Source: Bacteroidaceae bacterium (GTDB taxonomy: Bacteria > Bacteroidota > Bacteroidia > Bacteroidales > Bacteroidaceae). From it: a stretch of DNA of 47,705 nucleotides. Below, piece by piece: positions 1 through 47,705 of the stretch. The notes beneath the pieces are model-generated. The model was not told the DNA's origin. It did not search any database and saw only the letters and a program-made list of their open reading frames with translations. The stretch spans positions 1-47,705 of the forward strand of contig JAFUVZ010000048.1 of assembly GCA_017471185.1 (NCBI GenBank), read 5' to 3'. How positions within the stretch are numbered: the first letter of the stretch is position 1; each line of letters opens with the position of its first letter. A program made the translations under genes and the position numbers.

Positions 1-136
1 ATGAAAAACAAAGTAAGGCTTTTGCCCTTTCAGGGCGAACCTAACTGCATCCTTGTACCCAGGGCGATGCCCTGGGCTATTAGCTTTCTGCCCCTTCGGG
101 GCGCTATTCGATAGCATATTCATCTACTTGCGAAAC
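1..136. repeat. Interspersed TIR repeat, copy 1 (left end cut by window)
   Basis: Right part of a repeat seen twice more in this window (4597-4838 and 39721-39847). It contains the same palindromic modules: a cccagggc/gccctggg stem and a ctgccccttcggggcg hairpin. It ends in the terminal repeat CTTGCGAAAC at 127-136. The matching left terminus lies outside the window. It has no plausible coding capacity; short open frames through it are read-through of the palindromes. It resembles a non-autonomous, MITE-like intergenic element. It lies downstream of the last corrin gene of the operon, so it is probably transcribed. Confidence 0.7.
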
Positions 137-143
137 TTGAAAT

Positions 144-1940
144 TCATTGTTCATTACTTTCCCCTTTCCTAAACAAGTGGGTGAATTGCTTGTTGTACAG
201 CTCAGAGAGACCTTGACGGTTGTCGATGGCATCACCAACCACCAACATGGTAGTGAGCGTGAGATGGTTTTCCTTGACAATCTTCGCCAGGTCTTTCAAC
301 ACGCCACGATAGATACGCTGGTCTTTCCATGTGAGATGATAACAAGCTGCCACAGGGGTGTCTTCAGGATATTCCATCAACAATTCCCTTTGAACATCAT
401 CCACAATGGCGGCACTCAAGAAAATGCACATGGTGCTTTGGCTTCGTGCCAGCAGATGCAGCTTTTCCTTCTCAGGCATGGGGGTGCGCCCTTCGCCACG
501 GGTGAGGATGATGGTCTGTACCCGCTCAGGTATCGTGAACTGGGAACGTAGCTCTGCAGCAGCTGCCAGGAAGGATGAAATGCCTGGGGTGATGTGATAG
601 CTCATGCCCCATTGGTCGAAGAAATTCATCTGTTCCTGGATGGCTCCGAAGATGCAAGGGTCACCCGTGTGGAGACGCACGATGAACTTGCCTTCATCGT
701 AGAACTTCTTCATCAGATTGACCTGCTCTTCCAATGCCATAGATGCCGAACTGAGTACGGTAGCTCCTGGCTTGTGACATTCGGTAAGCTCCTTGGGCAC
801 CAGGCTACCAGCATACAAGATAAGGTCGGCCTTTTCCAACATCTTGCGACCTCGCACAGAAATGAGGTCTGGATCACCAGGACCTGCACCAACAATCTCT
901 ACATGTCCTTGCCGAGCCTGACGCAAATGAGCGTAATCAATAGCCAAGGCAGCTGTCCAGTTCTTGCCTTTTACCTTCTCAATCAACAGCTTGCCATGAT
1001 TAGAACCAAGAATAGCAGCCGCTTCACAAACGCTGGGAGTACCCACGTGCTTCAATACCGTATCACTGGGGTGGGGAACCTCTACCTGAGCCAATTCCTC
1101 TGCTGTGAAGAAACAAACCTCTTCATCATATTCTTCTTGGAGCACTTCCACGAAAGGCTCATCAGCTTTCACATCGATGGTGCAATACTTGTGCGAGCAA
1201 GGCAGGATACCCCTGTTGGCAAAGGCTTCGTCAATCTCATCATAGATAGCCAGCGGATTCTCTGCCTGATGTGCCAAACCAAAGCCTATAGTACCGACCA
1301 TTGGCACGAAATGGAGTTCTAACACTCCGACAGGAGCCTGGCGCTTGAACGGAGAAACGATGATAACCAGTTTGTATTTGCTGGGGGAAACCTCGCTCAT
1401 GTCATTCACTACAGTGACATGACTCGGCAATGTACTTTCCAGATAATCAGTACCTTCGTCACGCACATCCATCAGCAATGCAGTGGGTTGACCGCTAACG
1501 AAAGTAGCGATGATCTTATTCATGTCATCCCCCCACACATCGGAAGCTATAGGCCAGTCGAAACGGCTTTCAAACGTATCGAGCGCCCAAAGTCCGTTAA
1601 GGTCACTCTGGGTGGTGATGACCGGTTGGGCACCCAAGATGCCAGAAAGCTCAAGTGTCAGATCATTCGCGCCACCCACATGGCCAGACAAAACGGATAT
1701 TACCTGCTTGCCCAAGCTGTCAATGCAGATAACGGCAGGGTCGGTATGCTTGTCATTGATATAGGGAGCGATGGTACGCACACAGATTCCCATGGCGCCT
1801 ATAAACACGAATGCCTCAAAATCATTCCATCGCTTACCGATGTCTGTACGGCTCAGCTTCTGGGCTTTGAGCTGTTGTTGAATCAGAGAGGCTATCTGGT
1901 TGCCTGCTTCGTTTACGGATATTACGGCTATTTTCATCAT
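144..1940 (-). CDS. cbiG-cbiF: CbiG-CbiF/CobM fusion: cobalt-precorrin-5A hydrolase + precorrin-4 C11-methyltransferase
   Basis: A two-domain enzyme of the anaerobic cobalamin pathway, expected in the cytoplasm. Residues 1 to about 340 resemble CbiG, which opens the delta-lactone and releases acetaldehyde; a GHVGGAN segment is seen near residue 86. From about residue 347 to the end it is a SAM-dependent tetrapyrrole methylase of the CobM/CbiF type, with GAGPGDPDLISVRG at its start, then LYAGSLVP, RLHTGDP and TPGISSFLAAAA. The start ATG at 1940 overlaps the stop of the preceding cbiE-cbiT gene by 4 bases (ATGA), which suggests translational coupling; a second ATG follows directly. The chemistry comes from the families; the fusion is visible in the sequence. 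Confidence 0.93.
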   Translation of the reverse strand: MMKIAVISVNEAGNQIASLIQQQLKAQKLSRTDIGKRWNDFEAFVFIGAMGICVRTIAPYINDKHTDPAVICIDSLGKQVISVLSGHVGGANDLTLELSGILGAQPVITTQSDLNGLWALDTFESRFDWPIASDVWGDDMNKIIATFVSGQPTALLMDVRDEGTDYLESTLPSHVTVVNDMSEVSPSKYKLVIIVSPFKRQAPVGVLELHFVPMVGTIGFGLAHQAENPLAIYDEIDEAFANRGILPCSHKYCTIDVKADEPFVEVLQEEYDEEVCFFTAEELAQVEVPHPSDTVLKHVGTPSVCEAAAILGSNHGKLLIEKVKGKNWTAALAIDYAHLRQARQGHVEIVGAGPGDPDLISVRGRKMLEKADLILYAGSLVPKELTECHKPGATVLSSASMALEEQVNLMKKFYDEGKFIVRLHTGDPCIFGAIQEQMNFFDQWGMSYHITPGISSFLAAAAELRSQFTIPERVQTIILTRGEGRTPMPEKEKLHLLARSQSTMCIFLSAAIVDDVQRELLMEYPEDTPVAACYHLTWKDQRIYRGVLKDLAKIVKENHLTLTTMLVVGDAIDNRQGLSELYNKQFTHLFRKGESNEQ

Positions 1941-3133
1941 ATCGTAGCTTTCATTATTTCTATAGGGTTGTAATCATTCAGGGTAATGTGGAGCGATGGC
2001 AGAAGCCTGAAGCCAAAAGCCGTGATGCTTTCCTTAAAGGCTTGCTGGCTCTCACTGCTCACGGAGTTGAACACCACGCATCCGCCAGGGAGCAAGACGC
2101 TCTTGATGCGCTCCAGCATAGCAAAGAGTTGTCCGTTATGCCCACCTATAAACACGGCATCAGGACGAGGCAAGTCTTTGATTTCCAGCTTTAGGAAATC
2201 TCCAATAAGGGCATTGATACCAGGTGCTCCAAACCTATGGGCATTGTTTTCCATCAGTGCCTTGCCTTCTTCACGCACCTCGAAAGAGAGGATTTGCAGA
2301 TGGGGGAACTGCAGCTTGGCCTCAATGCTCACAGAGCCTGTGCAGAAGCCAATGTCCCAGAAGGTATGCTTCTGATAGAGGTCTAACGCCTGTAAGGAAA
2401 GCAGTCGGATAGGAGCCTTGGTAATCATACGAGGTCGGCCTTCCAGGATAGCGAACTCGCCATCTGGGATTCCGAGTAATCTTGGCTTAGTTTGTTCAGC
2501 TTTCAAAATCAAACAGTTGGGGTTGCTGAATGACTTTTGAGAAGCTTCCAGAAGCGAGAGCTTTGTTATTTGCTCTTGCTTGGGGTTTCCCAGATGTTCT
2601 CCTACATACATGACATACTGGTCATAGCCGTAGTCGAGCATGCGTCGGCCGATATTTGCCGGGGTATGGTCGCGGTTGTCAGTCAACACGCCAATCTTGT
2701 TTGTCCGTTCAATCAAGGCACGGTCGAACTCATGCCAGGGGCGACCGGTCAAAGACACGATACGCATATCGTGATAAGGCAACAGTATGCGGTGTGCCAG
2801 GGTTTGCAGGGAATTGAACGAAGGGAAGAGGGTTATCTCTGCATCAGGCATCTCACGGAGGATGGTGTTGGCGAAGCCAAAGAACAACGGGTCTCCTGAG
2901 GCGAAAACCACTATATGTTGGCAGTCGACGACTTCTTCATATTGTCTGAAGACGGAGGAAAGGGGTACTGTGATGTCAATCCAACGGTAGCCTTCAGGCA
3001 AGTAGGGCCTCATGATTTCATGATGACGCTTGCCACCACTGAACACGTTGCCACGGGCAATATGCTCCCTTACCACAGGTTCCAGATAGGGTTCCTGTGC
3101 ATCGCTCAAACCTATGATGATAAACTTCTTCAT
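1937..3133 (-). CDS. cobL: CbiE-CbiT/CobL fusion: precorrin-6Y (cobalt-precorrin-7/-6B) methyltransferase/decarboxylase
   Basis: The protein begins MKKFIIIGLSDAQEP. Residues 1 to about 200 are the CbiE (C5-methyltransferase) half, with FASGDPLFFG and a LTGRPWHEFD segment. The rest is the CbiT half (C15-methylation and decarboxylation), with a SAM-binding loop DIGFCTGSVSIEA; in most relatives this reads GAGTGS, so the glycine loop is slightly altered. ATG 3133 is chosen because longer frames run back into the preceding gene; it leaves 2 bases after the cbiH-cbiC stop. The 3' end overlaps the next gene by ATGA. It acts after CbiH and CbiG/CbiF and before CbiC in ring contraction. Confidence 0.93.
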   Translation of the reverse strand: MKKFIIIGLSDAQEPYLEPVVREHIARGNVFSGGKRHHEIMRPYLPEGYRWIDITVPLSSVFRQYEEVVDCQHIVVFASGDPLFFGFANTILREMPDAEITLFPSFNSLQTLAHRILLPYHDMRIVSLTGRPWHEFDRALIERTNKIGVLTDNRDHTPANIGRRMLDYGYDQYVMYVGEHLGNPKQEQITKLSLLEASQKSFSNPNCLILKAEQTKPRLLGIPDGEFAILEGRPRMITKAPIRLLSLQALDLYQKHTFWDIGFCTGSVSIEAKLQFPHLQILSFEVREEGKALMENNAHRFGAPGINALIGDFLKLEIKDLPRPDAVFIGGHNGQLFAMLERIKSVLLPGGCVVFNSVSSESQQAFKESITAFGFRLLPSLHITLNDYNPIEIMKATI

Positions 3134-3135
3134 AT

Positions 3136-4563
3136 TCACAAGTCTCTTCCAGGCCACAAGGCTTCGGCATCATTGAAGCAAAGGATGGAGTTTATCAGCG
3201 TCGCAGCAAGATTACTACCACCTTTTCGTCCCTCAACAATGATTTTGGGAACATCATGGAAAGGCTTCACCATGTGCTTGGATTCCCTGACATGCACGAA
3301 ACCCACAGGAGCCGCAATGATTCCAGCAGGAAAAGCCTTTCCTTTCCTCATCAAGTCGCAAAGCTCCATCAAAGCGGTAGGAGCATTCCCAAATGCAAAG
3401 ATAGCGTTTTCTGGCATATCTTGTACCGCCAGACGGATACCGGCTTGCGTACGGGTGATATTTTTTTCCTCTGCCATCTGTTTCACACGAGGATCGTCCA
3501 GGTAACATTTCGCATCTACACCCAGACGTTGCAAGGCTCCTTTACGGATGCCACTCACCACCATCGTCACATCTGTTACAATGTGCTTGATCCTTCCGCT
3601 TGCCACACCTTCATACATCGTCTCTACCGCTTTGTCATCCACCAGCAGGATGTTCTCCATATCGAAGTCGGCTGTGGTATGGATGGCATGGAGTAATGGC
3701 CACTTGCGTCCTACGGGCATGTTCTGGTCTTTCAGCTCCTTCTCGATGGTACGGAAGCTTTCTATCATGATGCTTTGACCGATTTTGGGAGTAGGGCTTG
3801 GGGAATCAACTGGGGGAGTTTGTGGGTAGTAGCCTCGTGGGGTGATGATATTTCCTTGCCAATCATAGGATTGGGAGTTGCCTATGATGATGACAGTGAA
3901 CATATCCACATCCTCAGGATTAAAGTCGGCGAGGGTAGTGACCTTCACTTCCTGTTCGTCACGACCTGCCTGGCGCACATATCCCACAGGCGTTTCAGGG
4001 TTTCTGCCATGCTTGAGGAACAGTTCCTGCAAACGGTAAAGCTGCCAGTATCTTCCAACGCTCTTGGGATTATAGACAGCTGTCACGAAATCGGCTTCAG
4101 CTGCGGCTATGATGCGTTTCTCAATCTTTTCCCATGGAGTCATGAGATCACTCAGGGAAATGAGACAGAGGTCGTGTCCGATGGGGGCACCCAGCAAGGA
4201 AGCGGCTTTCTGGAAAGCACTGATACCAGGGATGGACGACACCTCGATATCGCTTCCTCGCTCACGCTTCATCTCATAGATAAGAGGTGTCATGCCATAG
4301 ATGCCAGCGTCGCCAGAACTGATCACGACCACATTTTTTCCTTCCTCCGCCAGTTCAAATGCTTGACGCGCACGGTCACGCTCTTTCTTCATACCAGTAT
4401 CGACGCATTGCGCCTGCTCCTTCAGGTATGGTTTGACAAACTGGAAGTAGTACTTATAGCCTACCACCACATCGGCTTCCCTCAAGGCATTAATCACGGC
4501 ACCAGTTATGTCGGCTTCGTTGCCAGGACCGATGCCTGCCACTGTTATTTTTGCTCTACTCAT
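3136..4563 (-). CDS. cobJ-cobH: CbiH/CobJ-CbiC/CobH fusion: precorrin-3B C17-methyltransferase + precorrin-8X methylmutase
   Basis: From MSRAKITVAGIGPG. The N-terminal half (about residues 1-240) is a tetrapyrrole methylase of the CobJ/CbiH ring-contraction type: VISSGDAGIYG, then SSIPGISAFQKAA and HDLCLISLSDLMTPW. A proline-rich linker follows. From about residue 265 to the end is precorrin-8X methylmutase (LHAIHTTADFDM with the conserved His, VTDVTMVVSGI, FAFGNAPTAL, AAPVGFVHVRESK). ATG 4563 is used; an upstream in-frame extension to 4713 would only translate the intergenic repeat. The gene opens a tightly packed block of three bifunctional corrin enzymes. No cbiL, cbiD, cbiJ or cbiA is visible; they may lie left of the window. 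Confidence 0.93.
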   Translation of the reverse strand: MSRAKITVAGIGPGNEADITGAVINALREADVVVGYKYYFQFVKPYLKEQAQCVDTGMKKERDRARQAFELAEEGKNVVVISSGDAGIYGMTPLIYEMKRERGSDIEVSSIPGISAFQKAASLLGAPIGHDLCLISLSDLMTPWEKIEKRIIAAAEADFVTAVYNPKSVGRYWQLYRLQELFLKHGRNPETPVGYVRQAGRDEQEVKVTTLADFNPEDVDMFTVIIIGNSQSYDWQGNIITPRGYYPQTPPVDSPSPTPKIGQSIMIESFRTIEKELKDQNMPVGRKWPLLHAIHTTADFDMENILLVDDKAVETMYEGVASGRIKHIVTDVTMVVSGIRKGALQRLGVDAKCYLDDPRVKQMAEEKNITRTQAGIRLAVQDMPENAIFAFGNAPTALMELCDLMRKGKAFPAGIIAAPVGFVHVRESKHMVKPFHDVPKIIVEGRKGGSNLAATLINSILCFNDAEALWPGRDL

Positions 4564-4596
4564 ATTCTTTAGCTTCTGTATTCTTAATTCATTCAA

Positions 4597-4838
4597 ATTT
4601 CGCAAGCTTGTATATACGGCCTGAAAGGCCAGTAAGCTTCCAGCCCAGGGCAACGCCCTGGGTGAATATAGTTTGTAGCTTACGCCCTGTAAGGGCAAAA
4701 GCATGAAGGACAAGATAAGACTTTTGCCCTTTCAGGGCGAGCCTAACCATATCCTTGTACCCAGGGCGATGCCCTGGGCTATTAGCATTCTGCCCCTTCG
4801 GGGCGCTATTCAATAGTATATTCATTCACTTGCGAAAC
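4597..4838. repeat. Interspersed TIR repeat, copy 2 (long form) inside the corrinoid operon
   Basis: Bounded by TTTCGCAAG (4598-4606) and CTTGCGAAAC (4829-4838), a 9-bp terminal inverted repeat. It is about 115 bp longer than copy 3. It carries two cccagggc/gccctggg palindromes (near 4644 and 4759) and inverted gcccttt/cagggc modules between them, as if two short copies had fused or an internal block had been inverted. It sits between cbiK (stop 4849) and cbiH-cbiC (start 4563), so the minus-strand operon transcript must pass through a strongly structured segment here. Spurious frames read through it on both strands. Confidence 0.75.
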
Positions 4839-4848
4839 TTTAGTTAAT

Positions 4849-5676
4849 TCATTTCACCTCGTCTATCATTTCCCTGATATGCTCCACATACATTGCCCTG
4901 ATGGCAGGCAATTCACCCAGTCCCTGCAACTTAACAGAAACCTCATATCCCTGCTGCTCAAAGAAAGATTTCCACTCTTTGGCGATGTCATTACGGGCAT
5001 GGTCGCCTGCGGTCAGTAATAAAGGTCGGAGGAGAACACGCTTCGCCTTTGTATGTTTCAGGTCGTTTATGGTCATTTCTTGCGTCGGATAGCCCTCAAT
5101 TGTAGAGACAAACCAAGCGTCGAGTCCCTTTTCGCGAAGCATCATCTGCAACATGGCATAGGTAGCGGTAGAAGGATGCGTAGTGCCATGCCCGATCAGT
5201 ACTACACCCTGATTCTTTTCAGCAGGTTCATCAGTGAGGATTTCCAATACCTTACGACAATCTTCGACACTGTACAACAAAGGGTTACCCACTTTGATAG
5301 TCTTGAAAAACGACTTGAATTCATTGGCTGTCTCACGGATATTCGACATCTCTATGCCTTCCATCAGGGTGGAACTCTGCACATAAACCTGCTGGTAGCC
5401 GTCTGCACACAATTGCATCAAGGCTTCTTGCAATCCCTGTATCTTCAGGCCTTCTTTCTCCAGTTTCTTGCGAATGATGCCAGAAGCGTAAGCCTGTCTC
5501 ACTTCCAGTTCAGGAAAAGCAGCCTTAACATCCCGATTGACGGCATCAAGTGACAAGGCACGTCCTTCCGCTTCAGAAGTGCCGAAATGCACGATCAGGA
5601 CAGCCGCTTTCTCAGTTTGCGAAAAAGCTGTCAGGCACATGAAAACAAGGCTAATCAAAATTAGAATCCTCTTCAT
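4849..5676 (-). CDS. cbiK: Exported CbiK-type anaerobic cobalt chelatase (signal-peptide form)
   Basis: CbiK inserts Co(II) into sirohydrochlorin; its fold is the class II chelatase fold. Motifs seen: VLIVHFGTSEAEGR near the N-terminus, VLIGHGTTHP (metal-binding His, about residue 163), STIEGYPTQEM (Glu about 194) and TAGDHARND (His about 226). The spacing fits the His/Glu/His triad of CbiK. The N-terminus (MKRILILISLVFMCLTAFS) is a clear signal peptide, so the enzyme should act in the periplasm, as reported for CbiK of Desulfovibrio. ATG 5676 is preferred; an ATG two codons upstream (5682) is also possible. It follows the TonB-receptor stop by about 10 bases. Metal or haem-related salvage is an alternative role. 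Confidence 0.85.
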   Translation of the reverse strand: MKRILILISLVFMCLTAFSQTEKAAVLIVHFGTSEAEGRALSLDAVNRDVKAAFPELEVRQAYASGIIRKKLEKEGLKIQGLQEALMQLCADGYQQVYVQSSTLMEGIEMSNIRETANEFKSFFKTIKVGNPLLYSVEDCRKVLEILTDEPAEKNQGVVLIGHGTTHPSTATYAMLQMMLREKGLDAWFVSTIEGYPTQEMTINDLKHTKAKRVLLRPLLLTAGDHARNDIAKEWKSFFEQQGYEVSVKLQGLGELPAIRAMYVEHIREMIDEVK

Positions 5677-5686
5677 AAACATATAT

Positions 5687-7789
5687 TCAATTAAACTTAA
5701 TGTTCAGTCCTATCGTCAACATCCTTCCTGGCGAGAGCAAGGCATAGTTCACACCCTTGGGACGGACATCCTTCTTGTTAAAGATATTGTCGATGCCGAT
5801 GCTCGGCTCTATCTGAATATGACGGATGTGGTCGAATGTATGGCGGGTGTTGATGTTCCAGATGCCATAGCCAGGTGCATCATCTTCTCCTGGGAAATAA
5901 CGCTTGCTCTGCAAACGGCCGTTCAGGTTCACGTTTAAGCGGTAGTAACCCCAACTGTGAGAGTAGTTAACAGCTACAGTACCCGTATGGCGAATGCTTC
6001 GTTCGATGTTCTGCCAAACACCGTCGAGTCTGCCACGCGAGTACGTATAGCTGTAGTTACCTGTCACGACAAAGCCAGGGAACAGGTTGGCGGAAGCGTC
6101 CACCTGTATGCCACGGATAATCGCCTTGTCGAAATTCACATACAAATTGTAGTCCTCCAAGCGGTCAATCTGCTCTTGCGTCAACTGGAGGTTTTTTTTC
6201 GACCAATCCTTAATCTCATCATTGATAGGGTATAGCCTACGGGTAATCATGTCGCTCAGGTAGTTCAGGTAACCCGTTACGGCAATGCTATACCGGTTTG
6301 TACGATATTCAGCATTTAATGAGAAATAGTTGCTCTTACCAGGCTTCAAGTCCTTGTTCCCGATGGAAACAGTAGGCTTCCGACCTGCGTTGTCGTTATA
6401 ATATTTGTAATAAAGTTCACTGAGTTGGGGAGAGATGAATCCATGTGCATAGGTGGCACGAAGGTTCAGTCCTCCAGTGGTGTACATCAGTGTTGCCTTT
6501 GGACTGAAATGGCTACCAGCCAGCTCGTGATAGTCGTATCTTGCTCCGAAAGTAGCTTTAAAAGCTTTCCACTTCATCTCATGTTGAGCGTAAGCGGATA
6601 GGGTATAAGCCGATGCGTCAACATCCCCACTTGTAGCCTTCAGCTTGTCTTCACGGGCATTGAGTCCGAACACCGTATTACTGTTGGTGGTGAAATGGAA
6701 GATTCCCCTCAGCTCTGCGTTGTAAAACTTCTGTTTCTTGGTCAAAGAATAATCTCCGATGGAATAATCCTGATAGTCGGTGATGAACTTATGTCGTTGT
6801 TGGAAATCATCAGCAGTGAGATCCAGCTTAATAGAGTTCTTAGAATTGATGCGGTAGAGTCCACCGGCTTCAAATCGCCAGGACTCATGGTGTATGTCAT
6901 AGTTAAAGCCTCCGTTAGTGTCATTTGTCTTAGGTGGTCGGTCGGTCAGCTTCCAGTAATAGTTGCCACTGGCATAGAACGACAGTTTTTCTGTGGCTTG
7001 TAACGTGAATTTCTGGTTTAGCATATTGCTATGAAAGCCAAAAGACATGGGATATACCGTTTCCCGAAGGCTGGTTGTGCCGTCTTTGGCTGTTACTGTT
7101 TCGTAAGGAGAATTCTGCCAGTTGTCAGCCTGTGCATGCTTGAAAGCCGTAGAAGAGCCGATCTTCCCTTTGGCGATGTCCAGGTTCACGCTTTGCGTCA
7201 ACTGTCCTTTGCCACTGTATTTCGTACTGCTTGTCAGTGTTATTTCGTCTTGTGGGTCATTGGTTATAATGTTGATGACACCTGCGATGGCATCAGAGCC
7301 ATAGAGTGAGGATGCCGCTCCGTTCAACACCTCGATGCGCTTGATGCGGCTCATGTCGATACGATCCAGGTCAATGTTATTCGACACATCGCCAATCAGC
7401 TTGTGCCCGTTGACCAGGATTAAGACATACTTGTTGCTCAGGCCGTTCATCGTGAGATAGGCACCCATGGAAGTGGGGTTAAAGGAGAGGGATGGCACCA
7501 TCATAGTCATCGCCTGCTGAAAGTCCGTAATGCCGGCACGTTTGATTTCGTTAGCCGTCACCACCGCTACGGGAGCCGTGGTGTTCTTCAATCGCTGATG
7601 AGTACCTGTACCTGTCACCACCACAGGATTCAGCTCAAACTCCTTGGCGATGTCAGGGTTTTGTCCCATTCTTCGAACAGTACTATCTGATAAAATAGAA
7701 TAGTTGGTAGTCAGTAGGTTATCTTCTGCATAGACAGCCAAAACTGGACATAGGATTGACAGTAAAACAGTCAGTTTTTTCTTATTCAT
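5687..7789 (-). CDS. TonB-dependent outer-membrane receptor, BtuB-like (second of two)
   Basis: 700 residues: signal peptide (MNKKKLTVLLSILCPVLAVYA), plug domain from about residue 50 to 180 (NPVVVTGTGTHQRLKN, then IEVLNGAASSLYGSDAIAGV and INIITN), then a 22-strand-type barrel ending in an aromatic-rich strand (LTIGLNIKFN). It lacks the CarboxypepD N-terminal extension of SusC proteins, so it is of the small-ligand BtuB/CirA type. The gene lies 86 bases after the chelatase lipoprotein gene and directly before cbiK. Riboswitch control and its neighbours point to a cobalamin, corrinoid or cobalt-tetrapyrrole substrate, but the ligand is inferred. Confidence 0.88.
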   Translation of the reverse strand: MNKKKLTVLLSILCPVLAVYAEDNLLTTNYSILSDSTVRRMGQNPDIAKEFELNPVVVTGTGTHQRLKNTTAPVAVVTANEIKRAGITDFQQAMTMMVPSLSFNPTSMGAYLTMNGLSNKYVLILVNGHKLIGDVSNNIDLDRIDMSRIKRIEVLNGAASSLYGSDAIAGVINIITNDPQDEITLTSSTKYSGKGQLTQSVNLDIAKGKIGSSTAFKHAQADNWQNSPYETVTAKDGTTSLRETVYPMSFGFHSNMLNQKFTLQATEKLSFYASGNYYWKLTDRPPKTNDTNGGFNYDIHHESWRFEAGGLYRINSKNSIKLDLTADDFQQRHKFITDYQDYSIGDYSLTKKQKFYNAELRGIFHFTTNSNTVFGLNAREDKLKATSGDVDASAYTLSAYAQHEMKWKAFKATFGARYDYHELAGSHFSPKATLMYTTGGLNLRATYAHGFISPQLSELYYKYYNDNAGRKPTVSIGNKDLKPGKSNYFSLNAEYRTNRYSIAVTGYLNYLSDMITRRLYPINDEIKDWSKKNLQLTQEQIDRLEDYNLYVNFDKAIIRGIQVDASANLFPGFVVTGNYSYTYSRGRLDGVWQNIERSIRHTGTVAVNYSHSWGYYRLNVNLNGRLQSKRYFPGEDDAPGYGIWNINTRHTFDHIRHIQIEPSIGIDNIFNKKDVRPKGVNYALLSPGRMLTIGLNIKFN

Positions 7790-7803
7790 ATTTAAACGGT
7801 AGA

Positions 7804-7839
7804 GACGGGGCGTGCCCTTATGATGGGCACTGTCCCGTC
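7804..7839 (-). promoter_or_regulatory. Intercistronic hairpin between chelatase and receptor genes
   Basis: Long dyad (gacgggg-cgtgccc / gggcac-tgtcccgtc) with a 7-base loop in the 86-base gap before the second receptor gene. No run of T follows on the minus strand, so it does not look like an intrinsic terminator. An RNA-processing or mRNA-stability structure that tunes the ratio of the two receptor/chelatase pairs is possible. Confidence 0.5.
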
Positions 7840-7875
7840 TGCAAAAAACAAAGTTTTATAGAGAGAGTATGTTTT

Positions 7876-9045
7876 TTACTCTTCAGGATTCTTTGAATGA
7901 TAGTAATCCAGAGGCTCGCTATCGATAGCATCAATGGTGTGGTTCATCCAGATCTGACGTACTGTAGGCAGCTCCAGCAGACCTAACTCAATCATAGTGT
8001 CATCATTGCACTCATAACCCAGATGCTGGAAATACATCTTCCAGCTGGTGTCTTCTACTTCACCTTCCTCATTAGGAGTGAAGCCAACGCCCTCTTCCCA
8101 GTTGTCGTCATCATCACCAGCCATATCGTTGTGGCCGTGGTCACCGTCGATAGACATCAGCGGATGGCAATATACCTTTCCTGAAGTGATGCCGTTAGCC
8201 ACCATGCGCTCCCTAACGTCAGTTTTGAAGTTATCCATCATATCTACAGTTCCTACATAGTAGTTGATGCTGTATTCCTGCAGAGCTTCTTCCAACTGAG
8301 TGTAGCGAACGTTAGCCTTGTAAGTGTCATAAGAATCAGGGTTACCATGGCCCATGAAAGCAACTACGCCCTCAGCTGCCTTGTCTTTATAGAGAGCGTT
8401 TAGCTCCTTAGCCACAGCTGGCACATCCTCATCCTTATCCTGCAACAGAGGTACACCCAGCTTCAGGGTTACACTTGCCAGATACTTGTCATCGAGGTCA
8501 CCGTTAGCGTTGTTGGCAAAGTCCTTGATGTAATTGATCACACGGGTGTATTCCTCTCCAGGGATTACCTGCAGAGACTGAACTACAATCTCACCATACT
8601 GAATGCCTTCCTGTGCGAAAGCTGACAGCCAGTAAGATGGAGCGTAATAGTTCTTAGAAACGCCGTTCTCACCAGCTGCTGCACGGTTGATACAGATAGC
8701 TGAAGAGTAGCTCAGGAACACGTCATACTCTGGGAATGCTGCCTCGTAAGCTTCAATTGTTGAATCGAAAGCGTTAAAAGCCTGCTCCCAAGTTGAGCCG
8801 AAAGCCACCAGCAGGATGGCCTTGTCATGCTGCTTCTTAGCCTTGATGTTGTTGACTACAGCACTCAGATAGCGGCTATAGGCATTGTCAACTTCAACTT
8901 CCTTGATTACTTCTTTCTCTACTTCCTTGATTACTTCAACTTCTTTGATGACTTCCTTTGGATCATCATCCTTCTTACAAGACGTAAACGTACCTGCAAG
9001 TACCAGAGCTAACATGGCCATGGTCAGAAACTTAATCTTCTTCAT
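7876..9045 (-). CDS. CbiK-like chelatase lipoprotein with acidic insertion
   Basis: 389 residues. A lipoprotein signal ends at the lipobox Cys23 (AGTFTSC), followed by a charged KEVIKEVEVIKEVE linker (residues 30-53), probably helical. From about residue 72 it aligns with CbiK: ILLVAFGSTWEQAF, FMGHGNPD (His233), GTVDMMD (Asp268, where CbiK has Glu) and SIDGDHGHND (His303). An insertion of about 25 residues rich in Asp and Glu (310-333) follows the last His and is absent from the sister protein at 4849-5676. The start overlaps the preceding receptor gene by 14 bases. It is probably membrane-anchored and periplasmic or surface-facing; whether it chelates or binds metal or corrinoid is open. Confidence 0.82.
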   Translation of the reverse strand: MKKIKFLTMAMLALVLAGTFTSCKKDDDPKEVIKEVEVIKEVEKEVIKEVEVDNAYSRYLSAVVNNIKAKKQHDKAILLVAFGSTWEQAFNAFDSTIEAYEAAFPEYDVFLSYSSAICINRAAAGENGVSKNYYAPSYWLSAFAQEGIQYGEIVVQSLQVIPGEEYTRVINYIKDFANNANGDLDDKYLASVTLKLGVPLLQDKDEDVPAVAKELNALYKDKAAEGVVAFMGHGNPDSYDTYKANVRYTQLEEALQEYSINYYVGTVDMMDNFKTDVRERMVANGITSGKVYCHPLMSIDGDHGHNDMAGDDDDNWEEGVGFTPNEEGEVEDTSWKMYFQHLGYECNDDTMIELGLLELPTVRQIWMNHTIDAIDSEPLDYYHSKNPEE

Positions 9046-11173
9046 TGTTACTTAAATTTGAGTTAAACTTATTGTTAGTTTTCTTTCCTTTACTGAATTT
9101 TATGGTAAACGATGCGTAAATGGTTGTTCCTGGTGTGGTGGTGCCCAAATGACGGCCATGAGGCGTCTTGTCCACATAATTGAATATATTGTCAACGCCA
9201 GCTTCCAAACGATAGCTCATGGTCTTGCTCTTGCCGAAATCGTGGGTGGTATTGATGCGCCATATCTGATAGCCTTTGCCGTCACCATCGGTCTGGTAAT
9301 AGCGTTTGGTGCTCATGCGCCCGTAGATACCGACACCTAAACGATAGGCTTTTCCGAAGCCATGTTTCCAAGTTACATAGGCGTTAGCCTTATGGTGAGC
9401 CGTTCCATCAATAATCACCTCACGCATGATGTCCTTGCTGGTGTCATATACATGAGCCACATTGTCCAGATAACTATAACCTATGCCAGCTGTCCAGTCC
9501 TTATGGGCATAGCGTATGGTTGCATCCACTCCGTAGGTCTTGGCATCCTCCATATTCTGGTACTGGCGCGTCTTCTTCAACTCGTAAGCTACCTGATAAT
9601 CTGCAGGAGCCTCATAGTTTGGAATAGTAACCAAGTTGATCATGTTGTCCAGTTTGTTGAAGTATCCGGTAACATTGAAATAGAAGCCTTTCCAGGAATA
9701 CTCGGCTCCCAAAGAGAAATAATCTGAGGTCTGAGGCTTCAAGTTGGTATTGCCTAAATATAAATAGGTGCCGTTCATTTCCCTCACATAACGGTAGTAA
9801 AGCTCTTTTGGAGTAGGGCTTTTGAATCCTTCGCTCCAAGTGGCTCTGATGCGTAAGTCGCCCGCACTGAACATGGCCGAGATTTTGGGAGTAAGCTTCA
9901 GACCAAAGTTCTGGTTCTTGTTCAGGCGCAAGCCTCCGGTAATGTTCAGCCAACGCAAAAGGTTGAACTCATCCTGAATATATAGTGCGCCCGTCCAGTC
10001 GCTCACCCTCTCACCATCCACACGCATCGGAGCGTTCAGCCAGTCGTAACGCCATTCCAGACCGGCACTGAGCCTGTTTTCGTATGGCAACTCAAACACA
10101 CTCTTGAGGGTCACCATCGTGCGTTGCTGGTCGCTTTGCAGGTTATGCTCGCCAGGAAATTGTGGATAATAGTGGGTGAATTTACCAAACAGATATCCGT
10201 CAACAAGGGTGGTGTCTGTGAAATGATAATAATAAGCATGACGATTCCAATCGACATCCAGGGTAATCTGGTCAGTGCCGTTCAGTTGATATTTCGCACC
10301 ACCGGCTAAAGAAGAATTATGATACTCCAGGTCGTAAGTCTTGACATCGTAATGAGCATATTTGCCACTCGGGCGGTAGATGTGTTTCCAGTAAGCGCTA
10401 CCTTCCGCATAAAGTTGGAGTTTGTCCCCGATGTCATAGGTGAATTTCTGAGCCACCTGAGCGTTAGTATAACGGTTTACCGTTTTGTTTCGGCTATCGG
10501 TAACCGGCGTTTCCTTGCCAGTGGTATATTCCGTTGCTGTGTTCTGCCAACCGTCGGTATGTTGCAACTGCAAGTTCGTATAGCTCTGGAAACGTCCGAT
10601 GCGGAACCCAATGCCATTGTGTTGTCTCACATCTCCGTGTGAACCCACACGGGTGGTGTTTTCCAACAGAAAGCCTTCATCATGTTTCTTGGTTATGATA
10701 TTGATTACACCAGCGATAGCGTCGCTACCATAAAGGGCACTGGATGCGCCTTTTACAATCTCTATCTTCTCGATGTTGTTCGGGTCAATCAACCCCAGGT
10801 CGTTCTGTCCACCTACATCTCCATGAATACGTTTGCCATCAATCAGGATGAGGATATAGTTGTTTCCTAATCCGTTCATCTGCATCTGACTACCCATATC
10901 ATCTTCGTTGAAATCAAGAGAGGAGGTGAGCATTGTGAGCATATCTTGTAAACTCTTGCCACCATAGGCCTCAAGCATCTTATGGTTAATCACTTCTGTC
11001 TGTACCGGAGCGTCTTTAAGCAGGTGTTGGGTACCTGTGCCTGTTACCACCACCTCTTCCAGCATCAAAGAAAGTTCTGTTTCACTCTTACCTGAAAGGA
11101 TGCTTTGAGCCTGTGCCTGTGATGTAAACAGGCACAAGCCCAAAATCATGACCATGAATTTGTTGTATCTCAT
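9032..11173 (-). CDS. btuB: TonB-dependent outer-membrane receptor, BtuB-like (first, riboswitch-proximal)
   Basis: 713 residues: signal peptide (FMVMILGLCLFTSQAQAQ), plug (LEEVVVTGTGTQHLLKD; GASSALYGSDAIAGV near residue 140), then the beta-barrel. Like the receptor at 5687-7789, it has no CarboxypepD domain. It is the first gene behind the cobalamin riboswitch, so corrinoid uptake is the most likely role. Oddity: after the expected last strand (ASFTIKF) the frame runs on for 20 hydrophilic residues (SKGKKTNNKF...), overlapping the chelatase lipoprotein start by 14 bases; receptors of this class normally end at the aromatic residue of the last strand. The symbol is by analogy. Confidence 0.88.
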   Translation of the reverse strand: MRYNKFMVMILGLCLFTSQAQAQSILSGKSETELSLMLEEVVVTGTGTQHLLKDAPVQTEVINHKMLEAYGGKSLQDMLTMLTSSLDFNEDDMGSQMQMNGLGNNYILILIDGKRIHGDVGGQNDLGLIDPNNIEKIEIVKGASSALYGSDAIAGVINIITKKHDEGFLLENTTRVGSHGDVRQHNGIGFRIGRFQSYTNLQLQHTDGWQNTATEYTTGKETPVTDSRNKTVNRYTNAQVAQKFTYDIGDKLQLYAEGSAYWKHIYRPSGKYAHYDVKTYDLEYHNSSLAGGAKYQLNGTDQITLDVDWNRHAYYYHFTDTTLVDGYLFGKFTHYYPQFPGEHNLQSDQQRTMVTLKSVFELPYENRLSAGLEWRYDWLNAPMRVDGERVSDWTGALYIQDEFNLLRWLNITGGLRLNKNQNFGLKLTPKISAMFSAGDLRIRATWSEGFKSPTPKELYYRYVREMNGTYLYLGNTNLKPQTSDYFSLGAEYSWKGFYFNVTGYFNKLDNMINLVTIPNYEAPADYQVAYELKKTRQYQNMEDAKTYGVDATIRYAHKDWTAGIGYSYLDNVAHVYDTSKDIMREVIIDGTAHHKANAYVTWKHGFGKAYRLGVGIYGRMSTKRYYQTDGDGKGYQIWRINTTHDFGKSKTMSYRLEAGVDNIFNYVDKTPHGRHLGTTTPGTTIYASFTIKFSKGKKTNNKFNSNLSNNEED

Positions 11174-11269
11174 AAAAACAGATACTAAAAGCTTAAATGC
11201 TTGGTTATATATAAATTAGTTAAACGTTCTTCGCCCCTTACCTGGAAGCTCAGTACATATTTGTTTGGA

Positions 11270-11440
11270 AAAGGTAGGTATTCTGGCTCTCCCGGAACTT
11301 GCATGGTCTTCCCATCGGTAAAGCCCGACAGTGACGCTTGTGGATGCAAGCCTAAATAGTGGGGATTACAGCTGCAGGAACAGCTCAGGTTTCTCACCTG
11401 ATTCCCTTAAGCCGACCGCTTGATGGCGGACGGTTGCCAA
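11270..11440 (-). promoter_or_regulatory. Cobalamin riboswitch
   Basis: Reading the minus strand, the segment has the order of a cobalamin aptamer: AAGGGAA, a GGTGAGAAACC hairpin, CTGTAATCCCC, a GTCACTG block, GATGGGAAGACC, and the B12 box gagCCAGAATACCTACC at 11273-11289. It lies in the roughly 270-base leader between a consensus promoter and the first receptor gene. No clear terminator is seen between the B12 box and the ATG at 11173, so control of translation or of a less obvious structure is more likely. Identification rests on the conserved sequence blocks. Confidence 0.92.
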
Positions 11441-11449
11441 TTCCGACTG

Positions 11450-11481
11450 CAAAGGTAATGTAATTTGATATTATAAGCAAA
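11450..11481 (-). promoter_or_regulatory. Promoter of the corrinoid operon
   Basis: On the minus strand TTTG (11481-11478) and TACCTTTG (11457-11450) are separated by 20 bases, the layout of the Bacteroidetes -33/-7 promoter. Transcription would start a few bases before the riboswitch. Confidence 0.75.
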
Positions 11482-11492
11482 TAAAAATATGG

Positions 11493-12749
11493 TTATTTCT
11501 TATCTTGCTTCCTTTTTAGCTCTCTATACTCCTCGACGACACGCTTCTTACTGGTGATAATCTGCCAACGGTAAACCAGACAGGTGATGATGAAGTAAAT
11601 GCCGGTCTGAAGCCAGAGTGTGTGATATTCATTGGCTACTTGACTAAGGTCTGCACTCAACGTGTTCATGCGTACAAACCCATTGATACCAAATGTAGAA
11701 GGAAAGAGATAGGAAACCACTTTCCAGAATGTCGGGATGGCTATGCCTGGCCACGATATACCACTGATGAAGAGCAGAGGTACTGACATAAAAGCAAATA
11801 GGATAATTGACTTCTCGCGTCCCCGCACTAAAACAGATACCGTCATAGCGAAGAAAGTGATGGCGAAAACGTATGCGGTTACGAACCACAGCAAATCTGT
11901 TGGCTGAGGTATTTGTGGCAAATTGTAGAATTTCGGCACACAAACCAGTATCCAGAGTGAAGCCAATGCGTAAATCATAATGTAGCAGAGTGCTTTGCCC
12001 AATACAATGCGCATAGTGCCATGGTAGTGTTTATTGAAAGGCACGAGAGAATGGAACTTGTTTTTCTCTACGGCCGTTCCAGCAGCCATTCCTACACCTA
12101 ACACCAGAGTCTGTTGCAGAATCAAGATCAGTACGGCAGGCAAAAGGAAACCGTCATATCCGCTCGTCGCGTTGAACATCGGAACAAACTCATAATCTAT
12201 GGGAGCTGTGTTGATTTCTTCATCGCGAGCGGTGGTAATCGCACTGTTACGTTGTATCTTGATATCTTTATTCATTTCCAGAGAAACGTAAGTACTGCTT
12301 TGATACAGGGCTTTGTAATAAAACATACTGCTCATATCGCAATAGATGTCAACATGTGCCTGTTGCCAATGGTTGATGTTGTTTATATTCAAACTGAATC
12401 CTGATGGAATACGAAGAATGCCTCGTGCTTGATGCTCACGCAAGCCTTGGTGAGCTTCTTCCATATCGTTGCTGTAAGCTATGATGTTAACGTCAGGAGT
12501 TGCGTTTACCTTGCGGATGAATTCACGACTGAGTGCGGAATGGTCTTCATCAACTGCGATTACGGGCACTTCACGAACCACCTCTTCGGTATAAATGAAA
12601 CCGTAAAGCAAAGGATAGGCGAGAGGAACGAGAATGAAGAATATCAGTACGCCTTGGTCTTTAACGACATTCTTCATCTCTCTTTTCCAGATGTATGCCA
12701 CATCAAGGAATCCTTCTATAATAGTATCTAACAAAGTGCCTTTCTTCAT
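11493..12749 (-). CDS. ABC-2 type permease (second of export operon)
   Basis: 418 residues with the ABC-2 layout: one N-terminal membrane segment (about residues 33-52), a large extracytoplasmic domain of about 150 residues, then several membrane segments from about 205 to 400, ending in a lysine/arginine-rich cytoplasmic tail. It resembles the YbhR/YhiI-type permeases that work with an HlyD adaptor and TolC. It starts 2 bases after the stop of the preceding paralogous permease gene, so the two probably form a heterodimer. No ATPase gene is present in the operon; the ATPase may be encoded elsewhere. The substrate is unknown. Confidence 0.85.
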   Translation of the reverse strand: MKKGTLLDTIIEGFLDVAYIWKREMKNVVKDQGVLIFFILVPLAYPLLYGFIYTEEVVREVPVIAVDEDHSALSREFIRKVNATPDVNIIAYSNDMEEAHQGLREHQARGILRIPSGFSLNINNINHWQQAHVDIYCDMSSMFYYKALYQSSTYVSLEMNKDIKIQRNSAITTARDEEINTAPIDYEFVPMFNATSGYDGFLLPAVLILILQQTLVLGVGMAAGTAVEKNKFHSLVPFNKHYHGTMRIVLGKALCYIMIYALASLWILVCVPKFYNLPQIPQPTDLLWFVTAYVFAITFFAMTVSVLVRGREKSIILFAFMSVPLLFISGISWPGIAIPTFWKVVSYLFPSTFGINGFVRMNTLSADLSQVANEYHTLWLQTGIYFIITCLVYRWQIITSKKRVVEEYRELKRKQDKK

Positions 12750-12751
12750 GG

Positions 12752-13936
12752 TTACGCAATGTATTTATAATACAGGTATGCCTTGTTCAGGCGCTTCAGC
12801 GCAAAGAGCGGAAGCAACATGAACAGCAACAGGGCCAGATAGCTCCATGAAGAATAGATCATGGGGTAACCGTTTAACGCCTGGTCTGTGTATATTTGGT
12901 AATAATGCCTCAAAGGGAAAAGATTGGCAAGACCTTGAAGGGTGGGGTGCATAGCCATCACAGGAAAAGTGAATCCAGAGATGGAAAACGATAGTACAGC
13001 CCAAAGGGTAGCCACACTCATGCCGAGTCGGAGGGTAGGGATCATCGCAATAAAGAAGAGACCCAGAGCTTGACTTGCCAACACGAAAAACAACATAGCC
13101 AGAACCATCGGGAAGAAGCCATTGTTAAGCGGATAGTGCAAATAGCCGTAAAGGATGGCAAGGTATAACAGCCCCAACATAGAGTATATCAACGTTTGAG
13201 GTAACAGTTTGCCACCGATGGCAGTGACGATATTGTAGTTTGCTTTCTCCAACAATTCCCGTCCTGAACCTTCCTTGATTTCTATACCAACAGCATAGGT
13301 GGTCATAAGGAAGATCATCATCATCATTATAGCCGGAAGTAGCATGTTGTTCAGATACATACCATAATTAATCCAAGGATTTCCTATAGGATGCACATCA
13401 ATGACCATAGGCTGAATCAACGGAAGAATCTGATCGTCAGTATAACCTCTCGCCCTAAGAACTTGTCTTTGCGCAGAAGCTGAAGCCAGTTCGCTTCCCA
13501 TTTTGAAATCCTTCATTCCCATAGAAGCAGCCAACAGGACAGAGTTATTGGTATAGAACGAAAGTTTCGGCTGTTTCTGAGAATTGGCATCAGCTGAAAA
13601 ACCTCGGGGAATGTAGTAGAAACCATAAATCTGACCTTCCTGAATGGCAGCTGTAGCATGAGCGATATCAGTGAAATGTTCCACGACATGGGTCATCTGG
13701 AAAGCATCAAGTGTGCGTACCAGATTGCGGGATGTAGCACTCTGACTATCCATGTTCACCACACCTACAGGATACTCTGTAGGCGAGCCTTCCCACATGA
13801 CGGTACTGAAGAAGATGAACGCCAGTACGGGCGCAAACAGCAGTCCGAAAAGATAAATCCAATCAGTTGCCAGACGTCTGCACTCACGCTTGAAGACACT
13901 GCTCAAAGACGATGAACCGTTGACCATTAACCCCAT
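12752..13936 (-). CDS. ABC-2 type permease (first of export operon)
   Basis: 394 residues, a paralog of the downstream permease: N-terminal membrane segment (about residues 28-47), a periplasmic domain with PTEYPVGVVNMDSQSATSRNLV, then five or six membrane segments. The start is ATG 13936 (MGLMVNGSS) or the ATG three codons on. It lies between the HlyD adaptor gene (stop 13976) and the second permease. The pair should form the inner-membrane channel of a TolC-dependent exporter. No nucleotide-binding domain (Walker A or signature motif) is found in either protein. Confidence 0.85.
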   Translation of the reverse strand: MGLMVNGSSSLSSVFKRECRRLATDWIYLFGLLFAPVLAFIFFSTVMWEGSPTEYPVGVVNMDSQSATSRNLVRTLDAFQMTHVVEHFTDIAHATAAIQEGQIYGFYYIPRGFSADANSQKQPKLSFYTNNSVLLAASMGMKDFKMGSELASASAQRQVLRARGYTDDQILPLIQPMVIDVHPIGNPWINYGMYLNNMLLPAIMMMMIFLMTTYAVGIEIKEGSGRELLEKANYNIVTAIGGKLLPQTLIYSMLGLLYLAILYGYLHYPLNNGFFPMVLAMLFFVLASQALGLFFIAMIPTLRLGMSVATLWAVLSFSISGFTFPVMAMHPTLQGLANLFPLRHYYQIYTDQALNGYPMIYSSWSYLALLLFMLLPLFALKRLNKAYLYYKYIA

Positions 13937-13975
13937 AGCTTCTATCTTCTTATAACAGGTAGCTCCTGCTTGGTA

Positions 13976-14962
13976 TTATTTCTTCATAATCACTGACATG
14001 CCAGGACGCAAACCTTCGATGTTCTCTTCGGGACGAGCCCTTACTTCGAACGTCTTGAGGTCATACTGGCCTGTAGTCTTAACTGCCTTCCAAGCTGCAT
14101 AGGTACCCAGGTCTTTCATATAATACACTTTCAAGGTAACCTCACGGTTATTGAGTGCAGGTATGAAAGCCTTGACCGTTTCACCCTGGTGAATGTTTGA
14201 AAGCAAATCCTCGCGTACATTGAAGGTCACCCACTTTGTGTCCATCATAGCGATACTCATGATAGGGGAGCCGGAACCAATCAGTTCGCCCAACTGTGGA
14301 TAAGTTTCAGTCACTTCTCCGTCACAAGGGGCTATGAGATACGTCTCGTCGATATATGCGTTTACTTCTGCCACAGCTCCTTTTGCACGCGCTAACAATG
14401 CAGCAGCTGCTGCTTTATCTTCACGCTGGGCACCGTTCATGGCCATGTCGTATTGCGACTTTGCTGCGTTCTCGGTAGCAATGGCGGCATCACGTTGAGC
14501 CGTTGCCTCGTCAAGTTTTTGGGTAGCGATAACTCCTTCATCATGCAAGCGTTTTACACGATCATAGGTCTTGTTGGCGATATCGACACCTGCAATGGCT
14601 TTCTGCCACATGTTGTAGGCACTTTGAATTTGTTCCTGGCGGGTACCGTTTATAGCTTTGGCATTCTGTGCCTCTGCTGCTGCTGTAGCTGCTTCTGCCT
14701 GTGCCAGTTTTGCATGTACGTCTGGTGCATCCAAGATGGCGAGGGTATCTCCTTTTCGTACCATGTCGCCTTCTTGCTTAAGCATCATCATTACCCTGGA
14801 AGGTACCTTGCTGGATACCCTGAACTGGTTTACTTCCACTTCGCCCTGTATCACCTCAGGGCCTTTGCGAAGCATGAAGAAACCTGCGCCTGCCACTACA
14901 AGAATGATAGCCACTAAAGCGATTATCGCTAAAAGTATGTCTTTGTTCTCACTATTCTTCAT
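13976..14962 (-). CDS. HlyD-family periplasmic adaptor (membrane fusion protein)
   Basis: 328 residues. One N-terminal membrane anchor (about residues 9-31), half of a biotinyl-lipoyl domain (VSSKVPSRVMMMLKQEGDMVRKGDTLAIL), an Ala-rich alpha-hairpin of about 120 residues, the second lipoyl half (IAPCDGEVTETYPQLGELIGSGSPI), and a beta-barrel end. It links the ABC-2 permeases to the TolC protein encoded just upstream (gap about 21 bases). Confidence 0.9.
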   Translation of the reverse strand: MKNSENKDILLAIIALVAIILVVAGAGFFMLRKGPEVIQGEVEVNQFRVSSKVPSRVMMMLKQEGDMVRKGDTLAILDAPDVHAKLAQAEAATAAAEAQNAKAINGTRQEQIQSAYNMWQKAIAGVDIANKTYDRVKRLHDEGVIATQKLDEATAQRDAAIATENAAKSQYDMAMNGAQREDKAAAAALLARAKGAVAEVNAYIDETYLIAPCDGEVTETYPQLGELIGSGSPIMSIAMMDTKWVTFNVREDLLSNIHQGETVKAFIPALNNREVTLKVYYMKDLGTYAAWKAVKTTGQYDLKTFEVRARPEENIEGLRPGMSVIMKK

Positions 14963-14983
14963 TGTATATTGCTTTTATAATGT

Positions 14984-16474
14984 TCAATAGTTCATATTCA
15001 ATTTACCTAACGCCTTCTGCAAATAGGTTTCTGTGAGTTTCACGTCAATCTCTGCGTCAATCTTTTCTGACTCAGCCTGAAGCCAAGCGGTGTGAGCTTC
15101 CAGTGTTGTGGATGCCGGCATCATGCCTTCGCGGAAACCAAGGTTAGCCATACGCAGGTTTTCCTCAGCCTTATCCATATTCTTCACGGCCATGTTATAA
15201 TGTTTGATGGCTTCGTTCACCTTGAAAGCCGACTGATTGACTTGAAGTTCAATTTTCTCACGTGCTTCATCATAGCGGTATTGTTGCATGGCCGCTTCTG
15301 CCTTTGCCTGTTTCACTTTATAAAGGCTTTCGCCCCAGTTCCATACAGGTACTGAAAGCATCACGCCCAGATGCCAAGAGCCCTTGAATTTATTCTGGAA
15401 ACCGTTATATACATTTGGATTAGTCATCAGGTAACTGCCGATAAAGGATATTTGTGGTAACATCTCCGCACGGGCAACATTGATTTTCTCCTTATATATT
15501 TTATTGGCAAGTGTCAGACTCTTCAGTTCGGAACGGTTGTCGTAAGCAGACTGCATGTCAAAAAAGGCTTCTTGAGGCATAACATCCAGGGAACCTTCCT
15601 CTTCATCAGCCAGAACGAGATCACTGGTTAGATCAATGCCACAAATCTGGCAGAGCAACATTTTAGCAAGACTCAAGCCGTCTTCCACTTTGGTAAGCGT
15701 CATTTCTGCCTCGTTCTTCTTTACAGCGATGCTCAGTCCGTCAGCTCTTGTCGCGAAGCCGTTCTCAATCATCTTGTTCACATCGCCATCCAGCTTCTCC
15801 AATAACTCCAGATAGCTTTGAGCCAGTTTTTGCTTGTGAACCAGTGAAATCACCTGCCAGTAAGCCTGGTCAACGCTGAGTATCACGTCCTCCATGCCTG
15901 TAGCTTGCTGACTCTCTGCCAGTTGCTCAGCATAACGGGTTATCTTGTCGTAAGCAGCTATCTTGCCGCCCATAAAGATAGGTTGAATCAAGGTAAGTGC
16001 TCCTGCAAACATGTTTCTGGTATCACTGGAGAATGCATCAATTATGCCCGGTCCTAAACCAGAGATTGCGCTTCCCAAAGGAGCAATTGATGTTGAAAGC
16101 GATTGGATAAGAGGCGCTAACTGTGGCATCTGCTGGGCAATCGCCTGAGCTTGAGTAGTCAGTTGACCCATAGTGGAAGTAGCCAATGCGCCAAATTGTT
16201 CCAGTTTTCCTTTACTCTCGTCACTCAGCAACTGTACCTGACGTTGGTTTCGCATATATCCAGCCATAAGACTAATTTTCGGCAGGTAGTTGGTAATAGC
16301 AGCTTTGTGCTGGTAATGAGCGGCTTTGATGTTCTCGTTGCCAATTAACAATTCTTTGTTGTTTGCAATGGCAAGGGTGCGGCAACTGTCAAGCGACAAC
16401 GTTATTTGTTGCGCTTGCAAAATATTCACACACAATGCTTCGATTGCCAGAATTGCTATCAGAATCCTTTTCAT
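14984..16474 (-). CDS. TolC-family outer-membrane efflux protein
   Basis: A signal peptide (MKRILIAILAIEALCVNILQAQ) and two OEP repeats of long helices, e.g. LSLDSCRTLAIANNKELL at the start and VNQSAFKVNEAIKHYNMAVKN near the end. There is an unusual Gln/Ala/Leu-rich stretch (about residues 97-150) in the first helical part. ATG 16474 is chosen for the signal peptide; an upstream in-frame start would add 12 residues that do not fit. First gene of the four-gene export operon. Confidence 0.9.
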   Translation of the reverse strand: MKRILIAILAIEALCVNILQAQQITLSLDSCRTLAIANNKELLIGNENIKAAHYQHKAAITNYLPKISLMAGYMRNQRQVQLLSDESKGKLEQFGALATSTMGQLTTQAQAIAQQMPQLAPLIQSLSTSIAPLGSAISGLGPGIIDAFSSDTRNMFAGALTLIQPIFMGGKIAAYDKITRYAEQLAESQQATGMEDVILSVDQAYWQVISLVHKQKLAQSYLELLEKLDGDVNKMIENGFATRADGLSIAVKKNEAEMTLTKVEDGLSLAKMLLCQICGIDLTSDLVLADEEEGSLDVMPQEAFFDMQSAYDNRSELKSLTLANKIYKEKINVARAEMLPQISFIGSYLMTNPNVYNGFQNKFKGSWHLGVMLSVPVWNWGESLYKVKQAKAEAAMQQYRYDEAREKIELQVNQSAFKVNEAIKHYNMAVKNMDKAEENLRMANLGFREGMMPASTTLEAHTAWLQAESEKIDAEIDVKLTETYLQKALGKLNMNY

Positions 16475-16507
16475 ATATAAAACGCCTATTATTATCAAAA
16501 GTCGGCG

Positions 16508-16515
16508 CAAAAGTA
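16508..16515 (-). promoter_or_regulatory. -7 box of the export operon
   Basis: TACTTTTG on the minus strand, matching TAnnTTTG, 33 bases before the tolC-like ATG at 16474. Confidence 0.5.
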
Positions 16516-16631
16516 ATACAAAAAAGTAAAGTTTTATGATATTTTGTGTCTGTTTTTCTCAACAATGAGATAAATGGTTTAGTTTTGAAGAAAAAAGAAC
16601 AATTTGTCCTTATCGTAATGGCCAGGAAAAA

Positions 16632-17816
16632 TCATCGTCTTAACACCCATGCTTCTTCAAACAGACCTTCTGACTGGAATCTCTGTATAGCGCGGTATGC
16701 GTCAGCCTCCACTTCGAAAGAAACTACGCTGACACGTGCCTTGCTTTCGCCAATAATCGCTTTGGCATGCGTAAATCCCCGCTTTTGCAAGTCCTTTACT
16801 GCTTTTTCAGCTGCTTCTGCACTACCTACACTTGCAATGATAACATTATAAAGCTTTTTTGTTGAAGCAAGTTTAACCTCAGAATCTTTAGAAACTGATG
16901 CTTCACTAACCTTAGCAGGAGTTTCTGTAGGTAATTCAGCATCTGCAGATATAGCCTCTGTGGTCTCTTTCTCATTCTCTAAAGAGACTGTAGCATCTGA
17001 CTGTACAACAGCTGGAGTAGCTTTCGTTGAACGTTGGACGGGTTGATGCGTTACGACAGAACTCATGGCAAGCGACTGTTTCAACATTTCCGTAGGTAAC
17101 ATGCTCGCCTCATTGCTCTTGATATCGGTATTCAAAATAGGAGAAGCGACAAAGAAAGAAGCCACAACAAAAATAATGACGGCTGCTACTGATGCCGCAT
17201 GACGCATATACCTATTGAAGTCTATTACTTTGCCACTTTCTTTTCCCGCAGATACGGAAGATGATGAAACAACAGCTGGCTTTAATACATTTTCATGGGT
17301 TTGCGTTTCTTCTTCTGGCTTATTGCCCCCTTCATAAACAACAACTTCAGCAGGTGTCTCTTTTTCAAGCGAAACTTCATTAACTTTCTGTAACTCTTTC
17401 AAATCTTGTATCTTGAATGCATCAAGGCCATAAATGGAAGGAGTAGCAATCAGGTTGTCGAAAGGAGTGAATTCATATTGTCCACGAATGTTGTAACGAA
17501 GTTCACCAACATTCTCCAGCTCCATTCTTCCTTTATCATGCAGGATGGCGGTCAGTTCTTTTGATTGTTGCTGAAGCATTTTAACGGCATCGGGAAAAGT
17601 AGTGCCGTAAACCGACATCAAAGACTGGGCCAACAGGCCGTCGTTAATGCGAAGCTGAGGATTGAAGCCGATGACACGCATGGGCGGAAGGAAAAGATGC
17701 TCATCTTCCACATGCTGGGAAGGAACAGAATGGGTGATAAATCCTCCGAAATCAGGGATTATCACACAATCGTTTTCCAATAGCAACGACGCAATATGTC
17801 TGGCCAATTCCTTCAT
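16632..17816 (-). CDS. HU-CCDC81 and SPOR domain protein
   Basis: 394 residues. An N-terminal HU-like CCDC81 region (about residues 1-130; CVIIPDFGGFI, GFNPQLRINDGLLAQSL), a low-complexity linker, one membrane segment (about 205-227), a Thr/Ala/Glu-rich stretch, and a C-terminal SPOR domain (about 318-394; LYNVIIASVGSAEAAEKAV, ending EEAWVLRR). In Bacteroidales this architecture is common. SPOR domains bind denuded peptidoglycan at division sites, so a link between cell envelope and cytoplasm is a reasonable guess. Single gene with its own -7 box very close to the ATG. Confidence 0.85.
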   Translation of the reverse strand: MKELARHIASLLLENDCVIIPDFGGFITHSVPSQHVEDEHLFLPPMRVIGFNPQLRINDGLLAQSLMSVYGTTFPDAVKMLQQQSKELTAILHDKGRMELENVGELRYNIRGQYEFTPFDNLIATPSIYGLDAFKIQDLKELQKVNEVSLEKETPAEVVVYEGGNKPEEETQTHENVLKPAVVSSSSVSAGKESGKVIDFNRYMRHAASVAAVIIFVVASFFVASPILNTDIKSNEASMLPTEMLKQSLAMSSVVTHQPVQRSTKATPAVVQSDATVSLENEKETTEAISADAELPTETPAKVSEASVSKDSEVKLASTKKLYNVIIASVGSAEAAEKAVKDLQKRGFTHAKAIIGESKARVSVVSFEVEADAYRAIQRFQSEGLFEEAWVLRR

Positions 17817-17825
17817 AACTTAATG

Positions 17826-17833
17826 CAAAGTTA
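17826..17833 (-). promoter_or_regulatory. -7 box almost touching the HU/SPOR start codon
   Basis: TAACTTTG on the minus strand ends only 9 bases before the ATG (17816), leaving room for a 5' leader of a few bases at most. Confidence 0.5.
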
Positions 17834-17966
17834 GTAATTACTTTTCAAAGTTGGCACACTTTCTCAGAAAAAAATATTCGTTAGTATAAATCCTTGTCTT
17901 TTGAGTGAAAAAATGAATTCTTTTTTGTAATTTCGCAAAGTAGTGCTTGTTAAAGTGAGTGTGTAT

Positions 17967-18761
17967 ATGAGATTAATTCGCCTTATCATCTTGTTTACCT
18001 TAGCGTTGCTGACATCGTGCCATGGAACCAATCGCCTGGAACGGATGTCAGAGGATTTGGTTGCCAAGCAACTGCTACAAGGCATTTGGGTGAATGATAG
18101 TACAGATATGCCGTTTTTTCTTATCCAAGGTGATTCTATCAAGTTTACAGACCATGATATAATTTCTGTATCATTCAAGGTTATCCGTGACTCAATCTAT
18201 TTGTTGGGAACGGATACCATATCTTATAAAATAGAGAGACAGGCTGATAATCTGTTCTGGCTTCGCACAAATGAAGAGAATGTCATGAAACTATATCGTT
18301 CGGAATCGGACGATGACCGCTATGCATTTGAACAGAGAAAGGCTGCACCCGAAGTAACTATTGTACAACAGAAGATGCAGAAAGACAGTGTGATAACTTA
18401 TGGCGGCGTGAGATACAGAGGGTATGTGTTTATAAATCCATCCAGGTACAAGGTAACGCATAAGGTCTTTGACGACAATGGCATAGCCAGAGAAACCGTG
18501 TACTATGACAACATTATTCACATCTGTGTATATGAAGGGGCACATGAACTTTACGGAAGAGATGTTGATAAAAAACTGTTCACCAGCTATATGGAAGAAG
18601 GTGTGCTGAGTAGGGCTGTGCTGGCTGATATGGATTTCATGGATGTGGATGACCTTGGGTATCATTACCGTGCTGCGCTGACTGTACCGGATAGTTCTGT
18701 ATCCTATTATATGGATCTGACGATATCTCCGCAAGGGACTTTGACAATATCAGCTGAGTAG
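17967..18761 (+). CDS. Lipoprotein of unknown function, DUF4738-like
   Basis: 264 residues from MRLIRLIILFTLALLTSC, a lipoprotein signal with the lipid-bearing Cys at residue 18. The body is mostly beta-rich, with VTHKVFDDNGIARETVYYDN and ending DLTISPQGTLTISAE. The size and text resemble the DUF4738 lipoproteins of Bacteroidales, which is only a recollection of the family. ATG 17967 is chosen because it gives the lipoprotein signal; the longer frame begins at a non-ATG codon. It converges with the helicase gene, leaving 4 bases between the stops. Confidence 0.7.
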   Translation: MRLIRLIILFTLALLTSCHGTNRLERMSEDLVAKQLLQGIWVNDSTDMPFFLIQGDSIKFTDHDIISVSFKVIRDSIYLLGTDTISYKIERQADNLFWLRTNEENVMKLYRSESDDDRYAFEQRKAAPEVTIVQQKMQKDSVITYGGVRYRGYVFINPSRYKVTHKVFDDNGIARETVYYDNIIHICVYEGAHELYGRDVDKKLFTSYMEEGVLSRAVLADMDFMDVDDLGYHYRAALTVPDSSVSYYMDLTISPQGTLTISAE

Positions 18762-18765
18762 GTGA

Positions 18766-19977
18766 TTACTTTTTCTTCTTGTAGCTGCGTTTTGGAGCCT
18801 TGCCTTTTACGCTTCTTGTTTTCTTAGGCCTGTATTCAGGAGTCTCACCCAATTCTTCCGGCACAGGAATCTTATATATGTCTTTACCAATGAAGTCTTC
18901 TATCTTTTTGAAATCGGTCTGTTGGTCATCGTTTACGAAAGTGAGGGCAAGGCCATCGTTATTGGCACGTGCCGTTCTTCCCACACGATGCACGTAATCC
19001 TCACAGTCAAAAGGCACGTCGTAGTTCACAACAAGACGAATATCATCCACATCAATGCCCCTGGAGAGAATGTCAGTGGCCACAAGGATGTCAATCTTTC
19101 CTGCTTTGAAACGGTACATTACGTCATCTCGTTGGGACTGCTCCAGGTCAGAGTGCATCGCATCAGCGTTCAGGCCTTTCTGTCTCAATGCGTTAGCCAG
19201 TTCCTTAACCTTAATCTTCTTAGCGGCAAAAATAATCACTCTCTCAGGTTTGGTATCTTTAAAAAGACTTCGTATGATGCCCAGTTTCTGAGGCTCGTGG
19301 CAAATATACGCTGCCTGGATAATCTTGTCAGCAGGTTTGGATACCGCAATCTTTACCTCTACAGGATTGATGAGTATATTCTTGGCAAGTTGTTGAATCT
19401 TCTCAGGCATAGTGGCAGAGAACATGATGGTCTGCCGTTCTTTAGGCAGGAAATTCACGATTTGCATGATGTCATCATAGAATCCCATGTCAAGCATCCT
19501 GTCAGCCTCGTCAAGAATGAAGAAGGTTACTTTTGACAGATCCACATAGCCCAGACTCAAGTGAGCTAACAGTCTTCCTGGAGTAGCAATCACAACATCT
19601 GCCCCCATAGTCAGACCTCGTTTTTGCTGCGCAAATGTGACTCCGTCACCTCCGCCATAAACGGCAACACTGCTTACATTCATGAAATATGAGAATCCCT
19701 GCATCTGCTGGTCAATCTGCTGTGCCAGCTCACGGGTAGGAGCCATAATGATACAGTTAATCGCGTCTTGCGGCAATTCGCCAGTGCCCAGTTTATCGAG
19801 AACAGGTAGCAGATAAGCCGCTGTCTTACCAGTACCTGTCTGGGCGACACCTATTAGGTCGCGTCCTTCAAGCAAAACGGGTATAGCCTGCTCTTGTATG
19901 GGCGTACACTCTTCAAAGTGCATGTCCCACAACGCGTCAAGTACGTCATCATGTAAGTCGAGTTCCTCAAATTTCAT
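18766..19977 (-). CDS. DEAD-box RNA helicase, RhlE-like
   Basis: 403 residues with the full motif set: Q-motif (CTPIQEQAIP), motif I AQTGTGKT (45-52), PTRELAQQ, TPGR, DEAD, SAT, ATDILSRGIDVDD and HRVGRTAR. The C-terminus is a short basic tail (KKTRSVKGKAPKRSYKKKK), as in RhlE/CsdA-like helicases that help ribosome assembly or RNA turnover. Monocistronic. Confidence 0.93.
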   Translation of the reverse strand: MKFEELDLHDDVLDALWDMHFEECTPIQEQAIPVLLEGRDLIGVAQTGTGKTAAYLLPVLDKLGTGELPQDAINCIIMAPTRELAQQIDQQMQGFSYFMNVSSVAVYGGGDGVTFAQQKRGLTMGADVVIATPGRLLAHLSLGYVDLSKVTFFILDEADRMLDMGFYDDIMQIVNFLPKERQTIMFSATMPEKIQQLAKNILINPVEVKIAVSKPADKIIQAAYICHEPQKLGIIRSLFKDTKPERVIIFAAKKIKVKELANALRQKGLNADAMHSDLEQSQRDDVMYRFKAGKIDILVATDILSRGIDVDDIRLVVNYDVPFDCEDYVHRVGRTARANNDGLALTFVNDDQQTDFKKIEDFIGKDIYKIPVPEELGETPEYRPKKTRSVKGKAPKRSYKKKK

Positions 19978-20043
19978 AACTAATGCAGATTCATTTTGTC
20001 TTCAAGCCCCATGAAGTTTGCCCTAAAGCCTGATTTTCGGTTG

Positions 20044-20051
20044 CAAAATTA
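20044..20051 (-). promoter_or_regulatory. -7 box of the DEAD-box helicase gene
   Basis: TAATTTTG on the minus strand, 66 bases upstream of the ATG at 19977. The leader that follows has no ORF. Confidence 0.5.
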
Positions 20052-20240
20052 GGCAAAATTTTTGCTATTTATGCTAAATAACATAAAAAACTAACCTCCA
20101 AAAGTATGTTTTTTAGCATATTTTTTGGCGAAAAATAAAATATTCGCTTATTTTGCACCCGATTTCGTGAAGAAATCAGGATAAGAATGAACGGTATTTA
20201 CCGTTGAATCTTACTTCAGTATTAACTAAAAACAGGTTAC

Positions 20241-20756
20241 ATGAGGCATTATGTAAAATGGTTTTTTGTTGTATTATTGATTAGTTCCTTGACATCATTT
20301 ATTGAAAAGAACAAGACCGTAACAGGTCTAAGCGTTGGAGAATATGCCCCTGATTTTGTGATAAAGGGTGGATCTGACGCAGAGACACCGGCACGAAAGC
20401 GTTTGTCTGAGTTACGCGGTAACTTAGTGCTGGTGAATTTTTGGGCATCTTATGACGCAACGTCGCGCATACGTAATATTGAATTGAGCCGCGCGTTGGC
20501 GAATCAGGAGAATGCTGCGAACGATATTGAATTCGTCTCTGTTTCGTTTGACGATTACGAGTCAATATTCAAGGAGACAGTTCGAAAGGATTGTGTAGTA
20601 GGTGCCGGGTGTTTTGTTGAAACAGCTGGCAGTGAGTCGAGAATCTTCAGAAATTATGAACTGAAGGACGGACTGACAAACTATTTACTGGATGAGGATG
20701 GTATGATTATTGCCAAAAACATCTCGGTTGAAGAGCTTTCAACCTATCTGAATTGA
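20241..20756 (+). CDS. TlpA/AhpC-type thioredoxin-fold protein lacking the CxxC motif
   Basis: 171 residues. An N-terminal hydrophobic segment (WFFVVLLISSLTSF) should anchor or export it. The thioredoxin-fold core is clear: GEYAPDF, LSELRGNLVLVNFWAS (residues 55-70), then DIEFVSVSFDDYES. Where redox-active relatives have W-C-G-P-C, this protein has Y-D-A-T-S (71-75), and the usual cis-Pro region is also changed (DGLTNYLLDEDG). It is therefore probably not a disulfide oxidoreductase. Two other cysteines (KDCVVGAGC) exist. A structural or sensing role is an inference. Confidence 0.8.
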   Translation: MRHYVKWFFVVLLISSLTSFIEKNKTVTGLSVGEYAPDFVIKGGSDAETPARKRLSELRGNLVLVNFWASYDATSRIRNIELSRALANQENAANDIEFVSVSFDDYESIFKETVRKDCVVGAGCFVETAGSESRIFRNYELKDGLTNYLLDEDGMIIAKNISVEELSTYLN

Positions 20757-20917
20757 TTCCCCTTGGGGACATCAGGAGCAGACTGGCTGAGTGTTTACAA
20801 ACAATTGAGGACTGATACAACAAAAATTGAATTAACCAAGGTGTGGCGACTGATACGAAGTTGGCGCTTATGCGTCTGAAAGTCGAGGATGCCGCCTTTA
20901 CCACAACAAATGATGAA

Positions 20918-20952
20918 GCCTGCTTGGAAAATATTTCCAGGCAGGCTTTTTT
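20918..20952 (+). terminator. Intrinsic terminator after the thioredoxin-fold gene
   Basis: GCCTGCTTGGAAA / TTTCCAGGCAGGC stem with a 3-base loop, followed by TTTTTT. It lies 160 bases after the stop; the intervening 160 bases hold no convincing gene. Confidence 0.8.
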
Positions 20953-21000
20953 AATCCCTCGTGAGAGATTTTTTTGTCCCTCACGAGGGATTAATTTTTT
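20953..21000 (+). terminator. Second hairpin with T-run, in tandem
   Basis: Perfect 13-bp arms AATCCCTCGTGAG (20953-20965) and CTCACGAGGGATT (20980-20992) around a T-rich loop, followed by AATTTTTT. A third partial copy of the arm (cctcgtgaga) begins at 21001. It looks like a backup terminator or a small duplicated palindrome. Confidence 0.65.
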
Positions 21001-21012
21001 CCTCGTGAGAAA

Positions 21013-21055
21013 TAAAAAAAGCGGTTGCTGAATCCCACGCTTGGGGTGCAACCGC
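21013..21055 (-). terminator. Intrinsic terminator of the FadL-like gene
   Basis: On the minus strand GCGGTTGC / GCAACCGC arms (21055-21021) are followed directly by seven T. It lies about 50 bases after the stop of the porin gene. Confidence 0.8.
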
Positions 21056-21105
21056 CATGAATTACTGAAGCAATTATCTATGTTTTTGAAACAATAGGCT
21101 TTAGT

Positions 21106-22515
21106 TTAGAATTTGAAGTCCATACCGATACCGATTACATGATTGGTGCGAGAGAAGACTTCCGAACCATAACTGGTAGGTTTGGTGTAATCTGAATAAA
21201 TACTGCAGAAATAGCCTGCATTCAAGCGTAAAGTCTTGTTGATATTCCAAGCGCCGCCTAAACCTATGCTGTAGCTGTCGCAGGCGAATGAAGTGTCCTG
21301 TTGATAGCCATCGCTCAAACCGTAATCAGTACGTTGACCGCCACAGCTGACAGTGAACTTATCGTTGATATCATATTCAATACCTGCCAGGAACTCGTGT
21401 GTACCGTGTTTCAGCTCTTTCTGGCGATCGTTCGCCATCTTGGCGTTCTTATCGTCAAAGAAATGGTATTCCAAAGTAGCGCGCAGTTTCGGAGTAAACT
21501 CATATCCCACAGCTACGGTCAGCAATGCAGGCATATCGTATCTTGTTTTCGCACCATCCTGATAGGGAGCTGTATAGGCATCAAGGCCACCACCCATCTT
21601 CTCTTGTATCCCATTTACAATGGCACCGGCTTGCTCTACTGTGATTGCACCTCCCATAACCAACTGTGTCAATGGCTTCTGTATCATTTCTTCCGTATTC
21701 AAGCCAGCTTCCAGAACATAGGTAGAGTTTGTTGTTCTCAACTTTGTGCGGAACTCATAGCGGGCAGCTATCGTCAATGGGCCTTTGTGGAAGTCCAGGC
21801 TGACTATTGGAGTGAAGCCCCAGCCACGCTGGTCAACATCCAACTTGAGGTTAGCCAGAGTACCCATCGTAGGATGGTTGCCTGCAATTACATGACCACG
21901 GTAATAACCGTCATAGTAATTGGCACGCAAACCTACGGCACCAGCGAAGTTATCAGTAAACTTATAGGTGAAGTTCAACTGACCACCATATATATATTGT
22001 TTTCCCTTCATGGATGAGTCGAATTTGTACTGATCCTGTGTAATGGCTGGAATAGCACCACCGACAGTTTGAGACAATCCTCCTGATAACTGGGTGATAG
22101 TATTGGCAATCAGTGCGTTGAACATAGGTACGCCATTCTTATATTCCACAGAGCCACCGCTTCCGACAATGCCAATCATAGCAGAAACAGCCCAACGGTC
22201 TTTCTTATAGGAAGCGAACAAGGCTGGCACAATGGGTGCAGAAGCCTTACCTTCAAACATCGTTTCGCCAGCAGGAGTAATGGCATTGATGTCGCGATAC
22301 TGCCAGGGCTTCTGGAAATTTAAAGAAAACTGCCATCCCTCATGTCCCCAAGCCAGACCGGCAGGATTTGAAAAGATTGCGTCGATATCAAATGATGCGC
22401 CGCGTGCCATCATCCGGTCGAATGCAATGTGATAGTTGGTGTTAGTCATCAATCCGCCTGCCTGGACGATGATGCACGAACAAAGTGCCAGGACTAAAAG
22501 AAATCTTCTTTTCAT
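21106..22515 (-). CDS. OmpP1/FadL/TodX-family outer-membrane transporter
   Basis: 469 residues with a signal peptide (MKRRFLLVLALCSCIIVQAGG). The N-terminal hatch-like part has the FadL-type phrase SFDIDAIFSNPAGLAW (about residues 41-56), followed by alternating beta-strands; the last strand ends IGIGMDFKF. The family carries hydrophobic compounds such as long-chain fatty acids across the outer membrane. Monocistronic, with its own promoter and terminator. Confidence 0.88.
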   Translation of the reverse strand: MKRRFLLVLALCSCIIVQAGGLMTNTNYHIAFDRMMARGASFDIDAIFSNPAGLAWGHEGWQFSLNFQKPWQYRDINAITPAGETMFEGKASAPIVPALFASYKKDRWAVSAMIGIVGSGGSVEYKNGVPMFNALIANTITQLSGGLSQTVGGAIPAITQDQYKFDSSMKGKQYIYGGQLNFTYKFTDNFAGAVGLRANYYDGYYRGHVIAGNHPTMGTLANLKLDVDQRGWGFTPIVSLDFHKGPLTIAARYEFRTKLRTTNSTYVLEAGLNTEEMIQKPLTQLVMGGAITVEQAGAIVNGIQEKMGGGLDAYTAPYQDGAKTRYDMPALLTVAVGYEFTPKLRATLEYHFFDDKNAKMANDRQKELKHGTHEFLAGIEYDINDKFTVSCGGQRTDYGLSDGYQQDTSFACDSYSIGLGGAWNINKTLRLNAGYFCSIYSDYTKPTSYGSEVFSRTNHVIGIGMDFKF

Positions 22516-22556
22516 AACTTATATCCGTTATTTGTTAGTTTCATTTGTAACCTTTG

Positions 22557-22564
22557 CAAAGTTA
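22557..22564 (-). promoter_or_regulatory. -7 box of the FadL-like gene
   Basis: TAACTTTG on the minus strand, 41 bases upstream of the ATG at 22515; a perfect TAnnTTTG match. Confidence 0.55.
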
Positions 22565-22669
22565 GTAATAAAAGTTACTGATGCAACTATTATAAAGGAG
22601 ATAAATCATAAAAACGCAGGTATTTAAGCATTTTTAACTGATTTGGTCGGATAATAGAAGAAAAACGCT

Positions 22670-22677
22670 TATCTTTG
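22670..22677 (+). promoter_or_regulatory. -7 box of the Nudix gene
   Basis: TATCTTTG, with a TTTGG upstream at 22642-22646. The leader to the ATG at 22690 is only a few bases. Confidence 0.55.
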
Positions 22678-22689
22678 CGAAGATAATAA

Positions 22690-23241
22690 ATGAAGACAAT
22701 CATGAAAGACATGAAGTGGAAGATACTGTCTTCCGAATATTTAATCAAAAGACCCTGGCTCACGGCGAGGCGTGATGTAGTGGAATTGCCAGATGGTAGA
22801 ATTAATCCAGAATACTATGTGTTGGAGTATCCTACCTGGATAAACGTGACAGCCATAACTAAAGACGGAGATATGATACTGGTACGTCAGTTTCGTCATG
22901 CATTGGGGCAGACCAACTTCGAAATTGTGGCTGGTGTGGTTGAAAAAGGAGAGGAACCATTAGAGGCGGCTAAACGTGAACTCTTAGAAGAGGCTGGTTA
23001 TGGCGGGGGAGAATGGAAAGAACTGGCGGTGGTTTCTGCTAATCCGAGCACAACAACCAACCTCACTCACTGTTTCCTGGCTACAGGAGTAGAGAAGATC
23101 AGCCAGCAACATCTCGATGCTACAGAAGACATTGAAGTGTATCTCTTCAAGAAAGAGGAGGTGAAAGAGATGGTTCATAAAGGGGAGTTCGTGCAATCAC
23201 TGATGCTGGTGCCTTTGCTAAAGTATTTCTCTGGAATCTGA
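22690..23241 (+). CDS. Nudix hydrolase, ADP-ribose pyrophosphatase-like
   Basis: 183 residues. The complete Nudix box GX5EX7REUXEEXGU is visible at residues 82-104 (GVVEKGEEP then AAKRELLEEAGY), binding the divalent metal and cleaving X-linked nucleoside diphosphates. The flanking ILVRQFRHALGQTNFEIVAG and ANPSTTTNLTHCFLA match the ADP-ribose pyrophosphatase subgroup. The start could also be ATG 22702 or 22711, since three ATG codons occur in frame; the box is unaffected. Confidence 0.88.
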   Translation: MKTIMKDMKWKILSSEYLIKRPWLTARRDVVELPDGRINPEYYVLEYPTWINVTAITKDGDMILVRQFRHALGQTNFEIVAGVVEKGEEPLEAAKRELLEEAGYGGGEWKELAVVSANPSTTTNLTHCFLATGVEKISQQHLDATEDIEVYLFKKEEVKEMVHKGEFVQSLMLVPLLKYFSGI

Positions 23242-23314
23242 CAGTTTTATACTTAAGTTTTTGACAGTTAGATTTATGCTTTGATTGATAAACTTGACAT
23301 GTTGCATAGAGATG

Positions 23315-23340
23315 TGAGGGCTGTAAAATCAGCCCTCACG
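23315..23340. repeat. Hairpin between the Nudix and HU-like genes
   Basis: Perfect arms gtgagggctg / cagccctcac with a TAAAAT loop, lying between the convergent ends of the Nudix (+) and HU-like (-) genes. There is no T-run on either side. It could act as a shared 3' end for both transcripts. Confidence 0.5.
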
Positions 23341-23360
23341 TGATTGACCGCTTTCAAGTA

Positions 23361-23891
23361 TTAGGTATGCAGGTCGTCGCCATCACCAGCGTTTCCTCCG
23401 TCTCCGCCAGTTCCGGAATTTCCCTCTGTGGAAGACTCGCTGCCTGACGAGCTGCTGCTTGAGTTATCCGAAGATGCCTTGCCTTTGCTTTTCTCCGCAC
23501 CCCACAGTTCCCAAACAATCTCGTGTTGTGTCAATGCCCGTGTAACGGCACCGCTTTCCGTTTTCTCCCTTTCAGGTATGAAAGCCACTCTCACCGAGTT
23601 GATTTGCTTAGCACTCACCTTATCTTCAGAGTCAACACCGTTTTTTGACGTGTTGGCTGTGTAATAGAAAGTGCCTACACCGTCAAGCTTGACGGTTCTT
23701 CCCTGAGCCATGTAGAGACTCATCACATCACTCAGTCCTGCCAATACAGCGTAGATGTCTGCAGCGGTAACCGTACGGCCGTTTGCCAAGTCTTTAGCCA
23801 GCTGTTTCGTGCTGACAGGCTTGCCCCATGTTACTGAACGGGGATACCATTTCTGGCTTATTTTAGCATAATATTTTTTGAAAAATGCCAT
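23361..23891 (-). CDS. HU-family (HU-related) DNA-binding protein
   Basis: 176 residues. Residues 1 to about 125 match the Bacteroidales HU-related family: MAFFKKYYAKISQKWYPRSVTWGKPVST, then RTVTAADIYAVLAGLSDVM and a VKLDGVGTFYYT strand, with VRVAFIPE near the end. After about residue 137 the protein turns into a Ser/Gly/Asp low-complexity tail (SSSSSSGSESS; GTGGDGGNAGDGDD), probably disordered. One of three elements of about 95 nt lies upstream at 24045-24139. Confidence 0.85.
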   Translation of the reverse strand: MAFFKKYYAKISQKWYPRSVTWGKPVSTKQLAKDLANGRTVTAADIYAVLAGLSDVMSLYMAQGRTVKLDGVGTFYYTANTSKNGVDSEDKVSAKQINSVRVAFIPEREKTESGAVTRALTQHEIVWELWGAEKSKGKASSDNSSSSSSGSESSTEGNSGTGGDGGNAGDGDDLHT

Positions 23892-24246
23892 AATGTTTCA
23901 GTTTTAAAAAGTTAATAAACGTTTATATTCAACAGTAAAATGTTTGAATATGTGAAATTAATCTCTAAAAGACGGAACATTTTTGGCTTAAAACAAAAAA
24001 ACAGTTAATATTGCAATTGCCTACTAATGTTCCTGTCATTTGTTGGCGTTTAGTGCCGCCGGTCTCCGCAAGCCGTCAAACTTTCTGAGAGACCAGCCCC
24101 TTTGCCTCGCCCAATCCTGATTGGACGAGGCTTTTCTTATATAATTTTTATTCCATTATTTTTCCCTCCTATCCTTTTTATATAGGCATTGCTTTTCAAC
24201 ATTGCCTAAGGTTAAAATATCATCTTCACCAACAGTTTTATCTTGT
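23892..24246. other. Gene-free stretch containing structured element copy A
   Basis: 355 bases without a convincing gene. 23892-24044 is AT-rich leader of the HU-like gene; no good -7 box is seen. 24045-24139 is copy A of the triplicated element. 24140-24246 is AT-rich with no recognised feature. Confidence 0.6.
24045..24139 (+). ncRNA. Triplicated structured element, copy A (candidate small RNA or leader)
   Basis: Starts GGCGTTTAGTGCCGCC. It then has a GGTCTC...GAGACC helix and a terminator-like stem (24104-24131) followed by TTTTCTTAT on the plus strand. It is nearly identical to 25909-26003 and 27120-27205. One stem pair changes together across copies (C-G here, U-A in copy B, U-G in copy C), which supports an RNA structure. 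No consensus promoter is visible on the plus strand, so the direction of transcription is not settled; on the minus strand it precedes the HU-like gene. Confidence 0.5.
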
Positions 24247-24684
24247 TTAGCGCAGTTTTACTGACGGACAAAAGCTTTTGAGAATTGGACCATATTTCTT
24301 CATCTCGGCATTATTCATACTCCGAGCATCAGCAATTCGGGTAAACGTACCATCCTTGTTCTGTTTCCATACTTGCACATGTACAGTACCTCTCTCAAAT
24401 TTCCTTCTATCACCTTTGTTAGTATGAGTATGACTCCAGTCGAAATCCAAATAAGTCTTTTGGCCAATAAACACGCGAGCTTGACATACCCCATTTTCAT
24501 TCTGACGAAAATACACGTCAGACGTATTTGAATAAAAAGGAAGGTTGGTATGGGTATCGGAATCACCTTTTTTCTTTATCAAATGGCCTTTTACACCATT
24601 GACAGTTCTGGCTGGTTCCAATGACACATATTCTGAACGTCTTCCTTTCTCATCTCTCGAAAAGAAATCAGCCCCGTTTCCCAT
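24247..24684 (-). CDS. Unknown protein X1 (paralog of 26137-26583)
   Basis: 145 residues, not recognised. Features: basic overall; a His/Thr-rich segment SDTHTNLPFYSNTSDVYF; DFDWSHTHTN in the middle; VHVQVWKQNKDG; and a conserved end MKKYGPILKSFCPSVKLR. No signal peptide or membrane segment. About 85% identical by eye to X2 at 26137. Its start lies inside the end of gene Y1, overlapping by 17 bases, exactly as in the second copy. The basic protein after an acidic, overlapping partner recalls toxin/antitoxin or effector/immunity pairs, but nothing in the sequence proves that. The compact His-rich core and ending recall C-terminal domains of polymorphic toxins; this is a weak impression. Confidence 0.75.
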   Translation of the reverse strand: MGNGADFFSRDEKGRRSEYVSLEPARTVNGVKGHLIKKKGDSDTHTNLPFYSNTSDVYFRQNENGVCQARVFIGQKTYLDFDWSHTHTNKGDRRKFERGTVHVQVWKQNKDGTFTRIADARSMNNAEMKKYGPILKSFCPSVKLR

Positions 24685-25078
24685 TTTCTATGATATCATA
24701 GTTACGTTCATAATTAACCACATTATAGTCGCATTCGCGCAACCAATCCCATAGAGTGATATCTCTATCAATGAAACCGACTTCTTTCAGATTCAAAGCC
24801 AATGCTTCAGAGAGATTCATCACATGCTCTTCCTGAGCACCATTAGTCCCAATGCCATGTCCAATGACATATTCTTCAAAAATCTCCCGGACAACGTAAA
24901 TCTCATCGTTATTCTCATACTCAGAAACGAGCAGGTCGTTCAATAATGTACATTCATATTCCTGTTTGTACTTAATATTCTTAAAGAAATTTTCTTCATT
25001 AACAGACACATAATTACCTTCCATAGATGCGAAGAGTTTCTCGTCAACATCCCACAGTTTGTTTTTTTCTGTACTCAT
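24668..25078 (-). CDS. Unknown acidic protein Y1 (paralog of 26567-26977)
   Basis: 136 residues, rich in Glu/Asp. Seen: KLWDVDEKLFASMEGNY at the start, VSEYENNDEIYVVRE, GHGIGTNG, MNLSEALALNLKEVGF, LWDWLRECDYNVVNYE, and an end (IIENGKRG) encoded by the same bases as the start of X1. No family is recognised; no signal or membrane segment. The start ATG overlaps the stop of the DUF4417 gene by 4 bases (ATGA), so Z, Y1 and X1 form one coupled operon. The paralog Y2 is about 80% identical by eye. It could be the binding partner of X1 (inference). Confidence 0.75.
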   Translation of the reverse strand: MSTEKNKLWDVDEKLFASMEGNYVSVNEENFFKNIKYKQEYECTLLNDLLVSEYENNDEIYVVREIFEEYVIGHGIGTNGAQEEHVMNLSEALALNLKEVGFIDRDITLWDWLRECDYNVVNYERNYDIIENGKRG

Positions 25079-25764
25079 AGTTTTCTTAATTTTTCTTGTA
25101 TGAAGCAGGGGATAAATTTCAACGGAGTGTGGAGTCCCTGCACATCCACCACCTCACCGTAAACAATAATCAAGATAGGTTTTTTGGCTTCTTCCAGTCG
25201 GCGAAGACCGTAGCACCACCGATTAAACGCATCTACACTTCTTCTGTTTCCCATACCACTCACTGCTATGACGCTATGCGTAGGCAGGCCTTCAAAGCAA
25301 TAGGAAAAAGAAGACAAATCCCCCCAACTCGCTGTAGGAATTACATTGTAGCCGCATTGTTGCCAGTATGCTCCAATGAAGCGCGTGCGGTAAATGTTTT
25401 CTCTGTTATAGAAGTCTGTTGGCAGGTCTCGCCACAGAGACAGATCTGGAGTATAGACATAGTCAAACTTTCTGATTGAATATGTAGTGTTCTCAAGATT
25501 GCACCATACGGCATCTCGGAATCGATAGTCATCCAGGAAGAAGTGCAATGCTTCGTTCTTTCCATCATGTTTGTTCCTGTCTTGGTAGGAAACTGAAATA
25601 AAATCGATTGGCCCATCATAGGCTGACATTTGCGGATATCGAAGCCCATTCGTAAAAGTCATGCCAGACATTAGATGCATGTTTTCATGAATCATCTTCT
25701 TTCTTTGATGTTTAGGCATGTGGCCTAAGCGTCTTGACCTGCCAGTGTTAGTATGTTCCATCAT
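25075..25764 (-). CDS. DUF4417-family protein (gene Z)
   Basis: 230 residues from MMEHTNTGRSRRLGHMP. It matches the DUF4417 family known from phages and mobile regions: YDGPIDFISVSYQD, ALHFFLDDYRF, VYTPDLSLWRDLP, RTRFIGAYWQQCGYNVIPT, ASWGDLSSFSYCFEGLP, and ILIIVYGEVVDV near the end. No biochemical function is known to me. The longer start at 25806 is rejected: those 14 codons are the same leader that precedes Y2, where they are not in frame with the gene, and AAAAGGA lies 7-8 bases before ATG 25764. Only the left-hand cassette has this gene. Confidence 0.85.
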   Translation of the reverse strand: MMEHTNTGRSRRLGHMPKHQRKKMIHENMHLMSGMTFTNGLRYPQMSAYDGPIDFISVSYQDRNKHDGKNEALHFFLDDYRFRDAVWCNLENTTYSIRKFDYVYTPDLSLWRDLPTDFYNRENIYRTRFIGAYWQQCGYNVIPTASWGDLSSFSYCFEGLPTHSVIAVSGMGNRRSVDAFNRWCYGLRRLEEAKKPILIIVYGEVVDVQGLHTPLKFIPCFIQEKLRKL

Positions 25765-26136
25765 GTATATATCCTTTTTAGAAAACAACAAATTAATGTA
25801 TTCCATATAGAAATCTTATATTTAATTACTTAGTGAACTTGAATTTGATCAGCCTTTGAGTTTGTCTTATCCTGCATGTTCTCACTCAAGTTCAAATTAT
25901 CATTATCCGGCGTTTAGTGCCGCCAGTCTCCACAAGCCGTCAAACTTTCTGAGAGACCAGCCCCTTTGCCTCGCTCAATCCTGATTGAACGGGGCTTTTC
26001 TTATACTTTCTTTACGTCATAAGCGTTTCCTCCATACTTTATTATATGTGCGTATTAGCTAACAGTGGACTTCTCAATTCAGAGTTAGGATATACGCCCT
26101 GTTAATCACTTCTTCTAAAGTTTTCATTGTCAATTA
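25765..26136 (-). other. Leader of the Z-Y1-X1 operon with structured element copy B
   Basis: About 370 gene-free bases. 25766 to about 26000 is nearly identical to 26978-27205 upstream of Y2, a duplication of about 225 bases. It holds an inverted repeat TGAACTTGA / TCAAGTTCA, an AAAAGGA ribosome-binding site and copy B at 25909-26003. The rest, up to the X2 stop, shows nothing I recognise. Confidence 0.6.
25909..26003 (+). ncRNA. Triplicated structured element, copy B
   Basis: Same element as 24045-24139. Differences include compensating changes in the terminator-like stem (C-G to U-A; a U-A pair to U-G). It is followed by TTTTCTTAT on the plus strand. On the minus strand it lies about 145 bases upstream of the DUF4417 start. 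Confidence 0.5.
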
Positions 26137-26583
26137 TCACCTTCCTTTGCGCAGTTTTACCGATGGACAAAAGCTTTTGAGGATCGGACCGTATATCTTC
26201 ATCTCTGCATTGTTCATACTCCTTGCATCATCACTAACGCGAGAAAATGTTCCATTCTTGTTTTGCTTCCACATCTGAACATGAACAGTTCCTCTGTCGA
26301 ACTTTCTGCCATCAGAGTTGGTATGTGCATGACTCCAATCAAAATCAAGATATTTCTTTTGCCCAATATAAACACGAGCCTGGCATACCCCATTTTTGTT
26401 TTGTCTAAAATACACATCAGAAGTGTTTGAATAATAAGGGAGATTTGTATGAGTGTCCGAATCGCCAGCTTTCTTTATCAAATGGCCTTTCACTCCATTG
26501 ACAGTTCTGGTGGGTGACAGAGAAACATATTCAGAACGTCTTCCTCGCTCGTCCCTTGAAAAGAAATCAACCCCGTTTCCCAT
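26137..26583 (-). CDS. Unknown protein X2 (paralog of X1)
   Basis: 148 residues, basic, not recognised. It shares with X1 the DTHTNLPYYSNTSDVYF segment, DFDWSHAHTN, a VHVQMWKQNKNG strand and the end YGPILKSFCPSVKLR, plus three extra residues (KGR). The start overlaps gene Y2 by 17 bases, as in the first copy, so the overlap was copied or kept under selection. Base changes between the copies are many but the reading frame is intact in both, which argues for function. Confidence 0.75.
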   Translation of the reverse strand: MGNGVDFFSRDERGRRSEYVSLSPTRTVNGVKGHLIKKAGDSDTHTNLPYYSNTSDVYFRQNKNGVCQARVYIGQKKYLDFDWSHAHTNSDGRKFDRGTVHVQMWKQNKNGTFSRVSDDARSMNNAEMKIYGPILKSFCPSVKLRKGR

Positions 26584-26977
26584 TTTCTATAATGTCATAA
26601 TTACGTTCATAGTTAACCACACTATAGTCGCATTTCCGCAACCATTCCCACAAAGTCAGGTCTCTGTCTATGAAACCAAGTTCTTTCAGGTTCAAGGTCA
26701 ACGCTTCAGAAAGGTTCATCACATGTACTTCGTATTCGCCGTCCGTTCCAATGCCATGACCTACAACATATTCCTCGTTATATTCTCTTACCATGTAAAT
26801 TTCGTCATCATTTTCGTATTCCGACACGATAAGGTCATTGAGTCCAGTACATTCGTATTCTTGTTTATACCGCATATTCTTAAAGAAATTTTCCTCATTG
26901 ACCGACTGATATTTCCCTTCCATGGATGTGAAGAGTTTTTCATCAACATCCCATAATTTGTGCTTATTCATACTCAT
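26567..26977 (-). CDS. Unknown acidic protein Y2 (paralog of Y1)
   Basis: 136 residues: MSMNKHKLWDVDEKLFTSMEGKY, EYENDDEIYMVRE, GHGIGTDGEYEVHVMNLSEAL, LTLWEWLRKCDYSVVNYE. The start is ATG 26977, or ATG 26971 two codons on; AAAAGGA lies just upstream within the duplicated leader. There is no DUF4417 gene in front of this copy: the leader that precedes Z in the other cassette here joins Y2 directly, so the two cassettes differ by gain or loss of one gene. Confidence 0.75.
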   Translation of the reverse strand: MSMNKHKLWDVDEKLFTSMEGKYQSVNEENFFKNMRYKQEYECTGLNDLIVSEYENDDEIYMVREYNEEYVVGHGIGTDGEYEVHVMNLSEALTLNLKELGFIDRDLTLWEWLRKCDYSVVNYERNYDIIENGKRG

Positions 26978-27119
26978 ATATATCCTTTTTAGAAAACAAC
27001 AAATAAATGTATTCCATATAGAAATCTTATATTTAATTGCTTAGTGAACTTGAATTTGATCAGCCTTTGAGTTTGTCTTATCCTGCATGTTCTCACTCAA
27101 GTTCAAATTATCATTATCC

Positions 27120-27205
27120 GGCGTTTAGTGCCGCCGGTCTCCGCAAGCCGTCAAACTTTCTGAGAGACCAGCCCCTTTGCCTCGCTCAATCCTGATTGGA
27201 CGAGG
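27120..27205 (+). ncRNA. Triplicated structured element, copy C
   Basis: Third copy. The stem CCTCGCTCAAT / ATTGGACGAGG is kept (one pair now U-G), but the T-run after it is replaced by TATCTG, so a terminator role on the plus strand is lost here. It lies between the HigA-ImmA stop (27251) and Y2. Confidence 0.5.
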
Positions 27206-27250
27206 TATCTGTTTATCCTTTTATATCATAATTATATCCTCCATTTTCTG

Positions 27251-28363
27251 TCAGTTAATACATCTTGTTTCATCGCTTTTGAACATATACATGCCAGTTT
27301 CGTGCGACACGCGACCCAGTGCTATCCACTTGTTCAACCCTTGTTTCATTGCCCATGCTGAATACTTTTTCTGGATTATGTAAGGGTTCATGGGTACTTG
27401 GGGAGCATCTTTCCATAAATCATTAGGAATCAGAATCTCAGCGGCATACTTATTTGCCTCTGCCTCTATCTTTGGTAACAAATCCTCGTCTTCAGTGGCA
27501 AGGTTCAGGTTGCTCTCGTACTCTTTCCTGTCAGAATGCATCTTCAGGTGACCCACCTCATGCAACACTGCAAAAGACAAATTGTCAATTCTGTCAAAAC
27601 GCTTTGTTACCACAATGGCCGGTACACCGTCTTTGATAAACGAGAAGCCGTCAACCGATGCCAGTTTCACCTTGGGTGTGATGCAGAACCTGATGCCGTA
27701 TTCGGCCAGCTTCCACTCCACACGGTTCATGGTGTTGTGGTTTTCCATGAAAATCTCTCTCAGCTCGAATGCAAGGTCATCCATGCGATTCTTGTCAAAC
27801 TTGCCCTGCGGTATGGGACGCTGTGATGCGCTGTATCTGGCCAGTGCAGTCCAGGTGGCAATCATTCTCGGGTCGTTTCCTGTCTTCTCCGACCGATGGT
27901 ACCAGCCGATCGCCTTGCGCTGTAACTCCGAGGAATACTGGAGTCCCAGAATGTTTTCGCAGAACTCAAGCCGCTCCGGGGCCGTCATCTTGCTTATGCC
28001 TATGCTTTTGTAGATAGTCCTCATGTCGAGAATCTCGTCATACTTGCTCAGTTCATTCTCAGCTTTCCTTACTTCCTCGTCCTGTTGTTCCGACAGCTTG
28101 ACTTCATAATCATATCTGAGCTGCAGCTTTATCCAATATGCTGCCGGTAAGCCCAGTGTTTCTTCCAGCTTTGCAGCCAGTTGGCTGCTGATGTTCCGTT
28201 TCCCCTTGATGACCTCCGTGAGGTGCGACGGCTGTAGGCCAATCTGCATCGCAAGTGCTTTCCTTGTCATCCCCCGGCTTTTCAGTTCTTCTCCAATGTA
28301 ATATCCGGGGTGTACAGGCTCCTGCATTAGTGAATTTCCTTTCATTGTTTTCATTTCTTTCAT
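27251..28363 (-). CDS. HigA-type antitoxin fused to ImmA/IrrE (M78) metallopeptidase
   Basis: 370 residues. Residues about 16-80 form a HigA-type XRE helix-turn-helix (GEELKSRGMTRKALAMQIGLQ, then HLTEVIKGKRNIS). The C-terminal half is an ImmA/IrrE zinc peptidase with HEVGH at 268-272 and EAEANKYAAEILIP (about 300-313). In such fusions the HTH part represses the operon and binds the toxin, while the peptidase may control the release. The gene follows a short putative toxin gene, the normal HigB-HigA order. Four in-frame ATG codons lie within the first 13 codons, so the exact start is uncertain. Confidence 0.85.
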   Translation of the reverse strand: MKEMKTMKGNSLMQEPVHPGYYIGEELKSRGMTRKALAMQIGLQPSHLTEVIKGKRNISSQLAAKLEETLGLPAAYWIKLQLRYDYEVKLSEQQDEEVRKAENELSKYDEILDMRTIYKSIGISKMTAPERLEFCENILGLQYSSELQRKAIGWYHRSEKTGNDPRMIATWTALARYSASQRPIPQGKFDKNRMDDLAFELREIFMENHNTMNRVEWKLAEYGIRFCITPKVKLASVDGFSFIKDGVPAIVVTKRFDRIDNLSFAVLHEVGHLKMHSDRKEYESNLNLATEDEDLLPKIEAEANKYAAEILIPNDLWKDAPQVPMNPYIIQKKYSAWAMKQGLNKWIALGRVSHETGMYMFKSDETRCIN

Positions 28364-28655
28364 TTGTCTTTACCCCCAAAAGGTTAGTTATCATTATTTG
28401 AGTTCCTTCATTGTTTTCCATAAAAATCAATCTGGCATCACGTATGAGCACGTAACTCTCATCCTCGCCTCTATGGTAGTCATACTGTTTAAGTGAATAC
28501 AACTCTTTCGTGTTCTCCAGAATGCCAAGCAGGTTAAGAAACGCTTGACATGCCCGTTTGAAAGCCTTGCTCTTGAAAAGAACTGCGTGCATTGTGTTCC
28601 CTTTGACAGACGGCTGCATTCCAAGTAATTGGTGATCGTCAATAATTTTAATCAT
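28110..28655 (-). pseudogene. Putative RelE/HigB-like toxin with lost stop codon
   Basis: The first 94 codons (28655-28374) look like a compact toxin: HAVLFKSKAFKRACQAFLNL, then ENTKELYSLKQYDYH and DARLIFMENNEGTQIMITNLLG. This resembles the RelE/HigB fold only loosely. From codon 95 the frame runs 87 codons further, out of frame through the HigA-ImmA gene. The switch occurs at GGGGG (28377-28373). With one G fewer, the next codon would be TAA (28372-28370), giving a 94-residue protein that ends 6 bases before the antitoxin ATG. Either the toxin has lost its stop by a homopolymer indel, or the tract is variable or misread. Confidence 0.6.
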
Positions 28656-28672
28656 ACATAAATAAATTTCTG

Positions 28673-28680
28673 CAAAGGTA
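28673..28680 (-). promoter_or_regulatory. -7 box of the toxin/HigA-ImmA operon
   Basis: TACCTTTG on the minus strand, 17 bases before the ATG at 28655. Confidence 0.55.
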
Positions 28681-28829
28681 AATGTCTTTTTTCAAATATC
28701 CAAATGGTTGGGAATTATTTTACTGGACATAATGAAAAATAATTCCCAAAAATATGGGAATTTTATATCTGTGTTTATCTCATATCGCCATATACCCCAT
28801 CTTTCTATGGGAATGTATCTATACTACTC
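28681..28829. other. Hairpin-rich spacer left of the restriction-modification gene
   Basis: AT-rich. It holds a long dyad (ggaattatttt ... aaaataattcc, about 28709-28746) and a tatgggaa motif (28808-28814), echoed in the spacer on the other side of the restriction-modification gene. Confidence 0.4.
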
Positions 28830-31800
28830 TTAATTATATAAGGTATCGTCAATCTCCCGCATGATTCTTTCTGTTAAAGTCAAGGCATGGATTATCTCCT
28901 GATAATGGCGTATGTCCTCAAAGCTGAGGCGGCTACCCTTGCGGTCTTTTAGCCACTTCTGTGTTGGCTGATAGCCGCCGATATAGAAGTTCCATGCCGA
29001 TTCCGGTATATTGGAAAAATACTGGTTTTCATTGATATGAACGCATCCGTCCTTATACTCCAATTTGTTTACCTCTCCGCTGCCGGGCATGGGAAACTGC
29101 GTGGCCACAGGCCAGGACTGGCTGTCTTCCATCAGGTGTAGCTGACGAAGCTCCTTGCCTTTGGCAGCCATATTTATATATAAGGTGTAGTCGTTGGGGT
29201 AGGGAATGCGGGGAAAGTCTATCTTGAGAAACTCCTTGTAGGTCTCGCGGTAACGGGGGCTATGCAGCACGGCGTAGATGTAGTCAAAAAGTTCCAGCGG
29301 CTCCACCTTCTCGCCCAGGCCTGCCTCTATCTTGGCGATTATCTCTGGGTTGAAGTTTGGCACAAGCTCGCTTTTTTCCTCAAAAATCGAGTCGGCAGAG
29401 CCGACATTATATAAAGGGAAAAAAGAGGCATTGTCTTTTGAAGACAAGTATGTCTTGTCAACTATAGTATTTGTGATGAAAACTTTGAACATAGCATCCC
29501 GATTGACACGAATCACGCAAATGGCCAAATTCCAATGGTTTAACATGTGACGCAACGAATGGTATCGTGGCCAGGCCACGATACCATTCGTTTTCCCTGT
29601 ATAATAAAGGAATTTCGTTTCAAATGGCCGATAGGAGATGCTTGTTACTTTTTCTTTGAGGAAAATATTCCCAACATCATCCTTAGCCCTTTGGATGCTC
29701 CAGTCTCTGCTGTCAGATAGGTTATAGGTAGCACGAAGTCTCTCTATATCCCATGTTATCAAGTGGCTTATGCGCTCTTCTACTACTTGGGGTGTATCGC
29801 AAATAACAAAATTATCTTTTGATGTGGTGATTCCTAAGGTGTTGATGGAAAACAATTCATTAATCTTGAAGCCGAGGTTATATGTTTCCTCTCCAGTAAA
29901 GTCTTTAGGTACAAAGAAATAATATGGTTCAGTGCAGTCTATTTTAGTCCATTCATCAGTGTTAATATCCAATGCATTCAATACTTCGTATTTATAGTTT
30001 CTGCTGCCGAACAAGTCTCTGTGATGTACGTTTGCCAGCTGGTCTTTTTGCTTTCTTCCAGTCTTTACAAAGATGTTGATGCTGACTCCCTGCTGTATGT
30101 CAAACACGTTCTCGTCTTTGCTGCCATCTGGTGCAGTCTCTTTCTTCTTGGCATTTCCATGCAGGTCAACAATGTAGATGTCATCAAAAGTATCAAGCAG
30201 CTTGCGGCGCATCTGGCGGTGTATGATGCCGTCGATGAACGAGTTGTTAGTGATGAAAGCCAATATGCCCTCTCCGTTTTTCTCAATATAATGCTGTCCG
30301 AGCCTTATGAACTTGATATAATCGTCAGACAATGGCTGGATGTTACGCTCGTTAAGGTCTTTTTTATAGTCTTCAATCAGGTTGTTAATCCACTCTCCTT
30401 TGTTCTGGCTGCTCACGCTGTAGGGGGGATTTCCTATCATCACCATCACGGGTGTGTCGCGCTTGATGATGTTGGCACGGTTAGCTTCCTGGCTGAGCCA
30501 ATAGGCAAAGAGCGAGCCTGTAGCCTCATCTGCCTCTTCAAGCGAATTGGTAAGAAGAAGGTTCATTACTGGCAAGTCTTTGTCTGAAAGGTCGCTGTAT
30601 TCTTTCAATTGCAGAAATATCTTCATGTGGGCAATGGTATATGGAGCCACCATCACCTCGAAGCCGAATATTCTTGGCAGCAGGTATGAGCGGAGATAGG
30701 AATTCCACATGCCTTCGTTGCCTACAAATTTTTGCTTCACCTGCTTTATGATTTCTGAAATGAAAGTTCCTGTGCCCATAGCGGGGTCGAGTATCTGAAC
30801 ACGGAAGAGGTCTTTGCTGACATGCTTCTTTTTATCAGACGTGCGCTTGTCGGAACTCTGCTCAACCGATACCGTGTGCGACACCTTACTATAGTCAGCC
30901 AGTCCCATCTTTAATCCGAAATCCTTCTGGAGAATTTCATCAACCGCTCTTACGATAAACTTCACCACTGGCTGAGGAGTGTACCATACGCCTTTAGCCT
31001 TGCGCAGGCTTGGGTCGTAAGCTGCAAGGAAGTCTTCATAGAAATGCATCATGGGGTCTGTTCGCTGTGTGTCCTCATGGTAGCCTTTGAGTATCTTCTG
31101 CATATCTGTTGCCCCAAAAGCAGTCACAAGGTCATCAATAATCCATTCGATGCGCGAGTCAAGGTCAAGACCGGCTATTTGTTGGAACAGGTTTCTGAGA
31201 AAGGGGCTTGTCTTTGGTATCAGGCTTAGTGCCTCATAGCGTGAAAAATCTTCTGGGGTCTTATCATTCAACCGCGCGGCAAACAGACCATAGACGATGG
31301 TTTGTGCATACACATCAGCAAAAGAGTGAGGTGTTATGTCGTGAAGCAGCACACGGCGGAATGTCTCCATCTGCTCATGAAGCCCTGCCTGGGATATTGC
31401 TTCTGGCGGAATCTGAAACAATCCTGAGGCTTCTTCGTTTGCATGGTTCTCTTTTTCTTCATCGGAAACAACTGCCTGACCGATGATATTGGCCAGCAGA
31501 CGGGCCTTGCCTGCCATCAACTTTGCCAGGTGAGATGCCGATGTGATGCGCTGGATGCCCGAAACTCCCAGATGCTGTATCATGGAGAGAAACTTGTTTT
31601 CGGCTCCGGTAATGCCTGCAATCCTGTCTCCTTTGATTTCCGCAATCCTCACGCTATCGACAAATACTCCTTGTTCATACAGATGAAAGTCCAGATAGTC
31701 AGTGAAAATTATGTGGTCGAGAGCCTGTTTGTAACGGTTGAACTGTTCTTTGTGTTGTCGGCGACCGTCAAGGTCGGAGTCGGCAATGTCTTTGGCCTCC

Positions 31801-32006
31801 ACAAAAAAAACAGGCAGACCATTTTGCCTGTGCGTGATAATGTAGTCGGGAGCCCCACAGTCTATGCGTGCAGGCTCGTTAGTTACAATCATACCCGGCA
31901 GCAGGCTTGCCAGCAGCTCCTTCAGCGCAGGGCGGTAGCTGTGTTCGCGTGCGTTGCCGGTCTGATACTGTGTGTTCAGTTCTCTGATGTATTCCTTGAT
32001 GTTCAT
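28830..32006 (-). CDS. Single-chain type ISP/IIG restriction-modification enzyme (N6-adenine methylase + nuclease)
   Basis: 1058 residues from MNIKEYIRELNTQY. A PD-(D/E)XK-like nuclease site lies near the N-terminus (APDY at 52-55 and EAK at 70-72). A helical connector follows, then an N6-adenine methyltransferase: motif I DPAMGTGTF (407-415) and motif IV GNPPYS (525-530). The remaining 500 residues should hold target recognition and end in helices. ATG 32006 is used: AGGAAG precedes it, and the longer frame would begin inside the -7 box at 32028-32035. No separate methylase, specificity or helicase subunit is nearby. It should cut unmodified foreign DNA. Confidence 0.85.
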   Translation of the reverse strand: MNIKEYIRELNTQYQTGNAREHSYRPALKELLASLLPGMIVTNEPARIDCGAPDYIITHRQNGLPVFFVEAKDIADSDLDGRRQHKEQFNRYKQALDHIIFTDYLDFHLYEQGVFVDSVRIAEIKGDRIAGITGAENKFLSMIQHLGVSGIQRITSASHLAKLMAGKARLLANIIGQAVVSDEEKENHANEEASGLFQIPPEAISQAGLHEQMETFRRVLLHDITPHSFADVYAQTIVYGLFAARLNDKTPEDFSRYEALSLIPKTSPFLRNLFQQIAGLDLDSRIEWIIDDLVTAFGATDMQKILKGYHEDTQRTDPMMHFYEDFLAAYDPSLRKAKGVWYTPQPVVKFIVRAVDEILQKDFGLKMGLADYSKVSHTVSVEQSSDKRTSDKKKHVSKDLFRVQILDPAMGTGTFISEIIKQVKQKFVGNEGMWNSYLRSYLLPRIFGFEVMVAPYTIAHMKIFLQLKEYSDLSDKDLPVMNLLLTNSLEEADEATGSLFAYWLSQEANRANIIKRDTPVMVMIGNPPYSVSSQNKGEWINNLIEDYKKDLNERNIQPLSDDYIKFIRLGQHYIEKNGEGILAFITNNSFIDGIIHRQMRRKLLDTFDDIYIVDLHGNAKKKETAPDGSKDENVFDIQQGVSINIFVKTGRKQKDQLANVHHRDLFGSRNYKYEVLNALDINTDEWTKIDCTEPYYFFVPKDFTGEETYNLGFKINELFSINTLGITTSKDNFVICDTPQVVEERISHLITWDIERLRATYNLSDSRDWSIQRAKDDVGNIFLKEKVTSISYRPFETKFLYYTGKTNGIVAWPRYHSLRHMLNHWNLAICVIRVNRDAMFKVFITNTIVDKTYLSSKDNASFFPLYNVGSADSIFEEKSELVPNFNPEIIAKIEAGLGEKVEPLELFDYIYAVLHSPRYRETYKEFLKIDFPRIPYPNDYTLYINMAAKGKELRQLHLMEDSQSWPVATQFPMPGSGEVNKLEYKDGCVHINENQYFSNIPESAWNFYIGGYQPTQKWLKDRKGSRLSFEDIRHYQEIIHALTLTERIMREIDDTLYN

Positions 32007-32027
32007 GGTTCCACTTCCTAAATGGTG

Positions 32028-32035
32028 CAAAGTTA
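32028..32035 (-). promoter_or_regulatory. -7 box of the restriction-modification gene
   Basis: TAACTTTG on the minus strand, 21 bases upstream of ATG 32006. It decides the start codon. Confidence 0.55.
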
Positions 32036-32387
32036 AGCTTTTTTTTGAAAACTCCCCACGTTTCCTACTCCATATTTATATATATAGAGCGCATGATCCT
32101 CCAGTTGGAATGAGCGTTTATAGAACTTTCACCGGGAAGGAGTATAGATATACCATGGGAAAGTATATATTCATTCTATGGGAAAGTTGTCAACTTTCCA
32201 TAGGAATGTCTATAGTGGTTCTCCAGTACAGATACTGTCTTTAGAGGGTAAAGACAGTATCTTTCCACACTTAAGATAGTAACTTTCGGGGGTAAAGATA
32301 GTCACTGTACTTTAGAAAGACAGTAACAATATTCATTCTAAATAAAAAAAACTGCAGGTTTGAGATAGCTTTCTGTAAGATTATTTA
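32036..32387. repeat. Hairpin-rich spacer between restriction-modification gene and glmS
   Basis: Gene-free. It contains two near-perfect hairpins: tatgggaaagttg / tcaactttccata (32177-32202) and gatactgtcttt / aaagacagtatc (32231-32261). Degenerate repeats of the same modules follow (agatagtaactttc, gatagtcactg, aagacagtaac) up to about 32330. This looks like a decayed array of short palindromes. Confidence 0.6.
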
Positions 32388-32395
32388 TATATTTG
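32388..32395 (+). promoter_or_regulatory. -7 box of glmS
   Basis: TATATTTG, 40 bases before the glmS ATG, with TTTG upstream at 32359-32362. Confidence 0.5.
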
Positions 32396-32435
32396 CATTC
32401 AAAATGACAATAAATATGGATAAAAACTAAGCAAA

Positions 32436-34280
32436 ATGTGTGGAATAGTTGGTTATATCGGGCAAAGGGATGCTTATCCCATCCTGATAAAAGGTTTGAA
32501 AAGATTGGAGTACCGAGGTTATGACAGTGCCGGTGTGGCAATAATTAACCGAGGCCGTGAACTGAATGTCTATAAGACTAAAGGCAAAGTTTCTGATTTA
32601 GAGCATTTCGTAGAGGATAAGGATGTTTCAGGCACCATAGGCATAGCCCACACTCGTTGGGCTACTCATGGTGAGCCTTGCACGGAAAATGCCCATCCGC
32701 ATTACTCGCAGACCAAGCGCCTTGCATTGATTCACAACGGCATCATTGAGAACTATGCTTCCTTGAAGAATAAGCTGCAGGCTAAAGGATATACCTTTCA
32801 AAGCAGTACGGATACGGAAGTGCTGGTGCAGTTGATAGAATTTATTCAGACCAGTCATGAGTTAAACCTGCTCACTGCCGTGCAGCTGGCCTTGCAGGAA
32901 GTGATCGGTGCTTATGCTATCGCTGTTTTAGATAAGGAGAATCCCAATCAGATTATAGCTGCCCGTAAGAGCAGTCCGTTGGTAGTGGGCATTGGGGAAG
33001 GAGAGTTCTTTCTGGCTTCCGATGCTACGCCTATCGTGGAATATACTGATAAGGTAGTATATCTGGATGATGGCGAGATAGCAGTCATCCGAAGGGATGA
33101 AAAGCTTAAAGTGGTGAATCTTGACAATGTAGAGTGTCCGCATGATGTGAAGACGGTAACGATGAACCTCGGACAGCTGGAGAAAGGTGGTTATCCCCAT
33201 TTTATGCTCAAGGAAATCTTCGAGCAACCCGACTGCATACGCGACTGTATGCGTGGACGCATCAATGTGGAAGCTGACAATGTAGTGCTTTCTGCAGTAA
33301 TCGATTACAAAAAGCAGCTCCTCTCAGCCAAACGTTTCATTATTGTGGCGTGCGGAACTTCGTGGCATGCAGCCTTGATAGGCAAGCATCTCATAGAAAG
33401 TCTGTGCCGCATTCCTGTAGAAGTGGAGTATGCGTCAGAATTCCGCTATCATAACCCAGTAATTGACGCTGACGATGTAGTGATCGCTATCTCGCAAAGT
33501 GGCGAGACCGCTGATACCCTGGCTGCCGTAGAACTGGCCAAGAGTCGGGGAGCTTTTATTTATGGTATCTGTAATGCCATCGGTTCGTCAATCCCACGCG
33601 CTACGCATACAGGTTCCTATATTCACGTCGGACCGGAAATCGGTGTGGCATCCACGAAAGCGTTTACCGGTCAGGTAACGGTGCTGGCAATGCTGGCGCT
33701 ATCTATGGCAAAAGAAAAGAATTCTATCGACAACCATACTTTCGTGAACATCGTGAAAGAGCTGCAACAGATTCCTGAGAAGATGGAGGAGGTGCTTAAG
33801 GAAAACGAGCATATCGCTCAGTTAGCCAAAATATTCACTTATGCCAAGAACTGCATCTATTTAGGTCGCGGCTATTCCTATCCGGTAGCATTGGAAGGTG
33901 CTCTGAAACTGAAAGAAATCTCATATATTCATGCGGAAGGCTATCCTGCGGCTGAGATGAAACACGGACCTATCGCTTTGGTTGATGAGGAAATGCCTGT
34001 GGTAGTGATTGCTCCTCACGATGACCTTTATGAGAAGGTACTGAGCAATGTGCAAGAGGTGAAGGCGCGTAAGGGTAGGGTGATAGCTTTTGTGTCAAAA
34101 GGTGACCAGATGATCAGTCAGATAGCTGACACTTGCATCGAGCTGCCTGACACGATGGATTGTCTCACCCCGTTGATTGCCACCGTCCCACTCCAGATGC
34201 TGGCATACCATATAGCTGTCTGCAAAGGCAAGAATGTAGATCAGCCGCGTAACCTTGCCAAGAGTGTGACGGTGGAGTGA
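32436..34280 (+). CDS. glmS: Glutamine--fructose-6-phosphate aminotransferase (isomerizing)
   Basis: 614 residues, the family's usual length. It makes glucosamine-6-phosphate for peptidoglycan and LPS precursors in the cytoplasm. The N-terminal glutaminase starts MCGIVGYIG with the nucleophile Cys2 and continues GLKRLEYRGYDSAG and HTRWATHG. Two SIS domains follow (CGTSWHAALIGKHL; ISQSGETADTLAAV; STKAFTGQV; GRGYSYPVALEGALKLKE; EMKHGPIALV). The end is the conserved NLAKSVTVE. Monocistronic. Confidence 0.97.
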   Translation: MCGIVGYIGQRDAYPILIKGLKRLEYRGYDSAGVAIINRGRELNVYKTKGKVSDLEHFVEDKDVSGTIGIAHTRWATHGEPCTENAHPHYSQTKRLALIHNGIIENYASLKNKLQAKGYTFQSSTDTEVLVQLIEFIQTSHELNLLTAVQLALQEVIGAYAIAVLDKENPNQIIAARKSSPLVVGIGEGEFFLASDATPIVEYTDKVVYLDDGEIAVIRRDEKLKVVNLDNVECPHDVKTVTMNLGQLEKGGYPHFMLKEIFEQPDCIRDCMRGRINVEADNVVLSAVIDYKKQLLSAKRFIIVACGTSWHAALIGKHLIESLCRIPVEVEYASEFRYHNPVIDADDVVIAISQSGETADTLAAVELAKSRGAFIYGICNAIGSSIPRATHTGSYIHVGPEIGVASTKAFTGQVTVLAMLALSMAKEKNSIDNHTFVNIVKELQQIPEKMEEVLKENEHIAQLAKIFTYAKNCIYLGRGYSYPVALEGALKLKEISYIHAEGYPAAEMKHGPIALVDEEMPVVVIAPHDDLYEKVLSNVQEVKARKGRVIAFVSKGDQMISQIADTCIELPDTMDCLTPLIATVPLQMLAYHIAVCKGKNVDQPRNLAKSVTVE

Positions 34281-34301
34281 AAAAGAAAGAGTAGCGTTTC
34301 C

Positions 34302-34347
34302 GTTTAAGGCAGTTTCACCAGTTTGGGAAGCTGCCTTAAACTTTTTA
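34302..34347 (+). terminator. Intrinsic terminator of glmS
   Basis: GTTTAAGGCAG (34302-34312) and CTGCCTTAAAC (34331-34341) arms, then TTTTTAATT, starting 22 bases after the stop. Confidence 0.85.
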
Positions 34348-34348
34348 A

Positions 34349-36010
34349 TTATTTCTTCTTCAGCTTGATGTAGATTTTGTTTCGCTCGCCCTCTTTTTTC
34401 ACCACATTCATACTCTCGATGTCATCAGGATTTATGTCATCAATGCTTTCAACCTTCACATCATCCACATAGAGGTCGGCATCGATTTTTGAGCCGGACT
34501 CCTTCGCCTCACTATATACGACGGTTTTGCTGAGTCTAAGCGTCACCTTGCAGTTGTCTCCCTTTAATTCTAAAGGCACAGTGAATTCTTGGCTATTGTA
34601 ATCAACATACTTGAAGCTCAGCTTATCACCAGGATTTGCCTTGATGGTGAATTTGCCATCCATATCGGTAACGGTACCTATCTTAGTACCTTCAATCTGC
34701 ACCAACACCCCAGCAAAAGGCTGGCTTTTCTCATCAACTACATTGCCATGAACGGTAATTTCTTTGTCATTAACCTTCTTTGCCTCACCAGCCTTGACAA
34801 CGCTGTTTATTTTAACACCGTTATGAACTGGAGCTTCACCCTCACGGATCATGTTTATTTGACTGCCATTCACGGTTTCTACGGCAGTAATGACGGCTGT
34901 TTCGTAATCAATAAAATCCAGATTCACTTCAGCACCTTCTTCCACATCTTTCAGGGTAAAGAATCCTTCTGTATCAGTAATGGTACCAAACTTAGTTCCT
35001 TTGACCAACACCGTCACACCAGCCATAGGCTTTTTACTCTCTTTGTCAACCACCTGAGCCTGAATTGTGAGCTTGCCTGTCGGCTGATTTTGAATGCTCA
35101 TGGTTTGAACATCAGGCTCTGAAGCCATATATTCTATTTCCGTCTGAGTCTTTGCCTGTACTGCAAGCGTAACGCCAACTACGGGGATTATGAACAATGC
35201 CTTGAGCAAGTTCATCTTATGGGATTTCTTTCTTAACATCATATTGATTCTGTTTTTGAGGATACTGTGACTGAGGCTGTTGGCTACGGAGTATCCCAAG
35301 CCGCTGTTGCCGATAGCCTTGATAACTAAAAGATATTGATATTGCTTGGCATCAATGCCACACTGAAGTACTGCTGCATCGGCCTCATACTCATGCAGGG
35401 CGCGCAAGTCTGACTTGAGCATCCAGATGACGGGATTGAACCATTGCAGCGAGGTAAGCAGGTCGCATAGGAGCAGATCCCAGGAATGATGACACCGGAT
35501 ATGTCCCCGTTCGTGTAATATGATTGCAGGACGGTTTTCTCTGTCTGCATAATCGCTTTCATTGATAACGATGTATCTCATCCAGCTGAAAGGTGCCGTT
35601 TGTTTACGGGTAACGACCAATGTGATGCCTTCTTCCTGAGGAATTCTGGTTCCGTTTCTGATGATTCCCACCACTTTGAAAGTTGAGAGAAGGGTGTGTA
35701 AGACTACACCAGTCAAGCCTATGAAGAACAATATCACGACATATATCTGCCAAGAGGAGGATTGCTCCAAAGTCACAGCAGCGGCTTCGTGAACTTCCAC
35801 AGGAACCGGCATCTCTGCCAGAACCGTCTTGTGCCAGGTTATCACACAAAAAGGGAGTATAAAGGAAAGCACTGCTGTGGAGAGCAATACGATACGATTG
35901 ACACGATGAAATGTCTCACGACTCAGTAATAGCCGGTAAAACAAATAGAATACCGCAATGAGAACCGCCACTTCCAGATTGTATGTGATAAAGTCTGTCA
36001 TACGCTCCAT
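34349..36010 (-). CDS. BlaR1/M56-type membrane metallopeptidase with two CarboxypepD-like domains
   Basis: 553 residues. Four membrane segments (about 10-27, 38-57, 88-108, 268-286) surround a gluzincin-type peptidase site with HERGH at 166-170 and HEYEADA near 206. The periplasmic part has two CarboxypepD_reg-like repeats (GVTVLVKGTKFGTITDTEG and GVLVQIEGTKIGTVTDMDG) and a plug-like end (DDINPDDIESMNVVKKEG). M56 proteins sense envelope stress and cleave the BlaI repressor encoded just upstream (gap 15 bases). The beta-lactam-binding domain of true BlaR1 is absent; the signal is unknown. ATG 36010 or 36001. Confidence 0.88.
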   Translation of the reverse strand: MERMTDFITYNLEVAVLIAVFYLFYRLLLSRETFHRVNRIVLLSTAVLSFILPFCVITWHKTVLAEMPVPVEVHEAAAVTLEQSSSWQIYVVILFFIGLTGVVLHTLLSTFKVVGIIRNGTRIPQEEGITLVVTRKQTAPFSWMRYIVINESDYADRENRPAIILHERGHIRCHHSWDLLLCDLLTSLQWFNPVIWMLKSDLRALHEYEADAAVLQCGIDAKQYQYLLVIKAIGNSGLGYSVANSLSHSILKNRINMMLRKKSHKMNLLKALFIIPVVGVTLAVQAKTQTEIEYMASEPDVQTMSIQNQPTGKLTIQAQVVDKESKKPMAGVTVLVKGTKFGTITDTEGFFTLKDVEEGAEVNLDFIDYETAVITAVETVNGSQINMIREGEAPVHNGVKINSVVKAGEAKKVNDKEITVHGNVVDEKSQPFAGVLVQIEGTKIGTVTDMDGKFTIKANPGDKLSFKYVDYNSQEFTVPLELKGDNCKVTLRLSKTVVYSEAKESGSKIDADLYVDDVKVESIDDINPDDIESMNVVKKEGERNKIYIKLKKK

Positions 36011-36025
36011 ATATATAAATAGGTG

Positions 36026-36391
36026 TTAGTCTTCCGTTCCTTTCTCTATCTGCTCAATGAGCTGTTTCAGTTCGTCAACAGAGATTTTCTCTTCCTTGAC
36101 AAAGGCAGAAACCGCACTGAGGTAGGAATTGTCGAAATAGTTTTGGATAATGCCTGCCATACTCGATTTTCCATATTCCTTCTCACTCACGATGGGAAAG
36201 TACTGGAAACTGTTGCCGTATGCCTTGTGGTCCAGATATCCGTTTTTCTCCAAAGTCCTCACCATCGTGGATAAGGTATTGAAATGCGGCTGAGGTTCCG
36301 GATACAGGGCTTGCAGCTCCTTGACGAACATGGGGCCTTTCTCCCAAAAGAGTTCCATGATTTCCTTTTCCTTGTTAGTCAGTTTTTTCAT
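36026..36391 (-). CDS. BlaI/MecI/CopY-family transcriptional repressor
   Basis: 121 residues from MKKLTNKEKEIMELFW. The winged helix is seen (VKELQALYPEPQPHFNTLSTMVRTLEKNGYL), followed by the helical dimer part. It should repress its own operon until cleaved by the M56 partner. ATG 36391 is used; a longer frame starts at TTG only. Operator-like dyads lie just upstream. Confidence 0.9.
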   Translation of the reverse strand: MKKLTNKEKEIMELFWEKGPMFVKELQALYPEPQPHFNTLSTMVRTLEKNGYLDHKAYGNSFQYFPIVSEKEYGKSSMAGIIQNYFDNSYLSAVSAFVKEEKISVDELKQLIEQIEKGTED

Positions 36392-36443
36392 AAAACCATT
36401 CAATTTAATGTTAGTGTAGCACCTTCTGCAATCAATATCACTG

Positions 36444-36451
36444 CAAAGGTA
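36444..36451 (-). promoter_or_regulatory. -7 box of the blaI-M56 operon
   Basis: TACCTTTG on the minus strand, 52 bases before the repressor start, directly beside the operator dyads. Confidence 0.6.
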
Positions 36452-36480
36452 AACTAAATATTTTAGTTATACAACTAAAT
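36452..36480. promoter_or_regulatory. Putative BlaI operator dyads
   Basis: Two overlapping palindromes, aactaaat-attttagtt (36452-36468) and ttagttatacaactaa (36463-36478). They cover the -33 to -7 region of the promoter, which fits repression by BlaI. Confidence 0.6.
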
Positions 36481-36547
36481 AATTAAGTTTTTCTCAATGT
36501 TTTTTTTAGTTATTCAGTCAACTTATTGAGATATAGGATAAAAGAAA

Positions 36548-36603
36548 TCCATGCTGGCTTCCGCTAAACCCCAATAAATCATTATGCGGAATGCCAGCAT
36601 GGA
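36548..36603 (-). terminator. Terminator-like hairpin after gene 36624-37016
   Basis: tccatgctggc (36548-36558) / gccagcatgga (36593-36603), with inner arms ttccgc / gcgga. On the minus strand it is followed by TTTCTTTTAT. It has a T-run on the plus side too, so it may work both ways. Confidence 0.65.
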
Positions 36604-36623
36604 CACTTTTTTCTCTTAGCCTT

Positions 36624-37016
36624 TTATAAAACCACCAAAGCTACGAGTTCAGCCTCTTGGCCTTCAAAGATTCTCGGTTCTGTGACAGGATGAAACATCA
36701 GGTCATAGTAATTGAATAACTGAAGTGCCAGAAACTGGCGGTCTTTGGATACGCAGATGTCAAGGCGCACATTACTCATCGGACGCTGTTCAATGGTACC
36801 GATTGAGGCAAGGATATCCTTCACTTTCTCTGCTTTCAACAGTTTTTCAAGCTGTTTGCCAGCATCAGAGGTGTATTCTATCTGCTTGACTTCTACTTCG
36901 CTGCCTGTCTGGTTATACACTACAGTCTCTTTTAGGCCGAAGAAAGACTTCTTTATATTGATATGTTCGTGTTTAGCAACAGCATCAGCCATTGCCAGGT
37001 TTTTTAAACTTGCCAT
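36624..37016 (-). CDS. Hypothetical protein
   Basis: 130 residues, not recognised. No signal peptide or membrane segment; mixed alpha/beta composition. It has MADAVAKHEHINIKKSFFGLKETVVYN near the start and a hydrophobic strand (QEAELVALVVL) at the end. It follows the small membrane protein by 71 bases on the same strand and has its own 3' hairpin. Codon use looks like its neighbours. The clean frame with a good ATG and terminator supports a real gene. Confidence 0.65.
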   Translation of the reverse strand: MASLKNLAMADAVAKHEHINIKKSFFGLKETVVYNQTGSEVEVKQIEYTSDAGKQLEKLLKAEKVKDILASIGTIEQRPMSNVRLDICVSKDRQFLALQLFNYYDLMFHPVTEPRIFEGQEAELVALVVL

Positions 37017-37087
37017 TTTAAATGAATATGTAATATGTTTGATAGTTTTTAAGTTGATTAGTTTAGATGATATAAAGCAATCAACAG

Positions 37088-37813
37088 CTAACGAATGATT
37101 CGCCTGAGAGCAATCACGTAATAATCGCTACAGGCGAAAGTACGGAAAGGCGAGGACTCTTGTCTCCGCCTCCCGTCATGGTGCAGGTTAATGATGTGTT
37201 TGGAAATAAATGACATTGGCGCCCTGGCCATGATTCTGCCTCCTCCGTTACTTGAAGCCGGAAGCAGTCGTTGTGGGCGTATGTTACTCAATCTGAACGA
37301 CACACGGGTGTCTTGAAGCAGAGCAACTTGTGGAGCGGGATTCTTCACGCTTGAATCTCGCAGACTTCCATTCTCGTGTTGTTCTTGTGCTTGCAGAGTC
37401 ACTGCATCAGTTGTGGAAATCACAGCCGATTGATGATCCTGGCAGCCCATCAGCATGAAGAAGATGATAGCCAGCAAATGAATGACGGAATAAGGCTTTT
37501 GTATATACCGTAGCCAGGAGTAGGGTTTGCGATGCTCCAGGTAATTGAGTTTACTCTCGTTGGCGTATGCCTCCCGCTCAAAGCTGATGTTGAGATAAGC
37601 ATTGCCAGGCATCAGGAGTCTGATAAGCCATTCCACCAGATACCACAGGTAGAATCCCACCACAAGCAACTCCAGCATCTGACGGGTGTGGATGCGTTCG
37701 TGGTTCAGCAGGTACTCGTCAAGCTCAGCGTCCTTACGAGCAAAAAGAATGCCCAGCAGGTTTATAGCGTTAAAACGCTTCAGTGGCAATATGTTGTTTC
37801 TGATAACTATCAA
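37088..37813 (-). CDS. Small membrane protein with M56-like HERIH motif (TTG start)
   Basis: 241 residues. The N-terminal 150 match a Bacteroidales family of small membrane proteins: RFNAINLLGILFARKDA, then NHERIHTRQMLELL, two membrane segments (GFYLWYLVEWLIRLL; VIHLLAIIFFMLMGC), and FEREAYANE between them. HERIH plus the later Glu resemble a degenerate gluzincin site, so a peptidase or peptidase-like role is possible. No ATG is available at the right place; TTG 37813, 3 bases after the menD-like stop, fits translational coupling. The C-terminal 90 residues are basic, without known motifs. Confidence 0.65.
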   Translation of the reverse strand: MIVIRNNILPLKRFNAINLLGILFARKDAELDEYLLNHERIHTRQMLELLVVGFYLWYLVEWLIRLLMPGNAYLNISFEREAYANESKLNYLEHRKPYSWLRYIQKPYSVIHLLAIIFFMLMGCQDHQSAVISTTDAVTLQAQEQHENGSLRDSSVKNPAPQVALLQDTRVSFRLSNIRPQRLLPASSNGGGRIMARAPMSFISKHIINLHHDGRRRQESSPFRTFACSDYYVIALRRIIR

Positions 37814-37816
37814 TTG

Positions 37817-39451
37817 TCAATTCTTCCTTAAACTTTTGTAGTATTGCTTCAGTGCCTCTGCATCCGCGGCCTTGTCTGTAAACACTTCCAGCAGTAAAGG
37901 CTGACGAGTGATGTCTGCTTTCACGAAAACGGGTAGGTTGGTTTCCAGTTCCTCCTCGTTGTGAGCACTCAGATAGCTGAATCCTCTGTCCTCAGCCCAA
38001 GCCTTGACCGAAGCCTGATGACTACCCGTCATGAACCGTATGGCTCGTTCATCGGGTGTGAAGCCTGGCAAAGACTGCATCTGCGCATGACCGCCGTTGT
38101 TGATGACCATCAGGCGGATATTAGATCCATAACTATTGTTCCACAAAGCGTTCATGCCATTGAAGAAACTCATGTCGCCTGTCACGATGAAGTTAATCTT
38201 CTCACTGGCAGTAGCATATCCTAATGCTGTAGCCAAAGTACCCTCGCTGGCTTCGGCTCCCATATTCGACTGGATCTCTACCTCTTCGGGCATTGGGAAG
38301 AACTGGGCATATCTCACCGAAGAGCCGTTTCCCAAATGCAGGGAACAGCCTTGGGGAACTGAGCCTATCAGTCTGCCTACAGCCATCATCTCCGAATAAG
38401 GGAAGCGAGGTTCCGACAGTTTCTCAGCCATTTGTTCCCATTGACGCGGATATACGGGTGGAACATCCTCTATCAAAGGAGCAATCTTTTCCAAGAACTC
38501 AAACGGATCCATTTCAATGACAGCAGTCAGTGAGCCGAAGGCATCGTTTATCTTTCCATCCTTAGCTATATGCCAATGCTCCGACGGTTTGTTCTTCCGC
38601 AGGAAATACTTCAAGCGTCGCGATATGACAGCTCCGCCGAAAGTAACCAATAGTTCCGGAGCCAGATTCTGCTGTGTCTTCAGATCCATCGGATAGAGCA
38701 GTTCCTCCATGCGTCTGATAGGATTACCAGGCGTAGTGTGATTGCTCAGATTCTCAGTCATCCACACGAACTGCTTTGCCAGTGTGCGCTCATGTTTCTT
38801 GTCGAACAGATAAATGTTGTTCATCTGGCCAACCACCACCATGCGTTTCTTCAGTTCATTCAGTCTCTGCACCAGTGGAGCGTAGTCCTGCTCATACATG
38901 TTCAATCCCTGATAATGCTTGATGACGCGTTCATCAGCCAGTTCTGTAGCCTCGCATTTGAAAAGCGGCTCGCTCAGTTGCAAGCGTATATGCACAGGTC
39001 CTTTCCCATGATGGGTGGCTTCCATCAAAGCCTCGTTAATCAGACGGTTACAATGCAATGCGTCATCGTCATCCTTCACATCTGGCAGACAAACGGAGAG
39101 TTTCACCATATTGCCAAGACTGACACTCCCCTCGTTAGCCAATCCGCAGGAAACCACAACCAATGGCACTTGCTGATAAAAAGCCTCTGTGACGGCTGGC
39201 AACAGGTTTGCCAAAGCACTTCCCTCGTTGCAGACCACAGCTACGGGAGCCGCATCATGCAGAGCCAGTCCGATGGCAAAGAATCCGGCGCTACGCTCGT
39301 CGTTTACCGGATAACAGGTATAATCAGGTATATGCAGCAGAGTCTGTGCCAGAGGTACACAAAGGTTTCCAGGACAAATCACCACTTTCCTCACCCCGTG
39401 CGCTTTCAACAGGGCAGATACTTGCCGCACGTTTTTTTTATCGCTATACAT
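37817..39451 (-). CDS. MenD-like ThDP-dependent enzyme with altered active-site motifs
   Basis: 544 residues, MenD-like along its length: MYSDKKNVRQVSALLKAHG start, DERSAGFFAIGLA with the ThDP-activating Glu52, FYQQVPLVVVS, and a ThDP-binding VTGDMSFFNGMNALWN. MenD makes SEPHCHC in menaquinone synthesis. Substrate-contact motifs differ: where MenD has PGSRxxP there is PGNLCVP (27-33), CTSGTA is CNEGSA, and the ADRP...GQT loop is replaced by a shorter CGLANEGS (102-109). No other men gene is near. It is probably a diverged paralog of unknown reaction rather than a working MenD. ATG 39451 is used instead of GTG 39460. Confidence 0.75.
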   Translation of the reverse strand: MYSDKKNVRQVSALLKAHGVRKVVICPGNLCVPLAQTLLHIPDYTCYPVNDERSAGFFAIGLALHDAAPVAVVCNEGSALANLLPAVTEAFYQQVPLVVVSCGLANEGSVSLGNMVKLSVCLPDVKDDDDALHCNRLINEALMEATHHGKGPVHIRLQLSEPLFKCEATELADERVIKHYQGLNMYEQDYAPLVQRLNELKKRMVVVGQMNNIYLFDKKHERTLAKQFVWMTENLSNHTTPGNPIRRMEELLYPMDLKTQQNLAPELLVTFGGAVISRRLKYFLRKNKPSEHWHIAKDGKINDAFGSLTAVIEMDPFEFLEKIAPLIEDVPPVYPRQWEQMAEKLSEPRFPYSEMMAVGRLIGSVPQGCSLHLGNGSSVRYAQFFPMPEEVEIQSNMGAEASEGTLATALGYATASEKINFIVTGDMSFFNGMNALWNNSYGSNIRLMVINNGGHAQMQSLPGFTPDERAIRFMTGSHQASVKAWAEDRGFSYLSAHNEEELETNLPVFVKADITRQPLLLEVFTDKAADAEALKQYYKSLRKN

Positions 39452-39459
39452 ATTTACCA

Positions 39460-39705
39460 CTACGCTGTAACGCTATTTTCAAATAAAAATTCAGGAGCTA
39501 CGTCTATTAATCCGTTATTCCAAGAAACGGTCCATCCGTCTAATCTAAAATCCTTAAACGTCTCTTTCTCTTTCAGTGATTCGTACATTGGATGAGTGCC
39601 AAAAAGCTTGCTGAAATCGAAAGATTTGACACTCCCATCATTGAATGTCAATTGTAAAGTGTAACCTTCTTTATAAAGTGCTTTTGTAATCCAAATCAAG
39701 TCCAT
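39460..39705 (-). CDS. DUF2442-family small protein
   Basis: 81 residues: MDLIWITKALY, then LQLTFNDGSVKSFDFSKL, and the family-typical end SWNNGLIDVAPEFLFE. Function unknown; DUF2442 proteins often occur near toxin/antitoxin genes, which are not evident here. ATG 39705 is chosen; the longer frame to 39834 translates the interspersed repeat. It lies 8 bases before the MenD-like start. Confidence 0.8.
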   Translation of the reverse strand: MDLIWITKALYKEGYTLQLTFNDGSVKSFDFSKLFGTHPMYESLKEKETFKDFRLDGWTVSWNNGLIDVAPEFLFENSVTA

Positions 39706-39720
39706 ATAAAAAACATTTAA

Positions 39721-39847
39721 GTTTCGCAAGCTAAGTATATACGGTCTGAAAGGCCAGTAAGCTCCCAGCCCAGGGCAACGCCCTGGGCTATTAGCTTTCT
39801 GCCCCTTCGGGGCGTTATTCAATAGAATAATCATTCACTTGCGAAAC
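39721..39847. repeat. Interspersed TIR repeat, copy 3 (short complete form)
   Basis: Perfect 10-bp terminal inverted repeats GTTTCGCAAG (39721-39730) and CTTGCGAAAC (39838-39847) enclose three palindromes: ctgaaaggccag, cccagggcaacgccctggg and ctgccccttcggggcg. 127 bp, no coding capacity. It lies between the promoter (39872-39879) and the DUF2442 ATG (39705), hence within the 5' leader of that operon. Confidence 0.8.
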
Positions 39848-39871
39848 CTTAGATTATATTAATCTTTTTTG

Positions 39872-39879
39872 CAAAGATA
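39872..39879 (-). promoter_or_regulatory. -7 box of the DUF2442/MenD-like operon
   Basis: TATCTTTG on the minus strand. The start at 39705 implies a leader of about 160 bases that contains the whole interspersed repeat. Confidence 0.55.
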
Positions 39880-39918
39880 AAGAATTTCTATTATCTTTAC
39901 GCAAAAAAAAGAATAATT

Positions 39919-42900
39919 ATGGGTAAAAGAATGATTATGCCTATTATATTGGCTGTTATGACTAATTTGTCAACGGCTGCATGGGCAGGAACGCAGATTA
40001 CCAATCTGCGTGTGCAAGACAGTGTGGAACCATTGGCGATTGAAGACCGGCATCCTTTGTTCAGCTGGATGATGGAGAGCGATGTGAGAGGCCAGCGTCA
40101 GCAGGCTTACTGCATTACCGTATGCCGCGAAAGCGACGGTAAAGTGGTGTGGACTTCAGGCAAGGTGCAGGGCAATGCCTCGGTAAATATCCCTTATATG
40201 GGTGTGGCTTTGCAACCCGAAACCGCCTACGTCTGGGAAGTTGAGGTTTGGGATGCACAAGGTTCGAGCCACAGACAGCAGAGCCGTTTTGAGACGGGCT
40301 TGATGAATAGCAAGCAGGCTGCCTGGAGTGGGGCGCAGTGGATTGGCTCAAAAGAGGTGGCGCTGGATGCCGCTTCCCACAACTATTTCGAGATTGCCAC
40401 CAGGCTTCATGTCCTGAAAGGCGATAAGGCGAGCCTGATCCTGGGTGCCAATGATTTCCGTCTGAAGGATGCGTTCCAGAACATTGACAATCTGCAAGGC
40501 GAGAATTATTTCCGCATTGAGTTTGATTTCAGTGGCGTTGGCTCTGCTAAAGGTGCCGCCATCAATATTTATCGCGTGGGTTATGCCAAAGGCGATAAGG
40601 CGGATGTGCCTTTCATCGCCATCAATCAGGAGAAATTTCCAAAGAGCAATATCAACGATTTAATTACCAGCAAGGATGCGGTATATGACCTGACCATTGA
40701 TGTGGAGACCAGCAATGTTTATTTCACCATCAATGGCAAGGATTTGATTACCGAACCGGCAGATCCTAACCGCCGTCGTTTCGGTGGTTTCGCAGTGGGA
40801 AGCACCAACATGAAGGTGAGCAACGCCACCCGCCTGAACATCGGCCCTTGGGGGCGCACGCATGACTTCAATACGGCTCCCCATTTGGCTGAGATTGGTT
40901 TCGCAGCTATGCCTGGCTCTACGGTAGAGTATCAGGATTATCGGATATTGAATTGCGGACAGGCCGTTAACAATGTAGCGTTCGATGAGCGTCATTACGC
41001 AGTCTTCAGCGCTCTGCCTGGTGTAAAGGTAAACGGAAAGACCATCAGCGTGAGCAACGAGGGAAACAAGATGCTGATGGGTCATGCGGATCCTTCTCAC
41101 GGAGCATTGACGATGATACGCACACAGTTCGCTACTGAGAGCGGCAAGAAGATTGCCAAGGCGAAGATGTATGCCACAGCGATGGGTGCTTACGAGATGT
41201 TCATCAATGGCAAGCGAATGGGAGAGAACTGGTTTACGCCGGGTGACAGCCAGTACCGCGAGACGATGGGCTATCATGCTTACGATGTGACCTCTATGCT
41301 GAAGGAGGGCGACAACGCCATCGGCGCTCAGCTGAGTCCCGGATGGTTTACAGGTTATATGACCTTCACCATCAGCAACTATAATTTCTTTGGCGACAAT
41401 GAGGCTCTGCTGGCTAAGCTGGTCATTACTTACGAAGACGGTACGAAGCAGACCATCGTGACCAATCCGCAGACATGGAAGACTTACAATGAAGGTCCTG
41501 TGCGTTTCGGAAGTTTCTTCCAGGGAGAGCGATATGACGCCAATTACGAGGCTTCCGTGGAAGGATGGAAATCTGTTGGCTTCAACGATAACGGATGGAA
41601 ACCTGCAGACGTGATCGCTCAACGTGACTGGGTGAACTTCGATTTCATGGCTCGTTATGATGAGCCTGTGAAAGTGCGTGAGACCTTGACCGCCAAACGG
41701 GTAATGCCTACCCACAGTGCCGACCAGCATACCTTTATCTATGACATGGGCGTGAATATGGTTGGTGTTCCTCAGATTACCATTCCTGCAGGCTATCTGC
41801 AGAAGGGCGATGTGGTGATTGTACGCTATGCCGAGCAGCTTTACCCTGGCTTCAAAGGCGATGAGAAGTATTATGTAGATACTTATGGCTCAAAGGGTAA
41901 GAACATTGCGGGTCGTCCGCTGTACGAGACATTCCGTGCTGCATTGGCCACCGATTTCTATGTGGCGAATGGCAACGGCGAGGTTACCATACAGCCTACC
42001 ACCACCTATCGCGGCTATCAGTACATCCAGATTACCCTGCCTAACCACAAGGGTGCTTTGCCAACTGCCAACATCAAGGGATTGGTAATGTCGAGCGACA
42101 ACCTTCCAACTGGCACTTACGTGGCTACTACCGCTGATGGCGACAAGACGGCTGATCTGGTGAACCAGCTGATTAAGAATATCCAGCGCAGTCAGCTTGG
42201 CAACTTCTTCACCATTCCTACCGACTGCCCTCAGCGTAATGAGCGAATGGGTTGGACGGGTGACGCACAGGCCTATACGCGCACGGCTACTTATAACAGT
42301 GATGTGCAGAATTTCTTCCGCCAATGGATGGTGGCGTTGCGTGCCGACCAGGGAGTGGGTAGCGCGACAGAGGCTCCCGGTGGCATCGGCAGTACGGTGC
42401 CTACTTACAACCAGACCGATGATACCAGCTTCGCTGACGGAACCACCTGGGCGGCTGCCGTTTGTATGGTTCCTTGGCAACTCTATATCCAGTATGGCAA
42501 CACGCAGGTTATCCGTGAGAATATGGAGGCGATGATGGCTTGGCTCAACGGTATGGACTTCTACGATTTCAGCGAGCAATATCCTCATCTGTCTGCCAAG
42601 GCAAGCGGTCTGGCCGACTGGCTGGCAATGGACAACAACACGCCTTCTGACCTTGTTAACAATGCCATCTATATCTATATGATGGAGGTCACGGCTTATA
42701 TGGCTGACGTGATAGGTGAGAAAGACTATTCGCAGACCTTGCGTGAGCGTAGGGAGGCAGCCCTGAAGGAATGGAATGAGGCTTATGTTGATCCTGCTAC
42801 CGGCAAGACCCGCAGTGCCGATGGCAAGAAGATTATCCACTCTCAGGCATCTTACGCCACTCCGCTTAACTTCAATTGCTTCAATGAGAGCAACAGGGCG

Positions 42901-43599
42901 AAGGCTGTCCGCTACCTGGCTGAACTGGCGGCTAATCCTTCAGCCAGTGGTGACGGTTCAAAGCAGTTCCCTGCCTATACTATTACAACAGGTTTCTCTG
43001 GCACGCCAAACATTCTGCCTGCCCTGAGCCGGAACGGAAAGACCGAAGAGGCGTTCCGCATGTTCACCTGCACCGACTTCACCTCATGGCTTTATCCTGT
43101 CACCAAGGGAGCCACCTCCGTATGGGAGCGTTGGAACGGCTTGGAGGTAGCCTTTGGCAAGAACAACCAGAACAACATGAACTCGTTCAACCATTTCGCC
43201 TTAGGTGCTGTTGGGCAGTGGATGTATGAATATCAGCTGGGCATCACTTCTGATCATGTGCATGGCAACGGAGGCTACCAGCACTTCATACTGCAGCCTT
43301 CAGCTGGATCCAACTACACCTCTTTGGAAGGAAGCTATCGCAGCAACTATGGTGATGTGAAGAGTGCCTGGAAGGCTGACGGAAAGGGCAAGATGACCGC
43401 TTATCAGGCAATGGTTCCTGCCAACACCACTGCAACGCTTTATCTTCCTATCGCTGCTTCCGATTTCGGTACGGCAGAAGGTGTGCGTTATGTAGGCAAG
43501 ACTCAGCATAATGGCGTTGAGTGCGCTCAGTATGAGCTTACTTCCGGTAAGTTTAACTTTGAATTGCAAACTGGCAGATTAATAGTTAAAGCATTATGA
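39919..43599 (+). CDS. Alpha-L-rhamnosidase (GH78)
   Basis: 1226 residues, exported (signal peptide to about residue 23, STAAWA). It removes terminal alpha-L-rhamnose, e.g. from pectin side chains or plant glycosides. N-terminal GH78 beta-domains (LAIEDRHPLFSWMM; PETAYVWEVEVWDA) contain an inserted LamG/jelly-roll-like domain (about residues 145-310). The (alpha/alpha)6 catalytic domain has DCPQRNERMGWTGD (about 768-781) with the catalytic carboxylates and WERWNGLE (about 1070). Length fits large GH78 enzymes with the insert. The last codons overlap the GH29 gene (ATGA). Probably periplasmic or surface. Confidence 0.93.
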   Translation: MGKRMIMPIILAVMTNLSTAAWAGTQITNLRVQDSVEPLAIEDRHPLFSWMMESDVRGQRQQAYCITVCRESDGKVVWTSGKVQGNASVNIPYMGVALQPETAYVWEVEVWDAQGSSHRQQSRFETGLMNSKQAAWSGAQWIGSKEVALDAASHNYFEIATRLHVLKGDKASLILGANDFRLKDAFQNIDNLQGENYFRIEFDFSGVGSAKGAAINIYRVGYAKGDKADVPFIAINQEKFPKSNINDLITSKDAVYDLTIDVETSNVYFTINGKDLITEPADPNRRRFGGFAVGSTNMKVSNATRLNIGPWGRTHDFNTAPHLAEIGFAAMPGSTVEYQDYRILNCGQAVNNVAFDERHYAVFSALPGVKVNGKTISVSNEGNKMLMGHADPSHGALTMIRTQFATESGKKIAKAKMYATAMGAYEMFINGKRMGENWFTPGDSQYRETMGYHAYDVTSMLKEGDNAIGAQLSPGWFTGYMTFTISNYNFFGDNEALLAKLVITYEDGTKQTIVTNPQTWKTYNEGPVRFGSFFQGERYDANYEASVEGWKSVGFNDNGWKPADVIAQRDWVNFDFMARYDEPVKVRETLTAKRVMPTHSADQHTFIYDMGVNMVGVPQITIPAGYLQKGDVVIVRYAEQLYPGFKGDEKYYVDTYGSKGKNIAGRPLYETFRAALATDFYVANGNGEVTIQPTTTYRGYQYIQITLPNHKGALPTANIKGLVMSSDNLPTGTYVATTADGDKTADLVNQLIKNIQRSQLGNFFTIPTDCPQRNERMGWTGDAQAYTRTATYNSDVQNFFRQWMVALRADQGVGSATEAPGGIGSTVPTYNQTDDTSFADGTTWAAAVCMVPWQLYIQYGNTQVIRENMEAMMAWLNGMDFYDFSEQYPHLSAKASGLADWLAMDNNTPSDLVNNAIYIYMMEVTAYMADVIGEKDYSQTLRERREAALKEWNEAYVDPATGKTRSADGKKIIHSQASYATPLNFNCFNESNRAKAVRYLAELAANPSASGDGSKQFPAYTITTGFSGTPNILPALSRNGKTEEAFRMFTCTDFTSWLYPVTKGATSVWERWNGLEVAFGKNNQNNMNSFNHFALGAVGQWMYEYQLGITSDHVHGNGGYQHFILQPSAGSNYTSLEGSYRSNYGDVKSAWKADGKGKMTAYQAMVPANTTATLYLPIAASDFGTAEGVRYVGKTQHNGVECAQYELTSGKFNFELQTGRLIVKAL

Positions 43600-45038
43600 A
43601 GAAACATCTCTGTTTCATGATAGGAACTCTGTTGCTGGCAAGTTGTGCAGACAACACGCCGGCACCAGAGCCTGTTTATCCCATTCCGTCACCTAAACAG
43701 GTGGCTTGGCAACAGATGGAGACTTATGCCTTTATCCATTTCGGTCTCAACACATTCAATGATATGGAGTGGGGGTATGGTGACACCAGCCCACAGACCT
43801 TCAATCCCATGCGTCTCGATGCAGAGCAATGGGCAAGGACCTTTGTGGAGGCCGGCATGAAAGGCGTTATCATTACCGCCAAGCATCACGATGGCTTTTG
43901 CCTGTGGCCCACACAGCTCACGGAATACAACATCTCCCGATCTCCCTATAAAGACGGTAAAGGTGATGTAGTGGGAGAACTGGCTGCTGCTTGCCGTAAG
44001 TATGGACTGAAGTTCGGCGTTTACCTGTCGCCTTGGGACAGAAACCGTGCCGATTACGGAGAAAAAAGCTATGTGGAGTATTATCATGCCGGGTTGCGTG
44101 AATTGCTGACGCGCTATGGCGATATCTTCGAGATATGGTTCGATGGCGCCAACGGAGGCGACGGCTACTATGGAGGAGCGAGGGAAACGCGCAACATCGA
44201 CCGTCGTAATTATTATGATTTCCCCCGTGCCTGGGCTATGGTGGATGAGTTGCAGCCCAATGCCATCTGTTTTTCCGATGGTGGTCCTGGTTGCCGATGG
44301 GTAGGCAACGAAAGGGGCGAGGCAGGACAGACAAACTGGTCGTTCCTGCGTAGCGCGGAGGTTTATCCTGGTTATCCTAATCATGATGAGCTGAATGTCG
44401 GCCATCCTGATGGCGATGCCTGGCTTCCCGCTGAGACTGACGTGTCAATCCGTCCGGGATGGTTCTATCATGAGGCTGAGGACGATAAGGTGAGGAGTGC
44501 CGATAATCTGACCAACCTTTATTACCAGAGTGTGGGACGAAACTCCACTTTGCTGCTCAATTTTCCTGTCAATAAGGAAGGACTGATTTCCAAGACTGAT
44601 TCCATAAATGCTGTTCTGTTCCACAAGCGCATTCAGCAGGAGTTGAGCCACAATGTACTTAAAGAGGCGCGTGTGGAGGCAAGCGATGTTCGTGGCAAGC
44701 GTTTTGCTGCCTCGCAAGTCAACGATGGCGATTTCAATACCTATTGGGCAACACCTGACGGTGCAAATACAGGCGTCCTGACCTTTACTTTCGATAGCCC
44801 CCGGCTTGTCAGCAAACTGATGTTGCAGGAGTACATTCCGTTAGGTCAACGTGTCAGCCTATTCTCCGTTGAGATGCAGCAAGGCGACCAGTGGCTGCCT
44901 TTGAAGGTTGATGAACAGACCACCACCATTGGCTACAAGCGAATCCTCCGTTTTCCTGAGACACAGGTAAATGGCATCCGCATCCATTTCCTCGAAGCCC
45001 GTGGACCGCTCTGCATCAGTGAAGTTGCCGCGTATTAG
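43596..45038 (+). CDS. Alpha-L-fucosidase lipoprotein (GH29)
   Basis: 480 residues. A lipoprotein signal ends at LLASC (Cys17). The GH29 domain has FIHFGLNTFND, TAKHHDGFCLWPT, FGVYLSPWDRN and EIWFDGANGG, with the probable nucleophile Asp183. From about residue 350 a C-terminal discoidin/F5-8C-like carbohydrate-binding domain follows (VNDGDFNTYWATPDG; RIHFLEARGPLCISEVAAY). The acid/base residue could not be placed. The start overlaps the rhamnosidase stop by 4 bases, so the two enzymes are made together; a rhamnose- and fucose-bearing glycan such as rhamnogalacturonan II or a bacterial polysaccharide is a plausible target. Confidence 0.93.
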   Translation: MKKHLCFMIGTLLLASCADNTPAPEPVYPIPSPKQVAWQQMETYAFIHFGLNTFNDMEWGYGDTSPQTFNPMRLDAEQWARTFVEAGMKGVIITAKHHDGFCLWPTQLTEYNISRSPYKDGKGDVVGELAAACRKYGLKFGVYLSPWDRNRADYGEKSYVEYYHAGLRELLTRYGDIFEIWFDGANGGDGYYGGARETRNIDRRNYYDFPRAWAMVDELQPNAICFSDGGPGCRWVGNERGEAGQTNWSFLRSAEVYPGYPNHDELNVGHPDGDAWLPAETDVSIRPGWFYHEAEDDKVRSADNLTNLYYQSVGRNSTLLLNFPVNKEGLISKTDSINAVLFHKRIQQELSHNVLKEARVEASDVRGKRFAASQVNDGDFNTYWATPDGANTGVLTFTFDSPRLVSKLMLQEYIPLGQRVSLFSVEMQQGDQWLPLKVDEQTTTIGYKRILRFPETQVNGIRIHFLEARGPLCISEVAAY

Positions 45039-45231
45039 GTTTTTATCCTTTGGAGTAAAAAGCAGCGGAATTGTGAATCTCGTTAGAAAAAAGGCATAAG
45101 AATATATAAAAGTCGTTGGGAAAATGACATCAACAAAACTTTTCCTTTTCTATTTATAGTGAAGAGATTTTGATGGAAAGTTTGGTGAATTATAGAAATC
45201 TTCGTTTCTTTGTATCATTAAACTGTAAAAT

Positions 45232-45600
45232 ATGGAGAAGAAGAAATACCCAACTTCCGAAGAAGAAAACACAGGAACAGCAAACGAACCTACAACAGGA
45301 TATGCCGCTACTGGAAGTGGCTATGTAAACACCCTCATGGATGAGGATTGTATAGATGATTTAATCGCCAGCATTCCCGTAGGTAAACTTGGATTCTATA
45401 CAAATGACCCTGAAATCCTTGAGACACGAATAGCCGAGATTGAGGCAGACCTCGATGAGGTAGAGGGTGGTTATGAAGATCCAGCAAAATGGGTAACATG
45501 TGAACAAATGGACATAGATCTTCGAAAACAGTTCCCATGGCTAAAGAATCAAATAAAACCTGTCTTTGCAAGTATCAAACCTATAGTTAGCAAGTATTAA
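45232..45600 (+). CDS. Hypothetical small protein
   Basis: 122 residues, not recognised. It has a hydrophilic N-terminus (KKKYPTSEEENTGTANEPTT), an acidic middle (DDLIASIPVGKLGFYTNDPEI; EIEADLDEVEGGYEDP) and a basic end. No signal or membrane segment. The last residues (ASIKPIV) and the stop lie in the first units of a 22-bp tandem repeat; the TAA stop comes from a C-to-T change in unit 2. The true 3' end may have been altered by repeat expansion. Confidence 0.55.
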   Translation: MEKKKYPTSEEENTGTANEPTTGYAATGSGYVNTLMDEDCIDDLIASIPVGKLGFYTNDPEILETRIAEIEADLDEVEGGYEDPAKWVTCEQMDIDLRKQFPWLKNQIKPVFASIKPIVSKY

Positions 45601-45655
45601 ACCTATAGTTAGCAAGTATCAAACCTATAGTTAGCAAGTATCAAGCCGCTTAGTT
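45568..45655 (+). repeat. 22-bp tandem repeat, 3.5 units
   Basis: Units at 45568-45589, 45590-45611 and 45612-45633, plus a partial degenerate unit from 45634. Consensus gcaagtatcaaacctatagtt; the last base is a. Unit 2 differs at one base. The unit length is not a multiple of three. Confidence 0.9.
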
Positions 45656-46153
45656 AGGGAAAGTGCCTCGTTTGCTTCGGGTAAACGCCCTGCTTACCTG
45701 AACTAAGCGGTCTGTTTAGCAGAACTAAGCGACCTGATTCTCGTGAGAATTTGCTCTATTTGCAATACATCCAAACACGTCATTTCGAAAAAAACTCTTC
45801 ACTCTTCATAAAGTTGACTTAATGTGCTGATATTAACGAATTTAAGTGCATGAAGTGTTTGCTTGCCTCTTCATACCTCTTCACACCTCTTCATCAAAAT
45901 CAGCAAGCATAATTCATGAAGACCTGTGAAGAGTTATGAAGAGTTGAAGCAACACTTCATGCTGTTAATATGCAGTAAACCAATTTGTTAAGTGCAGTTT
46001 ATGAAGAGTGAAGACTTTTTTTCAAAACGGATGTTTCATGTATGTAGCACACAAGATAGTAGAAAGCACAAAAGGAACGGTTCTCTTTGTGCATTTTTGC
46101 AAAGCCAACAGTAAAAACAGCTTTGTATGCTTGGTTATTTGATTTGCTTTTCC
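45601..46153. other. Gene-free stretch with palindromes and the foldback element
   Basis: No gene seen. 45646-45655 (ccgcttagtt) and 45701-45710 (aactaagcgg) form a perfect 10-bp inverted repeat, with a further aactaagcg at 45723-45731. The foldback element occupies 45788-46022. 46023-46153 is AT-rich with nothing recognised. Confidence 0.6.
45788..46022. repeat. Large imperfect foldback (about 115-bp arms)
   Basis: The two halves are inverted copies. The outer arms include a perfect 16-bp match, cttcactcttcataaa (45797-45812) with its complement (45998-46013), both flanked by A7/T7. Further matched blocks include gcatgaagtgtt and several ctcttcat/atgaagag units placed in register. Whole element about 235 bp. 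It could be a MITE-like insertion or a long RNA hairpin. Confidence 0.8.
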
Positions 46154-46161
46154 TACCTTTG
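46131..46161 (+). promoter_or_regulatory. Promoter of the truncated type III mod gene
   Basis: TTGG (46131-46134) and TACCTTTG (46154-46161), 19 bases apart. A leader of about 300 bases follows before the ATG at 46464. Confidence 0.55.
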
Positions 46162-46463
46162 TGGTGTTAGCATATAGCTGACAGACATATTGGAAAGCGT
46201 TTTCTTGACGCTTTGTTCTTTTGGCATATCAAATCTCGCAAATTTAATATTCCAACCGAAGAATAAGGCAACGGTAGATGCCTGATGCTGTGTATATACC
46301 CTCTTGGGAGGACTATATACCTTTTAAGTGTAGGCCTCTGCGTTGCTCGTTCTGATTGAGATGGCAATGCGAGAGCCAGATACACAGGAGCGAGTGACAA
46401 ATAACAGACTCCTGCGCTTTCTTTTTTGTGACTTGTTGTCGAATCTACAGGAGTCCTTCGGTA
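46162..46463 (+). promoter_or_regulatory. Long structured leader before the truncated mod gene
   Basis: No gene. Stems seen: gtatata-ccctc-ttgg-gagg-a-tatatac (46292-46320), a GC-rich imperfect arm pair around 46345-46376, and cagactcctg ... caggagt (46410-46454) next to the ribosome-binding region. Such a length is unusual beside the short leaders elsewhere in this window. Confidence 0.45.
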
Positions 46464-46580
46464 ATGGATACTATGGATAAACATGTTTTGATAGAAAAGA
46501 TACGTTCTTTAGAAGGGCTGACTCCTGAAGAGAAATCAGATTTACTCGCTTTACTTAGACAACCACTAGTGTCCGGTTAA
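46464..46580 (+). pseudogene. 5' fragment of a type III restriction-modification methyltransferase (mod), cut by an IS
   Basis: It encodes MDTMDKHVLIEKIRSLEG, then LTPEEKSDLLALLRQ, which looks like the start of Bacteroidales type III Mod/site-specific DNA methyltransferases. After about codon 33 the frame enters the end of an insertion element (near 46562) and stops at 46580. The remaining part of the gene would have to lie beyond the IS, outside the window. The family call rests on the N-terminal resemblance only. Confidence 0.6.
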
Positions 46581-47705
46581 AATCTCACCACAACGAAAGT
46601 TGTATAGGTGGATCGTCCGAACGGTTATTATTATCATCTTTAGTTACATTGAATATGGAATGGATATCACTTTGCTTGAATAGAAGCGGACCAATAGCAT
46701 TTGAGATTGCATGAAGCGACTGAGGCAGACGGAATTTCTTCTTCGCGATGATAAGTAGCAGGTAGTCACATACGGCAATCCAAAGCTGTAGATAGACAGC
46801 ATTCTCAGTAGTCCCATAGAACTTCTTGATATGCAGGTGTTGCTTCACCCATTTGAAGAACAGTTCAACCATCCATCTTTCTCTATACAGTTCTGCAACT
46901 GTCAGAGAATCAATGGTTAAGTTGTTTGTAAGAAATCGGTAGTCGTTATCTGTTGAGTAGTCCTCGTATACTACCATACGCAATGGCTCAGGATACTCCA
47001 CCGAGGGATTCTTACCCGTCAGACGGATTATTTGATCGCTGATGAGTCCTGCTGATTTGTCAACCTCATGTTCCTCTGCGACCTCATATACCATGTTGTC
47101 TTTTGCTCTGGTAACGAAGAATGCTCCCTTGAGATGAAAACACTCATAAAGCTGCTTAAAGAATACATAGCCCTTGTCCATAAGATAGAAGGCACATGCT
47201 TCAACAGGTATCATCGGCATAACCTTGGAATCATGCACCAGTCCGCTTGTCATTATGATATAGGACGGGATGCTTCCTCTCAAATCAATCAAGGTATGCA
47301 TCTTTACGGCGCCTTCTCCGTGATGAAACTCTGCCCATGGGGATAATTCCAGACATAGTCGGATGGTGGTTGAGCCTAAAGCATAGACCATTTCTTTAAG
47401 GCCAAGACGGAAGTAGTCATCGCGATACAGCATCTTCGCTTCCTTTATAAGGGTTTGCGCGAAGTCCCTGTATATCATTCAGTTCCTTTTCTCGTTGGCT
47501 TCTGCCAATGTGGATTTCGGAACAGAGCAAAGACCAGCATGAAAGAGATTATTTCCACAGAGCTCAAGTGTCATCTCGATGTCTCTCAGACCTGACCTGT
47601 CTGTAAACTGAGCAAAGCTCATGACCTTGAATTGATCAAAGCAAGTAAACGATCTGGTTCGCCAGTCACCCTTGTAGCGATCAACACATTTCTGGAATTC
47701 ATAAC
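46562..47705 (-). mobile_element. IS4-type insertion sequence (right part outside window)
   Basis: Begins near 46562-46580 (ccactagtgtccggttaaaa), probably the inverted-repeat end, with the transposase reading toward it on the minus strand. It runs to the window edge, so the other end and the target duplication cannot be seen. It interrupts the mod gene. Confidence 0.75.
46585..47705 (-). pseudogene. IS4-family (DUF4372 + DDE) transposase, inactivated
   Basis: The minus strand from the window edge encodes the N-terminal DNA-binding domain (RYKGDWRTRSFTCFDQFK, FAQFTDRSGLRDIE, STLAEANEKRN). An in-frame TGA follows at 47479-47481 where a Trp codon (TGG) is expected, and then MIYRDFAQ... continues. 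The DDE domain keeps the second Asp (YLMDKGYVFF) and the YRERW...E...K motif, but the first Asp position reads ALGSTTI instead of ALDSTTI. Two independent defects make the enzyme almost surely dead. It may still move if a related transposase acts in trans. Confidence 0.85.

What the first reader, a model, noticed from the sequence alone, without database searches (positions are those of the whole stretch)
24247..26977. Candidate new two-gene system: duplicated, overlapping acidic/basic gene pair
Y (acidic, 136 residues) and X (basic, His-rich, about 146 residues) occur twice, each time with the same 17-base overlap and intact frames despite many substitutions. The order (acidic partner first) and strong coupling recall antitoxin-toxin or immunity-effector pairs. 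They sit in a region with a HigA-ImmA module and a restriction-modification enzyme. One copy is extended by a DUF4417 gene. I know no family for X or Y.
Basis: partly seen in the sequence, partly recalled or inferred. Interest (0 to 1): 0.85.

Follow-up and report, generated by a model that had tools for sequence, protein, structure and literature searches.

The report
RNA-accompanied three-gene module from phage genes
A bacterium of the Bacteroidales carries two neighbouring copies of a small gene set, a likely small RNA plus a DUF4417 protein, an acidic protein and a basic toxin-like protein, which resembles a toxin-antitoxin defence unit built from genes that phages also carry; no function has been tested yet.

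Summary
In detail: two X/Y pairs (X 87%, Y 82% identical), each with a 17-nt overlap, proteins conserved while synonymous sites are near saturation. But the unit is not two genes. In 20 of 25 related loci, nearly all from Bacteroidales, the order is DUF4417-Y-X (in two of these Y is recognised by place, not by sequence). The window's second pair has lost DUF4417 and keeps a 17-codon remnant. In 17 of 21 related loci the strand opposite the operon carries a Bacteroidetes-type promoter box and, about 100 nt on, a terminator (0 of 194 control starts; limits set after inspection): a predicted small RNA without an Rfam match. X is homologous (hhalign P 3e-9) to proteins encoded next to DUF4417 in phages and related genomes, many with an MGGRG start. 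Across phages, DUF4417 is often followed by such tagged genes with very different C-termini, so it may be the constant partner of variable effectors. Likeness to toxin Ntox24 stays below threshold. Best reading: a phage-derived, RNA-accompanied toxin-antitoxin-like defence module. Homology and architecture are computed here; toxicity, neutralisation and defence are inferred.

The parts
24247..24684 (-). X1: basic protein with conserved histidines (145 aa), predicted effector/toxin
   Evidence: ORF; 25 sequences aligned; homologous to DUF4417-linked proteins of phages and related genomes, hhalign P 2.9e-9
24668..25078 (-). Y1: acidic protein (136 aa), predicted antitoxin/immunity protein
   Evidence: ORF; alignment; pI 4.4; no Pfam family over its cut-off
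25075..25806 (-). DUF4417 protein (PF14386), conserved first gene of the unit
   Evidence: Pfam 134.5 bits; stands before Y and X in 20 of 25 related loci
26137..26583 (-). X2: second copy of X (148 aa)
26567..26977 (-). Y2: second copy of Y (136 aa)
26964..27017 (-). 17-codon remnant of the DUF4417 start in unit 2 (MEYIYLLFSKKDIYEYE*)
   Evidence: overlaps the stretch 97% identical to the leader and first codons of DUF4417
24045..24130 (+). structured element R3 (predicted small-RNA core with terminator-like hairpin), downstream of X1
   Evidence: fold z -2.96 for 24014-24142 +; promoter-like TTG at 23983 and TAATATTG at 24006, one mismatch
25909..25994 (+). structured element R2 (predicted small-RNA core), between X2 and DUF4417
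   Evidence: weak hit (11.2 bits, E 6.8) at 25931-26004 + by a covariance model built from relatives only; fold z -1.76; no canonical promoter found
27120..27205 (+). structured element R1 (predicted small-RNA core), upstream of Y2
   Evidence: one difference from R3 in 86 nt; fold z -1.75; no canonical promoter found
27251..28363 (-). HigA/ImmA-like gene (HTH plus Peptidase_M78), a variable upstream neighbour rather than a core part
   Evidence: Pfam; the same family stands upstream of DUF4417 in L021, L022, L023 and L027

Best explanation
The locus holds two units of a small defence-type module: small RNA (opposite strand) + DUF4417 + Y + X. X is the effector, most likely an RNase-type toxin related to tagged phage proteins and distantly to Ntox24. 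Y is its dedicated acidic antitoxin, made first and translationally coupled to X. DUF4417 is the ancestral partner of this effector class and would hold, tag-recognise or trigger X. The divergent small RNA would either help keep the unit silent (RNA antitoxin or leader regulator) or act as the sensor whose loss on phage infection frees X. Shown by computation: gene order, coupling, purifying selection, homology of X to DUF4417-linked proteins, promoter box and terminator upstream in relatives, defence-gene surroundings. Inferred: toxicity, neutralisation by Y, the roles of DUF4417 and of the RNA, phage defence.
For: 20 of 25 loci have DUF4417-Y-X; Y groups by BLAST in 18 of these 20, the Y of L032 and L033 is assigned by place and by a profile that held them. 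With the start codons I chose, DUF4417/Y overlap by 4-32 nt and Y/X overlap or lie within 3 nt in 20 of 20; X pI 8.9-10.0, Y pI 4.3-5.1. Purifying selection. X, Y and DUF4417 distances correlate at r 0.91-0.93, which shared descent and the long L032/L033 branches could also give. X against a 16-protein profile of DUF4417-linked proteins: P 2.9e-9, 96%, colinear; the first, 8-protein phage profile gave P 6e-4, 28%; unrelated pairs 0.27 and 0.45. Ntox24 is a predicted metal-independent RNase also seen in toxin-antitoxin systems (PMC3482391, passages); 1 of 25 operon-type X reaches it at E 0.031 and 3 of 8 phage X-like proteins, best 0.018. Promoter box plus terminator 17 of 21 against 0 of 194. 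The window's type IIG enzyme and 8 of 9 hand-picked flank proteins of relatives match PADLOC models; a GmrSD_N (DUF262) gene and a type II methyltransferase flank 7 of 25 loci. AbiF with RCd22 is a precedent for a phage-borne toxin neutralised by a small RNA (PMC12373285, abstract).
Against: No toxicity or defence data. Ntox24 likeness is below Pfam's cut-off (15.0 and 15.7 bits against 24) and absent for both window X. None of the five window proteins matches a PADLOC model. Structure prediction was off, so no fold supports nuclease activity. Three units with Y and X lack an intact DUF4417, so it may be dispensable. The window's RNA copies lack a canonical promoter. The consensus fold of five related RNAs has an unfavourable covariation term (+2.28) and leaves out the central stem. 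RNA pairing with the starts of its own operon is no better than with others. The limits of the promoter/terminator test and the tag pattern were set after looking at the same loci.
Confidence: 0.48

Rival explanations
1. Domesticated phage cassette that is not a toxin-antitoxin unit: DUF4417 plus a tagged protein (as X) acts in phages in packaging, injection or superinfection, and the bacterial copies interfere with incoming phages or competitors, Y being an accessory subunit rather than an antitoxin.
For: In 45 of 91 DUF4417 loci a gene with GGRG near its start follows within 60 nt (17 groups by C-terminus; control 4 of 268). Terminase genes follow close by in 4 of the 6 annotated phage records viewed (yes; no: 52, 54) and in a table of PMC8066415 (passage). 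ParB-DUF4417 fusions are reported as enriched in prophage regions (PMC12704722, passages).
Against: Chromosomal loci add the acidic Y, which a one-pattern scan of viral contigs found only on the contig that also holds DUF4417 and X, and lie among restriction genes, which fits an antitoxin and defence better.
Confidence: 0.2
2. Defence unit in which X is a sensor or nucleic-acid binder and DUF4417 the catalytic part.
For: DUF4417 is more widespread than X (16 of 301 family genomes by profile against 5 of 301 by a single-sequence search, so not strictly comparable); PHROG 940, which it matches, is labelled nuclease.
Against: The nuclease label may come from a fused ParB domain (inference; the match covers positions 194-361 of 388); Y-X persists without an intact DUF4417 in 3 units; X carries invariant D80, H87, H102 and R116 in 25 aligned sequences.
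Confidence: 0.15
3. The opposite-strand element is only a terminator and promoter that insulate the operon, not a functional RNA.
For: Little sequence likeness between distant relatives; unfavourable covariation term in the five-sequence fold; no conserved ORF and no specific pairing to the operon's starts; window copies lack a canonical promoter; L013, L025 and L035 lack the element.
Against: In 18 of 21 loci promoter box and terminator enclose 85-126 nt that fold into further stem-loops. In the window the 86-nt core differs at 1 to 5 positions between copies while coding DNA is 77-78% identical, though recent conversion could explain part of this. 4 of the 5 non-training hits of the covariance model lie at the expected spot and strand, but only one has E below 0.1.
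Confidence: 0.3
4. The first reader's simple two-gene toxin-antitoxin pair, with DUF4417 and the RNA unrelated passengers.
For: Y-X without an intact DUF4417 in L012, L026 and window unit 2; strong coupling of Y and X.
Against: DUF4417 is open and coupled in 20 of 25 loci; phage X-like genes also lie next to DUF4417; the RNA element accompanies the unit.
Confidence: 0.12

Closest known systems
Type II toxin-antitoxin modules, including Ntox24-containing ones (Zhang et al. 2012, PMC3482391, passages)
   Same: small coupled genes, acidic partner first, basic toxin-like protein second, defence-gene setting
   Different: third gene DUF4417 and a divergent predicted small RNA; Ntox24 match below threshold; Y matches no known antitoxin family
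AbiF with RNA RCd22, and type III toxin-antitoxin systems (PMC12373285, abstract)
   Same: toxin-like protein accompanied by a structured RNA; phage connection
   Different: RNA predicted on the opposite strand, no tandem repeats in the leader, a protein antitoxin candidate as well; neither X, Y nor DUF4417 matched Pfam's Abi families
MuF polymorphic toxins of temperate phages (PMC5576092, abstract)
   Same: phage proteins with variable toxic C-termini encoded near the packaging genes
   Different: here the constant part is a short MGGRG start, with DUF4417 as a separate partner; the bacterial loci add Y and an RNA
DUF4417 (PF14386) phage proteins, also found fused to ParB-CTPase folds (PMC12704722, passages)
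   Same: the DUF4417 protein itself
   Different: here a stand-alone protein in a chromosomal operon with Y and X

Membership tests
DUF4417 (PF14386) | score above Pfam gathering cut-off | tested here: met
   134.5 bits against 28.9
Ntox24 (PF15529) | X scores above Pfam gathering cut-off (24 bits) | tested here: not met
   no match of either window X at E up to 1; 1 of 25 X matches, L033 with 15.0 bits; phage X-like best 15.7
Ntox24 (PF15529) | RNase toxin activity | not testable with these tools
   a prediction in PMC3482391 only
DUF4417-linked X-like proteins of phages and related genomes | X homologous over its length | tested here: met
   hhalign P 2.9e-9, columns 1-143 to 1-127
DUF4417-linked GGRG-tagged phage proteins | GGRG at the N-terminus | tested here: not met
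   X starts MGNG, MGNQ, MGGQ, MGSG and the like; only MG is invariant
Type III toxin-antitoxin | tandem RNA repeats upstream on the toxin strand | tested here: not met
   no tandem repeat in the leaders of 23900-27300; RNA predicted on the opposite strand
Type I toxin-antitoxin | antisense RNA pairing with toxin mRNA | tested here: inconclusive
   no preferential pairing with own gene starts in trans; it would overlap a leader in cis if the operon is read from upstream
Type II toxin-antitoxin | adjacent coupled small toxin and antitoxin genes | tested here: met
   adjacency and coupling only
Type II toxin-antitoxin | Y neutralises X | not testable with these tools
   needs experiment
Known defence systems in PADLOC | X, Y or DUF4417 matches a PADLOC model | tested here: not met
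   0 of 5 window proteins at E up to 1
Rfam RNA families | match at gathering score | tested here: not met
   only a cobalamin riboswitch elsewhere in the window; 0 in the 14 related loci scanned

The most novel reading that the evidence does not exclude
DUF4417 is the constant carrier or trigger of a widespread class of N-terminally tagged, C-terminally polymorphic phage effectors, and Bacteroidales have captured one effector line into an RNA-controlled immune unit in which a small RNA, DUF4417 and Y together hold X until phage infection: a four-component RNA-protein abortive-infection system of a new type.
Probability: 0.22. Interest if true: 0.87.

Novelty: new variant of a known kind. Interest (0 to 1): 0.7.

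Why it matters
It turns a pair of orphan genes into a defined module with testable parts, suggests a first role for DUF4417 (named in 3 papers of the searched library) as partner of variable phage effectors, and adds a candidate small RNA to Bacteroidales defence islands, where RNA-containing toxin systems are little known (my judgement, recalled; the one search on this gave no paper).

Tried and rejected
Simple recent tandem duplication: rejected as the whole story because synonymous sites are near saturation and Y2 is nearer to L012, while leader and RNA are near identical; ancient divergence plus conversion or insertion through the leader is likelier, though the tree does not resolve it. 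Short ORFs with a GGAGG-like site beside each element looked like leader peptides, but in L021 the same letters are the end of the upstream gene and in L011 the ORF overlaps that gene's stop; left unexplained. RNA as trans-antisense of its own gene starts: mean ranks 10.3 (DUF4417), 9.4 (Y), 9.6 (X) of 18. Coding function of the RNA: longest ORF 0 to 28 codons, not conserved. Ntox24 in 247 class genomes: none, but the control was silent too, so uninformative. Solved structures by sequence profile for X, DUF4417, Y and phage X-like proteins: no credible match. Window X in plasmids and phages by tblastn: none; phage-contig X (L035) in phages: none. X profile in 393 genomes of the order: only the window's genome. 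RNA core in 301 family genomes: only the window's genome, 3 copies; no exact match of a 33-nt piece in viral contigs. Covariance model: one hit elsewhere at L014:9311 (E 0.29) and one elsewhere in the L017 host (E 0.51), taken as chance. PHROG and DUF6978 likenesses of single X members (best 0.0013 and 5e-4) were not followed. Papers searched: DUF4417, 3 papers; Ntox24, 1; abiF with noncoding RNA and abortive infection, 6; four-term defence/RNA query, 0; polymorphic toxin/phage/terminase/DUF4417, 33, of which 8 listed; MGGRG, 11, of which 10 listed and unrelated by title; defence island/structured RNA query, 3. PMC8040213 on structured RNAs of human microbiomes was seen as a listing only and may hold this RNA.
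Full report
OBSERVATION. The two Y/X pairs share a 17-nt overlap. X1/X2 are 87% and Y1/Y2 82% identical. NG86 counts give pS 0.64, pN 0.08 for X and pS 0.76, pN 0.10 for Y, so both pairs have long been under purifying selection. X has pI 9.8-9.9, Y 4.4-4.5.

THE UNIT IS LARGER. X relatives were sought in 301 family genomes (5 with a match, the window's own included), in genome contigs with one degenerate pattern (23 loci) and in viral contigs (2 loci). The one other locus, L007, is an X fragment and is not counted below. Of the 25 loci L011-L035, 20 have DUF4417, Y and X in that order (19 genome contigs, 1 viral contig), two (L012, L026) have Y and X with a broken or missing DUF4417, one phage contig (L035) has DUF4417 and X without Y, and two (L028, L030) hold only X fragments. 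In L032 and L033 the Y gene is assigned by place: it does not group with other Y by BLAST at 1e-6, and the profile that found it had been built with it. So 18 of 25 are full by sequence and 2 more by place. With the start codons I chose, DUF4417/Y overlap by 4-32 nt in 20 of 20; Y/X overlap by 17 nt in 9, by 8 or 11 nt in 2, and touch or lie within 3 nt in 9; X pI is 8.9-10.0 and Y pI 4.3-5.1. Distances of X, Y and DUF4417 correlate at r 0.93 (X-Y), 0.91 (X-DUF4417) and 0.92 (Y-DUF4417); shared descent and long branches can explain this too.

WINDOW HISTORY. Unit 2 keeps a 17-codon remnant of the DUF4417 start in a stretch 97% identical to the DUF4417 leader of unit 1. Y2 is closer to L012 (87.5%) than to Y1 (81.6%); X2 is closer to X1 (86.8%) than to L012 (83.4%); the tree leaves this fork unresolved.

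SMALL RNA. Three copies of an 86-nt element sit at 24045-24130, 25909-25994 and 27120-27205. R1 and R3 differ at one position, R2 from them at 4 and 5, while coding DNA of the pairs is 77-78% identical. On the plus strand, opposite to the genes, it folds into stem-loops ending in a terminator-like hairpin (z -2.96, -1.76, -1.75). On the same relative strand of the 21 loci with DUF4417 (20 full loci and phage contig L035), 18 show a TAnnTTTG box followed by a hairpin and T-run enclosing 85-126 nt. A stricter test, whose limits I set after seeing these, passes 17 of 21 against 0 of 194 other ORF starts in L011-L035 (Y and X starts and many starts inside operons among them) and 1 of 420 shuffles; in L029 the two tests chose different hairpins. 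L013, L025 and L035 lack the element and L034 passes only the looser test. A TTG at the right spacing joins the box in 13 of 20 loci, whereas a full forward promoter is found in 1 of 20. The window copies lack a canonical promoter, though R3 has TTG-N20-TAATATTG. A covariance model from five relatives finds, outside its training copies, L031 (E 0.018), L017 (0.85), L018 (2.1) and window R2 (6.8) at the expected place and strand, plus L014:9311 (0.29) elsewhere. In 15 host genomes, with at most 150 candidates scored in each, it gives one match each in 7: five are the training copies, one is the L031 operon, one (E 0.51) lies elsewhere in the L017 host. RNAalifold on the five training sequences keeps 3 of 20 pairs by double changes, but its covariation term is unfavourable (+2.28) and the central stem is not in the consensus; the structure is thus not proven by covariation. 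Rfam has no match. No conserved ORF and no preferential pairing with its own gene starts was found.

WHAT X IS. The window X and Y have no Pfam, NCBIfam, PHROG or PADLOC match of note. A divergent X (L033) reaches DUF6978 at E 5e-4 and Ntox24 at 0.031, both under Pfam's cut-off. In records of Roseburia, Dorea and Streptococcus phages an X-like protein starting MGGRG stands directly after DUF4417 or one gene later; in three unannotated phage contigs from faeces (L043, L047, L049) and in L081 it stands before DUF4417. A profile of 8 such proteins matched X with P 6e-4, probability 28%; unrelated profile pairs gave 0.27 and 0.45. Adding intermediates found beside other DUF4417 genes (L077-L081 from family genomes, L127 viral; not tested for lying in prophages) raised this to P 2.9e-9, probability 96%, over nearly full length. 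This profile was chosen with X in mind, so the value is optimistic.

DUF4417 AS CONSTANT PARTNER. Of 92 further DUF4417 loci (12 from family genomes and 80 viral, the latter the best 80 of 239 found), 91 were usable, and 45 are followed within 60 nt by a gene with GGRG near its start, against 4 of 268 other ORF ends; the 45 proteins fall into 17 groups by their C-terminal parts. A looser look at the next ORF found a G-x-R-G start in 47 of 92. The tag pattern was chosen, and many of these phages are close relatives, so the 45 are not independent. Y was found in 6 of 301 family genomes, five of them those with X, plus G007, where it lies in two pieces without X, and in viral contigs, by one pattern, only on the contig of L034.

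SURROUNDINGS. A HigA/ImmA-like gene of one BLAST group stands upstream in the window and in 4 of 25 related loci; L011 has another HTH-Peptidase_M78 gene upstream. An unknown gene of 119-150 aa stands upstream in 7 of 25; a GmrSD_N (DUF262) gene and a methyltransferase gene lie together downstream in 7 of 25 (names). Ten hand-picked neighbours were scanned against PADLOC: 9 match, to restriction-modification models (7, the window's enzyme among them), ATPase defence models (1) and candidate PDC-S14 (1); L021:922-2211 does not.

MECHANISM. The best-supported reading is a phage-derived, RNA-accompanied toxin-antitoxin-like defence unit: X effector, Y antitoxin, DUF4417 ancestral partner, small RNA regulator or sensor. 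Everything after homology and architecture is inference; structure prediction was off and no wet data exist. AbiF/RCd22 shows that an RNA can both regulate and bind such a toxin (PMC12373285, abstract), and MuF toxins show phage-borne polymorphic toxins in packaging modules (PMC5576092, abstract).

NOVELTY. Full-text searches for DUF4417 (3 papers), Ntox24 (1), MGGRG (11, 10 listed) and two defence/RNA queries (0 and 3) showed no description of this unit; passages on DUF4417 were read in all three papers. The library is partial, so it may be described elsewhere. I rate it a new variant of a known kind and keep the bolder reading at 0.22.

Noticed in passing
L076-L087, L090-L169: DUF4417 genes are often followed by GGRG-tagged genes with 17 groups of C-terminal parts, a possible polymorphic phage effector class. 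Some look to me like ADP-ribosyltransferases, metallopeptidases or JAB proteins (recalled); the two such proteins scanned, in L039 and L040, gave no Pfam family and no credible PDB match.
   Followed up: partly
window 24148-24172, 26012-26036, 27221-27243: Beside each RNA element, on the minus strand, a GGAGG-like site is followed by a two-codon ORF (ATG-NNN-TAA), unusual for Bacteroidetes (recalled).
   Followed up: partly
L014, L015, L017, L020, L024, L032, L034 upstream of DUF4417: A conserved gene family of 119-150 aa replaces the HigA/ImmA-like gene; of the two members scanned one had no Pfam match and one a sub-threshold match.
   Followed up: partly
L013 upstream of DUF4417: This locus lacks the small-RNA element and has a forward TAnnTTTG box about 296 nt before DUF4417.
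   Followed up: no
G007:C10:24125-24495: A Y relative in two overlapping pieces, in a genome without an X match.
   Followed up: no
window 11256-11456 -: Cobalamin riboswitch (Rfam RF00174, 70 bits).
   Followed up: no
window 23361-23891 -: Gene for an HU-HIG DNA-binding protein after R3.
   Followed up: no
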